Shown here: in pieces, positions 1-64,000 of the stretch | Position numbering within the stretch: the stretch's first letter is position 1 | Layout of the letters: each line of letters begins with the position of its first letter | Assembly: GCA_029267635.1 (NCBI GenBank) | Contig: JAJUIK010000001.1 | Location: 310,001 to 374,000 of the forward strand | DNA length: 64,000 bases | Direction: 5' to 3' | DNA from: Moraxellaceae bacterium | GTDB lineage: Bacteria; Pseudomonadota; Gammaproteobacteria; Pseudomonadales; Moraxellaceae | The notes under the pieces: generated by a model | Seen by the model: only the letters and a program-made list of their open reading frames with translations | What the model was told of the DNA's origin: nothing | Databases searched by the model: none | Made by a program: the position numbers and the translations under genes

Positions 1-172
1 TGAAACCATGTATGACTTACCGAGCCGTAGCGATGTTGGCACCGTGGTGATCAATGAAGCGGTGATCAATGGAACAGCTGAGCCAGTATTTAAGCCAGAG
101 CGTTTGCCCAAAGTAGAAACTGAAGAAGTAGTCAAATCAGATCTTAAAGTGATTGATTCTAAATCGGCTTAA
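1..172 (+). CDS. clpX: ATP-dependent Clp protease ATP-binding subunit ClpX, C-terminal end (partial)
   Basis: The window opens inside a plus-strand reading frame (first complete codon at base 2) encoding 56 residues before a TAA stop. It reads [22 protein letters not shown], the typical end of the small C-terminal AAA+ subdomain of ClpX, followed by a poorly conserved acidic tail ending SKSA. ClpX is the hexameric unfoldase that feeds tagged proteins into ClpP in the cytoplasm. ATPase motifs and the zinc-binding N-domain lie outside the window. A hairpin and T-run follow the stop, so clpX ends its transcription unit here. Identification rests on the tail only, but the MYDLPS segment is characteristic. 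Confidence 0.85.
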
Positions 173-195
173 GTTTTGATTGTGTGCTGAAAGGA

Positions 196-235
196 CGTGT
201 AGTGTCGAAAGGATGCTACACGTTTTTTCTTTTTT
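196..235 (+). terminator. Intrinsic terminator after clpX
   Basis: A 7-bp stem (CGTGTAG with CTACACG, arms at 196-202 and 216-222) is followed by a T-rich run to 235. It lies 24 bases after the clpX stop. Confidence 0.8.
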
Positions 236-261
236 GTAGAAAGAAAATATTTCTCTGTAAT

Positions 262-290
262 AAAAAGGCACCTGATTCAGGTGCCTTTTT
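262..290. terminator. Bidirectional terminator between clpX and the fumarase gene
   Basis: An almost perfect palindrome, AAAAAGGCACCTGA facing its complement, gives a strong stem with A/T runs on both sides. It can end transcription of the minus-strand fumarase gene (stop at 306) and back up the clpX terminator. Confidence 0.85.
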
Positions 291-305
291 ATGTCTATTC
301 AGAGA

Positions 306-1832
306 TTACTGAGCAGCAGCATCTACGACTGGAATCTTACCAATCTTGGCTTGCCAGATTTTTGGTGCAATCGCGTGGATGGAAGTACCGTTGACGTCTA
401 CAGCAACAGAAACCGGCATATCTTCAACCACGAACTTGTAGATCGCTTCCATACCGAGATCTGCAAAGGCAACAACTTCAGCCTGACGTACTGCTTTAGA
501 CACGAGGTAAGCTGCACCACCCACGGCCATCAAATAAGTGGCTTTGTGGTCTTTGATCGCTTCGATTGCAGCAGGACCACGATCCGCTTTACCGATCATA
601 CCGAACAGACCAGTATGCTCAAGCACTTTACGCGTGAACTTGTCCATACGTGTTGCGGTTGTAGGGCCAGCAGGACCAACCACTTCGTCACGGACTGGAT
701 CGACTGGACCTACGTAGTAAATGAACTTGCCTTTCAAATCAACAGGAAGCTCTTCACCATTGTCGATCATTTCAACCATACGTTTGTGTGCTGCATCACG
801 ACCAGTGTACATGGTACCGCTGAGCAACAAGGTATCACCTGGCTGCCAAGAGTTCATTTCTTCTTGGGTAATCGTGTCTAGATTCACACGCTTAGATTTA
901 GAGGCATCCCAAGTCACTTGTGGATAGTCTTCAAGTTTAGGTGCTTGGATATGCGCAACACCTGAACCATCAAGCTGGAAGTGTGCGTGACGAGTCGCTG
1001 CACAGTTCGGGATCATACCGACTGGTTTGCCTGCTGCGTGGCAAGGGTAATCTTTGATCTTGATGTCAAGAACAGTCGTTAAACCACCGAGACCTTGTGC
1101 ACCAATACCGAGTGCATTCACTTTCTCGAAGATTTCGATACGAAGTTCTTCCATCTTGCTTTGTGGACCACGACGAAGCAATTCGTCCATGTTGATCTCT
1201 TCCATCAATGCTTCTTTCGCAAGCATCATGGCTTTTTCTGCAGTACCACCGATCCCGATGCCGAGCATGCCAGGAGGACACCAGCCTGCACCCATAGTTG
1301 GAACAGTTTTCAATACCCAATCCACGATTGAGTCAGATGGGTTCAACATCGCCAGTTTAGATTTGTTTTCTGAACCGCCACCTTTGGCTGCAACGGTAAT
1401 ATCCACTTTGTTGCCTGGAACGAGTTTGTAGTGGATCACTGCAGGCGTGTTGTCTTTGGTGTTTTTACGGCCAAAAGCAGGATCTGCCAAAACAGAAGCA
1501 CGAAGTACGTTGCTGTTTTCCAGGTAACCTTGGCGTACACCTTCGTTGATCGCATCATCCAAGCTCATGGTTAAATCAAATTTAACGTCTAAGCCCACTT
1601 CAAGGAATACGTTCACAATACCAGTATCTTGACAGATCGGACGATGGCCCTCTGCACACATGCGAGAGTTGATCAGGATTTGTGCAATTGCGTCTTTGGC
1701 CGCCTGGTTCTCTTCGCGATCATAGGCACGAGACATTGCTTGAATAAAGTCTTGTGGGTGATAGTACGAAATGAACTGTAGCGCGTCCTTGATCGATGTG
1801 ATCAAGTCATCTTGCTTGATAATAGTGGTCAT
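306..1832 (-). CDS. fumA: Fumarate hydratase, class I (iron-sulfur)
   Basis: Reversible hydration of fumarate to L-malate in the TCA cycle, by the oxygen-sensitive [4Fe-4S] class I enzyme rather than the FumC type. The protein is 508 residues, close to class I bacterial fumarases. An N-terminal Fe-S hydro-lyase alpha domain covers roughly residues 10-285 and a beta domain roughly 330-500. Likely cluster cysteines are C67 (in ICQDTG), C185 (in GWCPPG) and C277 (in IPNCAATRH); their spacing matches that of the E. coli FumA ligands as I remember them. The frame stays open 13 codons further upstream (to 1871), but the ATG at 1832 has an AAGAG ribosome site about 9 bases before it and begins MTTIIKQDD, so it is preferred. 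Single gene, divergent from the methyltransferase. Confidence 0.93.
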   Translation of the reverse strand: MTTIIKQDDLITSIKDALQFISYYHPQDFIQAMSRAYDREENQAAKDAIAQILINSRMCAEGHRPICQDTGIVNVFLEVGLDVKFDLTMSLDDAINEGVRQGYLENSNVLRASVLADPAFGRKNTKDNTPAVIHYKLVPGNKVDITVAAKGGGSENKSKLAMLNPSDSIVDWVLKTVPTMGAGWCPPGMLGIGIGGTAEKAMMLAKEALMEEINMDELLRRGPQSKMEELRIEIFEKVNALGIGAQGLGGLTTVLDIKIKDYPCHAAGKPVGMIPNCAATRHAHFQLDGSGVAHIQAPKLEDYPQVTWDASKSKRVNLDTITQEEMNSWQPGDTLLLSGTMYTGRDAAHKRMVEMIDNGEELPVDLKGKFIYYVGPVDPVRDEVVGPAGPTTATRMDKFTRKVLEHTGLFGMIGKADRGPAAIEAIKDHKATYLMAVGGAAYLVSKAVRQAEVVAFADLGMEAIYKFVVEDMPVSVAVDVNGTSIHAIAPKIWQAKIGKIPVVDAAAQ

Positions 1833-1881
1833 ATCAGAATTCTCTTGAGCGGGCTGAAAGCTAGCGGGCAAATTATAAGAT

Positions 1882-1917
1882 AAAAAGCAGGATTTGTGGG
1901 CGTTTAAACTGCTTTTT
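1882..1917. promoter_or_regulatory. Terminator-like hairpin in the fumA/methyltransferase divergent region
   Basis: AAAAAGCAG (1882-1890) and CTGCTTTTT (1909-1917) are exact complements separated by 18 bases. The stem ends in T-runs on both strands, like an intrinsic terminator, but it lies in the 5' leader region of two divergent genes, 50-85 bases upstream of the fumarase start. It could be an attenuator or an insulating terminator. The sequence is seen; the role is inferred. Confidence 0.4.
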
Positions 1918-2016
1918 GGGCAAAAGTTTAATAAATTAATCAGACTGATAAGTAACCAAGAAGCCTGGAAATAGCTGGCTCGTCGGTGTCTAAAGAAAAG
2001 GAATAAATGGGTAAAA

Positions 2017-2655
2017 ATGCAAGATCAGAACGCACTTGCCGCACAGATCATTCCACTGTATCAAAACTATGCCCGGCAGTGGGATGACGTACGTCGTGGA
2101 CAGAATTATCAGCAGGGTTGGCTGGCGCGATTTACGGCCTTGTTGCCTGCACGGGGAGCGATTCTGGATGTGGGTTGCGGTTCCGGATTGCCGATCGCAG
2201 GAGTGTTGATTCAGCATCATTTTCGGGTGACGGGGATTGATAGTGCTCCAGCCATGCTGGAACTGGCGCAAGCACGCTTTCCTCAGCATAGTTGGCAGCA
2301 GGCCGATATGCGTAGTCTGAATTTAGCACAGCAATTTGACGGCATTCTGGCTTGGGACAGTTTTTTTCATTTAACCCATCAGGATCAAAGACTGATGTTT
2401 GGTATCTTTCAGCAACATGCCAAAACAGGCACGGTTTTGATGTTTAGCAGTGGTCCTGAACATGGCGAAGCGATTGGCGAGTTTGCAGGAGAACCGTTAT
2501 ACCATGCCAGTCTAGCACCAGCAGAATATGAGCAGTTACTTTATCAACATGGTTTTCAGCTGATTGAGATGCGAATAAATGATCCTGAATGTGCAGGGCA
2601 TACGGTGTGGCTGGCACAAGCTGTAGAGAGGTTGAGAGTAGAGGGAGTGCCATAA
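2017..2655 (+). CDS. Class I SAM-dependent methyltransferase
   Basis: A 212-residue cytoplasmic protein with a Rossmann-type methyltransferase fold. Motif I is ILDVGCGSGLP near residue 50, binding S-adenosylmethionine; an acidic residue follows in VTGIDSAPAML (motif II), and QADMRSL and DGILAWDSFFHL fit motifs III and IV. The pattern resembles the Methyltransf_11/25 group acting on small molecules or proteins. Substrate is not evident. The start is ATG 2017, preceded by AAAGGA at 1997-2002, a slightly long spacing; ATG 2007 is in another frame. It is a lone gene between divergent fumA and convergent ackA-pta, which gives no clue to its function. Confidence 0.8.
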   Translation: MQDQNALAAQIIPLYQNYARQWDDVRRGQNYQQGWLARFTALLPARGAILDVGCGSGLPIAGVLIQHHFRVTGIDSAPAMLELAQARFPQHSWQQADMRSLNLAQQFDGILAWDSFFHLTHQDQRLMFGIFQQHAKTGTVLMFSSGPEHGEAIGEFAGEPLYHASLAPAEYEQLLYQHGFQLIEMRINDPECAGHTVWLAQAVERLRVEGVP

Positions 2656-2687
2656 AAAAAGCCACCCAATTTTGCAATTGAATGGCT
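2654..2687 (-). terminator. Terminator of the ackA-pta operon
   Basis: Read on the minus strand, AGCCATTCAATT and a near-complement (two mismatches) form a stem around TGCA/TTGC, followed by seven T residues. It lies just after the pta stop and abuts the stop of the convergent methyltransferase gene. Confidence 0.8.
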
Positions 2688-2704
2688 ATCAGCGGAGTTA
2701 AAGA

Positions 2705-4849
2705 TTATTTTGCTGCGGCTTGTTGTTCTGATTGGATCGCAGTCAATGCAATGGTAAACACGATATCATCCACCAATGCACCACGAGACAAGTCATTCAC
2801 AGGCTTGTTCAGACCTTGTAACATCGGACCGACACTGACCACATTGGCAGAACGTTGAACTGCTTTATAAGTGGTGTTACCGGTATTCAAATCTGGGAAG
2901 ATGAATACATTGGCGCGGCCTGCTACTGGAGAGTTTGGTGCCTTAGAACGGCCCACACTTTCCACAGAGGCTGCGTCATACTGCAATGGACCATCGATTA
3001 ACAGATCAGGACGACGCTCTTGTGCAATACGCGTGGCTTCGCTAACTTTTTCAACATCTGCACCCGCACCAGAGGTACCGGTTGAGTAGCTGATCATCGC
3101 AATGCGTGGATCAATACCGAAGGCTTTTGCAGAATCTGCCGATTGAATGGCAATTTCAGCTAATTGCTCAGCCGTTGGATCCGGGTTGATCGCGCAGTCA
3201 CCATACACATAGACTTCATCCGGCAACAGCATAAAGAATACTGAAGACACAAGAGAATAATCTGGTGCAGTTTTGATCAGCTGGAAGGCAGGACGTACGG
3301 TATTTGCCGTGGTATGCACTGCACCTGAAACCAAACCATCCACTTGATCAAGCGCCAGCATCATGGTGCCCAGCACCACCGTGTCTTGTAATTGATCTTT
3401 GGCTTGTACATCAGTGAGTTTGCCTTTACGCAACTCGACCATTGGTGCTACATAATTGTCGCGGATAGTGTCCGGATCGATAATTTCCAAATCTTCCGGC
3501 AGTTCGATATTGCGTGCTTTAGCCACTTCCAATACTGCTTCTGGCTTGGCCAGCAGGATACAGTGTGCAATGCCACGCGCCTGGCAAATCGCTGCCGCTT
3601 CAATGGTACGTGGCTCATCACCCTCAGGCAGTACGATACGTTTCTTCGCGGCAATGGATTTTTGCACTAACTCGTGGCGGAAAGCCGAAGGAGAAAGACG
3701 TGGTTTTACACCTTTCTGGCTGTAGCGTTGCAACCAGTTGACATCAATATGGCTCGAAACAAAGTGAGTGACTTGTTCAGCGCGTTCAATATCATCCGTT
3801 GGGATTTCGCTGCAGAAATTGCTCAGACGTAAGGCGGTTTCTAATGGGCTTAATGCGGTATGCAGGATCGGTAAACCTTGCTTAATGGCATTCTGGCAGA
3901 AATCGAGAATTTGTGTGCTTGGTGCCTGGCGGTCACTTAAAACAACACCTGCCAACGGAATACCATTGCTGGTCGCAAGGCTGCTGGCCAGTAATACGTC
4001 GGTACGTTCAGAGGCACTGATGATGAGCTCACCAGCTACGAACTTATTCAGTTCATTTTCAATGTTGGATGCAATCAGGCTGCTGTGTAAGACGCGACGA
4101 TGTTTGGCTTCACCCTGATGAATCCATTCCGCTTGGATGAGCGGTGCAATGTCTACGGTGCGTGGCACACTGAGCGTGTTGCTGAATGGAACCATGCCGA
4201 TAATCGGCAAGGCTTCGCTACCGATAAAACGGTTGTACTGTTGCAGTTCAGTGGTGAAACTTTCAATTTCCGCCGTTAAACGCAGTGATGAATCCATGGT
4301 TACCGGAATTTGCGCCGAACCTTCTGGCAAACCCTTGGTGCGCATGAGTAAAACCCCTGCGGTACGGGTAGAATTGGTACCACCGAACTGGCGTAAGCTG
4401 GCTTCAATTTTTTCAGCGGTTTTTTGTGGATTCTGAATATCGGCGGTGCTGACCAAGACGACTTTAGCATCAAGTGCTTGCGCCAGGCAGGCATTCATTT
4501 CGCTGACAAAATGGTCTTCACCATTGGGCATTAAGCCTTCCACGATGATCAGATCATAATGACTTGCAACTTCACGATGCAGACTGACTGCTTCTTCCAG
4601 CAATTCATCAGTTTGGCCTAAAGCCACCAGTTGCGATACTTTTTTGTGGGCAATTGGTGCCGCAGTTTTACCCTGAAATAAATGCTCGAATAATGCCGTA
4701 GTGCCATCGCGGGTATGTTGTGGACCTTGTGAAAAAGGTTTCAAGAAGCCTGCTTTAACACCATTGCAGTCTAGGGCATATACCATGCCCAGACATGCAG
4801 AAGTTAAACCGACACCTTCCCCAGTAGGAATCAATAGAATGGTATTCAT
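2705..4849 (-). CDS. pta: Phosphate acetyltransferase, long form
   Basis: Interconverts acetyl-CoA plus phosphate with acetyl phosphate plus CoA, linking glycolysis or acetate use to AckA. At 714 residues it is the long proteobacterial type. It has an N-terminal P-loop domain related to dethiobiotin synthetase (ILLIPTGEGVGLTS near residue 5), a central DRTGG domain (about 215-330) and a C-terminal PTA_PTB catalytic domain (about 390-705) with SYSTGTSGAGADV and FPDLNTGNTTYK. The gene follows ackA in the same direction with a 46-base gap, so the two are probably cotranscribed. A terminator follows its stop. Confidence 0.96.
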   Translation of the reverse strand: MNTILLIPTGEGVGLTSACLGMVYALDCNGVKAGFLKPFSQGPQHTRDGTTALFEHLFQGKTAAPIAHKKVSQLVALGQTDELLEEAVSLHREVASHYDLIIVEGLMPNGEDHFVSEMNACLAQALDAKVVLVSTADIQNPQKTAEKIEASLRQFGGTNSTRTAGVLLMRTKGLPEGSAQIPVTMDSSLRLTAEIESFTTELQQYNRFIGSEALPIIGMVPFSNTLSVPRTVDIAPLIQAEWIHQGEAKHRRVLHSSLIASNIENELNKFVAGELIISASERTDVLLASSLATSNGIPLAGVVLSDRQAPSTQILDFCQNAIKQGLPILHTALSPLETALRLSNFCSEIPTDDIERAEQVTHFVSSHIDVNWLQRYSQKGVKPRLSPSAFRHELVQKSIAAKKRIVLPEGDEPRTIEAAAICQARGIAHCILLAKPEAVLEVAKARNIELPEDLEIIDPDTIRDNYVAPMVELRKGKLTDVQAKDQLQDTVVLGTMMLALDQVDGLVSGAVHTTANTVRPAFQLIKTAPDYSLVSSVFFMLLPDEVYVYGDCAINPDPTAEQLAEIAIQSADSAKAFGIDPRIAMISYSTGTSGAGADVEKVSEATRIAQERRPDLLIDGPLQYDAASVESVGRSKAPNSPVAGRANVFIFPDLNTGNTTYKAVQRSANVVSVGPMLQGLNKPVNDLSRGALVDDIVFTIALTAIQSEQQAAAK

Positions 4850-4895
4850 AATGACCTTAAATATCGCTGTAATTTAATTGGGTAGTGGTCAATGG

Positions 4896-6113
4896 TTACG
4901 CAGAGCTAACCATTGCTTCAGGCTTTTTTGCAGCAAGAATCTCTTGCTCAACCACTTGTTTGGTTTCTTTGGCAATTCGACCTTCTTCATCGGTTGGGAT
5001 GACCCAGATTTGTGGGCCTGTGCCGGCATCGATGCGGCCTTCCGTACCACGTTTTAAACCGCTGTTTTGTTCTTTGCTCAGGTTGAAACCGAAGTGTGGC
5101 AAATAGCTCATGGTTTTTTCACGGATATACGCCGAGTTTTCACCAATACCACCGGTGAAGATCAAGCCGTCTAGGCGTGGCAGACCACAGCTGAGAGCAG
5201 CCAGTGATTTGGCCAAGCGATAGCAGAACACTTCAATCGCAAGCGTCGCATCTTCATTGCCTTGCTCAGAAGCTTCAATCAGGGTACGCATGTCATTTGA
5301 CAGGTTGTTAGACAAACCAAGCAAGCCGCTTTCTTTGTTCAGCATTTTGTCAATTTTATAGACATCCCAACCCAGGTTGGCTGCCAGGAAGCTGTGCAGA
5401 CTTGGATCAACATCACCACTACGGGTACCCATGACCAAGCCTTCAAGTGGTGTCAGACCCATAGAGGTATCTACGCTTTGGCCGTTCCAGATGGCACAGG
5501 TCGAGCTACCATTACCCAAGTGCGCTGTCAACCAGCCACCTTGCTTGAAGCTGCCTGCAAGCTCAGTACCGCGTTCAGATACATAAGCATGGCTGGTACC
5601 GTGGAAGCCGTAACGGCGTACGTTGTGTTCAGTGTACAAGAATTTTGGCACAGCATAGCGGTATGCATGCGCTGGCATGGTTTGGTGGAATGCTGTGTCA
5701 AATACCGCCACTTGTGGCAGTTCTGGGAACAGACGCATGGTGGCATCGATACCCACCAAGTGAGCAGGGTTGTGCAATGGGGCAAGCGGCGTTGCTGCAC
5801 GAATACGTTCTACAATTTCAGGAGTGAGTAATTCTGCTTTGGTTAACGTGCCGCCATGGACGACGCGGTGACCGATCGCTTGAGGCTTATATTGTGCTAA
5901 ACGCTCAAGGATGGTTTCCAATGCCTGTTCATGACCAGCATTTGGAATTGAAAGTTCAAGAGGTTGACCGCCGGCCGTAATCCCTTTGATACGCGCATCA
6001 GCAGAACCTAAGTTTTCTGCCAAACCATAGATTCGATCTTCACGATTCTCAGATACCAAAGCATATTTAAGAGAAGAAGACCCGCAATTAATTACTAATA
6101 CTGATGTAGACAC
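4896..6113 (-). CDS. ackA: Acetate kinase
   Basis: Transfers phosphate between acetyl phosphate and ADP, giving acetate plus ATP, or the reverse during acetate activation. The 405-residue protein matches the usual family length of about 400. Visible ASKHA motifs are [14 protein letters not shown] at the N-terminus, [26 protein letters not shown] and AHLGNGSST (phosphate binding), and [12 protein letters not shown] near the C-terminus. It is the first gene of an ackA-pta operon; the promoter should lie in the 312-base gap upstream, which contains an inverted repeat at 6149-6189. Confidence 0.96.
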
Positions 6114-6425
6114 GTTTTATTACCCAAATTCTAATTGAAATAGTCGTCCTAGATTGATCTATATGCAGTACAAAATGGATGCAATCTAGATCAGTAAGGA
6201 TGTTTTATCATGTGTTTTTTTTCTGTCCAAGATAGACTTTAGCAGATTAGACTTAAGCACTATCGACCCGAAAATGCTTAATAGCTAATATTTATCAGTT
6301 GATTATTTTTACTTATTAAAGTTTTTAAAATCAATCATCCACTGATTTTTTTCTGTTTCAATTCTTCTTGTCACCCGTCCAAATATAAGCTGCCGCAAAG
6401 GCTGTTTTTGTAATTTCCTGTAACT
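6114..6425. other. 312-bp intergenic region upstream of ackA
   Basis: AT-rich and non-coding. It must hold the ackA-pta promoter (minus strand) and the 3' end of the small membrane-protein gene. The only structure seen is the inverted repeat CTAGATTG (6149-6156) / CAATCTAG (6182-6189), 36-76 bases before the ackA start. No convincing small gene or RNA was found. Confidence 0.6.
6149..6189. promoter_or_regulatory. Inverted repeat in the ackA leader or promoter region
   Basis: Perfect 8-bp arms, CTAGATTG and CAATCTAG, are separated by 25 bases. The arms are too far apart for a terminator and no T-run follows; an operator or a leader-RNA stem is possible. Confidence 0.35.
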
Positions 6426-6845
6426 TTATCTCTCGTCTTCTGCCTGACGATATTTGATTTCTGACCAGCGTACAATCACATACGCAATTAGCGCCACCAT
6501 AAAAAACACCAGCATCATCCAGGCCAGACCTTGCAGGGTTTCAATAATCGTGCGGTAAATTTCCAGGAACCAGCGTTCCGTGGTGAGTTGCAGGATAATC
6601 CCTTGTTCATTTTTAGGCGTGTACATCATGGGGTTGATATATTTTTCCATATCATAAATCCGTACGCCCGATGAAATACCCACCACCATGCCGGCAAATT
6701 TGGTGTACTTGGCCCAGGAGCTATGGATCGGGTCATGAATAATCCGTGCCAAAATATTGTTGATTGAGCCGGAAAATAACTGCATGACAATGAAGGAAAC
6801 CAGAAAGGCTAAAATGAACGTGCTGATCAGTAAATAGAAGAACAT
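6426..6845 (-). CDS. Small two-helix membrane protein of unknown function
   Basis: A 139-residue protein with a hydrophobic N-terminal helix (about residues 3-25) and a second near the C-terminus (about 108-128, MMLVFFMVALIAYVIV). The loop of about 80 residues between them contains YDMEKYINPMMYTPK and probably faces the periplasm if both ends are cytoplasmic; the tail EIKYRQAEDER is charged. I do not recognise a named family. An AGGAG-like sequence precedes the start and the frame is well formed, so it is probably a real gene. It stands alone between proA and ackA, all minus strand, with wide gaps on both sides. Confidence 0.7.
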   Translation of the reverse strand: MFFYLLISTFILAFLVSFIVMQLFSGSINNILARIIHDPIHSSWAKYTKFAGMVVGISSGVRIYDMEKYINPMMYTPKNEQGIILQLTTERWFLEIYRTIIETLQGLAWMMLVFFMVALIAYVIVRWSEIKYRQAEDER

Positions 6846-6951
6846 CGGATTCTCCTTTATTTATATGTTATTAAAATAATATGAATTTTCTGAAGGCTAT
6901 CCAGTCCCTACGCATAGGAACTGGAGATAAAACATGGATGAATCTTGTCAG

Positions 6952-8217
6952 TTATTGGCGGATCTGACCATCACCCAGCACGATCCATTTCTGTGAGGTC
7001 AGGCCTTCCAGACCGACTGGACCACGGGCATGGATTTTATCGGTGGAGATGCCGATTTCAGCCCCCAAACCGTATTCAAAACCATCTGCAAAGCGAGTAG
7101 AGGCATTCACCATGACCGAGCTAGAGTCCACTTGAGCCAAGAACTGACGTGCCAAGCTAAAGTTTTCGGTAATGATGGCATCGGTATGATGCGAGCCATA
7201 TTTGTTGATATGTTCAATCGCTTCAGCCATGCCGCTGACCACTTTCACCGCCAGAATCGGACCGAGATATTCGGTGTACCAGTCTTCTTCGCTGGCCGCG
7301 ATCACGCTGCTGCCCAAAATACGACGGGTTTGCAGACAGCCACGCAGTTCAACCTGTTTTTCTGCATACAGCTCGGCAATACGTGGCAAGAAAATTTCAG
7401 CGATTTTCTCATCGACCAATAAGGTTTCCATGGCATTGCAGACACCATAGCGATGGGTTTTGGCATTCAGGGCAATCGGCAGGGCTTTTTGCAAATCCGC
7501 TTGTGCTTCTACAAACACATGACAGTTACCATCGAGATGTTTGATCACCGGAATACGCGCTTCATTGCTGATGCGTTCAATCAGTCCTTTGCCACCACGT
7601 GGTACGATCACATCCACATATTCTGCCATGGTTATGAGATGACCCACAGCAGCACGGTCAGCCGTGGCAATCACTTGCACTGAGGCTTCAGGTAAACCAG
7701 CAGTTTTTAGACCATGTTGGATGGCTTCGGCAATCGCTTTGTTGGATTCGAGTGCTTCAGAACCGCCTCGCAAAATAATGGCATTGCCGGATTTTAATGC
7801 CAGGGCTGCAGCTTCGAGGGTCACATTCGGACGCGATTCGTAAATCATGCCGACTACCCCCAGAGGTACACGCATTTTACCGAGCTGGATGCCCGAAGGG
7901 CGGTAAGCCAGATCAGTGATTTCACCAATCGGGTCGATTAGGCTAATCACATCTTTTAAGCCTTGTAACATGCCTTGAAAGCGTGCGGGCGTTAGTTCTA
8001 AGCGATCAAGCAAGGCACTGTCGAGATTATTGTGGCGACCTTTGGTCATATCGACCTGGTTGGCAGCCAAAATCTGGGTTTCACTATTTTCCAAAGCGGT
8101 GTAAATAGCAGACAATGCATTGTTTTTGATGTGGGTAGACGCACTCGATAACACGCGCGATGCTTGGCGTGCCTGCTGTCCTACCGTTTGCATGTATTGT
8201 TCAATTGAATCTTGCAT
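6952..8217 (-). CDS. proA: Gamma-glutamyl phosphate reductase
   Basis: Second step of proline synthesis: NADPH-dependent reduction of gamma-glutamyl phosphate to glutamate semialdehyde. The 421-residue protein has the usual length and an aldehyde-dehydrogenase-like fold. Recognisable signatures include [29 protein letters not shown], and a catalytic-cysteine segment, [31 protein letters not shown] is near the C-terminus. proB is not adjacent. It reads in the same direction as the upstream nagZ but 278 bases away, so it probably has its own promoter. Confidence 0.96.
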
Positions 8218-8451
8218 AGCGGTTTGATCACTTAGAAACTTTCACTAAAGATAGTAGCAGTCTCTGCTCACCCCATAAAGTATTTCCCGGAAAAAACACG
8301 GTTTGCGGCTTAAAAGGATACAGGGTGGATTTGTCAGATGGTCTGGAAAGTTTGCGGTGTTTCTGACAGAAACCGTAGGTCAGATAGAGGGCGAGAGTGA
8401 ATCTATCTCGTTTGGGTAAGTGGTCAGTGACCAAGATAAGTTAGTTAAGCG

Positions 8452-8488
8452 AAAAATCCCCAGCACAGCAAAACGGATGGACTGGGGA
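8452..8488 (-). terminator. Terminator after nagZ
   Basis: On the minus strand TCCCCAG and CTGGGGA form a 7-bp stem (plus-strand arms 8457-8463 and 8482-8488) with an 18-base loop, followed by TTTTT. It starts 8 bases past the nagZ stop. Confidence 0.65.
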
Positions 8489-8495
8489 GAGGTGT

Positions 8496-9515
8496 TTACA
8501 TATTGTTTTTAAAGGCTTCAATCCGGGTTTTAACCGTTTTCCAGTGTTCGCCCAAATCTAACTTTTCTGCAATGCTGATATTTGGAATCTGGCCGCGCAT
8601 ACGTTCTAGACGCGCCTGATTCGGTAAAGGCAGATCCTGAATCGCTTCTAGCGCGATACACGCCGCGTCACGGTCATTGCAGACCAAGCCCATATCGCAA
8701 CCAGCATCCAAGGCAGCTTTAATACGTGCATCGGCACCACCAGCCACACAGGCAGCCTGCATACTGAGGTCATCAGAGAACAGTACGCCATCAAACTTCA
8801 GCTCTTGACGTAATACCTGCTGAATCCAGTACGGCGAGAAACCGGCAGGATTTGGATCGACCTGATCATAAATCACATGCGCCGGCATCAGAGCATCGAG
8901 TTGCGGCATGAGCTGGATAAAACTCTGCATATCCTGTTGATAGATGTCGTCATAACTGCGCGAATCGATCGCTGCAGCAATATGTGAATCTGCCTTGACC
9001 GAGCCATGGCCTGGAAAATGCTTGCCAGTGCAGGCCATCCCTGCAAGGTGCATGCCGTTTAAAAAGGCACGGGCCAGCGGAATAATATCGTCGATGTTCT
9101 GGGCAAACGCACGGTCGCCAATCACATCACTGATGGCATTGAGATCCAGCACTGGGGCAAAACTGAAGTCGATCCCGACCGCCAGCACTTCGCTGGCCAT
9201 CAGCCAGCCACATTGCTCAGCCAGTTCAAGGGCCTGTTTAGGCTGGGTTTGATACAGTTCACCAAAGCGTCCCATCGCCGGGAGTAATGTGAAGCCATTT
9301 CTGAGGCGTTGCACCCGGCCGCCTTCCTGATCCACGGCAATTAAAATATCGGGACGGATCTGACGCATATGATCGGTCAGGGCACGGACCTGGGCGGGAG
9401 ATTCGATATTGCGCGCAAATAAAATCATGCCGCCGACTTGCGGAGCCTGTAAGAGTTCAATATCTTCGGGAGTGAGGGTCGTGCCGGCGATGTCAAGCAT
9501 CAGTGCGCCAATCAT
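8496..9515 (-). CDS. nagZ: Beta-N-acetylhexosaminidase of peptidoglycan recycling
   Basis: Cytoplasmic glycoside hydrolase family 3 enzyme that removes GlcNAc from GlcNAc-anhydroMurNAc peptides; its products feed cell-wall recycling and, in species with AmpR, beta-lactamase induction. The 339-residue single-domain protein matches NagZ. Motifs seen are AVDQEGGRVQRL near residue 60, GKHFPGHGSVKADSH (the mobile loop with the catalytic His-Asp dyad characteristic of NagZ) near 160, and VLFSDDLSMQA with the nucleophile aspartate near 245. It begins at ATG 9515. Confidence 0.95.
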   Translation of the reverse strand: MIGALMLDIAGTTLTPEDIELLQAPQVGGMILFARNIESPAQVRALTDHMRQIRPDILIAVDQEGGRVQRLRNGFTLLPAMGRFGELYQTQPKQALELAEQCGWLMASEVLAVGIDFSFAPVLDLNAISDVIGDRAFAQNIDDIIPLARAFLNGMHLAGMACTGKHFPGHGSVKADSHIAAAIDSRSYDDIYQQDMQSFIQLMPQLDALMPAHVIYDQVDPNPAGFSPYWIQQVLRQELKFDGVLFSDDLSMQAACVAGGADARIKAALDAGCDMGLVCNDRDAACIALEAIQDLPLPNQARLERMRGQIPNISIAEKLDLGEHWKTVKTRIEAFKNNM

Positions 9516-9711
9516 ATCGGTATCCGTGTGCGAATTTTAGGGAAAAACAATACCTGAATTTTGCAATGATTTGCTACATTTTGTCAGCACAGAATATGCT
9601 AAAACTACACGAGATCAACAGAATTCATCGTTTAAGATTTTGCAGCGCTCAGATTTGTTTTGACTCCACTGCGTTGTAATATTGGTTAAAACCCAGGAAG
9701 TACGAATTTTT

Positions 9712-11895
9712 ATGAAACTTCAAACTATAGCTTGTGCAGTTGCCATCGCGACCGGTGGCCTGTTTTTCAGTCATGCGATGAATGAGGCAATTGCGGCAAC
9801 CCAACCTGCTGCAACCAGCCAGTCCATCCAGCCAAGTCCAGAACAGGCTTTAGTTTCCCGTCAGTTGGCGACACTGGTCGACCGTCAGCATTATTTAAAT
9901 ATGCGTCTTGATGCCACAACTTCCAATCGTATTCTGGAGATGTATCTGGACAGTCTTGATCCGGATCATTCGCTATTTTTGGCTTCGGATATTGAACAAT
10001 ATAAAAAGAAATATGGGGAAAATTTTGGTGCTGCGCTCAAAGCCGGGGATTTATCGGGGCCGTATGCGATTCATCAGCAATACCGTCAGCGCCTCAAAAA
10101 CTTTAGCAGCTTTATGCTGGCCGAATTGAAAAAACCGCAAAACCTGAAACAGCGCGACGTCTATATTGATACCGACCGTGAAAAGGCGCCGTACCCGAAA
10201 AGTGTTGCAGAGCAGCAGGCGCATTGGCGCAAAATGCTGGTATCACAGCTGATCAACCTGACCATCAGTAAAGAAGAAGAGCTGGCCAAACAGAAAGCCT
10301 TAAAAGAAAATCCGGAATTGGCCAACGGGCAGGATATCGTCAGTCCAGAAGATCTGACGCCGGTACAAACCCTGACCAAGCGTTATACCCGTCAGCTGGA
10401 ACGCATTAACCGCATCAAGAGTGATGAGGTGCTGGAAAAAACCTTGAATGCCATGATGGCGACCTATGATCCGCACAGCAATTACTTTCCGCCTGTGGAT
10501 GCCATGGAGCTGAATCGTCAAACCACCTTACAGCTTGAAGGTATCGGGGTGTCGATTCGTCCGGATCGTGGCAATGAAGATTACACCAAGATCGAAACCA
10601 TCGTAGAAGGCGGTCCGGCCAACAAGTCAGGCCAGATCAAGTCCGGTGACCGCATTATTGGGGTCGCACAGGATGGTGAAAAAATGGTGGATGTGATTGG
10701 CTGGCCAAGTACTGAAATTGTCGGTTTGATCCGCGGTAAACGCGGGACCAAAGTGACTTTGAAGTTATTGGGACCAGGCGCCTCTATGGGGCAAGCGCGC
10801 AGTGTCACGCTGGTGCGTGATGTGATTAAGGAAGAAGATGCTGGCGTGCGTACCCGTACTGTAAATATTGTGCGTGATGGGCAACAGCACCGTTTTGGGG
10901 TGATTGAAATCCCCTCTTTCTACTTGAATTACCGTGCCCGCCGTGCCGGAACGGAGTACCGCTCTGTTTCTGAAGACACCAATAATGCGCTGAAAGAACT
11001 GGCTGCAAAAAATGTCGAAGGGATTATTGTCGATTTGCGTAACAACCCGGGCGGCTCGCTGGAAGAAGTCGCACGCATGCTGGGGCAGGTGATTAAATCC
11101 GGTCCTGTGGTACAGATCCGTGATGGCAATGGCAATGTCAGTGTATTCGAAGACAATGATGGTGGTGCGCAAACCTATGCCGGTCCGCTTGCAGTGCTGG
11201 TCAATCTGGCTTCTGCATCGGCTAGTGAAATCTACTCTGCTGCGATTCAGGACTATGAGCGTGGCATTGTGATTGGCAGTACCACAACCGGTAAAGGGAC
11301 AGCGCAGGTGCAACTCGATACTTTGGCTTATGGTCAGGCAACTCTGACTCAGCGCAAGTTCTATCGGGTAACGGGCGGCAGTACCCAGAACAAAGGCGTT
11401 GTGCCGGATATCAAACTGGTCGATATCTATAATGACGAGTTTGGTGAGCGCAAATCCAAGAATGCGCTGGTATGGGACACCATTTCCACCGCACCTTTTA
11501 AGCGTGAAGGAACGGTGCAACCGTATGTCAGCCGTTTAAGCGCATTATCCATGCAGCGTGTAGCTCAAGATCCACAATTCAACTATCTGAACCAGCGTAA
11601 GCAGATTGCACAGCAAACTGCCGAACAAAAACGTGTGGTGCTGGATATCGACCAGCGTAAGGCGGAATTACTGAGATTGGAAACCCAGAGTTTGGAGGCT
11701 GAAAACAAGCGTCGTCAGGCGGCCGGGCAAAAACCGTATGCCAACTGGGAAAGTTATCAGGCAGCCTTGGAGTCCTTGGCAGAAGCACGTGCCAAGATGA
11801 AAGCCGCAGAGCGTCCAACGTTGCCTGAAGAGGAAGCATTTGTCAGCGAGGCTGCACAAATCCTGCTGGATTATGCCAACTTGCAAAAGTCTTAA
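9712..11895 (+). CDS. prc: Carboxy-terminal (tail-specific) processing protease, S41 family
   Basis: Periplasmic serine protease of the Prc/Tsp type that trims or degrades proteins from their C-termini, including peptidoglycan hydrolases and lipoproteins in other bacteria. The 727-residue protein starts with a Sec signal peptide (TIACAVAIATGGLFFSHAM... AIAAT). A PDZ domain lies near 235-325 (LEGIGVSI, GGPANKSGQIKSGDRIIGV) and the S41 core near 360-580. The catalytic serine is probably in NLASASASEIYS and the lysine in TTGKGTAQVQ. A C-terminal DUF3340-type region ends the protein. An in-frame TTG 30 bases upstream exists, but ATG 9712 gives a clean signal peptide and is preferred. A terminator follows. 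Confidence 0.93.
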   Translation: MKLQTIACAVAIATGGLFFSHAMNEAIAATQPAATSQSIQPSPEQALVSRQLATLVDRQHYLNMRLDATTSNRILEMYLDSLDPDHSLFLASDIEQYKKKYGENFGAALKAGDLSGPYAIHQQYRQRLKNFSSFMLAELKKPQNLKQRDVYIDTDREKAPYPKSVAEQQAHWRKMLVSQLINLTISKEEELAKQKALKENPELANGQDIVSPEDLTPVQTLTKRYTRQLERINRIKSDEVLEKTLNAMMATYDPHSNYFPPVDAMELNRQTTLQLEGIGVSIRPDRGNEDYTKIETIVEGGPANKSGQIKSGDRIIGVAQDGEKMVDVIGWPSTEIVGLIRGKRGTKVTLKLLGPGASMGQARSVTLVRDVIKEEDAGVRTRTVNIVRDGQQHRFGVIEIPSFYLNYRARRAGTEYRSVSEDTNNALKELAAKNVEGIIVDLRNNPGGSLEEVARMLGQVIKSGPVVQIRDGNGNVSVFEDNDGGAQTYAGPLAVLVNLASASASEIYSAAIQDYERGIVIGSTTTGKGTAQVQLDTLAYGQATLTQRKFYRVTGGSTQNKGVVPDIKLVDIYNDEFGERKSKNALVWDTISTAPFKREGTVQPYVSRLSALSMQRVAQDPQFNYLNQRKQIAQQTAEQKRVVLDIDQRKAELLRLETQSLEAENKRRQAAGQKPYANWESYQAALESLAEARAKMKAAERPTLPEEEAFVSEAAQILLDYANLQKS

Positions 11896-11910
11896 CGCAT
11901 TTATTTGTTC

Positions 11911-11939
11911 AAAAAAGCCTATTTCGATAGGCTTTTTTT
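11911..11939. terminator. Terminator after prc
   Basis: AGCCTAT and ATAGGCT form a 7-bp stem with a TTCG tetraloop, extended by A and T runs on either side. It lies 15 bases after the prc stop. Confidence 0.9.
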
Positions 11940-12356
11940 ATGCCAGTGCATGGAATCCACATCATCGGTTCATTTAAAAAGCATAAGTTCGGGAAGTAAA
12001 AGAGCTCAATAATTAATTGATAAGCTGAACGATTTAAAAACCAGTAAACATGTGGAGCCAAGATAATAGAAAATAAGAAAAGTGTAGTAAATATGAAAAC
12101 TTTTAACTTATCTTTTAACCGGATATGTTGTGTGTGGCTTAAAAGTACCTGAGAGTGAGATTTATTACTCAAAATGCAGGGTGACATTTCAGTACAAGCG
12201 GCCAAATAAAACTTGACCTTCAACTGGATGATGTTATTTTCGTAGCAGAAAAATTTATTGTTGCAAATCGTTTCTTGTAGTACATGTTAACTATTTAATT
12301 TTATGCAATAAACGAACTATTAAAAACAAAAACAGATCGGGTGATGGAACTGGGAT
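11940..12356. other. AT-rich intergenic region upstream of the MHYT-GGDEF-EAL gene
   Basis: About 420 bases without a gene I can support. A minus-strand frame across 11909-12223 contains one hydrophobic stretch but runs into the prc terminator and lacks a ribosome site, so it is not called. The promoter of the downstream c-di-GMP gene must lie here. Confidence 0.6.
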
Positions 12357-14456
12357 ATGGTGGATGTAGATTACGATAGCAGCTTAGTCATCGCTTCTGT
12401 GATCGTGGCATTTCTCGCCAGTTATCTTGCCTTTTCGGTCGAGCAGTTTTTATTTCAGAAATTATATACAAAGCACGAAAAAACAGTGTTGCTTGCCAGT
12501 GGCCTGTTTTTAGGTTTCGCCATCTGGTCTATGCATATCGTGGGCATATTGGCCTGTCAGTTACCCGCCGGATTTTATTTTGACCCGGCCTTGACTGTAT
12601 TGTCCTATATCGTCGCGGTTGTGGCTTCGACCTTTAGTATCTGGTTGACGACGCGTTCCACTTTACCCATGCCCAGACTGATCATCGGGGCGATTTTCAT
12701 GGGACTGGGAATTTCAGGGATGCATTATATTGGTATGCTTGGGTTGATTCTGCCTAATCATCAAGTGCGGTATGATGCTGTACTGGTGGTGTGTTCGCTG
12801 CTGATTGCCATGAGCGGTTCGGGTTTGTCTTTCTGGCTGGCATTTAAGTACAAGATGATCTATGCCCCCTATAAATGGCAGCTCAAAGTTGGCATTACGG
12901 CGATGCTGGCGCTCAGTATTGTGGCTATGCATTATGTGGGGATGGCTGCGGCACATTTTCATATGCAAAGTGAGCTTCTGCCGATCCTCGGGCAGATGCC
13001 GGCAGGGCAAGGACTGTTACTGTTTACTATCATTTTTATTACCAGCCTGATTTTATTAGCGGTTTTTGCTGTAGCAATACTGGATTTGCGTCTGGAAGAG
13101 CGTAATAACCAGCTGTTAGCGGCCAATAAAGAACTGGCCAATCTGGCTATGCAGGATAATCTGACCAAGCTGCCCAACCGTCTGTTTCTCATTGATTATG
13201 CGCAGATGCTGATGAATGAGTATCGTGATTCAGCGCAGAAAATTGCCTGGATTTATATTGATCTGGACCGGTTTAAAGCCATTAATGATGCTTTTGGCCA
13301 TCATGTTGGCGATCAGTTACTGACCCATCTGACCAGCCGCATTCAGCGGCATTTAACTAATGAACAGAAACTACTGCGCATCGGGGGAGATGAGTTTTTG
13401 CTGGTGGCTGAAAACAGTAGCCCTGAAGAAGCCATCCAGATGGCAGAAAAAGTCTTACAGTGGATTCAGGACGGTTTTTTGATTGCTGGCAAGGATATCA
13501 ATATCTCGGCCAGTATTGGCATCGCCATGTATCCGGAACATGGCAATAATCCGCAGGATTTATTGATCAATGCCGATGCGGCCATGCTGATGTCGAAAGA
13601 GCAGGGACGAAATACCTATTCAATGTTCAACTACACGCTGGATCAGCAGGAAAGTAAAAGCCAGTCCAAACTCATCAATGACCTTTATAAAGCCGTGGAA
13701 GAAGAACAGTTTGTGCTGTTTTACCAGCCCAAATTCACCACCGATTATAAAATTTGCGGGGTAGAAGCCTTAATCCGTTGGAAACATCCGACCTTAGGAC
13801 TACTGACACCCAATATGTTCATTCAGGGTGCAGAAAAAACCGGGCTGATTATCCGTATGGGGTATTGGGCGCTGGAACAGGCCTGTAAGCAGATTCATGC
13901 CTGGGAGCAGTCTGGCGAACCTTTTTTCCCGATTGCAGTGAATTTGTCCGCGATTCAGTTTGAGCATAAACACCTGTTTACTACCCTGGAAAAATTGCTG
14001 GCCCAATACAAGATTCAGCCGGAACATCTGATTATTGAAATTACCGAATCTACCGCGATGCATCATATCGAGCTGAGTATCCGCACCTTTGAACGCTTGC
14101 GTCATATGGGTATTCGTATTGCCATTGATGATTTTGGTACCGGACATTCCAGTTTCTTGTATCTGAAAAAATTGCCGGTGGATGAACTGAAAATTGACCG
14201 CGGCTTTATCCGTGATTTGCAGGCCGGTTCCAAGGATGAAATGATCCTGGAAAGCATTATCCAGCTGGCTATTAAATTGGGACTGACAGTGACGGCAGAA
14301 GGCGTAGAAACGCCGTTACAGGCCGAAATCCTGACCCGTTTGGGCTGTCAGCAGTTGCAGGGCTTCTTATTGGGCATGCCAGTAGATCTCGAGCGCCTGA
14401 ATATCTTTCTATCCGATCTTGACCGTACCGCCTATCCCTTGTTGCAAGGTGTATGA
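12357..14456 (+). CDS. MHYT-domain diguanylate cyclase/phosphodiesterase
   Basis: A 699-residue inner-membrane protein for cyclic-di-GMP turnover. The N-terminal 245 residues form a seven-helix MHYT sensor with three repeats, SMHIVG (59), GMHYIG (121) and AMHYVG (190), whose Met/His residues are proposed to bind a metal such as copper and sense a diatomic gas. The GGDEF domain (about 265-425) has an intact GGDEF at 343-347, but TNEQ replaces the RxxD inhibitory site. The EAL domain (about 435-690) has EAL at 470-472, a conserved Asn in VNLSA, IEITES, DDFGTGHSS and AEGVET, so both activities could be retained. Single gene, likely with its own promoter in the long upstream gap. Ligand and net activity are unknown. 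Confidence 0.92.
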   Translation: MVDVDYDSSLVIASVIVAFLASYLAFSVEQFLFQKLYTKHEKTVLLASGLFLGFAIWSMHIVGILACQLPAGFYFDPALTVLSYIVAVVASTFSIWLTTRSTLPMPRLIIGAIFMGLGISGMHYIGMLGLILPNHQVRYDAVLVVCSLLIAMSGSGLSFWLAFKYKMIYAPYKWQLKVGITAMLALSIVAMHYVGMAAAHFHMQSELLPILGQMPAGQGLLLFTIIFITSLILLAVFAVAILDLRLEERNNQLLAANKELANLAMQDNLTKLPNRLFLIDYAQMLMNEYRDSAQKIAWIYIDLDRFKAINDAFGHHVGDQLLTHLTSRIQRHLTNEQKLLRIGGDEFLLVAENSSPEEAIQMAEKVLQWIQDGFLIAGKDINISASIGIAMYPEHGNNPQDLLINADAAMLMSKEQGRNTYSMFNYTLDQQESKSQSKLINDLYKAVEEEQFVLFYQPKFTTDYKICGVEALIRWKHPTLGLLTPNMFIQGAEKTGLIIRMGYWALEQACKQIHAWEQSGEPFFPIAVNLSAIQFEHKHLFTTLEKLLAQYKIQPEHLIIEITESTAMHHIELSIRTFERLRHMGIRIAIDDFGTGHSSFLYLKKLPVDELKIDRGFIRDLQAGSKDEMILESIIQLAIKLGLTVTAEGVETPLQAEILTRLGCQQLQGFLLGMPVDLERLNIFLSDLDRTAYPLLQGV

Positions 14457-14479
14457 TCCATTTAAAAAGCATGCTGATC

Positions 14480-14488
14480 TGCTACAAT
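14480..14488 (+). promoter_or_regulatory. Probable extended -10 promoter element for prfC
   Basis: TGCTACAAT, an extended -10 pattern (TGn followed by TACAAT at 14483-14488), lies 67 bases before the prfC ATG. No good -35 is visible, which is common for extended -10 promoters. Confidence 0.4.
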
Positions 14489-14554
14489 ATCGCCAATTTT
14501 TGCTATTGATCAGGTCTTGATCCTCTACACTGCGTTGCGCAGTAGGTGTCTTTC

Positions 14555-16147
14555 ATGAGTTTTAAAGATGAGTTAGCGGCGCAGGTCGCGCAGCGTCGTA
14601 CTTTCGCGATTATTTCCCACCCCGATGCCGGTAAAACCACCATGACAGAAAAACTGTTGCTATGGGGCCAGGCGATTCAGGTGGCAGGGATGGTAAAAAG
14701 CCGTAAATCGGATCGTGCCGCGACTTCAGACTGGATGGAAATGGAAAAGGAGCGTGGGATCTCGATTACCACCTCGGTCATGCAGTTCCCGTATAAAGAT
14801 CACATGATCAACCTGCTGGATACCCCGGGACATGAAGACTTCTCGGAAGATACTTACCGTACCTTAACTGCAGTCGACTCGGCATTGATGGTGATTGACG
14901 GGGCAAAAGGGGTCGAAGAACGGACCATCAAATTGATGGATGTGTGTCGTATGCGTGACACGCCGATTATCTCTTTTGTCAACAAAATGGACCGTGAAAT
15001 CCGTGAGCCATTAGAACTGCTGGATGAAATCGAAAACGTCCTGAAAATTAAATGTGTCCCGATTACCTGGCCATTGGGTTCAGGGCGTGACTTTGCCGGC
15101 GTCTACAATCTGCTGGAAGAAAAATTGTATGTGTATAAAGCCGGTTTTGGTTCGACCATCACGGATATTGAAGTGCGTGAAGGCTACGATTATCCGGACA
15201 TTCGCGAAAAAGTCGGTGATCTGGCCTGGGCTGCGTTTGAAGAATCCTTGGAATTGGTGCAGATGGCGAATGAGCCACTGGATCGTGAGCTATTCTTGCA
15301 AGGCAAACAGACTCCTGTGTTATTCGGTACCGCTTTAGGTAACTTTGGTGTAGACCATGTGCTGGATGCCTTTATCAACTGGGCACCGGAGCCCAAAGCA
15401 CATCCGACCGAAAACCGTGTGGTGGATGCCAAGGAAGAAGGCTTTAGCGGTTTCGTGTTTAAAATTCAGGCCAATATGGACCCGAAACACCGTGACCGTA
15501 TTGCTTTTATGCGCATCTGTTCGGGCAAGTACGAAAAAGGCCTGAAAATGAAGCATGTACGTATCGATAAAGACGTGCGGATTAGCGATGCCTTAACCTT
15601 CCTTGCGGGTGACCGTCAGCATCTCGAAGAAGCCTGGCCGGGCGATATCATTGGTTTGCACAACCACGGCACCATCCAGATTGGCGACACCTTTACCTCG
15701 GGTGAAAAACTGCAATTTACCGGTATTCCGCACTTTGCGCCCGAAATGTTCCGCCGTGTACGCCTGAAAGATCCTTTGAAGTCCAAACAGTTGCAAAAAG
15801 GTCTAAAAGAACTTTCAGAAGAAGGGGCAACCCAGGTATTTATGCCGCAAAACAGCAATGACCTGATCGTGGGTGCGGTCGGTGTGCTGCAATTTGAAGT
15901 GGTCGCGTATCGCTTAAAAGAAGAATACAAGGTCGATTGTATTTATGAGCCGGTCAGTATCAACACGGTACGCTGGGTGTCTTGTGACGACGAGAAAAAA
16001 TTCAATGAGTTCAAGAAAAAAGCCCATGACCAGCTATCGGTCGATGGTGGCGGTCACCTGACTTATCTGGCACCGAGCCGTGTCAATTTACAATTGATGC
16101 AGGAACGCTATCCGGACATCCAATTCCGTGCCACCCGCGAACATTAA
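14555..16147 (+). CDS. prfC: Peptide chain release factor 3
   Basis: GTPase that removes RF1/RF2 from the ribosome after peptide release. The 530-residue protein has the full family length. The G domain shows G1 SHPDAGKTT near residue 20, G2 [10 protein letters not shown]3 DTPGHEDF and G4 VNKMDRE; a beta-barrel domain II and an RF3 C-terminal domain follow. In-frame GTG 14546 lies three codons upstream, but ATG 14555 has AGTAGGTG six bases before it and gives [10 protein letters not shown], like other RF3 proteins. A hairpin terminator follows the stop. Confidence 0.96.
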
Positions 16148-16159
16148 TTTGCCAACCTG

Positions 16160-16188
16160 ACAGCTTCTTCGTGAAGCTGTTTTGTTAT
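16160..16188 (+). terminator. Terminator after prfC
   Basis: ACAGCTTC (16160-16167) and GAAGCTGT (16173-16180) form an 8-bp stem with loop TTCGT, followed by a T-rich tract. Confidence 0.7.
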
Positions 16189-16222
16189 TTTGAATGACTG
16201 TTGAGAATTAAGGAGCCCAGCC

Positions 16223-17035
16223 ATGTTGAAACCCGTGTTCATGACTTTGAGTATGGCACTTGCATTGTGTGGATTAACCGCCTGTGACTCCTCTCAACAA
16301 TCTCAAGATACAGATGAAAAAGGTTCGATTTTTCAGAGCCAGCCGGAAAAACTAGCGGCCTTACATATTCAGGAAAAGCCGGCGAATTACGCCTTACCAT
16401 TTTGTGAAAATAAAAACTGTATCGAGATCGAAATTCAGAGTATCCAGACCCAGGACAACTGGCTGAATGACTGGATTAGCCGCCATCAGGCCAATGTGAT
16501 TCAGCAGCAGATTGGGCTGAAACAGAATATGAGCTTGCAACAGGCGATTGATGCCTATGTAAAAAAATCCGATCAATGGCAAACAGAAAATAAAGCCCAT
16601 CGCGCCTATGAACTGCATCTGCAGACCCGTATTGCCTCGCAACGACAACAATATGTGTTGCTGCAGATTGCGGTGGATTCCAAACAGGAAGAACTTACGG
16701 TAAAAGATCGGCATTATTTTTTTGTGGCCGATCGTCAGCTGAAAAAGAACCTGAGTATTCTGGACGTGTTGCAAACCCAGCAACAGACCCGCATGAATGC
16801 CTGGGTACAGCAGCATTATCAGGACTGGCTTAAAAAGCAGACGGCTGAGGTGAAGAAACAGGCACCGAAAAAACTGTATTGGGGTCAGGCGGACTGGTTC
16901 TTTGATGCGGAAGGCATTGGTTTGCATTTTCGTGCCTATCAAATTGCTGAAGATGCCACACAGCTGGATATTTATTTCACTCCAGAACAGAGCCAACAAT
17001 TGTTAAAGCCTGAAATTTATCAGCAAATGTTTTAA
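16223..17035 (+). CDS. Putative lipoprotein, diverged paralog of the next gene
   Basis: A 270-residue exported lipoprotein: hydrophobic signal ending in lipobox LTAC, with cysteine 21 as the expected lipidation site. Serine follows at +2, compatible with outer-membrane sorting. The mature part has LPFCENKNCIEI near residue 55, then Gln-rich helices. The order of segments (a C-x-x-K-x-C-x-E-I motif, a YFF...L..LDVLQ segment, then a final FTPEQSQQLLKPEIY segment) matches the lipoprotein encoded 89 bases downstream, so the two look like tandem paralogs. The downstream copy keeps DUF3298/RsiV-like features; this one has lost the GGAHG signature. AAGGAG lies 10 bases before the ATG. Function unknown. 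Confidence 0.75.
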   Translation: MLKPVFMTLSMALALCGLTACDSSQQSQDTDEKGSIFQSQPEKLAALHIQEKPANYALPFCENKNCIEIEIQSIQTQDNWLNDWISRHQANVIQQQIGLKQNMSLQQAIDAYVKKSDQWQTENKAHRAYELHLQTRIASQRQQYVLLQIAVDSKQEELTVKDRHYFFVADRQLKKNLSILDVLQTQQQTRMNAWVQQHYQDWLKKQTAEVKKQAPKKLYWGQADWFFDAEGIGLHFRAYQIAEDATQLDIYFTPEQSQQLLKPEIYQQMF

Positions 17036-17124
17036 GCTTGATACAAAACATGATTGAGTTGCCGTCAACAACCTTTTAGGCTTAAAGCATATTTCTCCAA
17101 TGACCCTGTACGAAGGTTGCTGCA

Positions 17125-18117
17125 ATGTTGAGTTCTGCAAGAATATTGGTTTTCTCTGTTTTGGCCAGCATGCTTGGGCTGAGTGCCTGTCAGCCCAAAT
17201 CTGATTCTAAGTCGGATGCTGAGTCAGAAAAACCGCAGCTATCGGCCCAGCAAAATCAGCCAGCGATCCCGAGCCTGGAAGGGGAAATCGTCAAGTTGCA
17301 GCTTTCCTTGCCCGAATGTGATGGTAAGAGTTGCCCGGAAATCAGCATCGAGCGTTTGCAAAGTAATCAGGCTTTTATTGATCAGATCATTGATCAGCAA
17401 ATATTACGCCAGCTGGAGCAGATGCTGGATATCGCAGCGCCGATTGCCCAGACCACACCCTTAGAACATGCGGCCAGCGAGGCAAGTACACCTGCCGTTT
17501 CTCATGCGACAGTCGCCAACACCACCGTGCCTGCCACACCGCAACAGCAACTCGAGTCCCAAGTGCAACCATATACCACTGCCTTTTTGCAGCTGGATCA
17601 GGAAATCAAGCAGCTGGGAGCGACGCATGCCATCAACCTGATGATCAAGCCGAAAATTCTGGATGCGCAAGGCCCCATGGTGACGGTGGTGATCAATAGC
17701 AGCAGCTATTTGGGCGGTGCCCATGGGGCGGCTGCACAGCAGTATTATCATTTTGATTTAACTCAAAAGAAACAGTTGCAACTCGCGGATATTTTACAGG
17801 ACAAACAGCAGGCGGCATTAAAACAGCAGGCCTATGAGGTATTTAAACGCTGGGTGATCGATGCCAAACTGGCCAACAGCGTGGAAGACTATGAGCAGGT
17901 CTGGCCATTTAAGCTTTCAAATAATTTCTTTTTGGGGCAACAGGGCCTGATTTTGCAATATGGCGAATATGAAATTGGTCCTTATGTGGTGGGTTTGCCG
18001 CGTTTAGTCGTGCCGTATGCACAATTGCAGTCGATTTTAAAACCGCAATATCTGCCTCAATCAGACAATAAAAAACAAACTAAGTCTGCACCAGCTGTGG
18101 AAAAAACAGCACCTTAA
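17125..18117 (+). CDS. DUF3298/RsiV-like lipoprotein
   Basis: A 330-residue lipoprotein with signal peptide and lipobox LSAC (lipidated cysteine near residue 22). A charged, low-complexity linker follows, then LPECDGKSCPEI near residue 75, an Ala/Thr/Gln-rich insertion (about 110-150), and a C-terminal domain with SSYLGGAHGAAAQQYYHFDL and GPYVVGLPRLVVPYAQL. These last segments are typical of DUF3298 (RsiV-like, PdaC C-terminal family), which in RsiV binds lysozyme. Whether this protein binds peptidoglycan or a lysozyme is not known. It follows a diverged paralog, and its stop lies just before the tatD start (2-base gap), so the two are probably cotranscribed. Confidence 0.8.
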   Translation: MLSSARILVFSVLASMLGLSACQPKSDSKSDAESEKPQLSAQQNQPAIPSLEGEIVKLQLSLPECDGKSCPEISIERLQSNQAFIDQIIDQQILRQLEQMLDIAAPIAQTTPLEHAASEASTPAVSHATVANTTVPATPQQQLESQVQPYTTAFLQLDQEIKQLGATHAINLMIKPKILDAQGPMVTVVINSSSYLGGAHGAAAQQYYHFDLTQKKQLQLADILQDKQQAALKQQAYEVFKRWVIDAKLANSVEDYEQVWPFKLSNNFFLGQQGLILQYGEYEIGPYVVGLPRLVVPYAQLQSILKPQYLPQSDNKKQTKSAPAVEKTAP

Positions 18118-18119
18118 CC

Positions 18120-18944
18120 ATGCCGAATTGCCGTTTGTTTGATACGCATACCCATTTTGATGTCGCCGAGTTCGATCCTGATCGTGCAGAGTTGGCAGCA
18201 CAGGCTAAAGCCGTTGGGGTAGAAGCACTGATCTTGATTGGCTTTCTGGCAGAGCGTTTTCCTGATCTGTTGCAAACTCATCTTGAACTGCAACAGCTGG
18301 CTGTTGCACCGCGCAGCTATCTGGCACCAGGTTTACATCCTATTTATATTGAACAGCATCGGTCTGCGCATTTGCTGCAACTCGAACAGTTGTTACAAAG
18401 TCAAAATTGTGTAGCGGTGGGGGAGATCGGGCTGGATACTTTTTTGCCGCAACATAAACAGCCCGAAAGTCTGCAACAGCAGCAACACTATTTTGCGGCG
18501 CAGATGGAACTGGCGCGACAATATGATAAACCAATCCTGCTGCATATCCGTAAAGCCCATGGTGAGGCGTTAAAGCTACTGAAACAGCAGCAGTTTCAGC
18601 TTGGCGGGATTGCCCATGCCTTTAGTGGGGGAATCGAAGAGGCCAAGGCGTTTATCAAGCTGGGCTTTAAAATTGGCATCACCGGCCAGATTACCAATCC
18701 AAACGCAAAAAAATTGCGCTCGGTGGTACAGCAGGTGGGTGCAGAACATCTGGTACTGGAAACTGATTGTCCTGATATGACCCCATTGTGCTGCCAGATT
18801 TCGACCCAGCAGCGCACGCGCAATACCCCGGTCAATCTGCCCTATGTCCTGCATGGTCTAGCGGAAACCTTATCGATACCAGAAGCAGAACTGGCTGAGG
18901 TCTTGTGGAAAAACTCGCTAGATGCACTGCATTTATCCACTTAA
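18120..18944 (+). CDS. TatD-family metal-dependent hydrolase (putative DNase)
   Basis: A 274-residue TIM-barrel amidohydrolase, the usual TatD length. Metal ligands are visible: DTHTHFD at the N-terminus, GEIGLDTF near residue 101, LLHIRKAHGEA near 140, GIAHAFSGG near 162 and LETDCPDM near 218. The sequence resembles YjjV-like members more than TatD itself. Family members act as Mg-dependent nucleases or deoxynucleoside/tRNA-linked hydrolases; the substrate is not determined here. The start ATG follows the lipoprotein stop by two bases, indicating translational coupling. Confidence 0.88.
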   Translation: MPNCRLFDTHTHFDVAEFDPDRAELAAQAKAVGVEALILIGFLAERFPDLLQTHLELQQLAVAPRSYLAPGLHPIYIEQHRSAHLLQLEQLLQSQNCVAVGEIGLDTFLPQHKQPESLQQQQHYFAAQMELARQYDKPILLHIRKAHGEALKLLKQQQFQLGGIAHAFSGGIEEAKAFIKLGFKIGITGQITNPNAKKLRSVVQQVGAEHLVLETDCPDMTPLCCQISTQQRTRNTPVNLPYVLHGLAETLSIPEAELAEVLWKNSLDALHLST

Positions 18945-19068
18945 TGTCATCCCATACGCAATCTTTACCAATCAATAACAAAGCCTGCACCCAGTTGGCA
19001 TACAGTAAATAAAAGATGCTGATTTTTTAGAGCAAGAACAATAACATGCCCAGCCGGAGGGATAATCG

Positions 19069-21825
19069 ATGGCCAAGTATAGCAACCTCAATAGTTTTAA
19101 TAGCTTAGAGACACTCACTGTCGGTTCAAAACACTACCAGATTTTTAACCTGTCCAAATTGCAAGCCCAGTGTGGCGACTTGTCCCGACTGCCCAAATCC
19201 TTGAAAGTATTGCTGGAAAATTTACTGCGTTTTGAAGATCAACTCACGGTCAAAACTGAACATATCCATGCCTTGGTGGAGTGGTTAAAGCATAAAACCT
19301 CAGAACAGGAAATCCAGTATCGCCCGGCACGGGTACTGATGCAGGATTTTACCGGTGTGCCTGCCGTGGTTGATCTGGCGGCCATGCGCGCTGCAGTCGC
19401 CAAAGCCGGTGGTGATCCGGAAAAAATTAATCCGCTGTCGCCGGTGGATCTGGTGATTGACCATTCGGTGATGGTCGATCATTTTGCCAATGCGCACGCG
19501 TTTGAAGACAACGTGGCGATTGAAATGCAGCGTAATGGCGAGCGCTACCAGTTTTTACGCTGGGGGCAATCGGCACTGAACCAGTTTCGTGTGGTGCCGC
19601 CGGGAACCGGGATCTGTCATCAGGTCAATCTGGAATATCTGGCGCAAGCGGTGTGGACCGATGATGTAGATGGACAGACTTTTGCCTTTCCGGATACTTT
19701 GGTCGGCACCGACTCGCATACCACCATGATTAATGGTTTGGGTGTGTTGGGCTGGGGCGTAGGCGGGATTGAAGCCGAAGCCGCCATGCTGGGACAGCCC
19801 ATTTCCATGCTGATTCCGGAAGTGATTGGTTTTAAACTCACCGGCAAACTCAATGAAGGCATTACCGCTACCGATCTGGTGCTGACCATTACCCAGATGT
19901 TGCGGCAAAAAGGCGTGGTCGGAAAATTTGTCGAATTTTATGGCGATGCACTGGCCGATTTACCCCTTGCAGATCGGGCCACCATTGCCAACATGGCACC
20001 TGAATATGGTGCTACCTGTGGTTTCTTTCCGGTCGATGAAGTAACGCTGGGCTATTTGCGTTTAACTGGACGTGATCCGGAACGTATTGCGCTGGTCGAG
20101 GCCTATAGCAAGGCACAAGGACTGTGGCGCAATCCGGGAGATGAACCAGTCTTTACCGATACACTGGAACTGGATATGGGTTCTGTTGAAGCCAGTCTGG
20201 CTGGACCCAAACGCCCGCAAGATCGTGTACCGCTCGTGCAAGTACCTAAAACCTTTAATGCCCTGATGGAGTTGACTTTAAAACCTGCCAAAGAGGAAAA
20301 GGAACGGCTGGAAAATGAAGGCGGCGGCGGAACAGCCGTAGAAGCCAAACAGGCCAATATGCCGCATGAAAGTGCCTTCTGTGTGATTGATGGGAAGAAA
20401 TATCCATTGCTACATGGGGATGTGGTGATTTCCGCGATTACCTCCTGTACCAATACCTCGAATCCAAGTGTCATGCTGGCCGCCGGATTGTTGGCGAAAA
20501 AAGCCGTAGAAAAAGGCTTGCAGCGTAAACCCTGGGTCAAAAGCTCACTGGCACCCGGCTCCAAAGTCGTCACGGATTACCTGAATGCTGCCGGATTGAC
20601 GCCTTATCTGGATCAGCTCGGTTATAACTTGGTTGGTTATGGCTGTACCACCTGTATCGGGAACTCCGGGCCTTTGCCGGAAGCCATTGAAGAAGCCGTG
20701 CAATGTTTTGATCTGAATGTGGCTTCGGTCCTTTCAGGGAACCGTAACTTTGAAGGACGGGTACATCCTCTGGTGAAAACCAACTGGTTGGCATCGCCGC
20801 CACTGGTGATTGCCTATGGCCTGGCGGGCAATATCCGTACCGATCTCACTTCGCAGCCGATTGGTGAAGGCGCGAATGGCGAGATGGTGTACTTAAAAGA
20901 TATCTGGCCAACCCAGGCCGAAATTGATACGGCCCTGCAAAGCGTCAATACTGAAATGTTCCATAAGGAATATGCCGAAGTGTTTGAAGGTGATGCTAAA
21001 TGGCAAGCCATTCAGATTCCACTGAGCAAAACTTATGCCTGGGATGAGCAATCGACCTATATCCGTCATCCACCGTTTTTTGAAGGCATCGACCGGCCAG
21101 CTGCACCGATTCAGAATATCGAAGGTGCCCGGATTTTGGCGGTCTTGGGCGATTCAGTGACGACCGACCATATTTCTCCTGCCGGAAATATCAAAAAAGA
21201 CAGTCCTGCCGGACGCTATTTGCAGCAGCAGGGTGTTGATCCCAAAGACTTTAACTCCTACGGTTCACGCCGCGGTAACCATGAAGTGATGATGCGCGGT
21301 ACCTTTGCCAATATCCGTATCAAAAATGAAATGCTGGGTGGTGAGGAAGGTGGAAATACTTTGCACATTCCGAGCGGAGAAAAGCTGTCGATTTATGATG
21401 CTGCGATGCGCTATCAGTCTGAACAGATATCGTTAGTGATTGTCGCGGGCAAAGAATATGGTACCGGTTCTTCACGCGACTGGGCAGCCAAGGGTACCAA
21501 TTTGCTCGGTGTAAAAGCCGTAATTGCAGAAAGTTTCGAGCGGATTCATCGTTCCAATCTGATTGGCATGGGGGTATTACCTTTGCAGTTTATGGAGGGA
21601 CAGAATCGGCAAAGTATGCAGTTAAGCGGTGCTGAAATTCTCTCAATCCGTGGCTTGTCCGACCAATTACAACCTCATCAGGTTTTGGAGGTTGATGTTC
21701 AGTATACAGATGGTAAGCAGGCCAATTTTCAGGTCTTGTGCCGGATTGATACCTTAAATGAAGTGGAATACTTTAAGGCTGGTGGTATCTTGCATTATGT
21801 CTTACGTCATTTATTGGCCTCTTAA
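19069..21825 (+). CDS. acnA: Aconitate hydratase A
   Basis: Isomerises citrate to isocitrate through cis-aconitate in the TCA and glyoxylate cycles. The 918-residue protein is of the AcnA/IRP type. Conserved segments include RPARVLMQDFTGVPA, VGTDSHTTMINGLGVLGWG, and the [4Fe-4S] cysteines in SCTNTSNPSVM (near 462) and GYGCTTCIGNSG (two cysteines near 527 and 530). SRDWAAKGTNLLG, with substrate-binding arginine and serine, lies in the C-terminal swivel domain. Residues around 410-432 (GGGGTAVEAK) extend a linker compared with E. coli AcnA. A GGAGGG site lies 7 bases before ATG 19069, and a strong terminator follows. Confidence 0.96.
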   Translation: MAKYSNLNSFNSLETLTVGSKHYQIFNLSKLQAQCGDLSRLPKSLKVLLENLLRFEDQLTVKTEHIHALVEWLKHKTSEQEIQYRPARVLMQDFTGVPAVVDLAAMRAAVAKAGGDPEKINPLSPVDLVIDHSVMVDHFANAHAFEDNVAIEMQRNGERYQFLRWGQSALNQFRVVPPGTGICHQVNLEYLAQAVWTDDVDGQTFAFPDTLVGTDSHTTMINGLGVLGWGVGGIEAEAAMLGQPISMLIPEVIGFKLTGKLNEGITATDLVLTITQMLRQKGVVGKFVEFYGDALADLPLADRATIANMAPEYGATCGFFPVDEVTLGYLRLTGRDPERIALVEAYSKAQGLWRNPGDEPVFTDTLELDMGSVEASLAGPKRPQDRVPLVQVPKTFNALMELTLKPAKEEKERLENEGGGGTAVEAKQANMPHESAFCVIDGKKYPLLHGDVVISAITSCTNTSNPSVMLAAGLLAKKAVEKGLQRKPWVKSSLAPGSKVVTDYLNAAGLTPYLDQLGYNLVGYGCTTCIGNSGPLPEAIEEAVQCFDLNVASVLSGNRNFEGRVHPLVKTNWLASPPLVIAYGLAGNIRTDLTSQPIGEGANGEMVYLKDIWPTQAEIDTALQSVNTEMFHKEYAEVFEGDAKWQAIQIPLSKTYAWDEQSTYIRHPPFFEGIDRPAAPIQNIEGARILAVLGDSVTTDHISPAGNIKKDSPAGRYLQQQGVDPKDFNSYGSRRGNHEVMMRGTFANIRIKNEMLGGEEGGNTLHIPSGEKLSIYDAAMRYQSEQISLVIVAGKEYGTGSSRDWAAKGTNLLGVKAVIAESFERIHRSNLIGMGVLPLQFMEGQNRQSMQLSGAEILSIRGLSDQLQPHQVLEVDVQYTDGKQANFQVLCRIDTLNEVEYFKAGGILHYVLRHLLAS

Positions 21826-21840
21826 ATTCCCCATAAACAT

Positions 21841-21866
21841 AGCCCGGTACATGCCGGGCTTTTTTA
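21841..21866 (+). terminator. Terminator after acnA
   Basis: AGCCCGG (21841-21847) and CCGGGCT (21854-21860) form a GC-rich 7-bp stem with a 6-base loop, followed by a T-run. Confidence 0.9.
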
Positions 21867-21937
21867 CGCAGGCAAGACAAGACGACTGCGAGGAAAATCA
21901 GTAAAATAGCATCAAGTAAATTATGCTGATATGAGCC

Positions 21938-22708
21938 ATGACTGATCTGCTGCAAGATGATGAATATGAACGCCGTTTTGCCGGAGTTGAAAAAATTTAT
22001 GGAGAATCAGCTTTTAGCCATTATCAGCATAGCCATGTGATGGTGATTGGCATTGGCGGTGTAGGTAGTTGGGCAGTTGAGGCACTGGCACGTTCCGGCA
22101 TTGGAACCTTGACCATCGTGGATATGGATGTGGTGGCTGCATCTAATATCAATCGTCAATTACCGGCCATGACCTCAACCTTGGGGCGAGAAAAAATTGA
22201 GGTGATGGCAGAGCGGTGCCGTGAGATCAATCCCCGGATGCAGGTCAATGTGATTGATGATTATTTGACTCCGGACAATGTGACAGAAATTTTGGCTGGT
22301 CAGCCGGATCTGGTGCTGGACTGTATTGATGATGTAAAAGCTAAACTGGCCCTGATGCTGCATTGCCGTTTTAATAAAATTCCGTTGATTGTTTCGGGGG
22401 GAGCGGGGGGAAAAATCGATCCTTTAAAAATCCGGGTGGCAGATTTATCGAAAACCGAACAGGATCCGATGTTGGCCAAACTGCGTGCCCAGTTACGTGC
22501 CAAAGGCATTTGTAAAAAGCCGAAAGAAAAATTTGGTATTACCTGTATTTACTCCATCGATAATCCATTTTCCAGTGCCGAGGTGTGCGCAAGTGCCGGG
22601 CTACGTTGTGGCGGCTATGGTTCTGCCGTGGTGGTGACCTCAAGTTTTGCCATGGTGGCAGTAGCGGAAGTGCTGAAAAAATTACAAACAATTAAAGCGA
22701 AGCAATAG
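21938..22708 (+). CDS. tcdA: tRNA threonylcarbamoyladenosine dehydratase (TcdA/CsdL)
   Basis: ATP-dependent E1-like enzyme that cyclises t6A37 in tRNA to ct6A. The 256-residue protein has an E1/ThiF Rossmann domain: VMVIGIGGVGSWAVEALARSG (nucleotide binding, near residue 30), DMDVVAASNINRQ (the acidic residue and the arginine that contact ATP), and DCIDDVKAKLAL. It begins with DDEYERRFAGVEKIYG, typical of TcdA/YgdL rather than MoeB or ThiF. It has its own upstream region after the acnA terminator. A hairpin around the stop lacks a clear T-run. Confidence 0.93.
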   Translation: MTDLLQDDEYERRFAGVEKIYGESAFSHYQHSHVMVIGIGGVGSWAVEALARSGIGTLTIVDMDVVAASNINRQLPAMTSTLGREKIEVMAERCREINPRMQVNVIDDYLTPDNVTEILAGQPDLVLDCIDDVKAKLALMLHCRFNKIPLIVSGGAGGKIDPLKIRVADLSKTEQDPMLAKLRAQLRAKGICKKPKEKFGITCIYSIDNPFSSAEVCASAGLRCGGYGSAVVVTSSFAMVAVAEVLKKLQTIKAKQ

Positions 22709-22832
22709 GCTTCGCTGGCTCAGCTTAGACATACAATGACTGGAAAGGTCATTTCTTGTATAAAAAATAGTCTTTGAGCGCAAGATTCATTGTGATAAAT
22801 TGCAGCAAATAATAATTCAATGACTAGAAAAA

Positions 22833-23252
22833 ATGATGCTATCTATTGATCAATATACGGTCGGCATGTCAGCCGAACTAGAAAAAACCTTTAGCGATGA
22901 AGATGTGCAATTATTTGCAAAATTATCCGGAGATATCAATCCGGTACATCTGGATGAAGATTATGCCCAAACTACCATGTTTGGCCATCGCATTGTGCAT
23001 GGGGCCTTCGCCTCCAGCATGTTTTCGACACTCTTTGCCAATGTATTGCCTGGCCCAGGATGTATTTATCTAAAATCAAATATTAATTTCTTGAAGCCGA
23101 TCTACTTGAATGAAGTTGTGCAATTTAAAGTTGAAATTTCTGAAATACTACCTGAAAAAAACCGGTTGATTTTTCAAATACAAGCCAACTCAAAAGGGAA
23201 AAGTTGTATTTCAGGCACTGCTGAAATTTATATAACGCCTCAGTCGGCTTAA
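22833..23252 (+). CDS. MaoC-type dehydratase, (R)-specific enoyl-CoA hydratase-like
   Basis: A 139-residue single hotdog-fold protein. The hydratase-2 signature is clear: FAKLSGDINPVHLDEDYA (catalytic Asp and His) near residue 30, then GHRIVHGAFASSMFSTLF, and YLKSNINFLKPIYLNE. The length and sequence match PhaJ-like (R)-enoyl-CoA hydratases, which link fatty-acid beta-oxidation to polyhydroxyalkanoate or other (R)-3-hydroxyacyl pathways. No PHA genes are adjacent, so the pathway is not settled. The start could be the first or second of two consecutive ATG codons. Confidence 0.82.
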   Translation: MMLSIDQYTVGMSAELEKTFSDEDVQLFAKLSGDINPVHLDEDYAQTTMFGHRIVHGAFASSMFSTLFANVLPGPGCIYLKSNINFLKPIYLNEVVQFKVEISEILPEKNRLIFQIQANSKGKSCISGTAEIYITPQSA

Positions 23253-23449
23253 GTTTAAGTCCTTTTAAACTAACGATTTTTTAGATCATAGGTGGTTTAT
23301 GAGAGTGTTTATTTAGGATGAGCATGTGGTTTAGATATTGATTTAGAAACTAAACTCAGTTTTTAAAAAACCATCGATAAGTTTTGTATGCAAGGGATAA
23401 AAATCACTATACACTTTTGAATAACCAATATAAGAATGATTTGAGTAAT

Positions 23450-23881
23450 ATGGCTATATTTCATCGCAGAATTTTTACTGTACTCACTGCTTTAAGCCTA
23501 TCTATGATCAGCTACGCTAATGCTTCAGATCAGGTGATTTTCTCTTGTAAAACAGAAAGTGGAAAAACAGTTAGCTTTATCAATTCTGGGAAAACAATTA
23601 AATATAACTATAGTAAGTTGGCCCATTCTCCTGATCTGACGTTTTCTGTGCCTCGCATTGCAAGTTCGATTGATGATGGAAGCGACACCCTAGGAGGGGG
23701 GAGTTGGTGGTTGACTCAAGAAATTAACTTAAAATTTAATGGTAACATCTATACAGGCTGGTGGTCTTTACATCGAGCTAGTGGTGAAGAAGCAGCGGGG
23801 ATTCGTGTCAGTCGAGGAAATAAGATATTAGCTGAAACACCTTGTGTTTCGCATATCCAAATGAATCTGGCAGCCTATTAA
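23450..23881 (+). CDS. Small secreted protein of unknown function
   Basis: With ATG 23450 the product is 143 residues and starts with a classic signal peptide (two arginines, then FTVLTALSLSMISYA, likely cleavage after ANA). The mature part is about 118 residues, with two cysteines (IFSCKTE and ETPCVSH) that could form a disulfide in the periplasm, and GGGSWWLTQEINLKFNG in the middle. The frame extends upstream to TTG 23384, but that would bury the signal peptide. I do not recognise the family. Local base composition is more AT-rich than the neighbours, and it stands alone, so it may be an accessory gene. Confidence 0.65.
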   Translation: MAIFHRRIFTVLTALSLSMISYANASDQVIFSCKTESGKTVSFINSGKTIKYNYSKLAHSPDLTFSVPRIASSIDDGSDTLGGGSWWLTQEINLKFNGNIYTGWWSLHRASGEEAAGIRVSRGNKILAETPCVSHIQMNLAAY

Positions 23882-24313
23882 AATGGTCCATCGCAAGCTG
23901 ATGGAGAACAATAGTTTTTTATTTACTCAATTGTGAGAAAAAGACATTTTTAAAAAATTTTTTTTATGTGATTGAAAAAGCCCAACATCCTCTGTTGGGC
24001 TTTTCCGTGTTTGACTGCTAGGTAGGGCTGCTGTTCTACCTCACGATCCTGGTGCAAGAACTTATCATTATTGTTTTTTGTTCCCGGAACATCCTGTTCC
24101 TGTATGACTTCATCATAAGTAAAAAGCGGTGGATCATCCATCCGCAAAATCCCTAAATTCATGTGCGCCACGGCGTACAGATCTGGCTAAAAAATATTCT
24201 CTTCTATGCAGAAAGAAGAGATGATATTTATCTAGAGAGTGGGGGCAGTTCAGTTTTCTGCCGTAAGACAACTTTAAAATCATCTAAAACTTGTCTTTCC
24301 TTGCTTTTGAAAT
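23882..24313. other. Intergenic region between the small secreted protein gene and dusA
   Basis: About 430 bases. A hairpin terminator lies at 23975-24004. A minus-strand frame from 24171 reads a plausible hydrophilic 50 residues (DDPPLFTYDEVIQEQ and following) but then crosses the terminator; it may be a decayed gene end and is not called. Nothing else is evident. Confidence 0.5.
23975..24004. terminator. Terminator hairpin
   Basis: GCCCAACA (23980-23987) and TGTTGGGC (23993-24000) form a perfect 8-bp stem flanked by AAAA and TTTT. It can end the plus-strand secreted-protein transcript and any minus-strand readthrough from dusA. Confidence 0.8.
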
Positions 24314-25318
24314 TTAAACCTGATGCTCTCGCAAATAATCTTCCGTGCGTTTCATGGCCTCTTGAATATTGAGCAAAGCCATTTCTACATCTTTTAAGGT
24401 TTTGGCATTGCCACCACTGAGTGCCTGACGCCATTTGCGTGCACCGGGCAAGTTCTGGAACAAGCCCAAAATATGCCGGGTAATAATCGAAAGCGGTGCA
24501 CCTTCAGCCAGCCGTTGCACGATATAAGGCATCATCTGCTGCATAATCTCGAAACGGTCTGGCATTTCTAGATTCCACAGTTGCCCCAGTTCAGCCAGTA
24601 AATACGGATTATGGTAAGCTTCTCGACCAATCATCACGCCATCGACATGCTTGAGATGTTCCAGCGTTTCGGCATAGGTTTTAATACCACCGTTGATTTC
24701 GATGGTGAGCTGTGGGCGATCCTGTTTTAAACGGTAAACATCTTCATAACGCAACGGTGGCACGTCACGGTTTTCTTTTGGTGAAAGGCCTTGCAGCAAG
24801 GCAATCCGCGCATGGACGATAAAGTGTGTACAGCCAGTTTTGGCGACGGTATCGACAAAATGTAGCATTTCTTCATAAGACTGCATGTCATCAATGCCAA
24901 TCCGGTGTTTAACCGTCACCGGGATATTCACCGCCTGCTGCATTGCAGCAATACATTCTGCAACCAGATCCGGTTCAGCCATGAGGCAGGCGCCAATTTT
25001 ATTGTTCTGCACCCGGTCACTCGGGCAGCCCACATTCAAGTTGACTTCATCATAGCCCCAATCTTCCGCCATTTTGCTGCAGGTGGCCAAGTCTTTGGGA
25101 TTGGAACCGCCCAGTTGTAACACAATCGGATGCTCTTCAGTATTGTAGTCCAGATGACGTTTCGCATCGCCAAACAGGATGGCACCGGTGGTCACCATTT
25201 CCGTGTACAACACCACATTTGGGTTAAACAGGCGTGCAAAATAACGATAATCTTTGGTCGTCCAATCCATCATGGGGGCGACGGAAATACGAGGCTGAAT
25301 CGATGGCGTGGATTGCAT
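24314..25318 (-). CDS. dusA: tRNA-dihydrouridine(20/20a) synthase
   Basis: FMN/NADPH-dependent reduction of uridine 20 and 20a in the D-loop of tRNAs. The 334-residue protein has a TIM-barrel with SVAPMMDWTTKDYRYFAR at the start (DusA subfamily) and NVGCPSDRVQNNKIGACLM containing the catalytic cysteine near residue 97. Further segments are VKHRIGIDD, HARIALLQGLSPKENR, EINGGI and GVMIGREAY (FMN phosphate). A helical C-terminal tRNA-binding domain follows. The distinctive HARxALLxGLSPKENR segment separates DusA from DusB and DusC. A TATAAT-like element lies upstream on the minus strand. Its nearest downstream terminator is 310 bases away. Confidence 0.95.
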   Translation of the reverse strand: MQSTPSIQPRISVAPMMDWTTKDYRYFARLFNPNVVLYTEMVTTGAILFGDAKRHLDYNTEEHPIVLQLGGSNPKDLATCSKMAEDWGYDEVNLNVGCPSDRVQNNKIGACLMAEPDLVAECIAAMQQAVNIPVTVKHRIGIDDMQSYEEMLHFVDTVAKTGCTHFIVHARIALLQGLSPKENRDVPPLRYEDVYRLKQDRPQLTIEINGGIKTYAETLEHLKHVDGVMIGREAYHNPYLLAELGQLWNLEMPDRFEIMQQMMPYIVQRLAEGAPLSIITRHILGLFQNLPGARKWRQALSGGNAKTLKDVEMALLNIQEAMKRTEDYLREHQV

Positions 25319-25355
25319 GAGAAAAACCTAAACCGCAGAAAATCGAGAGGGCAAA

Positions 25356-25361
25356 ATTATA
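25356..25361 (-). promoter_or_regulatory. Possible -10 element for dusA
   Basis: On the minus strand TATAAT lies 38 bases upstream of the dusA ATG, giving a short 5' leader. A TTGTAT at 15-bp spacing is a poor -35. A second TATAAT on the plus strand (25373-25378) could serve the divergent gene. Confidence 0.35.
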
Positions 25362-25550
25362 CGTGCTTTGGCTATAATACAATAGTCCGGCATGGAAAAA
25401 GTAACGGCATGTTTTTTGCAACACTTTTGCAATCATTGTGGTTAGTTACATGATGTAATTTTTTTGATTATTTATGCACTGTATGCTGAATTTTGTGTCG
25501 TGATGCTCAGTAATGAGCAGAATAAAGAAGATAAAGAAGGGGGGGTAGCC

Positions 25551-26192
25551 ATGTTAGTGGTTGAAATGATTTTTCGCAGTCAAAAGGCTGAATATTCTGA
25601 TTATTTTAATTTGCGCATGCAGCGCGGCTTGAGCTGGTTCAAGCAAGCCTTGCAATTCGATCAGCAACAGCTGGATTTAAAATTTATCAGTCTGTGGGTG
25701 GCATTCAAGGCGATTCATGCGCGGGAAAGCAGTGCCGGGGAAAATTCATTGCAGGCATTTTTAACGCAAATGTTCCAGCATGATTTACCGCACCGGATTG
25801 ATTACATGATCTGGAACAGGTTTCCCCAAGCTATCCGCTTATTGCTGGAGACGCCTTATGCATTTCAGTCCTATTGGGATTATCAAAACCATAAAATCAG
25901 TCAAACGGCCTGGAAAGAAGCCTTTAGGCAGGATCAGCAGCAATGGCAGCAGGCCTGGCAGGAAAAAGATTCTTTGCAGATTTTATCGGGAGTGTTCCAG
26001 CGCATGCAGACTTTGTGTCAACAGATGATGTCGGGTGGTGCCAGTTGCCAGAGCAGCATGAACCGCAAACAGCTTGCTGAGGCTTGTTTTGTGTTATCGG
26101 GACTACTCTCGACCTTTATGTTTGTCCTGTTAGAAAATGCCCAGACCTTGGATTGGGCCCAGCCTTTTTATCCGGTCGTGCAATTTTCTTAA
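25551..26192 (+). CDS. Conserved-looking cytoplasmic protein of unknown function
   Basis: A 213-residue soluble, all-helical, Gln/Trp-rich protein. ATG 25551 has a strong ribosome site (GAAGGGGGG) close by; the frame is open to 25464, but that extension looks unlike protein. FISLWVAFKAIHA near residue 45 resembles the W-x-A-F helix seen in some HEPN-type nuclease domains (the WVAFNALY-like motif), but the usual R-x4-6-H catalytic motif is not obvious, so this is only a hint. Two cysteines lie near the C-terminus (LCQQMM and ASCQSS). It is divergent from dusA and convergent with an MFS transporter. Confidence 0.65.
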   Translation: MLVVEMIFRSQKAEYSDYFNLRMQRGLSWFKQALQFDQQQLDLKFISLWVAFKAIHARESSAGENSLQAFLTQMFQHDLPHRIDYMIWNRFPQAIRLLLETPYAFQSYWDYQNHKISQTAWKEAFRQDQQQWQQAWQEKDSLQILSGVFQRMQTLCQQMMSGGASCQSSMNRKQLAEACFVLSGLLSTFMFVLLENAQTLDWAQPFYPVVQFS

Positions 26193-26221
26193 AAGGATGC
26201 GTTTGCGTAACGCATCCTTTA
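26191..26221. terminator. Shared hairpin between convergent genes
   Basis: AAAGGATGCG (26192-26201) and CGCATCCTTT (26211-26220) form a perfect 10-bp stem with a 9-base loop. It overlaps the stop codons of both convergent genes and probably ends both transcripts. Confidence 0.7.
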
Positions 26222-27409
26222 AACAGCAGATATCCGTTTTTGCAGTACGTGGTCCAGTAGGGCAAAACTGCCCGACAAGAGTGCCAAAATGAAGCCTGCC
26301 AGACAGGTCATAAACCAGCCGCCATGCTGCCACGCATACACACCTAAAGCAGAGCCCGTTGCGGCACCGGCAAAATATAAGGTCATATAAATGGCATTGA
26401 GACGGGATTTTGCATCGGGGCGTAAGCGGAAAATAATATTCTGGTTGCAACTATGGGTGATTGCCAGACCTAAATTGAGTAGTGCGAAACCGAAAATATA
26501 AAACACTAAACCGTGTTGGGCGAAGTACAAGGATAACCAGCTCAAACAGAGCAGCGCAGCACCCATCCCATTGAGTTGATTGGTATGGCCTTGATCCGCC
26601 CATTTACCTGTCCACTTGGTCGATAATGCTCCGATCAGTCCTGCTAACGGAATCAGACCGATAAAAAAATCGCTGAGATAAAATGGTGCCACAGATAACA
26701 GCACGGCAAAAGTGGAATATAACGTACTCATCGAGGCAAAGGCACAGGCACCCACCAGCGAACGTATCAGCAAACGTTTTTCTTCCTGCAGCAACTGACC
26801 CATCGAACGAAAGATCTGACTGTAATGCAGATCGAGACGCAAGACATAAGGCAGGCGACCGCGTAATACCCAAGCGAGCCAGAGCAGCAGAAGACCACTC
26901 ACTGCATAAATGACTTTCCAGTGCAATAAATTGGAGAACAATCCGGCAAAGCTGGTGGACAGCAGAATCCCGACCAGAAGACCACTCATCAGGAAACCCA
27001 CCACTTCTCCGATTTTTTCGGGTTTGACGGCCATAGTGGCGAGAGGAATCAGTACCTGTGCGGCCACAGAAAATAAACCGGTCAGGATCGTTCCCAGCCA
27101 GAGCATAGGTAAATTCACTGCAAAGGCACATAGAAACAGGCCTAAGGCCGCTAAAGCCATTAAGACTGGAATGAATTTGCTTTTATTGAGGACATCGCCC
27201 AAAGGCACAATCAGTAACAAGCCCAGGGCATAAGAAATTTGCGCAAAGGTCACGGTTAATGCAGCAGAAGCTTCACTCACTGCAAAATATTGCTGAATGG
27301 AATGAATCAAGGGCTGGGAATAATAATTGGCACCGGCACAAAGTCCACACGCAATTGCCATCAGCCACAGCAAAGGTTTGTTTTGGCTAATATCTGAGGT
27401 TGTGGACAT
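26219..27409 (-). CDS. MFS transporter
   Basis: A 396-residue inner-membrane protein with about 12 hydrophobic helices and the loop 2-3 motif region FAQISYALGLLLIVPLGDVLNKSKF (a variant of GxLaDrxGrrR). It starts SQNKPLLWLMAIACGLCAGANYYSQPLIHSIQQYF, a pattern found in the Pro/Tyr-rich YnfM/ sugar-efflux-like group often annotated as arabinose efflux permease family. The substrate cannot be told from sequence. It is a single gene, convergent with the upstream hypothetical and 167 bases from the next transporter on the same strand. Confidence 0.88.
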   Translation of the reverse strand: MSTTSDISQNKPLLWLMAIACGLCAGANYYSQPLIHSIQQYFAVSEASAALTVTFAQISYALGLLLIVPLGDVLNKSKFIPVLMALAALGLFLCAFAVNLPMLWLGTILTGLFSVAAQVLIPLATMAVKPEKIGEVVGFLMSGLLVGILLSTSFAGLFSNLLHWKVIYAVSGLLLLWLAWVLRGRLPYVLRLDLHYSQIFRSMGQLLQEEKRLLIRSLVGACAFASMSTLYSTFAVLLSVAPFYLSDFFIGLIPLAGLIGALSTKWTGKWADQGHTNQLNGMGAALLCLSWLSLYFAQHGLVFYIFGFALLNLGLAITHSCNQNIIFRLRPDAKSRLNAIYMTLYFAGAATGSALGVYAWQHGGWFMTCLAGFILALLSGSFALLDHVLQKRISAV

Positions 27410-27575
27410 GCGTACTCCTGCAGGTGAACCGTTGGGTTAAATCAATTCGCACTATAGGCAAAATCCTGCACCAGATAAAGGTACTCGTGAATGACGCATG
27501 ACAACGGACGAGTTTAGCCTGATCGCAACTAGCCGATCACTTGTCATGGCTGAGTGAAAGATAAAGTGTAGTAGA

Positions 27576-28502
27576 TCAATGTTTTAACTTTTTCTTGCTC
27601 AGGGTAATCATCATGACACCTACAATGTTTAGTATGCAGCCGAGCCATTGCCACAGGTTAAGGTGCTCATTCAGGAACAGCACAGCCAGTAAAATTGTCA
27701 GGATCGGGCCAATCGAGGCAATCATGGCAGATTGCGACGCACCCAGCCGTTCAATACTTTGCATCAGGAAAATGGTGGGAAGTACGGTGACGAGAAAACC
27801 TAATCCCACTCCATACCAGATCACACTGGCAGGCAGTTGCATGAGTAAAGCAAGGGGGTGCGGTGTGGCAATAAAATAGTGGATCAAGGTACCAATACAG
27901 GCAATGCTCAGGGCCAAACCGGTAAAATTCCAGGAACCAAATTTCTGGATCAGTCGTGGCGTGATGAGCAAATAACCGGCAAAAGCCACCGCGCTGGCAA
28001 ATACCAAACTGGCTCCCAACCAGAAATTGCCCTGAATTGGTGCGTTATTATATTCCTGTAACATTACCAGCAGGGTGCCACCATAACTTAACAAAATGGC
28101 ACAAAAACTTTTTACATTTAATTTTTGTTTATAAATGACACTTGAAGCCAGCACTGTTAGCGTGGGATAAAGAAATAGAATAATTCGCTCAAGCGAAGCA
28201 CTGATGTACATTAAGCCGACAAAATCCAGCCAGCTGGCAAAATAGTAACCGAGCAGGCCGGTCAGGGTGAGCAAGAGGAAATCCTGTTTACTGATTCCTT
28301 TGTTGCGATGTCTTGAAAACCAGCAGATCAGTAGAAAAAACGGCAGAGCACTGGCCATGCGTAATGCCATTAATACGGTGCCGTCAACCAGCGGTGAAAG
28401 TGCATAGGTTTGTTTGATAAAAATAGCTTTAGTACTAAATAAAAATGCAGCACACAGGGCGAATAATGAGCCGAGTTGTGTACGAGATAAGGATATTTTC
28501 AT
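27576..28502 (-). CDS. EamA/DMT-family transporter
   Basis: A 308-residue inner-membrane protein of the drug/metabolite transporter superfamily, with ten hydrophobic helices in two EamA repeats (about 8-140 and 155-300). Typical features are FALCAAFLFSTKAIFIK at the start, the YISASLERIILFLYPTLTVLAS segment of repeat 1 and its counterpart ASQSAMIASIGPILTILLAVLFLNE in repeat 2. Such proteins export amino acids or metabolites; this substrate is unknown. The frame extends to 28568, but the 22 extra residues precede the first helix, so ATG 28502 is preferred; no strong ribosome site is visible for either. Confidence 0.85.
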   Translation of the reverse strand: MKISLSRTQLGSLFALCAAFLFSTKAIFIKQTYALSPLVDGTVLMALRMASALPFFLLICWFSRHRNKGISKQDFLLLTLTGLLGYYFASWLDFVGLMYISASLERIILFLYPTLTVLASSVIYKQKLNVKSFCAILLSYGGTLLVMLQEYNNAPIQGNFWLGASLVFASAVAFAGYLLITPRLIQKFGSWNFTGLALSIACIGTLIHYFIATPHPLALLMQLPASVIWYGVGLGFLVTVLPTIFLMQSIERLGASQSAMIASIGPILTILLAVLFLNEHLNLWQWLGCILNIVGVMMITLSKKKLKH

Positions 28503-28677
28503 GTAATTGGACTTTGAATTATTTTTGCTCAAAATAAAAAAGCAAAAGCAGCGAATTATATATTTCAAAATTATTTTTCTGAATCACTTATTTAAAATGT
28601 CATCATTTATTAAATAAATACTGGGTAGTAATTTAAAAAACTTTAATTAGAATCCAAAAAGTCAACAAAAATACATC

Positions 28678-28734
28678 ATGAGGGCAACATGGCTATCCGC
28701 GATGCTGCCTTTACTTAAGAAAACCCTAGCTTGA
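28678..28734 (+). other. Possible leader peptide upstream of pntAA
   Basis: An 18-codon frame (MRATWLSAMLPLLKKTLA) ends in a TGA that overlaps the TGAGGA ribosome site of pntAA, 9 bases before its ATG. Another short frame (MAIRDAAFT, from 28689, preceded by GAGGG) overlaps it. Either could couple or attenuate translation, but neither is conserved to my knowledge, and the longer one lacks a ribosome site. Confidence 0.25.
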
Positions 28735-28743
28735 GGAACGCTC

Positions 28744-29871
28744 ATGCAGATCGGAATACCCGCCGAAACTGTTGTCGGTGAAAATCGTGTCGCTGTTACA
28801 CCAGAAACGGTCAAGAAGTTGATCAGTACTGGTCATAACGTGGTTATTGAACGTGGTGCAGGGGTGAACGCTGCCTATATCGACAGTGCTTATGAACAGG
28901 CTGGTGCCAAAATCACTGAAGATGCCTACGCCGGCAGCCAGTTGATTTTAAAAGTTCGTGCACCGCAAGGTAAAGAGATTGAGAAACTTGCAGCCCATAC
29001 CATCGTGGTCGCGATGTTTGATCCTTACCGTAATCCCGAATTAGACCGGTTTGCATCTCAGCAGGTGTCTGCATTTGCCCTGGAGCTTTTGCCACGCACA
29101 CTGTCCCGCGCACAAAATATGGATGTTTTATCCTCGCAGGCCAACCTGGCGGGTTATAAGTCGGTATTGCTGGCAGCCAATGAATACCAGCGTATGTTTC
29201 CGATGCTGATGACAGCAGCGGGTACCGTCAAGCCGGCACGTGTGGTCATCATGGGCGTAGGCGTTGCGGGTCTGCAGGCGATCGCCACCGCAAAACGTTT
29301 GGGGGCTGTGGTTGAAGCGACGGATTTGCGTCCGACGGCCAAAGACCAGGTGGAATCTTTAGGCGGTAAATGGCTGGATGTGCCAATGTCTGAAGAAGAA
29401 CAGCAACGTGCTGCCGAAGCCGCCAAGAATGGTTATGGCTGGACGCCGGGTGAGCAGTACATCAAAGACCAGGCTGCAATTGTCGATAAGGCCGTAGCGA
29501 ATGCCGACATCGTGATTACTACAGCTTTACTGCCAGGTCGTGATGCACCGCGTCTAATCAAGGCGGAAACGGTTGCCAAGATGAAACCGGGTTCGGTGAT
29601 TCTGGATATGGCGGTAGAAACCGGTGGCAACGTGGAAGGCTCTAAAGTGGGTGAAACGGTCGTGACTGCGAATGGCGTGAAAATTTTGGGTGTGCCGAAT
29701 ATTCCGGCAACCGTGGCCACCGAAGCCTCTGCACTGTATGCGCGTAACGTCTTCAATTTTGTCGAAACCCTGTTTGATCAAGAGAAAAACTTTGCGATCA
29801 ATCAGGATGATGAAATTCAAAAAGCCCTGCTGGTGACGCATGCCGGCCAAGTCCTGTTGAAGCGTGGTTAA
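28744..29871 (+). CDS. pntAA: NAD(P) transhydrogenase alpha subunit, domain I (PntAA)
   Basis: The soluble NAD(H)-binding domain I of proton-translocating transhydrogenase, which moves hydride from NADH to NADP+ at the cytoplasmic membrane. The 375-residue protein contains only the AlaDh/PNT domains, as in the split three-subunit enzyme of Rhodospirillum rubrum: [23 protein letters not shown] at the N-terminus, [16 protein letters not shown], the dinucleotide fold [23 protein letters not shown] near residue 166, and the mobile-loop region [21 protein letters not shown]. In E. coli the domain is fused to the membrane part; here that part is the next gene. Confidence 0.95.
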
Positions 29872-29882
29872 GGAGATTCCTC

Positions 29883-30197
29883 ATGGTTGAAACAATTACA
29901 ATTTTTGTCCTTGCCATTTTCGTGGGTTATTACGTGGTGTGGGGCGTTACACCGGCTTTGCATACGCCTCTGATGGCGGTGACTAATGCACTGTCATCGA
30001 TCATTATCGTGGGTGCCATGCTACAGACCGTTGGCTTACCTGTGCTGGGGATCGATGCCAATGTGCAGTTCCAGAGCGTGAATGTGGTCAGTGTCTTGGG
30101 GGCGATAGCAGTGTTCCTGGCCAGTATCAATATTTTTGGCGGCTTTGCGGTAACTGCACGCATGCTCGAAATGTTCAAGCCGAAGCAGAAGAAATAA
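29883..30197 (+). CDS. pntAB: NAD(P) transhydrogenase alpha subunit, membrane part (PntAB)
   Basis: A 104-residue membrane protein corresponding to the C-terminal transmembrane portion of E. coli PntA. It has three or four hydrophobic helices (about 4-20, 28-52 and 63-90), with [21 protein letters not shown] typical of the family and a basic tail (FKPKQKK). It lies 11 bases after pntAA and 10 before pntB, so the three are surely an operon. It contributes part of the proton channel. Confidence 0.95.
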
Positions 30198-30207
30198 GGG
30201 GCAAAAC

Positions 30208-31662
30208 ATGGAATTTATCCGAGCGAATGCAGATTGGTTTTACCTGATTGGGGCAGTTCTTTTTATCTTGACGCTACGTGGTCTGTCTGGCCCGAAAACC
30301 GCAATTGCCGGTAATCGCTACGGCATGATCGCGATGGCGATTGCTGTTATTACTACGTTCTTTGTCGCAGAACATCCGGTGATCTGGATGATTGCAGTGC
30401 CGATGGCGCTCGGTGCGGTGGTGGGGATCGCACGCGCGCGTACTGTGCCAATGACGCAAATGCCAGAAACTGTGGCCTTGATGCACTCTCTAGTGGGTTT
30501 AGCTGCGGTTCTGATTGCGATTGCTGCGATTCTGCATAACAACCAGTTGACGGCATTGTTTGCCCAGAATGAAGCTGCCTTGACTGCGGCGGGTGTGGAA
30601 CAGGCTCACATGAGCAAAGTACACCTGTTTGAATTGTTTGTCGGCTGTTTTGTCGGTGCGATTACCTTTACTGCATCGGTATTTGCCTATGGCAAGCTGG
30701 CTGCGAAAAAATGGGCCAAAACCATTTCAGGTGCCTGGGTCAAGCCAGTGCAGGCAATCATCTTTATTGCCATGCTGGCATGTGGTTTCTATTTCTTTAC
30801 CACAGGCAACATGCAGGCGTTCTGGGCGATGACTGCGTTGGCACTGATCTTTGGCTGGGTCTGGATTGCGCCAGTCGGTGGTGGTGATATGCCTGTGGTG
30901 GTGTCGTTGCTGAACTCATTTTCGGGTTGGGCGGCTGCCGGAATTGGCTTTACCCTGGAAAACAACATGCTGATCGTGGCAGGTTCTCTGGTGGGCTCAT
31001 CTGGTGCGATCCTGTCTTACATCATGTGTAAGGCCATGAACCGTAGCATTATCAATGTATTGTTTGGCGGTGCTATGAGTGGCGGTGCAGCGGTTGCTGC
31101 CAATGCTGGTGCTCAGGTACAGCGTAACCATCGTTCCGGTTCAGCCGATGACGCGGGCTTCCTGATGTCAAATGCCGATAGTGTGGTGATTGTGCCGGGT
31201 TATGGTATGGCGCAAGGCCGTGCACAGAATGCGGTGAAAGAATTGGCGAACTTGCTGAAAGAGCAGGGCGTGACCGTACGTTTTGCGATTCATCCGGTAG
31301 CAGGCCGTATGCCGGGTCATATGAACGTATTGCTGGCAGAAGCCGACGTGCCGTATGAAGATATTCTGGAAATGGATGAAATCAACTCGGATTTTCCGGC
31401 AACTGATGTGGTGCTGGTGATTGGTGCCAATGACGTGGTTAACCCTGCAGCCAAAGATGATCCAAGTTCACCGATTTATGGCATGCCGATCCTGGAGGCC
31501 CATAAAGCGCGCACGATCATGGTGATCAAACGTTCGATGGCAACCGGTTACGCAGGTCTGGATAACGATTTGTTCTATAATGACAAAACCATGATGATCT
31601 TTGGTGATGCCAAGAAGGTCGTGGAAGATATGACCAAAGCCATCAATGGTACAGGTCACTAA
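30208..31662 (+). CDS. pntB: NAD(P) transhydrogenase subunit beta
   Basis: Carries the main proton-translocating membrane domain (about residues 1-290, eight or nine helices) and the cytoplasmic NADP(H)-binding domain III. The 484 residues are close to E. coli PntB (462). Domain III shows VVIVPGYGMAQGRAQNAVKEL (NADP binding), HPVAGRMPGHMNVLLAEA, VLVIGANDVVNPAA and KRSMATGYAGLDNDLF. The histidine in VALMHSLVGLAAV and conserved asparagines in the membrane domain match the proton path of the family. A TTCG-loop terminator follows. Confidence 0.95.
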   Translation: MEFIRANADWFYLIGAVLFILTLRGLSGPKTAIAGNRYGMIAMAIAVITTFFVAEHPVIWMIAVPMALGAVVGIARARTVPMTQMPETVALMHSLVGLAAVLIAIAAILHNNQLTALFAQNEAALTAAGVEQAHMSKVHLFELFVGCFVGAITFTASVFAYGKLAAKKWAKTISGAWVKPVQAIIFIAMLACGFYFFTTGNMQAFWAMTALALIFGWVWIAPVGGGDMPVVVSLLNSFSGWAAAGIGFTLENNMLIVAGSLVGSSGAILSYIMCKAMNRSIINVLFGGAMSGGAAVAANAGAQVQRNHRSGSADDAGFLMSNADSVVIVPGYGMAQGRAQNAVKELANLLKEQGVTVRFAIHPVAGRMPGHMNVLLAEADVPYEDILEMDEINSDFPATDVVLVIGANDVVNPAAKDDPSSPIYGMPILEAHKARTIMVIKRSMATGYAGLDNDLFYNDKTMMIFGDAKKVVEDMTKAINGTGH

Positions 31663-31683
31663 ATACAATAGATGTGTACTGAT

Positions 31684-31709
31684 AAAAAGCCACCTTCGGG
31701 TGGTTTTTT
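31684..31709 (+). terminator. Terminator after pntB
   Basis: CCACC-TTCG-GGTGG stem-loop extended by A5/T5 and followed by a T-run, 22 bases after the pntB stop. Confidence 0.9.
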
Positions 31710-31740
31710 ATTGATATTACTGATTTTGATCGGCAGCTGA

Positions 31741-31965
31741 AAACAGCAGTTTAAGGCCTCTAAAGTAGTGGTGGATTCGGGATAGAAGCTGCATGAACCG
31801 GAATTTTGGCACTTTATTTCTTTGAGTTATTATGCCCAAATGGTGACCTCTTTATATGAGATTTATTGCGAGTTTTATAAGCCGGGTAAAGCCGGCCAGC
31901 TGTATGCACAAAGCAAATTGGAAATTAAGGGCGATTTCCCGGATGTGGATGTACCTCAGTTGTGA
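31741..31965 (+). pseudogene. Possible remnant of the C-terminal end of an unrecognised protein
   Basis: Immediately after the pntB terminator one plus-strand frame, with no proper start, reads like real protein: KQQFKASKVVVDSG, an in-frame TAG at 31783-31785, then KLHEPEFWHFISLSYYAQ and on to EIYCEFYKPGKAGQLYAQSK and a TGA at 31963. Codon choice and the absence of further stops for 60 codons suggest a decayed gene end. I do not recognise the family. A shorter intact product could begin at ATG 31840 (41 codons) but lacks a ribosome site. The annotation is inference from composition and continuity. Confidence 0.45.
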
Positions 31966-32004
31966 AGAAAAAATGGTTGTAAAAATCCAAATAGTTAAAA
32001 ACAA

Positions 32005-32026
32005 AAAGCGACCTGATGGTCGCTTT
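32005..32026 (-). terminator. Terminator after rsfS
   Basis: AAAGCGACC / GGTCGCTTT, a perfect 9-bp stem with a 4-base loop; on the minus strand a T-rich run follows. It lies 28 bases past the rsfS stop. Confidence 0.8.
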
Positions 32027-32053
32027 CTTGCTATGGGCTGGCTGTCGGAGAGC

Positions 32054-32458
32054 TTAAGCCACAGAAGATTCTGGTGCTGAGCGCCATAAGCTTTCTAGGT
32101 CATAGAACTTGCGTGCAGTGGGCAACATTACATGAACGACCACAAAACCGAGGTCGATCAGGATCCACTCTGCATCACGTTCGCCTTCGATACCAATCGG
32201 GCGGAAGCCGGCTTTACGTGCTTCATCAGCAACGTTATCCGCAAGGGCTTTGACATGACGGGTGGATGTACCGCTCGCAATCACAATGGCATCAGCAACG
32301 TTGCTGATGGCGCTGACGTCGAGTTCAATAATATCTTTGGCTTTGACATCAACTAAGGCATCATGCACAACTTTTAAGCAAGTCTGAACATGTTGATTTT
32401 GAGAATTCATGGCGAGATCGTAAGAATTAGAAGCGCTGGGCGATGGTTCCAAATTCAT
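32054..32458 (-). CDS. rsfS: Ribosomal silencing factor RsfS
   Basis: Binds ribosomal protein uL14 on the 50S subunit and blocks subunit joining in stationary phase or starvation. The 134-residue protein has the RsfS/YbeB core from about residue 22: LVDVKAKDIIELDVS, DAIVIASGTSTRHVKALADNVADEAR, GERDAEWILIDLGFVVVHVM (with the conserved tryptophan) and FYDLESLW. The start ATG 32458 has AGGAA about 12 bases upstream; the frame is open to 32491, and a further in-frame ATG at 32410 lacks a ribosome site. nadD, the usual neighbour, is absent. A terminator follows. Confidence 0.93.
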   Translation of the reverse strand: MNLEPSPSASNSYDLAMNSQNQHVQTCLKVVHDALVDVKAKDIIELDVSAISNVADAIVIASGTSTRHVKALADNVADEARKAGFRPIGIEGERDAEWILIDLGFVVVHVMLPTARKFYDLESLWRSAPESSVA

Positions 32459-32536
32459 AAAGGGGATAATTTCCTGACAATAACTCATCATTTAATATAG
32501 CGTCTTTACGCTAAAATTTCAAATCCGCTGGGTCAA

Positions 32537-33331
32537 TTAAAATTGTAAATGATCGGCAAAATATTTCTGTTTCCAGGCAAAAGAATGGCTGGAATGGGCT
32601 TGCGGCTTATATTCTGCGGCAATATAGCCTGGATAATCGCTCTGCTTGAGCCAGTCAAAAATCGCCGCATAGTCGATTTGTGCAGTGTCCGGTTCATGCC
32701 GTCCCGGGCAGTCGGCAAACTGGATATGGCCGATTTGCGAGATATTTTCCTGTAGGCCCTGTAACACATCTTCTCCCATCATGGCCATGTGATAGCAGTC
32801 ATATTGCATTTTTAATGCAGGATGATTGACTGCTTCCAACATCTCCTGGGCTTGAGCAATATTTTGTACCAGAAAACGTGGCATATCAGTCCCGTTAATC
32901 ATTTCAAACACAGGCTGAATGCCGTAATCAGACAACATATGTGTCGCCAGTTTTAGGTTTTTGGCCAAGGTATTCAGGCAAGGGAGAAGGTCTGCATCCA
33001 GAGGCTGTTTGCCTGACAGGATATTGATGCTTGGGACATTCAGCGCACTGGCATAGACAATCGCCTGCTCGACTGCCTGATAAAAGGCTGCTTCTTGACC
33101 GGGAATGCCAGCAAGCCCATTGCTGCCTTGCATCAGGTCGCCTGCAGGGGCATTGATCAGGCACAGGCTCAGCGCATAACGGTCTAGTTGCTCTTGAATT
33201 TGTTCAATACTCAACTCATAAGGAAACTGGATTTCCACATGCTTGAAGCCATGTGCATGTGCTTGCTCAAAGCGCTCAATCAATGGCACTTCGGTAAAAA
33301 TCATGGATAAATTGACCGCCAGTTTGCTCAT
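32537..33331 (-). CDS. hyi: Hydroxypyruvate isomerase-family protein (TIM-barrel sugar isomerase)
   Basis: A 264-residue xylose-isomerase-like TIM-barrel protein resembling Hyi, which interconverts hydroxypyruvate and tartronate semialdehyde, and OtnI. Typical features are LAVNLSMIFTEVPLIERFEQA at the start, FEMINGTDMPRFL with a metal-binding glutamate near 145, MQYDCYHMAMMGED (metal Asp and His) near 180, HIQFADCPGRHEPDTAQIDY and IAAEYKP (second glutamate). ATG 33331 is preferred because GGA lies 9 bases upstream; another ATG is at 33340. It is the third gene of an operon with the beta-hydroxyacid dehydrogenase (15-24-base gap), consistent with tartronate-semialdehyde metabolism. Confidence 0.85.
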   Translation of the reverse strand: MSKLAVNLSMIFTEVPLIERFEQAHAHGFKHVEIQFPYELSIEQIQEQLDRYALSLCLINAPAGDLMQGSNGLAGIPGQEAAFYQAVEQAIVYASALNVPSINILSGKQPLDADLLPCLNTLAKNLKLATHMLSDYGIQPVFEMINGTDMPRFLVQNIAQAQEMLEAVNHPALKMQYDCYHMAMMGEDVLQGLQENISQIGHIQFADCPGRHEPDTAQIDYAAIFDWLKQSDYPGYIAAEYKPQAHSSHSFAWKQKYFADHLQF

Positions 33332-33355
33332 GTGCTGCATTCCATTAGAAAAGAG

Positions 33356-34222
33356 TTAGGGTTCAACCTGTTCAATGAGGGTGGCTAGATCCTGTTCCGC
33401 ATAGCCATTTTGCTGGTGGGTCTGTAACTGTGCCAGGGCACGCTGGGCCACCGGAATATCCAGCTGCAGACTGTGGGCCAAACTGACCGCATTATTCAGG
33501 TCTTTAGATAAAGTCTGCACTTTCCATTGTACCGGCTCAAAAGTGTGTGTGGCCATGCGCGGGGTTAAAATTTGAAACGGCTTCGAATCGGCAAAACCGC
33601 CGGCCAACGCTGGTGCCAGCAGACGGGTATCGACGCCGGCCTGGTCTGCTAGTGCGACTGCTTCGGCAATCAGGGTGCTGTTGGCAGCGACGATCAGTTG
33701 ATTGCAGATTTTGGTGGCCTGACCGGTACCGCTATCACCCATCCGGGTAACGCGTTGTGACAATACATTATAAATCAGGCTCAAATTATCAATGGTTGCT
33801 GCATGACCACCGGCGAAAATCACTAAGGTGCCGTGCTCTGCACCAGCTGTACCACCGGAAACCGGTGAGTCAATCCAGGTTACATGCTGTTGATGGGCAG
33901 CCTGTGCCAGCTGTTTGGTTTTATCCACAGATAAACTGGAGAAATCCACAATCACCTGATTGCGTTTCAGATAAGGCTTCAGCTGACGATAGACTGATTC
34001 AACTGCATGATCATCGGCCAGACACAGCAAAATCACCTGATATTTGCCAATATTGGACAGTTCGAGCGCTTCGGCGCCCATATTGATCAGTGGATCACAC
34101 GTGGAAGCTGTACGATTCCAGACTCCCACTTTAAATCCGGCCTGCACCAGACGACTGGCCATGCGACTGCCCATCAGGCCCATGCCTAAAAATGCGATTT
34201 TGGTATGACGGTCGAAAATCAT
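33356..34222 (-). CDS. 3-hydroxyisobutyrate/tartronate-semialdehyde dehydrogenase family protein
   Basis: A 288-residue NAD(P)-dependent beta-hydroxyacid dehydrogenase. The N-terminal Rossmann fold has IAFLGMGLMGSRMASRLVQAG, followed by VWNRTA (the arginine suggests NADP preference). SPVSGGTAGAEHGTLVIFAGG is the substrate-binding signature, and the catalytic lysine lies in GQATKICNQLIVAANS. KDLNNAVSLA near the C-terminus is typical. It may reduce tartronate semialdehyde to glycerate (as GlxR, fitting the hyi neighbour) or oxidise 3-hydroxyisobutyrate (as MmsB, fitting the crotonase neighbour). Sequence alone does not decide. The gene follows the crotonase by 10 bases. Confidence 0.85.
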   Translation of the reverse strand: MIFDRHTKIAFLGMGLMGSRMASRLVQAGFKVGVWNRTASTCDPLINMGAEALELSNIGKYQVILLCLADDHAVESVYRQLKPYLKRNQVIVDFSSLSVDKTKQLAQAAHQQHVTWIDSPVSGGTAGAEHGTLVIFAGGHAATIDNLSLIYNVLSQRVTRMGDSGTGQATKICNQLIVAANSTLIAEAVALADQAGVDTRLLAPALAGGFADSKPFQILTPRMATHTFEPVQWKVQTLSKDLNNAVSLAHSLQLDIPVAQRALAQLQTHQQNGYAEQDLATLIEQVEP

Positions 34223-34232
34223 GGCATCTCTC

Positions 34233-35021
34233 TTATTGATATTGGCGTGGTAAAAATTGCACGTCTGGCTGTTGGTCTTTCTGCCGGGCGAGGCGGCTGT
34301 TTTTACCCAGCAGTAGTTTAAGTTGCCAGATTTTTTCCAGACGCAAGGCCTTGTTGGGCTGCAGCAGCATGGCGTTCAACACCTGTTTGGCCGCGATGAG
34401 GGCATCAGGGGAGCGTTGCGCCATTTCTTCAGCCAGCATAGAGGCACGGTTTAATGGTGCACTATCTAAATGGCTGACCAGACCCATCGAATGTGCATAT
34501 TCTGCAGAGAAAATACGGCCGCTAAACGTCAGTTCTTTGGCGAGATCAATGCCGATCAGTCCGGTTAAGGAATGGCTTAATCCCATATCTGGCACCAGTC
34601 CCCAGCGGCTTTCCATGATCGACATTTGTGTGTGGGGATGTGCGATGCGGATATCTGCGGCCAAGGCCAGTTGCATGCCGGCACCAAAACAGAAGCCTTC
34701 GAGCGCAGCGATCACCGGGAAAGGCATTTCCTGCCAGATCAAACAGGCTTTTTGGAACAGGCTGGTTCCGGGTTTTAATAATTCCCAGGTTGCATAAATC
34801 CGGTTTTTCGGATTGTTCAGGTCGCTCAGGTCAATTCCGGCGCTAAATACCTGGTCTGCGCCAGTTAAAATCACACAGCGTACAGCACGGTCTTTTTTCA
34901 GTTGTTGTGCAGTGCTGACCAGTGCCTGCAACAAGGCAAAATTCATGGCATTGCGTTTTTCAGGACGGTTTAAGCTGACCGTCACAATGCCATTGTTGTT
35001 TTCGAGATGTAATAACGCCAT
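34233..35021 (-). CDS. Enoyl-CoA hydratase/isomerase (crotonase) family protein
   Basis: A 262-residue crotonase-fold protein. The oxyanion-hole segments are visible: FSAGIDLSDL near residue 60 and LEGFCFGAGMQLALAADIRIAH near 105. ESRWGLVPDMGLSHSLTGLIG replaces the usual two-glutamate hydratase arrangement: one glutamate lies near 130, but the position near 140 is aspartate in PDMG, a pattern found in dienoyl-CoA isomerase-like members. Hydratase activity is therefore uncertain. It is the first gene of a three-gene minus-strand operon with the dehydrogenase and hyi. The upstream gap carries a 9-bp inverted repeat. Confidence 0.85.
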   Translation of the reverse strand: MALLHLENNNGIVTVSLNRPEKRNAMNFALLQALVSTAQQLKKDRAVRCVILTGADQVFSAGIDLSDLNNPKNRIYATWELLKPGTSLFQKACLIWQEMPFPVIAALEGFCFGAGMQLALAADIRIAHPHTQMSIMESRWGLVPDMGLSHSLTGLIGIDLAKELTFSGRIFSAEYAHSMGLVSHLDSAPLNRASMLAEEMAQRSPDALIAAKQVLNAMLLQPNKALRLEKIWQLKLLLGKNSRLARQKDQQPDVQFLPRQYQ

Positions 35022-35039
35022 GGAGTTGGACTCTTATTG

Positions 35040-35072
35040 TGCTCAGGTCTGAGCATAGCATGCACCTGAGCA
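35040..35072. repeat. Inverted repeat between gacS and the crotonase operon
   Basis: TGCTCAGGT (35040-35048) and ACCTGAGCA (35064-35072) are perfect 9-bp complements around a 15-base loop that itself contains CTGAGC. There is no T-run on either side. It lies 20-50 bases upstream of the crotonase start on the minus strand and could be an operator or a hairpin after gacS. Confidence 0.4.
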
Positions 35073-35139
35073 GCATACATGACAGCTGAGTCACGATAAA
35101 AGTGGTGCTCCACCTGACTTTAGTCGAGTCGTATGGGTT

Positions 35140-37950
35140 TTATATCTCCTGTTTACTCAGGAGATGCTGAGCCGCTTGCGTGACCTGCTGAATGATCAGT
35201 TGCAGATCATCCAGACGACGCAAGGTTTCCTGCACAAAGGCCTCATCGGCACGACGGCGTTCTTTACGCAAGGTGGAAACAAACTGCTCAAACTCGCCAC
35301 TAACGCGTTGCAGTTTTGGCGTACCGACATAGCGCGTGGCACCATATAGCCGGTGCAGTACATGCTCAAGCTGTGGGAAATCTTCCAGTTCGACCAGTTG
35401 CTGCATTTCTGCCAGCTCGGTAGCAAAACTGTCGACCAACATTTTTAGTAAATCCAGGGCCAGGTCTTCTTTGTTGGCAGCCAGTTGTACGCATTGTTGC
35501 CAGTCCAGAATGTCTGGATCCAGGGCTTCAATGACCACGCTATTTTCCACACTCTTGCTGCTTTGGTTGAACTGGTTGTTGGTCCATTCGGTCAAAATCT
35601 GGATGATCTGTTCAATCTGGATTGGTTTGGTGACGTAATCATCCATACCGACTTTCAGCAGTTTCTGTTTTTCATCGGCCAACGCATGGGCGGTCAGGGC
35701 AATAATCGGATGACGGACATTTTCCAGGGTCGATTCTAGGGAGCGGATAGCACGTGTGGTATCAATGCCGGACATGACGGGCATCTGGATATCCATAAAA
35801 ATCAGGTCGAATGCCGGCTCGCCACGTTTCAGACGCTGTTCAATCAGGGTCAGGGCTTCCTGGCCACTTTGCGCCTTGCTGGTGGTGACATTCAGTTCAC
35901 CGAGTAAAGCTTCCAGCACGATCAAGTTGGGTAAATGATCATCGACGGCCAAAATATGTAAACCCTGACCATCAAAAGCCTTCTGCTGTTCGTCTTCAAA
36001 GATTGGTTGGTTGCTGAGTAACTGGATCAGCGCCTGACGGCTCAGCGGTTGGTATAACGCACGCGCACGGTAATCATTCAGCATGCTTGGCGATAGTTCC
36101 ATCTGGTAGCCATAAACCGCCAGATTGCCATGATAGCGGTTACGGATTTCTCGCAGCAGTGCCTCGCTATCACCACTGTGATCAACGATTAGCCAGGTAT
36201 TGTCCACCTGTTGCGGTAACTGGTTGAGACGGCTGAACAGGTCCAGAATGGAAGCACTTTCAATATGCTGCACCTGATAATCTTCCAGATAATGGCGCAG
36301 GATATTGGCGGTTGCCGGATGGGCCAGATAGGAAATAACCTTTAACTCTGCAAAGCTTGGATGGGTCACGTATTCTTCTTCATCCACGCCAAACATGGCG
36401 GTGAACCAGAAGGTCGACCCTTTTTCGGTTGGGGCGCGTTCCTGATTGTCTTCAAAGCCAATCTGACCCTGCATCAAATGTACCAGCTGTTTGGAAATCG
36501 CCAGACCCAAACCGGTACCACCAAATTGACGAGTGACTGACGCATCGCCTTGCGAGAAAGATTCAAACAGTTTTTTACGATCGGTCCCGCTTAAGCCAAT
36601 CCCGCTATCCTGCACACTAAAGTGCAGCAGGCATTGCCCGATATCATCATGTTCCATGCGCACACGCACGATAATTTCGCCATCCGGAGTAAACTTGATG
36701 GCATTGGAAATCAGATTGGTCAGAATTTGCTTGAAGCGCAGGGCATCGCCAATCACCTGTTGCGGTACATTGTCGGCATAATAAAATGCCATGTTGATGT
36801 GTTTTTGTGCCGCCAGTGGTGACAGCATATCCATGACATCAAAAATTGCTTCTTCCAGATCAAACGGTGCGGTTTCCAGTTCCAGCTTGCCGGCATCAAT
36901 TTTGGAGAAGTCCAGTACATCGTTGATCAGGGCCAGCAGATGCGCCGAAGATTTGCGGATGGTCTGTAAATACAGTTTTTGCTCATTGCTCAGATTGCCC
37001 TGACGCAACATCAGATGAATAAAGCCATCAATACTGTTCAGTGGCGTGCGCAATTCGTGACTGATATTGGCCAGAAACACCGATTTGGACTGGTTGGCGG
37101 AAATCGCCTGATCGCGTGCCTGACGGTAAGTGATGTTTTGCACTTCAAGGGTATCTAAAGTGCGGCGCAGGTCATCTTCGGTCTGTTCGGTATGTTCGCG
37201 CAGTTCCTGAAAACTAAAATGCAGGCGTTTCACCACATTGGCAATATCACGCTGTAGCAGGCGTAGCTCACCGGTACTGTTGATCACCATGTGCTGATCC
37301 AGCGTATCGGCATTGACACGCTGCAGTTGCATGCGAATTTCATACATCGGGGCAATCCAGCGCCGTGAATAAAAGTTCAGACACAACAACAGTAACAGTA
37401 AGGTAATTAGACCGGTCGCGACCAGGACAATCAAAATCCGGTAATGGGCAATCGTTAGCGGCTGATTGTCCAGTTCAATCACCAGCCAGGCCGGATGGGG
37501 AATCTGGTTGTTAATCCGGATGCCATAGACGTGATTGCCATTGGCGGCAATCGGACCAAAAAAGGTGGCATCCTGTTTAAATACCGGCCAGGCATGCTGG
37601 ATTTGTAAGCCTACGCTAAGGCGATTTTTACCATGTTGATCAATAATCGCAGCACGAGACATATATTGCTCATTGAGCATGCTGCGCATGACTTCTTTGG
37701 CCTGATCCTGACTTTGTGATTGAGCGTTAAGATTGTTCAGCAGTTGCGTCGCAGTAGACTGATAACGCGTCAAAATCACCAAAGCGGTCTGGCGCTGCTT
37801 GGCACGGGCAGCATTCGAGGTTTCACTGAGAACCAGTTCGGTTCCTACAGCGGCCAGAATCGTAATCGGCACAAAAATCAGTGCAATCAGTTGCCCATAG
37901 GCATGATTTAAGTGCAGGCGCTTAAAAAGTTTTTTATCAAAATTTGACAT
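35140..37950 (-). CDS. gacS: Hybrid sensor histidine kinase GacS/BarA
   Basis: Membrane sensor that phosphorylates GacA and so controls CsrA/RsmA-type small RNAs and lifestyle switching. The 936-residue protein has a first membrane helix at about 20-42, a periplasmic sensor domain of about 130 residues, a second helix at 171-193 and a HAMP region. HisKA has the phosphorylated His298 in ISHELRTPLN; HATPase_c shows LISNAIKFTPDG, DSGIGL and GGTGLGLAI. A receiver domain (about 665-790) has the acceptor Asp720 in FMDIQMPVMSG and TKP. The HPt domain has His866 in LHRLYGATRYVG. The tripartite layout is complete. It is divergent from cysM. Confidence 0.95.
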   Translation of the reverse strand: MSNFDKKLFKRLHLNHAYGQLIALIFVPITILAAVGTELVLSETSNAARAKQRQTALVILTRYQSTATQLLNNLNAQSQSQDQAKEVMRSMLNEQYMSRAAIIDQHGKNRLSVGLQIQHAWPVFKQDATFFGPIAANGNHVYGIRINNQIPHPAWLVIELDNQPLTIAHYRILIVLVATGLITLLLLLLCLNFYSRRWIAPMYEIRMQLQRVNADTLDQHMVINSTGELRLLQRDIANVVKRLHFSFQELREHTEQTEDDLRRTLDTLEVQNITYRQARDQAISANQSKSVFLANISHELRTPLNSIDGFIHLMLRQGNLSNEQKLYLQTIRKSSAHLLALINDVLDFSKIDAGKLELETAPFDLEEAIFDVMDMLSPLAAQKHINMAFYYADNVPQQVIGDALRFKQILTNLISNAIKFTPDGEIIVRVRMEHDDIGQCLLHFSVQDSGIGLSGTDRKKLFESFSQGDASVTRQFGGTGLGLAISKQLVHLMQGQIGFEDNQERAPTEKGSTFWFTAMFGVDEEEYVTHPSFAELKVISYLAHPATANILRHYLEDYQVQHIESASILDLFSRLNQLPQQVDNTWLIVDHSGDSEALLREIRNRYHGNLAVYGYQMELSPSMLNDYRARALYQPLSRQALIQLLSNQPIFEDEQQKAFDGQGLHILAVDDHLPNLIVLEALLGELNVTTSKAQSGQEALTLIEQRLKRGEPAFDLIFMDIQMPVMSGIDTTRAIRSLESTLENVRHPIIALTAHALADEKQKLLKVGMDDYVTKPIQIEQIIQILTEWTNNQFNQSSKSVENSVVIEALDPDILDWQQCVQLAANKEDLALDLLKMLVDSFATELAEMQQLVELEDFPQLEHVLHRLYGATRYVGTPKLQRVSGEFEQFVSTLRKERRRADEAFVQETLRRLDDLQLIIQQVTQAAQHLLSKQEI

Positions 37951-37988
37951 GGTTAAAGCAATTGTGTCCCCATGCAGCGGATATTAGC

Positions 37989-38025
37989 ATGCTTTAATCC
38001 AAACTGATGATGCTTTAATCAGTTT
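37989..38025. promoter_or_regulatory. Direct and inverted repeats in the gacS-cysM divergent promoter region
   Basis: ATGCTTTAATC occurs twice, at 37989-37999 and 38010-38020, a 21-bp period equal to two turns of DNA. Overlapping it, AAACTGAT (38001-38008) and ATCAGTTT (38018-38025) form an inverted repeat. Such an arrangement fits a transcription-factor operator; the factor is unknown. Confidence 0.45.
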
Positions 38026-38104
38026 TGAAATAAAGCCGGTGAAATGGGTGCAGCACCAGTCATTTTTTCATACAATAGCGCTCACCTCGATATAGGTGCA
38101 TAGA

Positions 38105-39034
38105 ATGACTAATACACATCCTGATTTCCTCGCAGACGAATTTTTGTTGGACCATTATGTGGGTAAAACGCCCTTGGTGCGTTTACAGCGTCTGGCCAGT
38201 CACACGCAAGCCACGGTATTAGCAAAATTAGAAGGCAATAACCCGGCAGGTTCGGTCAAAGACCGTCCTGCATACAATATGATCATGCAGGCAGAAAAGC
38301 GTGGCCAGATCAAACCGGGCGATACCTTAATCGAAGCGACCAGTGGAAATACAGGAATTGCCCTTGCCATGGTTGCGGCAATGCGTGGCTATAAAATGAA
38401 ACTGATCATGCCGAGCAACATGAGCCAGGAACGTAAAGATGCCATGCTAGCCTATGGTGCCGAGCTGATTGAAGTGACCCAGCAACAGGGCATGGAAGGT
38501 GCACGTGACCTCGCCGCAAAAATGCAAAGCGAAGGTCAAGGTTTAGTGTTGAACCAGTTTGGTAATCCGGACAATGTCGAGGCACATTATCTGACTACAG
38601 GTCCGGAAATCTGGCAGCAAACCGGCGGTAAAATTACCCACTTCGTCAGCTCGATGGGCACCACGGGCACCATCATGGGGGTGTCGAAATATTTAAAAGA
38701 ACAAAATCCGGACATTCAAATTGTTGGTTTACAACCTTCCGAAGGTTCGAGTATTGCTGGAATCCGTCGCTGGCCGGAAGCCTATTTGCCAACCATTTTT
38801 GACCGCAGCCGCATTGACCGCATTATCGATATTCCGCAAATCGAGGCGGAAAAAACCATGCGTAAACTAGCCAAAGTTGAAGGGATCAGTGCCGGGACCT
38901 CATCTGGCGGTGCAGTGTGGGCGTCCTTGCAAATTGCTGCAGAAAATCCGGACGCCGTGATTGTCTGCATCATCTGTGACCGGGGTGACCGCTATCTGTC
39001 GACCGGTCTGTTCTCGGTGCAGGATCCAGAATAA
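38105..39034 (+). CDS. cysM: Cysteine synthase B
   Basis: PLP-dependent O-acetylserine sulfhydrylase; the B isozyme can also use thiosulfate, giving S-sulfocysteine. The 309-residue protein has the PLP lysine in NPAGSVKDRPAYNMI near residue 50, the TSGNTGIALAM phosphate/substrate loop near 78, SSMGTTGTIMGVSKYL (PLP phosphate) near 181, and EGISAGTSSGGAVWA near 260. The CysM-type RRWPEAYLPTIFD segment separates it from CysK. ATG 38105 has AGGTG six bases upstream; a GTG nine bases earlier is less likely. A TACAAT at 38071 could be its -10. The next gene starts 13 bases after the stop. Confidence 0.94.
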   Translation: MTNTHPDFLADEFLLDHYVGKTPLVRLQRLASHTQATVLAKLEGNNPAGSVKDRPAYNMIMQAEKRGQIKPGDTLIEATSGNTGIALAMVAAMRGYKMKLIMPSNMSQERKDAMLAYGAELIEVTQQQGMEGARDLAAKMQSEGQGLVLNQFGNPDNVEAHYLTTGPEIWQQTGGKITHFVSSMGTTGTIMGVSKYLKEQNPDIQIVGLQPSEGSSIAGIRRWPEAYLPTIFDRSRIDRIIDIPQIEAEKTMRKLAKVEGISAGTSSGGAVWASLQIAAENPDAVIVCIICDRGDRYLSTGLFSVQDPE

Positions 39035-39047
39035 AGGATGAGTGATT

Positions 39048-39872
39048 ATGCGTTTTCCTGTCCTGGTCTTTGATATTGAAACCCTGACTGATCTAAAGGC
39101 GGGCGCGCATTTATATCACCTGGATTTACCGCAAGCCGACCTGGAGCAGGCGCTGACTAAGCTGCGCCGTCAGGAAGCGGGAACCGATTTTCAGCGTTTG
39201 CCGCTGCATGAAATTGTCTGTATTTCCGGACTGTGGATTGATGAACATGGCATGAAGCTGTTTTCCTTTAGTCAGCAGCAGGACAGTGAAGCTGAGCTGC
39301 TCAGAAAGTTTTTGTCGATTTTTGACAAGCGCCATCCGGTGCTGGTGAGCTGGAATGGCACACAGTTTGATTTGCCGGTGATTCTGTTCCGTGCCATGTA
39401 TCATGGCCTATCTGCACCGAGCCTGTTTGATCAGGGCGAAATTGATACGCAAAAACGCTATAATAATTACCAGAACCGTTATCACCAGCGTCATGTCGAT
39501 TTAATGGATGTGATGGCTATGTTTAATGGCCGTAACTTTCAGAAATTGGATGATATCGCGCAGTTGCTCGGTTTTCCGGGCAAACGCGGTGCAGGTTATC
39601 AGGTGCCGGAATACATACGGCAGCAGCAATGGCCGCAACTCACCTCGTATTGCGAAGGTGACGTGCTGAATACCTGGCTGATTTATCTGCGCTGGCTGTT
39701 GCTGAAAGGTCAGTTATTGCTGGAAGATCATCAGGCCTGGGTTCAAGCCACGATTGATTATTTACAGCAGCATCAGCCACAACAGGCCGAGTTTTTAGCT
39801 TTATGGCGCCAGAGTGCACAGCATACCCCGTTTAGCTTGCAGCATTTTTCCTCTTCCCCAGATTTAGGTTAA
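39048..39872 (+). CDS. Predicted 3'-5' exonuclease, PolB-like DEDD family
   Basis: A 274-residue protein resembling the predicted PolB-type exonucleases (DNA_pol_B_exo2 family). Exo I is [11 protein letters not shown] near residue 9, with two metal-binding acidic residues. Exo II is [16 protein letters not shown] near 105, and Exo III is [17 protein letters not shown] near 200, with Tyr two positions before Cys and the terminal Asp. The role is probably in DNA repair or RNA/DNA trimming, but the substrate is not established. It follows cysM by 13 bases and precedes rlmD by 4, so all three may be cotranscribed. ATG 39048 is chosen over GTG 39042. Confidence 0.85.
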
Positions 39873-39876
39873 TTCT

Positions 39877-41265
39877 TTGAAACATCGTGCCAAACGTCCT
39901 GTTCAGTCATCTTGTTATACCTTTCAGGTAGAGTCACTGTCGCATGAAGGGCGTGGCATTGCCCATTATGGCACTCATCCGGACCATCCTGCCGAAAAAC
40001 ACGGCAAGAAAGTGTTTATCAGCTATGCATTGCCTGGAGAAACCGTACAGGCGCTGATCACGCATGAAACCAAACGTCTAGAAGAAGCGGATTGTGTCCA
40101 GCTGTTAAGCGAACCTTCAGACTTGCGTATTACACCGATTTGCCCGCACTTTGGCATCTGTGGAGGCTGTAATCTTCAGCATTTACAAGAAGATGAGCAG
40201 ATTCGTTTGAAGCAGCAGGTACTGGCATCGCATTTCCAACACTTTGCTGGGATTGCCCCGGAACAATGGTTACCTGCATTACGTTCCACTCGGGAAGATT
40301 ACCGGCGCAAGGCGCGTATTGGGGTGCGTTATCTGCCGCAAAAGCAACAGCTGATGGTGGGTTTCCGAGAACGGCAAAGCAACCGTTTGACAACGATTGA
40401 GACCTGCAAGGTGCTTGACCAAAGGTTGAGTGATGCCTTGCCTGAGCTGAAACTATTACTCGAAAGTCTAAAAGGCAAAGCGGTGATTGGTCATATAGAA
40501 TTGGCGATGGGAGATCGTGAAGTCGCACTGTTGGTGCGGCATACTGAAAAAATGTCGACATGGGATGTCAACCAATTAAAACAATTTGCGTTACAGAAGC
40601 AATGGCAATTGTATCTGCAACCGGGCACAGCGGAAAGTGTACATCGGGTCGATGACCCGGCTGCAACAATGCGTTTGCATTACCGTTTAGATGACTTTGC
40701 TGTGGAATTCGGCTTTTCACCGCTGGATTTTACCCAGGTCAATTCTACTGTGAATCCGCAAATGGTGAAGCTGGCATGCGAATTGCTTAATTTGCAAAAA
40801 GGCGAACGGGTGCTGGATCTGTTTTGTGGTTTGGGTAATTTTTCATTGCCACTTGCGCGTTGCGTGGGGGAGTCGGGCCAGGTGGTCGCTGTGGAAGGCA
40901 GTGATGACATGGTGCAACGTGGTCGTGAAAATGCCGAACGTAATCACATGTCGAACGTGAATTTTTATTCACAAGATTTAACAAAAGACTTTTCGCATCA
41001 TTCTTGGGCCAAACAGGGATTTGATGCATTATTGATTGACCCACCACGCGCGGGTGCGGAACAGGTAATGCAATATATTCCTCAGTTTAATGCTCAAAGA
41101 ATAGTTTATATTTCATGTAATCCGGCTACCTTGGCCAGAGATGCGGGTATTTTGGTTCAGCACGGTTATCAACTAAAAAAAGCAGGCGTCATGGATATGT
41201 TCACACATACCGGGCATGTCGAATCCATTGCTTTATTTGAAAAAATTGCAGAGATCAACGATTAA
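39877..41265 (+). CDS. rlmD: 23S rRNA (uracil-1939-C5)-methyltransferase
   Basis: SAM-dependent enzyme that makes m5U1939 in 23S rRNA. The 462-residue protein has an N-terminal TRAM domain (about 12-75), an iron-sulfur cysteine motif [10 protein letters not shown] (C-x5-C-x2-C, near 88-97), a central domain and a C-terminal methyltransferase domain with [16 protein letters not shown] near 310. [10 protein letters not shown] and [11 protein letters not shown], with the catalytic cysteine near 415, are the RumA signatures. The start is probably TTG 39877, with TTAGG 8 bases upstream, as no in-frame ATG precedes the TRAM domain. It begins four bases after the exonuclease stop. Confidence 0.93.
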
Positions 41266-41297
41266 AAATATGAGTTTTTCATTCACAGGAGAAAGGT

Positions 41298-43604
41298 ATG
41301 GTCACAGTACGTGAACAATTGCCTGGACAACTCACAGGGTTGTCAGAGGACGCGACTGTAGAGCATGCCGCAGAAGCCCAAACAGGACTGGCATCCTGGT
41401 TAGACCGGGTACGTGAGAGTTATGATGGGGCAAAATTACAGCGTCTGGAACAGGTTGCACAGCTCACTTTAAAAAAAGAGCTGGAAACGACGGTCAATCA
41501 TCGCAGCAATACCTTTACCACCGGTATTGGCATGGCGGATATTCTGGCGCACTTGTATGTGGATGAAGATACGCTGTCTGCGGCGGTACTGTATCGTAGT
41601 GTGCGTGAAGGCATTACTCCTTTAGAAGATGTCAAAATCCTATTTGGCGAGCAGGTTTACAACCTGGTCAAGGGCACCCTGGCAATGGGTAAATTGTCCG
41701 AGCTGATCGAGAAAAATAAACGCCTGGAAGATCACTTTAACAATAACCAGCGCGAACATTTAACCGGCATTTACAAGATGCTGATTTCGGTCACGGAAGA
41801 TGTACGTGTCGTGCTGATTAAGCTGGCGGAACGTACTTTTGCCTTGCGTGAATTGGCGGACTCCAGCCGTGAGCGTCAGGAGCGAGTGGCGCGCGAGATT
41901 CTGACCATTTACTCACCACTGGCACACCGTTTAGGTATTGCCCAGCTCAAATGGGAGCTGGAAGATCTGGCGTTCCGTTATCTGGCGCCGGACCGTTATA
42001 AAGAAATTGCTTCGTTGCTGAACGAAAAACGCTTGGAGCGTGAGCAATATATTCAGTTTGTGATTGACAAGCTGAAAGGTGAACTGACCAATTACGGCAT
42101 TGAGGCGGAAATTAGCGGTCGGGTGAAGCACATTTATTCGATCTATCGAAAAATGAAGAGCAAAAATCTAAGTTTCGACCAGCTCTATGATATTCGTGCG
42201 GTGCGTGTGTTGGTCAAAACCGTACCGGAGTGTTATCACACCTTGGGTATCGTACATCAGATCTGGCGCCATATTCCGCACCAGTTTGATGATTATATTA
42301 CCAACCCGAAAGCCAATGGTTACCGTTCTCTGCATACTGCCGTGATTGCCGAAAACAAATCGCTGGAAGTGCAGATTCGTACCCTGGATATGCATGAAGA
42401 AGCCGAGTTGGGCGTCTGTTCGCACTTTAACTATAAAGAAGGTGCGAAAAATACTGATCATTCTTTCAATCATCGCCTGCATTCATTGCGTGCCGTGCTG
42501 GAGCATTATCAGGAACGCAATGAAGCCAGTGCACATAAAGCGGATGATGAAGCCGAAAATTTTGAACACATTCAGGAATTTGAAGGTTTCGAGAAAATTT
42601 ATGTATTCAGCCGCGATGGAGATATCAAGGAACTGCCACGCGGTTCCACCGTACTGGATTTTGCCTACCATGTGCATACCGAAGTCGGCAATAAATGTTA
42701 TGCCGCACGGGTCAACCAGCGTTATGTGCCGCTCACCTATACCTTAAAAACCGGTGAGCAGATTGAGATTCTGACCAAGAAAGATCGTGAACCGAACCGC
42801 GATTGGTTGGTTAACTCGCTGGGTTATATCAAGACCGCACGTGCACGTGACAAGTTGCGCCACTGGTTCCGACAGCAGGACCGCAGCAAAAACCTGGAAG
42901 TTGGCCGTGAACTTCTGAATAAAGAATTGTCGCGTCTGGCGATTCACCCGAAAAGTATTGACCTAAATGATTACTGCAATCATTTCAATGTCAAATCGGG
43001 TGAGGATATTCTGATTAATCTGGTGAGTGGCGATATCAGCCTGCATGCCTTGATTAATCAGGTCAACCGTCACATGCATCTGGATCAGGATGAGCCTGAG
43101 CTGGTGCTGAAACCAGCACTGAATCCGCGCGCCAGCCATACCTTGTCGGCGCATGGGATTCTGATTGATGGTCTGGACAATGTTGAGCTGCATATCGCGC
43201 AGTGCTGTCAGCCGGTGCATGGTGAATCGATTGCCGGCTATATTACCCTCAATCGTGGCGTGAGCATCCATAAAGTGGGGTGTGCGGATTATCAGCGCAT
43301 GATTACTCAAGAACCGGAACGCGCAGTCGAAGCCGACTGGGAAATGCAACCGACCCGTGGCCAAAGCGTGCAGATCGTGGTGGAAGCCTATGACCGCCGT
43401 GGTTTGCTGAAAGATCTCACTCAGGTCATCTTTTCCGACCAGATCAATATTCGTCAGGTCAATACCATTTCCGAAGCGGATGGTATTGCCAACATGAAAT
43501 TGCTGATCGAAGTGAAAGGCTTGGCGCAGTTGTCGCGCTTGTTGGCACGTTTAGAGCAACAGCCTGGCATTATCAGTGCGCGTCGTCTGGTACAAGGCAA
43601 TTAA
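41298..43604 (+). CDS. relA: GTP pyrophosphokinase RelA, (p)ppGpp synthetase
   Basis: Ribosome-associated synthetase of the stringent response, activated by uncharged tRNA. The 768-residue protein has a pseudo-hydrolase domain (about 60-220) lacking the catalytic HD motif: the usual HDxxED position reads LYRSVREG, so it should not hydrolyse ppGpp. The synthetase domain (about 250-370) has VKHIYSIYRKMKSK, FDQLYDIRAVRVLV and PKANGYRSLHTAV. A TGS domain (IYVFSRDGDIKELPRGSTVLDFAYHVH) lies near 425-485, a zinc-finger/CC region has IAQCCQPVHGESIAGY near 635, and a C-terminal ACT domain ends the protein. It is monofunctional RelA rather than SpoT. A terminator follows. Confidence 0.94.
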   Translation: MVTVREQLPGQLTGLSEDATVEHAAEAQTGLASWLDRVRESYDGAKLQRLEQVAQLTLKKELETTVNHRSNTFTTGIGMADILAHLYVDEDTLSAAVLYRSVREGITPLEDVKILFGEQVYNLVKGTLAMGKLSELIEKNKRLEDHFNNNQREHLTGIYKMLISVTEDVRVVLIKLAERTFALRELADSSRERQERVAREILTIYSPLAHRLGIAQLKWELEDLAFRYLAPDRYKEIASLLNEKRLEREQYIQFVIDKLKGELTNYGIEAEISGRVKHIYSIYRKMKSKNLSFDQLYDIRAVRVLVKTVPECYHTLGIVHQIWRHIPHQFDDYITNPKANGYRSLHTAVIAENKSLEVQIRTLDMHEEAELGVCSHFNYKEGAKNTDHSFNHRLHSLRAVLEHYQERNEASAHKADDEAENFEHIQEFEGFEKIYVFSRDGDIKELPRGSTVLDFAYHVHTEVGNKCYAARVNQRYVPLTYTLKTGEQIEILTKKDREPNRDWLVNSLGYIKTARARDKLRHWFRQQDRSKNLEVGRELLNKELSRLAIHPKSIDLNDYCNHFNVKSGEDILINLVSGDISLHALINQVNRHMHLDQDEPELVLKPALNPRASHTLSAHGILIDGLDNVELHIAQCCQPVHGESIAGYITLNRGVSIHKVGCADYQRMITQEPERAVEADWEMQPTRGQSVQIVVEAYDRRGLLKDLTQVIFSDQINIRQVNTISEADGIANMKLLIEVKGLAQLSRLLARLEQQPGIISARRLVQGN

Positions 43605-43615
43605 TTGAGATTCAT

Positions 43616-43645
43616 AAAAAAAACCTGCTACGGCAGGTTTTTTTT
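43616..43645 (+). terminator. Terminator after relA
   Basis: AAACCTGC-TACG-GCAGGTTT, an 8-bp stem with a tetraloop, preceded by A and followed by T runs, 12 bases after the relA stop. Confidence 0.9.
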
Positions 43646-43724
43646 ATAGCAGGGCAGTCGTCAAACTGTATCGAACTGACGAGATTGGCGTCTTATTCAA
43701 AATTGCAAAGAAAAAGAGGATTCC

Positions 43725-44540
43725 ATGGAAAAGTTATTAATGATTATGCAGCAGCTGCGTGAAAAATGTCCGTGGGATCAGGCACAAACCCCACAGAGCT
43801 TGACCAAATATGCAATTGAAGAGGCCTATGAGGTTGAAGCTGCAGTACGCTCCGGCAATACCGATGACGTGCGTGATGAGTTGGGGGATTTGCTGTTACA
43901 GGTGGTGTTTCAGGCGCAAATGTATCAAGAGCAAGGGGCTTTTAATTTTCAGGATGTGGTCAATGCGATTAGTGAAAAACTGATCCGCCGTCATCCGCAT
44001 GTATTTCAGACCGAACAGTTTGCCCGGTTGAGCCAGGAAGATGTATCTGCATTATGGAAACAGATCAAGCAGCAGGAAAAACAGGGCAAACCACGGTCAC
44101 GCTTAGATGAGATTAAACCGGGACCGGCTTTAAATCAGGCTGAACAGATCCAGAAAAATGTAGCGAAAGTGGGCTTTGATTTTGCTGAGGTACAGGATGC
44201 CTATGTCAAGCTGGAGGAAGAACTGGCAGAATTTAATGAAGCAGTGCAACAGCAAGATTCCGATGAAATGCTAGCGGAATTTGGTGATTGTTTGTTCTCT
44301 CTGGTGAATATTGGCCGTAAACTAGGTCTGTCGAGTGAAATGGCACTCTTGGGTACGATTGATAAATTTCGTCGCCGATTTGCTTTTATTGAAGATCAGG
44401 CACAACAACAAAAACGGTCTTTGCATGAACTGAGCCTGGAAGAAATGGACCAGCTCTGGGAGCAAGCTAAACAACAATTAAAACAAAAGGCACAACAGCA
44501 TGAAACAACATCACCTGTTTTGGGGACAAAAACCGATTAG
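43725..44540 (+). CDS. mazG: Nucleoside triphosphate pyrophosphohydrolase MazG
   Basis: Hydrolyses nucleoside triphosphates to monophosphates and pyrophosphate, cleaning aberrant dNTPs and affecting ppGpp in E. coli. The 271-residue protein has two MazG repeats. The first (about 1-110) contains CPWDQAQTPQSLTKYAIEEAYEVEAA and DELGDLLLQVVFQAQM, the EExxE...ExxD metal site; the second (about 150-245) has EELAEFNEAVQQ and EFGDCLFSLVNIGRKLG. A Gln-rich tail follows. Its stop lies inside the next gene: comEA starts 41 bases before the mazG stop in another frame, which suggests translational coupling. It lies downstream of relA, a common association. Confidence 0.94.
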   Translation: MEKLLMIMQQLREKCPWDQAQTPQSLTKYAIEEAYEVEAAVRSGNTDDVRDELGDLLLQVVFQAQMYQEQGAFNFQDVVNAISEKLIRRHPHVFQTEQFARLSQEDVSALWKQIKQQEKQGKPRSRLDEIKPGPALNQAEQIQKNVAKVGFDFAEVQDAYVKLEEELAEFNEAVQQQDSDEMLAEFGDCLFSLVNIGRKLGLSSEMALLGTIDKFRRRFAFIEDQAQQQKRSLHELSLEEMDQLWEQAKQQLKQKAQQHETTSPVLGTKTD

Positions 44541-44913
44541 AGCATCCTGGCTCGGACTTTTATTTTTATTGTGCTGTGGTATCAGCTGGGCACAAGCACC
44601 GTCTTTTGATCAATCCTATTTAAGATGGAAAGCCGAACAGCAGGCGCATGATGATCGCCTGAAACAAAAACAGCTGCAAAATTATTATCTTGCGCGGCCT
44701 ACGCAACAAAGTACTTCGAGTGAAAAGATTCGTTTGAATCAGGCCTCTTTGGAGCAGCTGCAGCAACTAAATGGCATCGGCGAGAAAAAAGCCCAGGCTA
44801 TTGTGGACTACCGACAGAAAAATGGCGGCTTTAAGAGTATTGATGAACTACAAAATATTAAAGGGATCGGGCCGAAGCTATTGGCAAAAAATCGGGATCG
44901 TTTGGGGTTGTAA
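44500..44913 (+). CDS. comEA: ComEA-like helix-hairpin-helix protein
   Basis: A 137-residue exported DNA-binding protein. A signal-anchor helix covers about residues 16-31 (WLGLLFLLCCGISWAQA), followed by a charged, Gln-rich linker. The C-terminal 60 residues hold a double helix-hairpin-helix: IRLNQASLEQLQQLNGIGEKKAQAIVDYRQ and GGFKSIDELQNIKGIGPKLLAKNRDRL. The layout fits the periplasmic DNA receptor of natural transformation in Acinetobacter-like bacteria, although HhH proteins of this shape need not be competence factors. It overlaps mazG by 41 bases in another frame. Confidence 0.87.
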   Translation: MKQHHLFWGQKPIRASWLGLLFLLCCGISWAQAPSFDQSYLRWKAEQQAHDDRLKQKQLQNYYLARPTQQSTSSEKIRLNQASLEQLQQLNGIGEKKAQAIVDYRQKNGGFKSIDELQNIKGIGPKLLAKNRDRLGL

Positions 44914-45048
44914 GGGGATTGCAAAGCGCTGTCACGGAAGCAGTCAACAATTGCGGATTGATTCCAGAATCAAATTGCCCTTTGATTGTGTTAGAGATAT
45001 GATTAGGCATCTTTGAATTTTACGTCCAGACGTAGGAGACAGCGTCTT

Positions 45049-46515
45049 TTGCAAACTTTGCGCGCGTCCAAATGTGGTTTATCCACTGCTCAGTTACCTG
45101 CTTATATTTTAGATGTGATTGATACCTTAACCAAGGCAGGCTTTGAAGCCTATATTGTCGGTGGTAGTGTCCGCGACATGATGCTGGGGCTACATCCCAA
45201 AGACTTTGATGCGGTGACCAATGCCACGCCAGCACAGGTGAAAGAGGTGTTTGGACGTCGTTGCCGCATTATTGGACGCCGTTTTGAATTGGCGCATGTC
45301 TATTCTGGACGTGAACTGGTTGAAGTCGCCACTTTCCGCGCCCCCCCTAAAAAAGCCATGACCAGTGCAGCGGGCATGATTTTGCGTGATAACAACTGGG
45401 GTACGATTGAGCAGGACTTTGTACGACGCGATTTTTCCATTAATGCTATGTATTATCAGCCACGCAAAGGTGTTGTGCTGGATTTTTGCCATGCAGTGGA
45501 TGATATCAAGCATAAGACTTTGCGTTTGCTGGGCGATCCAACGGTACGTTTTGAAGAAGATCCGGTGCGGATGCTGCGGACCTTGCGTTTTGCAGCCAAA
45601 CTGAATTTCCAGATTGATCCGGACATTCTGAAAATTTTCACTTTGGAGATGACCCAGTTATTGCGCGATGTGTCACCGCATCGCCTTTATGACGAGTCAC
45701 AAAAACTGTTTACCATGGGACATTTGCATCGTGTTTTACCGATGCTGATCGATTTTGGCATCTGGAAACAGCTGTTTGCTGATATCCGTCCAGACATTAC
45801 CTCATTTATCGAACGTGCAGCCAAGAATACCGACCAGCGTATCCAGATTGGCAAGACCATCAATCCGGCCTTTTTCTATGCCGTGCTGTTATGGCAGCCG
45901 TTTTTAGAGCGTTGTGATTTCTATTTAAGTAAAGGTGTGGTTCCAGCTGAGGCACGTGCTCAGGCCGGATTGGATGTGCTGAAACGCCAGGCAACCCGTA
46001 CCGTGATTCCGCGTTTTGCCGAAACCTTTATTCGTGAAGTGTGGGAAATGCAAACCCGTTTGCTGAATCCAAAGCCACAACAGATTGAAGCATTATCCAG
46101 TCATGCGCGTTTCCGTGCCGGTTTTGACTTCTTGTTGTTACGTGAAAAATCCGGAGATCAGGCCACTCAAGGCATGGGCAGCTGGTGGGAAGCCTATCAG
46201 GAAATGAGCAGCGATGAAAAAGAACAGGCAATTAGCAAATACAATCGTCAGCGTGCGAAAAACCGCCGTAAAGCTACCGAAGAAATTGTAGAACTGCAGC
46301 AGCCTGCTGTTGTTGAGCTGGAACCTTTGGTGAACGAACCTGAGCCACGTAGCCGTCGTGCGCGCAAGGCACGTGCCAATGAGCAGCAGCGTACCGAGCA
46401 TCAAAATGCGGGTAGCACTGAAATTGCCCCGGGCATCAGTGCAGATCATCCGATCTTGAAACGCAAACGCGTGCAACGTGATCTGAGCCAAGTGATTTTT
46501 GGGCCAACGCAATGA
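45049..46515 (+). CDS. pcnB: Poly(A) polymerase I
   Basis: Adds poly(A) tails to RNA 3' ends, promoting decay. The class II nucleotidyltransferase head has YIVGGSVRDMMLG near residue 38, HPKDFDAVTNATP with two catalytic aspartates near 52-54, and RRFELAHVYSGRELVEVATFR. The RNA-binding domain follows (DPVRMLRTLRFAAKL), then an Arg/Lys-rich tail (RRKATEE... RRARKAR) usual in PcnB and distinguishing it from CCA-adding enzyme. The start is uncertain: TTG 45049 has an excellent AGGAGA site 9 bases before it, but the frame extends to TTG 45013 (AGG 5 bases upstream), giving 12 more residues (500 in all). No ATG serves. The stop overlaps folK by 4 bases. Confidence 0.92.
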   Translation: MQTLRASKCGLSTAQLPAYILDVIDTLTKAGFEAYIVGGSVRDMMLGLHPKDFDAVTNATPAQVKEVFGRRCRIIGRRFELAHVYSGRELVEVATFRAPPKKAMTSAAGMILRDNNWGTIEQDFVRRDFSINAMYYQPRKGVVLDFCHAVDDIKHKTLRLLGDPTVRFEEDPVRMLRTLRFAAKLNFQIDPDILKIFTLEMTQLLRDVSPHRLYDESQKLFTMGHLHRVLPMLIDFGIWKQLFADIRPDITSFIERAAKNTDQRIQIGKTINPAFFYAVLLWQPFLERCDFYLSKGVVPAEARAQAGLDVLKRQATRTVIPRFAETFIREVWEMQTRLLNPKPQQIEALSSHARFRAGFDFLLLREKSGDQATQGMGSWWEAYQEMSSDEKEQAISKYNRQRAKNRRKATEEIVELQQPAVVELEPLVNEPEPRSRRARKARANEQQRTEHQNAGSTEIAPGISADHPILKRKRVQRDLSQVIFGPTQ

Positions 46516-47000
46516 GTATTCGTAGCTATATTGGACTGGGCAGTAATTTGGGCGATTCGCGCCAGATCTTGACCGAAGCTGTGAGCAAACTGGCGACATT
46601 GGGTGCCGTACAAGTATCTAAGCTTTATCAGAGTCCACCAATGGGGCCGCAAGATCAGCCACATTATTTGAATGCGGTGGCACAACTGGATACCGAACTT
46701 GCTCCTCTCGACTTGCTGGATCAGCTGCAGCGCTTGGAACAGGAAGCGGGTCGGGTTAGACTGCGGCACTGGGGAGAGCGAACCCTGGATCTGGATTTGT
46801 TGCTGTATGGTGAACAACAGATTCAGCATGAACGTTTGACGGTTCCGCATGTCGGGATTTTACAACGGGATTTTGTCTTGATTCCGCTGCTTGATTTGGA
46901 TCCAAATATTCAGATTCAGGGACAAACACTAAAAAATGTGGCACCGGTTCAGCAACCGACCTTAACGGTGGTGGCGGATCAGGATTGGGCCAGTCGTTAA
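46512..47000 (+). CDS. folK: 2-amino-4-hydroxy-6-hydroxymethyldihydropteridine diphosphokinase
   Basis: Transfers pyrophosphate from ATP to 6-hydroxymethyl-dihydropterin in folate synthesis. The 162 residues match HPPK length. Motifs are YIGLGSNLGDSR at the N-terminus, PPMGPQDQPHYLNAVAQLDT near 42, and GERTLDLDLLLYG with the two metal-binding aspartates near 95-97, then VPHVGILQRDFVLIPLLDL. It overlaps the pcnB stop (ATGA) and precedes panB, the usual gammaproteobacterial order pcnB-folK-panB-panC. Confidence 0.96.
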   Translation: MSIRSYIGLGSNLGDSRQILTEAVSKLATLGAVQVSKLYQSPPMGPQDQPHYLNAVAQLDTELAPLDLLDQLQRLEQEAGRVRLRHWGERTLDLDLLLYGEQQIQHERLTVPHVGILQRDFVLIPLLDLDPNIQIQGQTLKNVAPVQQPTLTVVADQDWASR

Positions 47001-47007
47001 AAAATAT

Positions 47008-47021
47008 TTCCAATGTTGGAA
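47008..47021. repeat. Short palindrome in the folK-panB gap
   Basis: TTCCAATGTTGGAA, perfect 6-bp arms around TG, lies 25 bases before the panB ATG. It may be a small operator or simply chance. Confidence 0.3.
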
Positions 47022-47046
47022 GGAAATCCTGTAGAGGAACATCTTC

Positions 47047-47856
47047 ATGATCAGTCTAAGTGACTTAAGGCAATTTAAAGCTGAAGGACGCAAATTTTCC
47101 TGTCTGACTTGCTACGATGCAAGTATGGCCAAGGCTATGGAAATTGCACAAATTGACAGTATTTTAATTGGCGATTCTTTGGGGATGTCGATACAGGGGT
47201 TGGATTCCACACTTCCGGTGACTGTTGCAGATATGGCGTATCACACTGCAGCTGTACGCCGCGGCAACCAGCATGCTTTTATCATGACCGATTTGCCATT
47301 TATGAGTTATGCCACCTTGCCAGATGCGCTACAAAGCGCCAAAACCGTCATGCAGGCGGGCGCCCAGATGGTGAAAATGGAAGGCGGAGCCTGGCTGAGC
47401 GAGAGCATTCAAGTGCTGGCACGTAACGGTATTCCGGTATGTGTGCATTTAGGCCTTACGCCGCAATCTGTACATATGTTTGGCGGCTATAAATTGCAGG
47501 CCCGTACCCGTGAAGCAGCGGACCGGCTGATTGCCGACTGTCAGGCTGTAGTGGATGCTGGTGCGGCTCTATTGTTATTGGAATGCGTACCAGCACAACT
47601 GGGCAAAGAAATTGCAGCATTATTTCCACAAGTGCCAGTGATTGGCATTGGTGCGGGTGCCGACACGGATGGTCAGGTACTGGTGGTACAAGATATGCTT
47701 GGCCTGACCTTTGGCCGTGTGGCGCGTTTTGTGCGGAATTTTATGAAAGAACAGGCCGGTGAAACCGCCATTCTCGATGCCTTTAAGGCCTATCATGCTG
47801 CGGTACAGGAACAAAGCTTCCCCGCTAAAGAACATACTTTCCAAGTCGAGCTGTAA
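47047..47856 (+). CDS. panB: 3-methyl-2-oxobutanoate hydroxymethyltransferase
   Basis: First step of pantothenate synthesis: tetrahydrofolate-dependent hydroxymethylation of 2-oxoisovalerate to ketopantoate. The 269-residue TIM-barrel has SCLTCYDASMAKAM, LIGDSLGM (Mg-binding aspartate near residue 45), FIMTDLPFMSYA, VKMEGGAW and CVHLGLTPQSVHMFGGYKLQAR, then IGIGAGADTDGQVLVVQDMLG with the catalytic glutamate earlier in LLLECVPA. It is followed by panC after 3 bases, so the two form an operon. Confidence 0.97.
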   Translation: MISLSDLRQFKAEGRKFSCLTCYDASMAKAMEIAQIDSILIGDSLGMSIQGLDSTLPVTVADMAYHTAAVRRGNQHAFIMTDLPFMSYATLPDALQSAKTVMQAGAQMVKMEGGAWLSESIQVLARNGIPVCVHLGLTPQSVHMFGGYKLQARTREAADRLIADCQAVVDAGAALLLLECVPAQLGKEIAALFPQVPVIGIGAGADTDGQVLVVQDMLGLTFGRVARFVRNFMKEQAGETAILDAFKAYHAAVQEQSFPAKEHTFQVEL

Positions 47857-47859
47857 CAG

Positions 47860-48708
47860 ATGAAAACAGAAACTACGATCCAGGGATTGACCGCCTCATT
47901 AAGCCCGGCACGAGCTGCGCGAAAAATTATCGGTTTTGTACCGACTATGGGCAATTTGCATGAAGGCCATCTCAATCTGGTACGGGAAGCACGTAAGATC
48001 TGTGATGTTGTCGTGGTCAGCATTTTTGTCAATCCGATTCAGTTCGGTCCGAATGAAGACTTTGCCAATTACCCACGCACTCTGGAACAAGACAGCCAAT
48101 TATTGGCAGAGGTCGGCTGTGATATTATTTTTGCGCCAAGTGTCGAGCAGATGTATGGCAATCAACCGCGTCTGACCAATATCAGTGTCAGCGGGATCAC
48201 CGATGATTTGTGTGGTAAATCACGTCCAGGTCATTTTGATGGGGTGGCCGTGGTGGTAACCAAGCTGTTCAATATGGTACAGCCAAAATTCGCCTTCTTC
48301 GGTCAAAAGGACTATCAGCAGTTGGCGGTGATCCGTCAGTTGGTGCGCGATCTGAACTTACCGCTCGAAGTGATTGGTGTGCCGATTGTACGTGCAGAAG
48401 ATGGTTTGGCTTTGAGCTCGCGCAATGGCTATTTGACAGCAGAACAACGCCAGGTTGCTCCGACGATTTATCAAAGTCTGAAAACAGCGGCAGAGCGCTT
48501 ACAGCAAGGTATTGCTTTAGCTGAAGTGTTAGAAAATATGAAGCAGCAATTGACACAGGCGGACTTTGTTGTGGACTATGTGGAAGCGCGTACACCAGAT
48601 CTCAAGCCAATTGCTGAGTTTAATCAAGATCTTGTGTTATTTGTTGCGGCGAAACTGGGCAATACGCGTCTGATTGACAATTTGCAGGTGAAACATCAAC
48701 CTGTTTAA
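47860..48708 (+). CDS. panC: Pantothenate synthetase
   Basis: ATP-dependent condensation of pantoate and beta-alanine to pantothenate, via a pantoyl adenylate. The 282-residue protein has the HIGH-like signature [16 protein letters not shown] near residue 26, [35 protein letters not shown] and the KMSKS-like [10 protein letters not shown] near 185. [17 protein letters not shown] (ATP site) lies between. The gene follows panB by 3 bases. Confidence 0.97.
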
Positions 48709-48733
48709 AGACTAAAAAAGGGATCATGCTGCT

Positions 48734-49585
48734 ATGAAGCGCATTTTAATCGTGACAGGACAGTCCGGCTCAGGAAAATCATCTGCTTTGCAGATTCTGG
48801 AAGATCTGGGTTATTACTGTATCGATAATCTGCCGCTGGCCTTGCTCCCTGAAATTGTTGCCAAGCTAGACCGTGAAAATAGTCTGGAACAGCTGGCACT
48901 GGGGGTGGATGTACGCAGTACCCGCCAGGATATGCAGGAATTTGACCAGGTTTTTGAACAGTTAAAAACCCATGGTTCGGTAGATATTATTTACTTGACC
49001 ACACAGGATCAGGAGCTGATTGCACGCTTTAGTGCCTCGCGTCGTCCACATCCGCTGGCCAACCGTTTCAAAAGCCTGACCCAGTGTATCCTGGAAGAAA
49101 AGCTGTTGCTGCTGCCAATCCAGTTGTGCGCCACAGTACATATCGACACCACGGATAAAAGTGTGCATGACCTAAAACACACTTTGCTCTCCAAACTGGG
49201 GCAGTCGGATAACCTGATTGTGATTTTACAATCGTTTGGTTATAAGCATGGCATTCCGCTCGACACCGACTATGTCTTTGATGTGCGCCATTTGCCTAAT
49301 CCGCATTGGGACATGGAATTGCGTAAATATTCCGGTTTGGATGAACCGGTGCGCAAGTTTCTGCAGGAAAGCCAGCAGACAAATGAAATGCTAAATGATA
49401 TTTATCAGTTTTTAGATAAATGGCTACCGGCTTTTGCTGAAGGGCACCGGCATTATATGACGGTATCGATTGGTTGTACCGGTGGGCAGCACCGTTCTGT
49501 TTATATTGTGGATAGACTCAAAAAGGCTCTTGAGGCAAAATGGTCTATTCAGGTCTTACATCGAGAAATGAAGCACTGGTCATGA
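48734..49585 (+). CDS. rapZ: RNase adapter protein RapZ
   Basis: In E. coli RapZ binds the small RNA GlmZ, recruits RNase E, and senses glucosamine-6-phosphate. The 283-residue protein has an N-terminal P-loop ([20 protein letters not shown], residues 7-16 for the Walker A), then [13 protein letters not shown] and a Walker B-like segment. The C-terminal domain has [14 protein letters not shown] and [14 protein letters not shown], the putative metabolite-binding motif. The stop overlaps the next gene (npr) by 4 bases (ATGA), the same rapZ-npr order as in the E. coli rpoN operon, although rpoN, hpf and ptsN are not here. Confidence 0.95.
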
Positions 49586-49851
49586 TTGACACAACTGTTG
49601 ACGTAATTAACAAACTAGGTTTACATGCGCGCGCATCCGGTAAACTCATCGAAGTCACTACCAAGTTTCGTTCCACGATTCAAATTGGTAAGGGCGAGAA
49701 ACTGGTGGATGCAAAAAATATCATGTCCTTGCTCATGCTGGGTGCAGGCAAGGGAACTACTTTGCGAATGGTGATTGAAGGTTCGGATGAGGCTCAGGCT
49801 TTGGAAGAAATTCAGGCATTATTTGCAGCAAAATTTTATGAGGCTGAATAA
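49582..49851 (+). CDS. ptsO: HPr-family phosphocarrier protein NPr (nitrogen PTS)
   Basis: An 89-residue HPr-fold protein of the nitrogen phosphotransferase system. The phosphorylated histidine is H15 in [13 protein letters not shown], and [17 protein letters not shown] contains the regulatory-serine region (here KNIMSLL). The coupling to rapZ by a 4-base overlap argues for NPr rather than sugar-PTS HPr. The reading frame is open for 14 codons inside rapZ, but ATG 49582 gives the normal HPr N-terminus. Confidence 0.93.
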
Positions 49852-49853
49852 CT

Positions 49854-50393
49854 GTGGCACGTCGTCCAACCCGTTTTACTGAAGAAGACTTTGAAATTCT
49901 AGAAGGACGTGCAAGTAAAACCGAACAGAAAAAAGCGGTGCAACGTATGGCCGCTTTAGGTGAGCAGCTGGCAACGCTGAACCCGAAACAAATCCAGAAA
50001 CTTCCTGTGGATGAACGTTTAATTGATGCCTTGCTGGAAGTGCAGAATATTACCTCACACGAAGCACGTCGCCGCCAGTTTCAGCGTGTAGGGAAACTGC
50101 TACGCAATGAAGATGAGACGGTGATTTTGTCTTACCTGACGCCACAGCAGGGTGCCAAGAAAACAGCGCAATTGCAGCGTTGGGTAGACCGCATCATTGC
50201 GCAAGGTGATCCGGTGATTAACGAGTTTGCCAAAATCTATAATGCGGCGGAACGTCATACGCTACGCCAGCATCTTTTGCGCATTCAACGGGATATTAGC
50301 AAAGCGCTGCCAGAAGCTGAGTTGGCGGAATCCAAGTTAAAACTGTTTAACTATGTACAACAGGTGGCCCTAATTTCGGATAATGCCAAGTAA
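49854..50393 (+). CDS. darP: Dual-action ribosomal maturation protein DarP (YjgA family)
   Basis: A 179-residue, highly charged helical protein of the YjgA/DUF615 family that binds 50S precursors and helps maturation of the peptidyl-transferase centre. Signatures include LPVDERLIDALLEVQNITSHEARRRQFQRVGKLLR and RWVDRIIAQGDPVINEFAKIY, then RHTLRQHLLRIQRD. It starts at GTG 49854, two bases after the npr stop, so it is coupled to rapZ-npr; a terminator follows. The start is the only in-frame choice before the conserved core. Confidence 0.9.
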   Translation: MARRPTRFTEEDFEILEGRASKTEQKKAVQRMAALGEQLATLNPKQIQKLPVDERLIDALLEVQNITSHEARRRQFQRVGKLLRNEDETVILSYLTPQQGAKKTAQLQRWVDRIIAQGDPVINEFAKIYNAAERHTLRQHLLRIQRDISKALPEAELAESKLKLFNYVQQVALISDNAK

Positions 50394-50406
50394 CGTTGTG
50401 CACATC

Positions 50407-50436
50407 AAAAAAACGGCCGATTCAGGCCGTTTTTTA
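50407..50436 (+). terminator. Terminator after darP
   Basis: CGGCC (50414-50418) and GGCCG (50425-50429), extended by A3/T3, with a 6-base loop and T-run. Confidence 0.9.
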
Positions 50437-50465
50437 TTGCAATCCATCCTGCTTTTTATGCTCAA

Positions 50466-50492
50466 AATAGCGAGAGAGAAATCCTCGCTATT
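50466..50492 (-). terminator. Possible terminator of the acyl-CoA synthetase gene
   Basis: AATAGCGAG (50466-50474) and CTCGCTATT (50484-50492) form a perfect 9-bp stem. On the minus strand it is followed by only a few T residues (TTGAG), so it is weaker than the convergent darP terminator. Confidence 0.55.
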
Positions 50493-50527
50493 AAGCCAGA
50501 ATGAGCAAAAACAAGAAATTTTTAGTC

Positions 50528-52171
50528 TTAACCAAAATGTCTGCTGGCACGTTCTTTGGCCCATTCACGCAGCACAAATTTTTGCAGTTTGCCGGTTGAG
50601 GTCTTTGGAATTTCAGTAATGATGATGTCTTTCGGGACTTTAAAACGTGCCAGACCTTTCATGCAGTGTTCTATTAACTCTTGTGGGGAGGCAAAAGCAC
50701 CATCCTTGAGTTCGATAAAGGCACAGGGAACCTCCTGCCAGCGCGGATCCGGTTTCGCCACCACCGCAGCAGTCAGGACCGCCGGATGTTGATACAAGAC
50801 TTCCTCGACCTCAAGCGATGAAATATTCTCTCCCCCAGAAATAATTACATCTTTAGAGCGATCGGTAATTTTGGCATAACCATCCGGTTGGCAGACGGCC
50901 AGATCGCCCGTATGGAACCAGCCGCCTTTAAATGCTTCTGCGGTAGCTTCTGGATTTTTTAAATAACCTTTCATGACAATATTGCCGCGAAACATGATCT
51001 CGCCCATGGTTTTGCCATCATGCGGGACAGGCTGCATGGTTTCAGGATCAAGCACCTTCATCGCATCCTGTAACGGATAGGGCACCCCTTGGCGTGAATG
51101 TAATTGCGCCTGTTCCTGAATCGAGAGCTCACTCCAGCCTGCTTGAGAGGCACACAGCGCAGATGGGCCATAGGTTTCGGTCAGACCATAGACATGGGTT
51201 ACGTTAATGCCGATATGGCGCATTCCTTCAATAATGGCAGCAGGAGGGGCTGCACCAGCGACCATGACTTCCACGCGATGCTCAAACGGAATTTTCTTCT
51301 CGGCCGGGGTATTGATCAGCATGGATAACACAATCGGTGCGCCACAGAAATAATCAACTTTATGCTCAGCAATCAGTTTAAAAATCAGTTCTGAATCGAC
51401 TTTACGCAAGCAGATATTGGTGCCGCCATTGGCCGCCATGGTCCAGGCGAAACACCAGCCATTACAATGGAAAAGAGGCAGTGTCCATAAGTAGGTGCCG
51501 CGAGGTGTCATGCCGCAGGCAATAATATTGCTGGCCGCATTAATATAAGCACCGCGATGGTGATAGACCACACCTTTAGGATTGCCTGTCGTGCCTGAGG
51601 TGTAGTTCAGGCTGATCGCATCCCATTCATCTGCAGGTAGATGCCATTCAAAATTGGCATCCCCTTGTGCCAGCCAGTCTTCGTATTCGACTTGCCCAAT
51701 CGGGGCATTGAAGCAGTTTTCATATTCTTCATCCTCCACATCAATCACATAAATTTCATGCTGTACCAAGGCGAGTGCTTCTTGTGCCAAGCTTGAAAAT
51801 TCGGGATCGACCAGAAGCACCTTGCTTTCTGCATGATCCAGCATAAAAGCCAGGGTTTTGGCATCTAAACGGGTGTTCAGAGTATTTAAAACGGCGCCGG
51901 CCATAGGTACGGCAAAATGTGCTTCGAGCATGGCAGGCACATTTGGCAATAAAACTGACACGGTATCATTCCGGCCCACACCCATTTTCTGTAACTGATG
52001 GGCAAACTGACGGCAACGCTGATATTTTTCCCGCCAGCTGATACTACGTTTGCCATGAATCATGGCTGCCTGATCCGGATAAATATAGGCAGCACGTTCG
52101 AGATAACGTAAAGGGGATAAAGTCACAAAATTTGCAGCGGTGCGCGGTAATTCGTCGTAGGCACTGACCAT
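50528..52171 (-). CDS. AMP-dependent acyl-CoA synthetase
   Basis: Activates a fatty or related organic acid to its CoA thioester through an acyl-adenylate. The 547-residue ANL-superfamily protein has the P-loop SLNYTSGTTGNPKGVVYHHRG near residue 185, the YGLTETYGPS motif near 330, GWFHTGDLAVCQPDGYAKITDRSKDVIISGGENIS near 415 and the hinge and C-terminal lysine segment KTSTGKLQKFVLREWA (catalytic lysine near 530). The sequence resembles AlkK-like medium/long-chain acyl-CoA ligases. The chain-length range is not predictable. No fatty-acid genes are adjacent. Confidence 0.88.
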   Translation of the reverse strand: MVSAYDELPRTAANFVTLSPLRYLERAAYIYPDQAAMIHGKRSISWREKYQRCRQFAHQLQKMGVGRNDTVSVLLPNVPAMLEAHFAVPMAGAVLNTLNTRLDAKTLAFMLDHAESKVLLVDPEFSSLAQEALALVQHEIYVIDVEDEEYENCFNAPIGQVEYEDWLAQGDANFEWHLPADEWDAISLNYTSGTTGNPKGVVYHHRGAYINAASNIIACGMTPRGTYLWTLPLFHCNGWCFAWTMAANGGTNICLRKVDSELIFKLIAEHKVDYFCGAPIVLSMLINTPAEKKIPFEHRVEVMVAGAAPPAAIIEGMRHIGINVTHVYGLTETYGPSALCASQAGWSELSIQEQAQLHSRQGVPYPLQDAMKVLDPETMQPVPHDGKTMGEIMFRGNIVMKGYLKNPEATAEAFKGGWFHTGDLAVCQPDGYAKITDRSKDVIISGGENISSLEVEEVLYQHPAVLTAAVVAKPDPRWQEVPCAFIELKDGAFASPQELIEHCMKGLARFKVPKDIIITEIPKTSTGKLQKFVLREWAKERASRHFG

Positions 52172-52585
52172 GTTGTTATAAACTCCGTGTTATTTATTAT
52201 GTATGACCCTTGATTAAAAGATATGCATTCGCAGTAGGAAGGACATTTAGGCTTTAGTCTTAGGTTGAATTCTGTGGAGCTGTGTATTTGATTTTTTAAA
52301 TAAATAAAATCAATATCTTATGATAGTTTTTTTGGTGTTTTTTTGCTTTTGTATCTATTCTTATCAGGGTGACGCGACAGTTCAGTTGATGCTCTTGTTA
52401 AATTGCACGTTTTGAGTTTCTCGGGTTTTTCTCGGTGAAGGAGTTTTCTCACCCGATGAACCGGTGTAAAATTCCGACTGATTTTATCTTTACCCACCGT
52501 TTTTATCTTTTGAGGTCCGTCCTCGATCATAATCTCGCGGTGACATGCTCCATGGTACGGGGCATCACTCCTTAAGGATTTTCTT
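52172..52585. other. 414-bp intergenic region holding the thrS leader
   Basis: Between the divergent acyl-CoA synthetase and thrS. The upstream half (to about 52415) is AT-rich and shows no gene. The downstream half is rich in potential RNA structure: TCGGGT (52421-52426)/ACCCGA (52451-52456); CGGTG-TAAA (52462-52470) with TTTA-CC-CACCG (52489-52499); CACCG (52495-52499) alternatively with CGGTG (52538-52542); GAGG-TCCGT-CCTC; and the anticodon-like hairpin 52545-52565. A minus-strand frame here is not credible. Confidence 0.6.
52545..52565 (+). promoter_or_regulatory. tRNA-Thr anticodon-arm mimic in the thrS leader (operator hairpin)
   Basis: ATGCTCC and GGGGCAT form a 7-bp stem (one T-G pair) with the 7-nt loop ATGGTAC. 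Read as an anticodon loop it has U at position 33, GGU (the anticodon reading ACC/ACU threonine codons) at 34-36 and A at 37. The hairpin ends 20 bases before the thrS ATG and 8 bases before its AAGGA site. In E. coli, ThrRS represses its own mRNA by binding such an anticodon-like hairpin, so the same control is likely here. Confidence 0.7.
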
Positions 52586-54508
52586 ATGCCAATTATCACT
52601 TTGCCAAATGGCGATCAAAAACAGTTCGATCAAGCGGTATCCGTGATGGACGTTGCTCAAAGCATCGGTCCTGGTCTTGCTAAAAATACCGTTGCCGGTC
52701 GTGTCAATGACCGTCTGGTGGATGCATGTGACCTGATCACCGAAGATGCCACACTGCAAATCATCACCCCAAAAGATGAAGAAGGTGTCGAGATTATTCG
52801 TCACTCGTGCGCGCACTTGGTTGGCCATGCAGTAAAGCAACTGTTCCCAGAAGCAAAAATGGTGATTGGCCCAGTTATTGAGGAAGGGTTCTACTATGAC
52901 ATCTGGATGCCACGTCCTTTCACGCTAGATGATATGGCCGCGATTGAAGAGCGCATGAAAAAGCTCATTGATCAGGACTATGATGTCATCAAAAAAATGA
53001 CTCCACGTGACGAAGTAATTGCAGAATTCACGGCGCGAGGCGAAGAATATAAATTACGCTTGATCGCAGACATGCCAAATGAAACCCAAATGGGCTTGTA
53101 CTATCATCAAGACTATTTGGATATGTGCCGCGGTCCGCACGTACCGAATACCAAATTTTTAAAATCGTTCAAGCTCACCAAAATTTCTGGCGCTTACTGG
53201 CGCGGTGATGCCAAGAATGAACAGCTGCAACGGATCTACGGTACCGCTTGGGCAGACAAGAAACAGCTTGCCGCCTATATCAAACGCATTGAAGAAGCGG
53301 AAAAACGTGACCACCGTAAAATCGGTAAGGCGCTAGACCTGTTCCACATGCAGGAAGAAGCACCGGGTATGGTGTTTTGGCATCCAAATGGCTGGACCAT
53401 TTATCAAGTGCTTGAACAATACATGCGTAAAGTGCAGCAGGAAAATGGCTATCTTGAAATCCGTACCCCGCAAGTGGTGGACTTCACCTTGTGGGAAAAA
53501 TCGGGCCATGCTGCCAACTACGCAGACAACATGTTTACCACCCATTCGGAAAACCGTAACTATGCGGTAAAACCGATGAACTGCCCGTGTCACGTGCAGG
53601 TATTCAACCAAGGCTTGAAATCTTACCGTGACTTGCCAATCCGTTTAGCCGAGTTTGGTTCATGTCACCGTAACGAACCATCAGGTTCATTACACGGGAT
53701 CATGCGTGTACGTGGCTTTACCCAAGATGACGCGCATATCTTCTGTACCAAAGAACAGATTGGTCAGGAAGTGGCAGACTTTATCAAGTTAACTTTGGAC
53801 GTTTATAAAGACTTTGGTTTTGAAGAAGTGCAAATGAAACTCTCGACACGTCCGGAAAAACGTGTGGGTGATGACGCACTTTGGGACTTGGCAGAAAAAT
53901 CTTTAGCGGATGCTTTGGATGCTGCCGGTCTAGAATGGGAGCTGCAACCAGGTGAAGGTGCATTCTATGGTCCTAAAATTGAATTCTCATTGAAAGACTG
54001 CTTGGGCCGTGTATGGCAGTGCGGTACGATTCAGTGTGACTTCAACTTGCCAGTACGCCTAGATGCTTCTTATGTGACTGAAGATAATGACCGTGATCAA
54101 CCAGTCATGTTGCACCGCGCAATTCTTGGCAGTTTTGAGCGTTTTATTGGTATACTTATTGAACACTACGCAGGCTTTATGCCGCCATGGTTGGCGCCAG
54201 TACAGGCTTGTGTCATGAATATTACTGATGCTCAAGGTGCAGCCTGTGAACAGGTAGTCGCTAAACTCAAAGAAAATGGCATTCGCGCTATTTCTGACTT
54301 GAGAAATGAGAAAATCGGCTTTAAGATTCGTGAACGTACACTCGAGCGAATTCCTTACTTATTGGTACTTGGAGACCGTGAAGTTGAGGAGGGCACCGTG
54401 AATGTCCGTACTCGCTCAGGAAAAAATTTAGGTACTATGTCAATTGATGCATTCGTTGACCTAGTGAAAGTCGCCGTAGCCGAACGCGGCCGGTACATTG
54501 TGGAGTAA
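52586..54508 (+). CDS. thrS: Threonine-tRNA ligase
   Basis: Class II synthetase charging tRNA-Thr. The 640-residue protein has a TGS domain (about 1-61), an editing N2 domain (about 62-225) with [16 protein letters not shown] and YMCRGPHV-like [11 protein letters not shown] (editing histidine and zinc-like residues), a catalytic domain (about 240-530) with [12 protein letters not shown] (catalytic zinc cysteine), [15 protein letters not shown] (motif 2) and [25 protein letters not shown] (motif 3), and an anticodon-binding domain (about 535-640). AAGGA lies 7 bases before the ATG. The stop overlaps the infC ribosome site, so the genes are cotranscribed. The leader has an autoregulatory-looking hairpin. 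Confidence 0.97.
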
Positions 54509-54513
54509 GAAAG

Positions 54514-55065
54514 ATTAAACAGCCTGACCGTAACCAGCAACAAGGTGTTAAGAGTAACCGTCCTGCGATTAACGACGAGATCCGTGCAAAAGAAGTACGC
54601 CTCGTTGCTGAGGATGGCGAACAAAAAGGGATCGTTTCTTTAGCGGAAGCGTTGCGTGCTGCAGAAGATGCTGATCTTGACCTTGTTGAGATCGTGGCCA
54701 ATGCTGAGCCACCTGTTTGTAAGATCATGGATTACAACAAGCATTTGTTTGACCTAAAGCAAAAGCAAAAAGATGCCAAGAAAAAACAGCATCAGGTGCA
54801 AGTCAAAGAAATCAAGTTACGTCCAGCAACGGATGTAGGTGATTACCAAGTGAAGTTGCGTGCTATTCTGCGTTTCTTGGAAGAAGGCAACAAAGTGAAA
54901 ATTACCTTACGTTTCCGTGGTCGTGAAATGGCGCATCAACAGCTGGGTCTAGCTCAACTGCAAAAAGTTGAAGCCGATGTGGCAGAATTTGGTGTTGTTG
55001 AACAGGCACCAAAAATGGAAGGCCGTCAAATGGGCATGTTACTTGGACCGAAAAAGAAAAAGTAA
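54514..55065 (+). CDS. infC: Translation initiation factor IF-3, AUU start
   Basis: Prevents premature 50S joining and checks start-codon/initiator-tRNA pairing. From ATT 54514 the frame encodes 183 residues, matching IF-3: an N-domain with [17 protein letters not shown] near residue 14, the linker [23 protein letters not shown] and the C-domain [23 protein letters not shown] (54502-54505) lies 8 bases before the ATT and overlaps the thrS stop region. No in-frame ATG exists before the N-domain. An AUU start, poorly used when IF-3 is abundant, is the known autoregulatory signal of infC in E. coli. rpmI does not follow directly; a terminator does. Confidence 0.95.
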
Positions 55066-55078
55066 TGCTTTCCAGCAT

Positions 55079-55110
55079 AAAAAAAGCACTGCAGAAGCAG
55101 TGCTTTTTTT
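55079..55110. terminator. Bidirectional terminator between infC and hsp20
   Basis: GCACTGC (55086-55092) and GCAGTGC (55097-55103) with AGAA loop, A-run before and T-run after; it can end both infC and the convergent hsp20 transcript. Confidence 0.9.
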
Positions 55111-55125
55111 ATGCCAGCGATCATA

Positions 55126-55602
55126 TTATTGCCCTTGTGGCGCTTCGATATTTTCGGTTTGTGCAGAATTTTCAGATGAAGCTTTTTGGCCAATTGGGAT
55201 TTGTCGCGATTTCTGGCCTTCTGGAGTCACACGTTTGAGATTGATGGTTAATAGGCCATGTTCGCAGTTTGCCTGCTCTACTTCAACATGCGGATCAAGT
55301 TGTAGAGACAGTTTAAAGGAGCGGTTAGAAATCCCCTTGTATAAATACTCTGCAGTCTTGTCATTGCTTTCCTGACTGGATTTTCCGGTAATGGTCAAGA
55401 CCTGATTGTCTAGGTTGATTTCCAGATTATCGGGTGAGAAACCCGCAGCTGATACGCTGATACGATATTGGTCGTCTCCTATTTTCTCGACATTGTAGGG
55501 AGGATAATGGCTTTCACCAGGCATGATAGATTCAAATAAATCATTGAGTCGGTCAAAACCCATGTTACGTCTAAACATCGGACTTAAGTTACTGATACTC
55601 AT
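55126..55602 (-). CDS. Hsp20/alpha-crystallin small heat-shock protein (IbpA/B-like)
   Basis: Holdase chaperone that keeps unfolded proteins from irreversible aggregation. The 158-residue protein has the IbpA-like N-terminus (LSPMFRRNMGFDRLNDLFESI), an alpha-crystallin core (about 35-130: PPYNVEKIGDDQYRISVSAAGFSPDNLEI, AEYLYKGISNRSFKLSLQL with conserved GI.R.F) and HGLLTINLKR; the flexible tail has an I-P-I motif (RQIPIGQ). ATG 55602 follows AGGAGGTGAT, a full anti-Shine-Dalgarno match. The leader can fold into a three-way junction plus a hairpin over this site, and CTTGAAA, a sigma-32-like -35, lies upstream. Confidence 0.92.
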   Translation of the reverse strand: MSISNLSPMFRRNMGFDRLNDLFESIMPGESHYPPYNVEKIGDDQYRISVSAAGFSPDNLEINLDNQVLTITGKSSQESNDKTAEYLYKGISNRSFKLSLQLDPHVEVEQANCEHGLLTINLKRVTPEGQKSRQIPIGQKASSENSAQTENIEAPQGQ

Positions 55603-55604
55603 TG

Positions 55605-55700
55605 CAATCACCTCCTGATCAGGTTGGGCAAATGGTTAAAAATAAAAAATGAGGCTGAATTTCCTTGATTACCTGTAATCATTCAACTGTGAATGGCCTC
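55605..55700 (-). promoter_or_regulatory. Structured hsp20 leader, candidate RNA thermometer
   Basis: On the minus strand an outer stem GAGGC/GCCTC (plus-strand 55696-55700 and 55651-55655) encloses two hairpins, CATTCA-cagt-TGAATG (55680-55695) and GATTA-cagg-TAATC (55667-55680). Nearer the start, ACCT (55621-55624) can pair with AGGT (55610-55613) of the ribosome site with a 7-base loop. Branched leaders with a weak hairpin on the SD are typical of ROSE-type thermometers. Pairings are seen by eye; folding energies were not calculated. Confidence 0.45.
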
Positions 55701-55728
55701 TGCTTTAATATTAAAGATCTAGATTTTT

Positions 55729-55735
55729 TTTCAAG
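55729..55735 (-). promoter_or_regulatory. Possible sigma-32-type -35 element
   Basis: CTTGAAA on the minus strand, 127 bases upstream of the hsp20 ATG, matches the heat-shock sigma -35 consensus. No CCCCAT-like -10 was found at the expected spacing; an AT-rich segment occupies that position. Confidence 0.3.
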
Positions 55736-55927
55736 GGAATGCATGTTGGGATTTGTTTTGTATTGTTAAATATATGATTCTTATATCAATTAAAAATATT
55801 AAATAGATGGGATAATACTCAGAAACCCATATAGAAGCGCTGCCTACCTGCCGGGATTCATGGTATAAACACAACACAGAAGATAAAGAACAGATCAATA
55901 AAATCTGGGTAGAGATAAGGAAGCTAG

Positions 55928-56548
55928 ATGATCGATTTATATTATTGGCCGACGCCCAATGGCCATAAAATCACCATTGCCCTGGAGGAAATGGGGCTGA
56001 AATATCAAATTTTTCCGATTAATATTCAGGAAAATGACCAGTTCCAGCCCGATTTTTTAAAAATTTCGCCCAATAATAAAATCCCTGTGATTGTTGATCA
56101 GGAAGGGCCACGTGGCGAGCCGATTTCGGTGTTTGAATCGGGCGCGATCCTGCAGTATCTGGGACGTAAAACCGGACTGTTTTATCCGGAGGATGAACAG
56201 GAGCGGGTTGAAGTGGAACAGTGGCTGATGTGGCAGATGGGAAATTTTGGTCCTATGCTGGGACAAAATCACCATTTTAGCCGTTATGCACCGGAAAAAG
56301 TCCCTTATGCAATCGAGCGTTATAGTAATGAAACCAAACGCTTATATGGCGTACTCAATAAGCAATTGATCGGGCAGAAGTTTGTGGCTGGAGAATACTC
56401 GATTGCTGATATGGCGATTCTGCCTTGGGTGTTACGTCATGACTGGCAGAATATTGAGCTGGAAGATTATCCGTATGTGAAAGAATATGTAGATCGTCTC
56501 ACGATTCGTCCGGCAGTCCAAAGAGCCTTATCGATTAAAATCGCGTGA
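55928..56548 (+). CDS. yfcG: Glutathione S-transferase-like disulfide reductase (YfcG family)
   Basis: A 206-residue nu-class GST. The N-terminal thioredoxin-like domain starts MIDLYYWPTPNGHKITIALEE, with the Thr/Asn pair (PTPNG) that binds glutathione in YfcG in place of Tyr/Ser/Cys; KISPNNKIPVIVD gives the cis-proline and FESGAILQYLG the glutamate/serine contacts. The C-domain shows GPMLGQNHHFSRYAPEKVPYAIERY. In E. coli YfcG is a disulfide-bond reductase with two glutathiones. AGGAAG lies before ATG 55928. It sits in the infC-rpmI interval, divergent from hsp20. Confidence 0.92.
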   Translation: MIDLYYWPTPNGHKITIALEEMGLKYQIFPINIQENDQFQPDFLKISPNNKIPVIVDQEGPRGEPISVFESGAILQYLGRKTGLFYPEDEQERVEVEQWLMWQMGNFGPMLGQNHHFSRYAPEKVPYAIERYSNETKRLYGVLNKQLIGQKFVAGEYSIADMAILPWVLRHDWQNIELEDYPYVKEYVDRLTIRPAVQRALSIKIA

Positions 56549-56621
56549 AACCATATAAACCAATGCTTTTCCCTCGTACATAATTTGAACGAGGGCCAAG
56601 CGAAATGGCTGATATCTTTAT

Positions 56622-57380
56622 TTATGATGTGCAATGCCGCGGGTCCAGCATGATTTGGTCTTGTAAGTTGGACGGTTTATAGATCCAGAATTTACGCGGC
56701 ACATCCACTTTACTTTGTGAAATAGCTTGAATCAGCTGCTGATCGATTTTCTGATTGCCTGAACCTTTTTTGAGTTTAACCTTTTGTACTTCACCCTGTT
56801 TATTCACTTTAAAACTAAATTTGACCAAACGTGGTTTCTGTTCAAGTAAAGCAGCTTGCAGTTGTAGCGTTTTTGGTTGGCTACGATAAGAAAAAGGGAC
56901 CGATTTTTCCTTTTTTTGAGCTAACCAGTTTTTTGAAGTAAAAGTATACTGGCATACTGTTGGTGTCACAGGCATTTCTTCATTAATGAGATTCAGACTA
57001 AAAGTCTGATAGCCAATCACGGGTAATGCCACGCCATCTTGCAGATAAGGTTTAACCTGAGCCTGCATTACAGCATTTAACAACAGCTGATCGAGTTGTG
57101 CCAAACCTGTACTTTCCTGTACTGTGGCTTTACTGATCTGTCCTTCTTCATCCGTGATAATACGCACGATTGCGGCACGGTTTTGTTCTTTTAAATCTTC
57201 ATTTTTATACTGGGGTTGCGGAAATTTGTTCCACTGAATCCGGGTGGTCAGATGGGCAGGAAGTGCTGTGCTTTTTTGTATGTTGAGCTTTTTTGTTATA
57301 GTCGGCTCAGCTGCATGGAGTGTTGAAACGGCGATGCCGGACAATAAGAGCAAAGGAAGTGTTGGTTTCATAAATTTCAT
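56622..57380 (-). CDS. Periplasmic protein with two TonB-C-terminal-like domains
   Basis: A 252-residue protein with a signal peptide (LPLLLLSGIAVSTLHA, likely cleaved after HAA) rather than an N-terminal anchor, and no Pro-rich spacer. Two segments look like TonB C-terminal (TonB_C) modules: residues about 45-130 (FPQPQYKNEDLKEQNRAAIVRIITDEEGQI... LDQLLLNAVMQAQVKPY) and about 178-235 (RLVKFSFKVNKQGEVQKVKLKKGSG... LIQAISQSKVD). It has two cysteines (VCQYTF and HCTS at the end). It cannot act as a classical TonB because it lacks the ExbBD-binding helix. Function unknown. Confidence 0.75.
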   Translation of the reverse strand: MKFMKPTLPLLLLSGIAVSTLHAAEPTITKKLNIQKSTALPAHLTTRIQWNKFPQPQYKNEDLKEQNRAAIVRIITDEEGQISKATVQESTGLAQLDQLLLNAVMQAQVKPYLQDGVALPVIGYQTFSLNLINEEMPVTPTVCQYTFTSKNWLAQKKEKSVPFSYRSQPKTLQLQAALLEQKPRLVKFSFKVNKQGEVQKVKLKKGSGNQKIDQQLIQAISQSKVDVPRKFWIYKPSNLQDQIMLDPRHCTS

Positions 57381-57497
57381 GTCATTGTTTATATTCGAAG
57401 ATGTAAGATCAATGGGACAGGCCTGGATCAGGTTGCTAAGTATTCACTGATTTCAATCAGTCAGCAATAGGAATAAGCGTCCGAAGATGCCAGTCTT

Positions 57498-57662
57498 TTA
57501 TCGTGTTCTTAATGTGAGTGGATCCTTGGTCGTCTGATACCGTGAATACACCACAATGATTTCCTGAATCAGGATGGCGATGGCTAAACAGAACTGGTTA
57601 ATCGTGATGATCGAGAAATCGCGAAAGCGTAAGGCCGCAAACGCGTCATGTTGAGCAGACAT
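57498..57662 (-). pseudogene. N-terminal remnant of an MFS transporter
   Basis: A 54-codon minus-strand frame from ATG 57662 begins like many MFS exporters of the EntS/DUF894 group: AFAALRFRDFSIITINQF, then LAIAILIQEIIVVYSRYQ and TKDPLTL, where intact members go on to the GL-x-GL-x-E-A loop. Here the sequence ends after DPLTL with RTR and TAA. A few in-frame residues after the stop (GIFGRLFLLLTD) could be the end of the same gene after an internal deletion. The promoter of rpmI lies on the other side. The identification is from recall of the family N-terminus. Confidence 0.6.
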
Positions 57663-57816
57663 AAACATGCAATGGGTAGATTTTTGTGATCATTATATGC
57701 CTGAATAAAAGTGGACTTTTCAGCCAAAAACGTAAATTACCCTGAAAAAATAGGCGGATCGATCTGAACGTGTACCATTAAAATTATCCGGATATGCTTT
57801 TGTTTTATACAAACTT

Positions 57817-57824
57817 GCTATAAA
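57817..57824 (+). promoter_or_regulatory. Probable promoter of rpmI-rplT (extended -10)
   Basis: TGCTATAAA, an extended -10 (TATAAA at 57819-57824), lies 75 bases before the rpmI ATG. It would give rpmI-rplT independent transcription, needed because infC ends in a terminator 2.7 kb upstream. Confidence 0.45.
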
Positions 57825-57838
57825 ATGTCGCCTTCCTT

Positions 57839-57868
57839 ACCTGCAGGTCGTTTTTGCAATGGTGCAAA
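57839..57868 (+). promoter_or_regulatory. Palindrome and hairpin in the rpmI leader (possible L20 operator)
   Basis: ACCTGCAGGT (57839-57848) is a perfect 10-bp palindrome, and TTTGCA-ATGG-TGCAAA (57853-57868) a perfect 6-bp hairpin, both in the leader before rpmI. In E. coli, L20 represses rpmI-rplT by binding leader RNA structure; a similar role is possible but unproven. Confidence 0.4.
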
Positions 57869-57898
57869 CGTGCCGAACAGGTGCTTAAAGAGGTTGTT

Positions 57899-58093
57899 AT
57901 GGCTAAGTTAAAAACTCGCCGTGGTGCAGCTAAACGTTTCAAAGCGACTGCTAACGGTTTCAAGCGTAAACAAGCGTTCAAACGCCACATTTTGACCAAA
58001 AAATCTGCTAAGCGTATTCGTCAATTACGCGGCTGTGTAATGGTTCACGTGAGTGACGTTGCTTCAGTTCGCCGTATGTGCCCATACATCTAA
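57899..58093 (+). CDS. rpmI: 50S ribosomal protein L35
   Basis: A 64-residue basic protein, [14 protein letters not shown] at the start and [20 protein letters not shown] in the middle, typical of bL35. AAAGAGG lies just before ATG 57899; the frame is open 15 codons upstream but the extension is not part of L35. rplT starts 12 bases downstream. Normally rpmI follows infC directly; here they are 2.8 kb apart. Confidence 0.97.
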
Positions 58094-58105
58094 GGAGATT
58101 TATAA

Positions 58106-58465
58106 ATGGCTCGTGTAAAACGTGGTGTACAGGCTCATCGCCGTCATAAAAAAATTCTTGCTCGTGCTAAAGGTTACTATGGCGCGCGTTCACGTATTTA
58201 TCGTGTAGCGTTCCAAGCGGTAATCAAAGCAGGTCAATACGCTTACCGTGACCGTCGTCAGAAAAAACGTCAATTCCGTGCTCTATGGATTGCGCGTATC
58301 AACGCGGGTGCTCGTCAAAACGGTTTGTCTTACAGCCGTATGATCGATGGCTTGAAGAAAGCTCAAGTGATCATCGACCGTCGCGTACTTGCTGACATCG
58401 CTATGCATGATGCAGTGGCATTTGCTGCTTTGGCTGAGAAAGCAAAATCTGCTTTGGCTGCTTAA
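58106..58465 (+). CDS. rplT: 50S ribosomal protein L20
   Basis: A 119-residue basic protein, the family length. [30 protein letters not shown] and [26 protein letters not shown] are diagnostic of bL20, an early 23S rRNA-binding assembly protein and, in E. coli, a translational repressor of its own operon. AAGGAG precedes the ATG. A bidirectional terminator follows. Confidence 0.97.
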
Positions 58466-58480
58466 TTCTGTATAGAATTT

Positions 58481-58508
58481 AAAAAAGACCGCTGATGCGG
58501 TCTTTTTT
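58481..58508. terminator. Bidirectional terminator after rplT
   Basis: GACCGC-TGAT-GCGGTC with an A-run before and T-run after; convergent genes on both sides can use it. Confidence 0.9.
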
Positions 58509-58525
58509 ATGCCTGAAATTCAGCT

Positions 58526-59596
58526 TTAAAGGCCGAAATAATACGCCAGCACACAGATGACGATGGTGAGTAGAACCAGCTTGATCACAGAAGAACTACT
58601 GACTTTGTGATGATGGGGTAATTGAGGTGATGTTACCTGAGCTGTGGTTGGTGTTTCGGTGACCGGTTGAGCAGACAGATGAGTTGTTGCAGCCGTATCT
58701 AATGGTGTGGTGGTCTCAACTTTGCTTAAACCTGCCGATTGATAATGATTGGCGGCTTTCACAATCAGTTTGGCAAACAGATCATCTATTTTCTGCGAGA
58801 AATGTCGTAGGTTGAGCTGTTCTTCCGGTGAGAGGATTTCGCCATTTTCTGCATAAGGATGCTTTTTCTTTTCTTCAACAAATGTAGAAAGCGCTTCAAG
58901 TCGATGTAATAGATGATGGACAAGATCAGCATTATAATCTGTTGGCAATAACGGTAAATACTGAATCTGGTCGAGTAAATGTCCTTCAGCATCTTCAACC
59001 TGTTGGCGCTCTATACCATAATAGGGCAAGTCACGTTGTGCAGGTTCAACATAGCCTTGCGCCAGCGGATGCTGAAATAATTCTTGTGCGGTATATTTCT
59101 GGATTTCCGCCCATGCGGCGCCTTGTAGATCCACCTCAATTTTTTTCGTCAGTTTGCTATTCAGTTCAAAACGCCAGAAACATGTTTGCTGGATGTTACT
59201 GCGTTGATGTAATGGCGCAACAAATGCATCTTCAGCCGTGTACCATTCCGCCAGTTCCTGTCCGAGAATCCAGGCGGTTTTTTTATTGCCCTGATGACTG
59301 ACAATAAAGTGGGAAAAGGGTAAAAGCTCGACATTGCCATTTGGATTTTTTTCTTCATTTAAAATGGCTGACAAATGCAGGCTTAAACGTGATACACCTT
59401 GTTTTTTTAAGCCTTCCAGCCAGACCTGAAAATGTTGTGCCAGCAAATGCTGGGAGAGCAGGTCGCGAAATTCAAATGTATGCTGAAAAAAGATCGCATG
59501 TTGTAACCAGCGGCTGAACGGTAAATTTTGTTGCAGATATTCATTGCCATAACTCACTAGTGTGAGTTGCTGTTTCCAGATCTGATCGAGAGCCAT
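58526..59596 (-). CDS. Tail-anchored membrane protein of unknown function
   Basis: A 356-residue protein with a long soluble region and one hydrophobic helix at the very C-terminus (SVIKLVLLTIVICVLAYYF), so it is probably tail-anchored with its bulk in the cytoplasm. Residues about 265-335 are a Thr/Pro/Ala-rich linker (TTTPLDTAATTHLSAQPVTE). The first 250 residues hold Trp/His-rich segments (WILGQELAEWYTAEDAF, CFWRFELN) and a helical stretch around 235-265. I recognise no family. It lies between rplT and pheS, opposite in strand to that translation cluster. ATG 59596 is the natural start. Confidence 0.7.
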   Translation of the reverse strand: MALDQIWKQQLTLVSYGNEYLQQNLPFSRWLQHAIFFQHTFEFRDLLSQHLLAQHFQVWLEGLKKQGVSRLSLHLSAILNEEKNPNGNVELLPFSHFIVSHQGNKKTAWILGQELAEWYTAEDAFVAPLHQRSNIQQTCFWRFELNSKLTKKIEVDLQGAAWAEIQKYTAQELFQHPLAQGYVEPAQRDLPYYGIERQQVEDAEGHLLDQIQYLPLLPTDYNADLVHHLLHRLEALSTFVEEKKKHPYAENGEILSPEEQLNLRHFSQKIDDLFAKLIVKAANHYQSAGLSKVETTTPLDTAATTHLSAQPVTETPTTAQVTSPQLPHHHKVSSSSVIKLVLLTIVICVLAYYFGL

Positions 59597-59704
59597 AGTG
59601 TTTCATGAAAGCAAGATTGTACGTATCTTATCCTGTTTATAAATCATCGCGCCAATAAATTTTCCTCGAGTTGAATCTTCATCACAGCACAGAAAAACTG
59701 TTAG

Positions 59705-60733
<1,029 letters not shown>

Positions 60734-60767
60734 GACATTTTTCAGGATTGTATAAGGTTTAATAGAT

Positions 60768-63149
60768 ATGAAAATTAGCGAAAATTGGTTACGCACTTGG
60801 GTCAATCCAGCCATTGATAGCGACACGTTGTCCAACCAGCTTACTATGCTCGGACTGGAAGTGGATGACATGGCACCCGTGGCCAAACCGTTTACCGGTG
60901 TGGTGGTGGGTGAAGTCCTTACCGTTGAACAGCATCCAGATGCAGACCGCTTACGTGTGACCACCGTGAATGCAGGTTTGGAAGCACCGTTACAAATCGT
61001 TTGTGGCGCACCGAATGTGCGTCCAGGCATGAAAGCGCCTGTTGCACTGATTGGTGCGGTTTTGCCGGGCGATTTCAAAATCAAGAAAGGCAAATTACGC
61101 GGTATCGAATCACAAGGCATGCTCTGTGGTGCTTCTGAAATCGACTTAGAAGACAAGATCGATGGTTTGCTTGAGCTTCCAGTTGATGCTCCGGTAGGTG
61201 TCAATATCCGTGAATACCTCAAATTAGATGACCACGTGATTGATATCAGTATTACCCCAAACCGTGGTGACTGTTTCAGTATCCGTGGCGTGGCGCGTGA
61301 AATTGCGGTGATTAACCAGTTGCCTGTCAATGCTCCGGTCATCACATCGGTTGCTGCGACTATTGCAGATGAAAAATCTGTGGTTGTGACCACACCGGGT
61401 GCACCACGCTATTTGGGTCGTGTGATCAAGAATGTGAACGTGAAAGCAGCGACACCAGAGTGGATGGAGCAAGCCTTATCTCGTTCAGGTATCCGTACGC
61501 ATAGTCTATTGGTCGACATCACCAACTACGTATTGATGGAACTTGGCCAGCCGTTACATGCCTTTGATTTGGCTAAAATCGAAGGTGCCGTACAGGTGCG
61601 TCAAGCCAAAGCTCAAGAAAAACTGCAATTGCTGAATGAGCAAGAAGTTGAGTTGTCTGAAGATGTGATGGTGATTACAGATGATGCCAAAGCTTTGGCA
61701 ATTGCCGGCATCATGGGGGGGCTGGCTTCTTCCGTGAGTGATGAGACTCAAGATATCTTCTTGGAGTCTGCATTCTTTGCACCGCTTGCGATTGCAGGAC
61801 GTGCACGTCGTTTTGGCCTACATACCGATGCCTCACAGCGCTATGAGCGTGGGGTTGATTTTGAATTGCCTCAACTGGCGATGGATCGTGCTTCACAACT
61901 CATTCAAGAACTGGCAGGTGGTGAGTTCGGTCCGATTACCACTGTTGAGCAAACTGAGCTTTTGCCAAAGCGTGCAGCGATTGCTTTGAATCAAGCACAA
62001 GTGGATCAGTTACTTGGTTATCCGGTGGACAGTGCCTTTATTGCTGATGCATTACAACGTCTAGGTTGTCAGGTGGAGAGCAAAGCTGAAGGTGAATGGC
62101 TGGTTGTGCCTCCATCACACCGTTTTGACATGGCGATCTATCAAGACCTGATTGAAGAAGTTGCGCGTATTCATGGCTACGACAACATCCAGATCAGCTT
62201 GCCGCAAATTGATGTGAAACTAGCGCAGTATCAAGACCGTTTTGAAGTGGCACAATTGCGTCAAACGGTTGCAACCTTGGGGTATCAAGAAGCGATCAGC
62301 TTTAGCTTCGCGGATGCGAAACTGGAAAAACAACTTAATCCAGCGGTACAGCCATTGATGTTGGCCAATCCAATTTCCAGCGATCTGGCAGCGATGCGTA
62401 GCACCTTATTGTCAAGCCTGATTCCATGTGTGCAATATAACTTGAACCGTCAGCAAAGTCGTGTCCGCTTTTTTGAATTGGGCCTACGTTTTGACTATCA
62501 GAATGCGCAGGGTATTGAAGATCTTAAGCAGATTCCAACCTTGGCCTTAATTGCAGTTGGTCCACGTGTTCCTGAGCAATGGCATGCCAAGGCACAGGCG
62601 ATGGATTTCTTTGACCTGAAAGGCGAAGTTGAACAGATTTTAGCGGCGGGTCGTGTCAAGGTAGAGTATGTACGTTCAGAACGTGCTTGGTTGCATCCGG
62701 GACAGTCTGCTGAAATTCTGGTCAATGGTCAGTCGATTGGTTATTTGGGTCGTCTGCATCCTTCACTGGAAAATGATCTGGATTTGGGTACAACCTGGGT
62801 AGCTGAGCTGGATCAAAATGCCATTTTGCAATCTTATGTATCTAATTTTACAGAATTATCACGTTTTCCATCGATTCGACGTGATATTGCGCTTTTAATC
62901 AATGATAAGATTAATGTGAGAGATATTCAGCAGTTAATCCAAAAAACCGGTGGTGAACTTCTTGATTCTACCTGGTTGTTTGATGTGTATACTGGACAAG
63001 GGGTTGAAGAAGGCAAGCGCTCATTGGCATTTGCACTGTTGTGGCAACACCCATCACGTACGCTCGAAGATGCTGAAATTAAATCGGGTATGGATCACAT
63101 TATTGAAGTGTTGCAAAACACTTACCAAGCGACATTGAGGGCCTCATGA
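60768..63149 (+). CDS. pheT: Phenylalanine-tRNA ligase beta subunit
   Basis: Beta subunit of PheRS with tRNA binding and editing of Tyr-tRNA-Phe. The 793-residue protein has the tRNA-binding OB domain (about 40-150: [32 protein letters not shown]), the B3/B4 editing domain (about 215-390), a B5 domain (about 400-470), the pseudo-catalytic core with [26 protein letters not shown], and a C-terminal ferredoxin-fold anticodon-binding domain ([20 protein letters not shown]). Its stop overlaps the ihfA start by 4 bases. Confidence 0.97.
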
Positions 63150-63442
63150 CAGCATTAACAAAAGCAGAAATGGCGGACCATTTAAGCGAACTCACGAGCT
63201 TAAATCGTCGTGAAGCGAAGCAGATGGTCGAGTTGTTTTTCGATGAAATTAGCCAGGCTTTAATTGAAGGGGAACACGTTAAACTTTCGGGTTTTGGTAA
63301 CTTCGAGCTGCGCGATAAACGCCAGCGTCCAGGCCGTAACCCGAAAACGGGGGAAGAGATTCCAATTTCTGCACGCCGTGTGGTGACCTTTAGAGCAGGC
63401 CAAAAATTTAGACAACGTGTGGGAAATGAGCAGATCGATTGA
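63146..63442 (+). CDS. ihfA: Integration host factor subunit alpha
   Basis: A 98-residue HU/IHF-family DNA-bending protein, one half of IHF. It has the C-terminal signature [32 protein letters not shown], with the conserved proline of the arm in [10 protein letters not shown], and [31 protein letters not shown] at the start. The pheT-ihfA overlap (ATGA) is the arrangement in E. coli (pheST-ihfA), supporting alpha over beta. Confidence 0.97.
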
Positions 63443-63455
63443 TCTGCTCTTTTTT
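63428..63455 (+). terminator. Terminator after ihfA
   Basis: GAGCAGATC (63428-63436) and GATCTGCTC (63441-63449), a perfect 9-bp stem with loop GATT, then six T; it overlaps the ihfA stop codon. Confidence 0.9.
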
Positions 63456-63614
63456 CATCTACATAGCTGATTTAGCTAAGGTGTGCATGGTCAGATTTGA
63501 TATAAGTAATAATTTCGATGCTATTTTTATTGCTTGATTAGAACATACAGAAATGAAGTAAAGAAAAAAGCAGCAATATATGGATTGAATCATTTTTATA
63601 AAAAAATAAACAAT

Positions 63615-63644
63615 AAAAAAGAGAGCCAAAAGGCTCTCTTTTTT
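63615..63644. terminator. Bidirectional terminator after the Ala/Ser-rich lipoprotein gene
   Basis: GAGAGCC-AAAA-GGCTCTC with A and T runs on both sides, 20 bases past the minus-strand lipoprotein stop. Confidence 0.9.
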
Positions 63645-63663
63645 GACTAAATAATCAGTTAGA

Positions 63664-63912
63664 TTATTTAGCTTCAGAAGCTGGAGCTTCAACAGCAGCA
63701 ACGTCAGAAGCAGCGTCAACAGCTTCAGAAGCAGCTTCAGAAGCAGCAGCAGCAGCGTCAACAGCTTCAGATGCAGCAACTACAGCTTCAGAAGCAGCTT
63801 CAGAAGCAGCTTCAGAAGCAGCAGCAGGAGCTTCTTCAGTTTTTTTAGCACAACCAACGAAAGCTAAAGTAGTGGCAACTGCAGCAGCAACAGCGAATTT
63901 TTTGAATAACAT
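63664..63912 (-). CDS. Small Ala/Ser/Glu-repeat lipoprotein
   Basis: An 82-residue lipoprotein: signal peptide (FKKFAVAAAVATTLAFVGC) with lipobox FVGC and probable lipidated cysteine 21, followed by lysines. The mature 60 residues are almost only Ala, Ser, Glu and Val, in repeats of SEAA and SEAV with an occasional Asp; the underlying DNA repeats the 12-mer GCTTCAGAAGCA and variants. It is probably disordered or a helical spacer at the outer membrane. No family is recognised. A strong terminator follows, and its own promoter must lie upstream of 63912. Confidence 0.8.
   Translation of the reverse strand: MLFKKFAVAAAVATTLAFVGCAKKTEEAPAAASEAASEAASEAVVAASEAVDAAAAASEAASEAVDAASDVAAVEAPASEAK
63684..63830. 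repeat. Short-period repeats inside the lipoprotein gene
   Basis: Tandem units GCTTCAGAAGCA and GCAGCTTCAGAA recur many times across this interval with substitutions, encoding the SEAA/SEAV repeats. Such repeats could expand or contract by slippage, changing the protein length in frame multiples of three or more. Confidence 0.7.
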
Positions 63913-64000
63913 GGCATCACTCTCATAAAAAAATTGAGATTAAAAATAACCCAAGTCAGACTGTTTGTGCTTTTATTATTCCTAACGTTAGATAGGTAAA

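What the first reader, a model, noticed from the sequence alone, without database searches (positions are those of the whole stretch)
52545..52565. thrS leader hairpin reproduces a tRNA-Thr (GGU) anticodon loop
The 7-bp stem and 7-nt loop AUGGUAC give U33, anticodon GGU and A37, in a loop of exactly tRNA size, ending 20 bases before the thrS start and 8 before its ribosome site. E. coli thrS is repressed by ThrRS binding anticodon-like operator hairpins. Here the loop mimics GGU, whereas as I recall the E. coli loop carries CGU, so the mimicry may have evolved separately in this lineage.
Basis: partly seen in the sequence, partly recalled or inferred. Interest (0 to 1): 0.6.

Follow-up and report, generated by a model that had tools for sequence, protein, structure and literature searches.

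The report
Threonyl-tRNA synthetase mRNA anticodon-mimic switch
Just before the gene for the enzyme that loads threonine onto tRNA, the messenger RNA carries a small hairpin that imitates the threonine tRNA's anticodon, very probably so that the enzyme can limit its own production; it is a relative of a switch known in E. coli.

Summary
The hairpin is real (52545-52565): 7 pairs (one U-G), 7-nt loop AUGGUAC, 20 nt before the thrS ATG. It belongs to an operator element found across Gammaproteobacteria: A-N, 7-bp stem, loop x-U-N-G-U-R-x, CACU. A model trained without Moraxellaceae ranks it first in the window (E 0.017); in 274 genomes of the class, 90 of its 96 hits lie 6-27 nt before thrS. With hairpins chosen blind to the loop, bases 35-36 are GU in 181 of 181 leaders that have the motif (three overlapping sets, 202 examined), while base 34 is G, C, U or A (at least 13 changes on a ThrRS tree). 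The stem covaries. Mimicry and the operator reading are thus well supported by comparison; ThrRS binding was not tested. 'Evolved separately in this lineage' is not supported: flanks are shared with E. coli, Pseudomonas and others, and all four NGU loops occur within Acinetobacter. What is lineage-specific lies upstream: 29 of 29 Pseudomonas leaders can form a second NGU hairpin there, whereas Acinetobacter has a different, highly conserved long hairpin. Rfam 15 shows no model for the element. New member of a known kind.

The parts
52545..52565 (+). anticodon-mimic hairpin (homologue of E. coli thrS operator domain II): stem 52545-52551 / 52559-52565, loop 52552-52558 AUGGUAC, anticodon-like GGU 52554-52556
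52543..52544 (+). conserved A-N on the 5' side of the stem
   Evidence: A in 81 of 81 Acinetobacter leaders; column 3 of A1 and A2
52566..52569 (+). conserved CACU on the 3' side of the stem
   Evidence: 81 of 81 Acinetobacter leaders (where it was also part of the score; visible unscored); columns 26-29 of A1 and A2
52495..52542 (+). upstream conserved long hairpin of Acinetobacter (position of domain IV): CACCGU 52495-52500 / GCGGUG 52537-52542; UUAU 52503-52506 / AUAA 52529-52532; UUGAGG 52510-52515 / CCUCGA 52521-52526
   Evidence: 79 of 81 leaders match the outer-stem pattern
52465..52472 (+). conserved TGTAAAAT, possible -10 region of the thrS promoter; would put the start of the mRNA roughly 105 nt before the ATG (inference)
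   Evidence: pattern TGTARAAT found in 77 of 81 leaders, 107-116 nt before the ATG; the simple promoter scan did not list it
52574..52578 (+). Shine-Dalgarno AAGGA of thrS
52586..54508 (+). thrS, threonyl-tRNA synthetase, 640 aa

Best explanation
The hairpin is the Acinetobacter copy of an ancient gammaproteobacterial thrS operator element (domain II of the E. coli operator). When ThrRS is in excess over its tRNA, its anticodon-binding domain takes the hairpin for the anticodon arm of tRNA-Thr, reading G35 and U36, and the bound enzyme keeps the 30S subunit off the Shine-Dalgarno sequence 8 nt downstream; free tRNA-Thr competes the enzyme away and relieves repression. Shown here: the structure, its conservation and covariation, invariance of G35-U36 with free base 34, its near-exclusive link to thrS, and homology with the E. 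coli element. Inferred from E. coli: ThrRS binding, repression and competition by tRNA.
For: Model R1 (41 sequences, no Moraxellaceae, E. coli included) ranks 52545-52569 first of 3 hits in the 64-kb window (15.5 bits, E 0.017; next E 1.1). Class survey: 93 of 274 genomes hit at E<=0.01, 96 places, 90 of them 6-27 nt (median 13) before thrS on its strand; the six others are the six lowest-ranked hits. Stem covariation: Moraxellaceae 6 of 7 pairs with two-sided changes, 58 two-sided cells against a shuffled mean of 14.2; other Gammaproteobacteria 5 of 7 pairs, 20 cells against 7.5. At least 13 changes of base 34 on a quick ThrRS tree, none seen at 35-36. Model R2 in 25 Acinetobacter genomes: each has the hit in its thrS leader (places inside the matches) and only one other hit at E<=0.1 appears, on the antisense strand of a long ORF. 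The ThrRS is full length, 403 identities with the 642-aa E. coli enzyme, and N502, N575, R583, R589, E600, R609 (positions recalled as anticodon contacts, from no call) are all identical. The E. coli mechanism was read in passages of PMC11088916, PMC7373986, PMC3858243 and PMC9976931.
Against: No binding or expression data. R1's E-value in the window is modest, and with strict filters the class survey missed the window's own genome; 90 of 274 genomes with a thrS-leader hit is a minority, while thrS itself was found in 256. 12 of 40 other Moraxellaceae leaders and 9 of 81 class-sample leaders lack the motif, so it is dispensable in some lineages. In 20 of 81 Acinetobacter leaders the loop-closing pair is not a standard pair, and for one of them the predicted fold has a 6-nt loop with a bulge (L161). 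U33 is not universal (76 of 81). For L009 (Pseudomonas) and L070 the minimum-energy fold does not show the 7-nt loop. The number of further pair types in A2 is not above shuffles (167 of 500 as high).
Confidence: 0.9

Rival explanations
1. The mimicry arose separately in Acinetobacter, so likeness to E. coli is convergence.
For: The loop triplet differs from E. coli (GGU against CGU).
Against: Same place, same stem and loop lengths, same A-N and CACU flanks from E. coli to Pseudomonas to Acinetobacter; neighbouring rows on the ThrRS tree have it and the rows without it are scattered (9 changes for 9 rows, shuffled mean 8.7); R1 trained without Moraxellaceae finds it.
Confidence: 0.03
2. The hairpin only keeps the ribosome site clear or protects the mRNA, and the GU in the loop has another reason (for example a ribosome or RNase contact).
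For: Hairpins upstream of ribosome sites can have such roles (general knowledge); there are no binding data for Acinetobacter.
Against: Stem sequence varies while exactly the two bases shared by threonine anticodons stay fixed and base 34 does not; nearly all hits of R1 sit at thrS.
Confidence: 0.06
3. A T-box, attenuator or other transcriptional leader acting on uncharged tRNA.
For: The gene encodes an aminoacyl-tRNA synthetase, a usual T-box target in Firmicutes (general knowledge).
Against: No Rfam family, T-box included, at gathering score anywhere in the window; no terminator-like site in 52180-52700; the loop matches an anticodon, not a codon.
Confidence: 0.01

Closest known systems
E. 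coli thrS translational operator (domains I-IV)
   Same: Same gene, same position, 7-bp stem with 7-nt loop carrying U33 and NGU; CACU after the stem; ribosome site just downstream.
   Different: Loop CGU in E. coli, GGU here; different stem sequence; different upstream hairpin. ThrRS binding is reported for E. coli (passages), only inferred here.
Anticodon arm of tRNA-Thr (GGU) of the same genome
   Same: 7-nt loop, U33, GGU, A37 (arm CTCCC-TTGGTAA-GGGAG).
   Different: Stem of 7 instead of 5 pairs, no cloverleaf; ARAGORN finds no tRNA in the window.
Yeast AspRS and HisRS mRNA anticodon mimics
   Same: A synthetase binds an anticodon-like part of its own mRNA (passages of PMC6542539).
   Different: Different enzymes and kingdoms, no homology claimed; the HisRS mimic is called putative by its authors.

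Membership tests
E. coli-type thrS operator | hairpin in the thrS leader directly upstream of the ribosome site | tested here: met
E. coli-type thrS operator | anticodon-like loop with G35 and U36 (domain II) | tested here: met
   81 of 81 in Acinetobacter
E. coli-type thrS operator | homology beyond the loop (structure model and flanks) | tested here: met
E. coli-type thrS operator | second hairpin recognised by ThrRS (domain IV) | tested here: inconclusive
   Acinetobacter has a conserved upstream hairpin, but only 5 of 81 leaders show any NGU 7-nt loop there; the E. coli leader also shows none by this test while 29 of 29 Pseudomonas do, so the test cannot decide
E. coli-type thrS operator | ThrRS with N-terminal part and anticodon-contacting residues | tested here: met
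   the residue list is recalled
E. coli-type thrS operator | ThrRS binds the leader and represses translation; tRNA-Thr competes | not testable with these tools
   needs bench work
T-box leader | match to an Rfam T-box model | tested here: not met
tRNA gene | cloverleaf found by ARAGORN | tested here: not met

The most novel reading that the evidence does not exclude
The Acinetobacter thrS operator is a re-built version: it keeps one anticodon mimic, while the second arm, which in Pseudomonas and some other relatives is a second NGU hairpin, has become a long hairpin with near-invariant internal loops and no anticodon. Either ThrRS reads that arm in a way other than through the anticodon, or another partner (30S or protein S1, for example) does, or one ThrRS dimer is held by a single mimic.
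Probability: 0.4. Interest if true: 0.5.

Novelty: new member of a known kind. Interest (0 to 1): 0.4.

Why it matters
It extends an autoregulation circuit known from E. coli to Acinetobacter and to much of the Gammaproteobacteria sampled, and nature has run a mutational scan of it: base 34 free, 35-36 fixed, stem free as long as it pairs. That matches what ThrRS would need to read, so leaders can be used to infer synthetase recognition in organisms without biochemistry. Rfam 15 gave no match to it (the second with the E. coli leader), so it is likely to go unannotated.

Tried and rejected
Separate origin in Acinetobacter: rejected. Other genes under the same element: the six class-survey hits off thrS are the lowest-ranked ones; I read 120-150 nt after each by eye, saw no thrS start and did not identify their genes. 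The second own-genome hit (G000:C24:35092-35119, 26.2 bits, E 6.8e-4) does resemble the motif (6-bp stem, 6-nt loop CUGUAA, then CAUCACUCC) but lies antisense inside a long ORF and has no counterpart at E<=0.1 in the 24 other Acinetobacter genomes searched, so I take it for chance. Rfam: no match for the window, and for eight loci including the E. coli leader only a tRNA in L009. A genus-wide search for the 7-base pattern GATATGC was far too short to say anything. A predicted pairing of the Shine-Dalgarno stretch with bases just upstream of CCACCG in the window's fold was not followed; by eye many other leaders do not share it. MAFFT alignment A3 misplaces one helix strand in the group with AATACATAATC, so the helices of the upstream hairpin were counted sequence by sequence and not with the count of structure pairs. 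The promoter scan does not list the TGTAAAAT site. Literature: the lists shown (16 of 17 papers; 20 of 134; 30 of 32; 5 of 6; 14 of 15; 8 of 34) held, by title and abstract start, no paper on a thrS operator in Acinetobacter or on base 34 across Gammaproteobacteria; most subscription journals are not in that library, one primary E. coli paper asked for was not held, and the others were not asked for.

Full report
What is there. The window lies in an Acinetobacter genome (ThrRS 98% identical to A. towneri L004). thrS starts at 52586. The hairpin ATGCTCC-ATGGTAC-GGGGCAT occupies 52545-52565, 20 nt before the ATG and 8 nt before AAGGA. All seven positions pair, one as U-G. The RNA fold of the leader contains it (z -1.76). 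Such hairpins (7 pairs, loop xUNGURx) occur three times on both strands of 64 kb and in 4 of 20000 shuffles of the 100-nt leader.

Conservation in the genus. A DNA search with window 52520-52700 matched 117 of 119 same-genus genomes, the window's own included. I fetched 80 of the 116 others, taken evenly down the ranking. All 80 and the window have A-N, the stem and CACU. Anchoring on stem pairing, A and CACU, without looking at the loop, positions 35-36 are GU in 81 of 81; position 34 is G in 31, U in 29, C in 20, A in 1; U33 in 76; position 37 is A in 70 and G in 11; there are 25 distinct 31-mers. Twenty of 81 lack a standard closing pair.

Wider conservation. 72 of these 81 have the motif; GU in 72 of 72; base 34 G53, C12, A4, U3, or G24, C12, A4, U3 among 43 distinct sequences. 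The E. coli leader has GTGATCT-TTCGTGT-GGGTCAC-CACTG. Of 40 leaders from 15 other Moraxellaceae genus codes (40 of the 87 genomes outside the genus with a thrS match), 28 have the motif, GU in 28 of 28, base 34 G11, C8, A6, U3. Shuffled leaders reach the anchoring score in 10 of 2420 cases.

Structure. In 41 distinct non-Moraxellaceae sequences 96.2% of pair cells are standard and five of seven pairs have two-sided changes (20 cells, shuffled mean 7.5). In 48 distinct Moraxellaceae sequences the figures are 96.1%, six of seven pairs and 58 cells (shuffled mean 14.2), covariation score 0.617 against 0.240; the number of further pair types is not above shuffles there (167 of 500 as high).

Homology and gene link. 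Model R1, built from the non-Moraxellaceae alignment, gives 52545-52569 as best of three hits in the window (15.5 bits, E 0.017). In a class sample it hits 93 of 274 genomes at E<=0.01; 90 of 96 places lie 6-27 nt (median 13, from the model's end to the start of the protein match) upstream of thrS; the other six (in G240, G153, G382, G122, G123, G125) are the six lowest-ranked and were only read by eye. thrS was found in 256 of the 274, so most genomes show no hit at this threshold; strict filters are part of the reason, as the window's own genome was missed too. Model R2 (Moraxellaceae) has its hit in the thrS leader in 25 of 25 Acinetobacter genomes (several are in its training set) and at one further place, in the own genome, on the antisense strand of a long, transporter-like ORF (name by eye). 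Of 13 genomes of other families of the order, 9 have a hit at E<=0.1; in the nine whose best place I read, a thrS-like start follows. On a quick ThrRS tree of 81 rows (28 of 77 inner branches weak) base 34 needs at least 13 changes, and the nine rows without motif need nine, which looks like scattered loss rather than one late gain. Hence GGU in this window and CGU in E. coli are states of one drifting base.

The enzyme. The ThrRS is 640 aa with 403 identities to the E. coli enzyme (147 of 242, 201 of 293 and 55 of 107 in E. coli residues 1-242, 243-535 and 536-642); the six residues that I recall as anticodon contacts are identical. The PDB list includes E. coli entries 1qf6 and 1kog, which I recall as the complexes with tRNA-Thr and with the operator RNA.

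Upstream arm. In 79 of 81 Acinetobacter leaders a second structure precedes the hairpin: CACCGU/GCGGUG, UUAU/AUAA and UUGAGG/CCUCGA around a loop of 3-6 nt. Among 55 distinct sequences the inner helix varies with compensation (extra pair G-C, C-G, U-A or A-U; GAGC/GCUC in one), while the outer ones hardly vary: the 3' strand GCGGUG is invariant and the 5' strand is CACCGU in 37, CGCCGU in 9 and CACCGA in 9, the last with a lost end pair. So the outer stems rest on folding more than on covariation. L192 and L193 lack the pattern. No NGU hairpin is regular there: 5 of 81, four of them a GAGGC-UGU-GCCUC hairpin read in another register. In Pseudomonas 29 of 29 leaders can form a second hairpin with an NGU 7-nt loop beginning 96-113 nt before the ATG, and L046, L067, L070 and L072-L074 have one as well (39 of 81 loci show some such hairpin, several probably by chance; this search required GU, so it says nothing on invariance). 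The minimum-energy fold of L009 does not show it, that of L070 does. The E. coli leader shows none by this test although its domain IV is reported to be recognised by ThrRS (passage of PMC11088916), so absence of NGU does not exclude binding.

Mechanism. In E. coli ThrRS binds two anticodon-like hairpins and blocks 30S binding; tRNA-Thr competes; changing the loop to the methionine anticodon hands control to MetRS (passages read: PMC11088916; PMC7373986; PMC9976931; PMC3858243). The same reading fits here. Binding, repression and competition are inferred.

Novelty. The kind is known; I found no description of this member, or of the class-wide pattern of a free base 34 with fixed 35-36, in the lists that my searches showed (titles and abstract starts, some lists capped) or in the passages read, from a library that lacks most subscription journals. 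Rfam 15 gave no match.

Noticed in passing
window 54514-55065: infC follows thrS and appears to start with ATT (54514), in frame with the TTG ORF listed at 54652; an AUU start of infC is what I recall for E. coli.
   Followed up: partly
window 55126-58465: infC and rpmI-rplT are separated by unrelated genes (a small heat-shock-like protein on the minus strand, a glutathione S-transferase-like ORF and a TonB-like ORF; names by eye).
   Followed up: no
L071 917-1000 and L277 (G528:C1:549579-549643): Two copies of the motif stand in tandem before thrS in an Oceanospirillales assembly and in a genome of the window's order, as if two mimics were wanted.
   Followed up: partly
G000:C24:35092-35119 (in L276): A second place in the own genome resembles the hairpin (6-bp stem, loop CUGUAA, CAUCACUCC after it) on the antisense strand of a transporter-like ORF; taken for chance.
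   Followed up: partly
L013, L023, L024 (Psychrobacter; L026 less clearly): A TATAAT-like box lies so close to the hairpin that there seems to be no room for an upstream arm; loop position 37 is U here.
   Followed up: no
L192 and L193: Two Acinetobacter leaders have lost the upstream CACCG arm but keep GCGGTGA before the hairpin, so that stretch seems constrained for another reason than pairing with CACCG.
   Followed up: no
L236-L241, L243, L244, L013: Outside Acinetobacter a lower helix (GGUAG or GCGGU with CURCC or ACUGC, by eye) can close below the conserved CACU; the folds of L013 and of the E. coli leader show such lower helices.
   Followed up: partly
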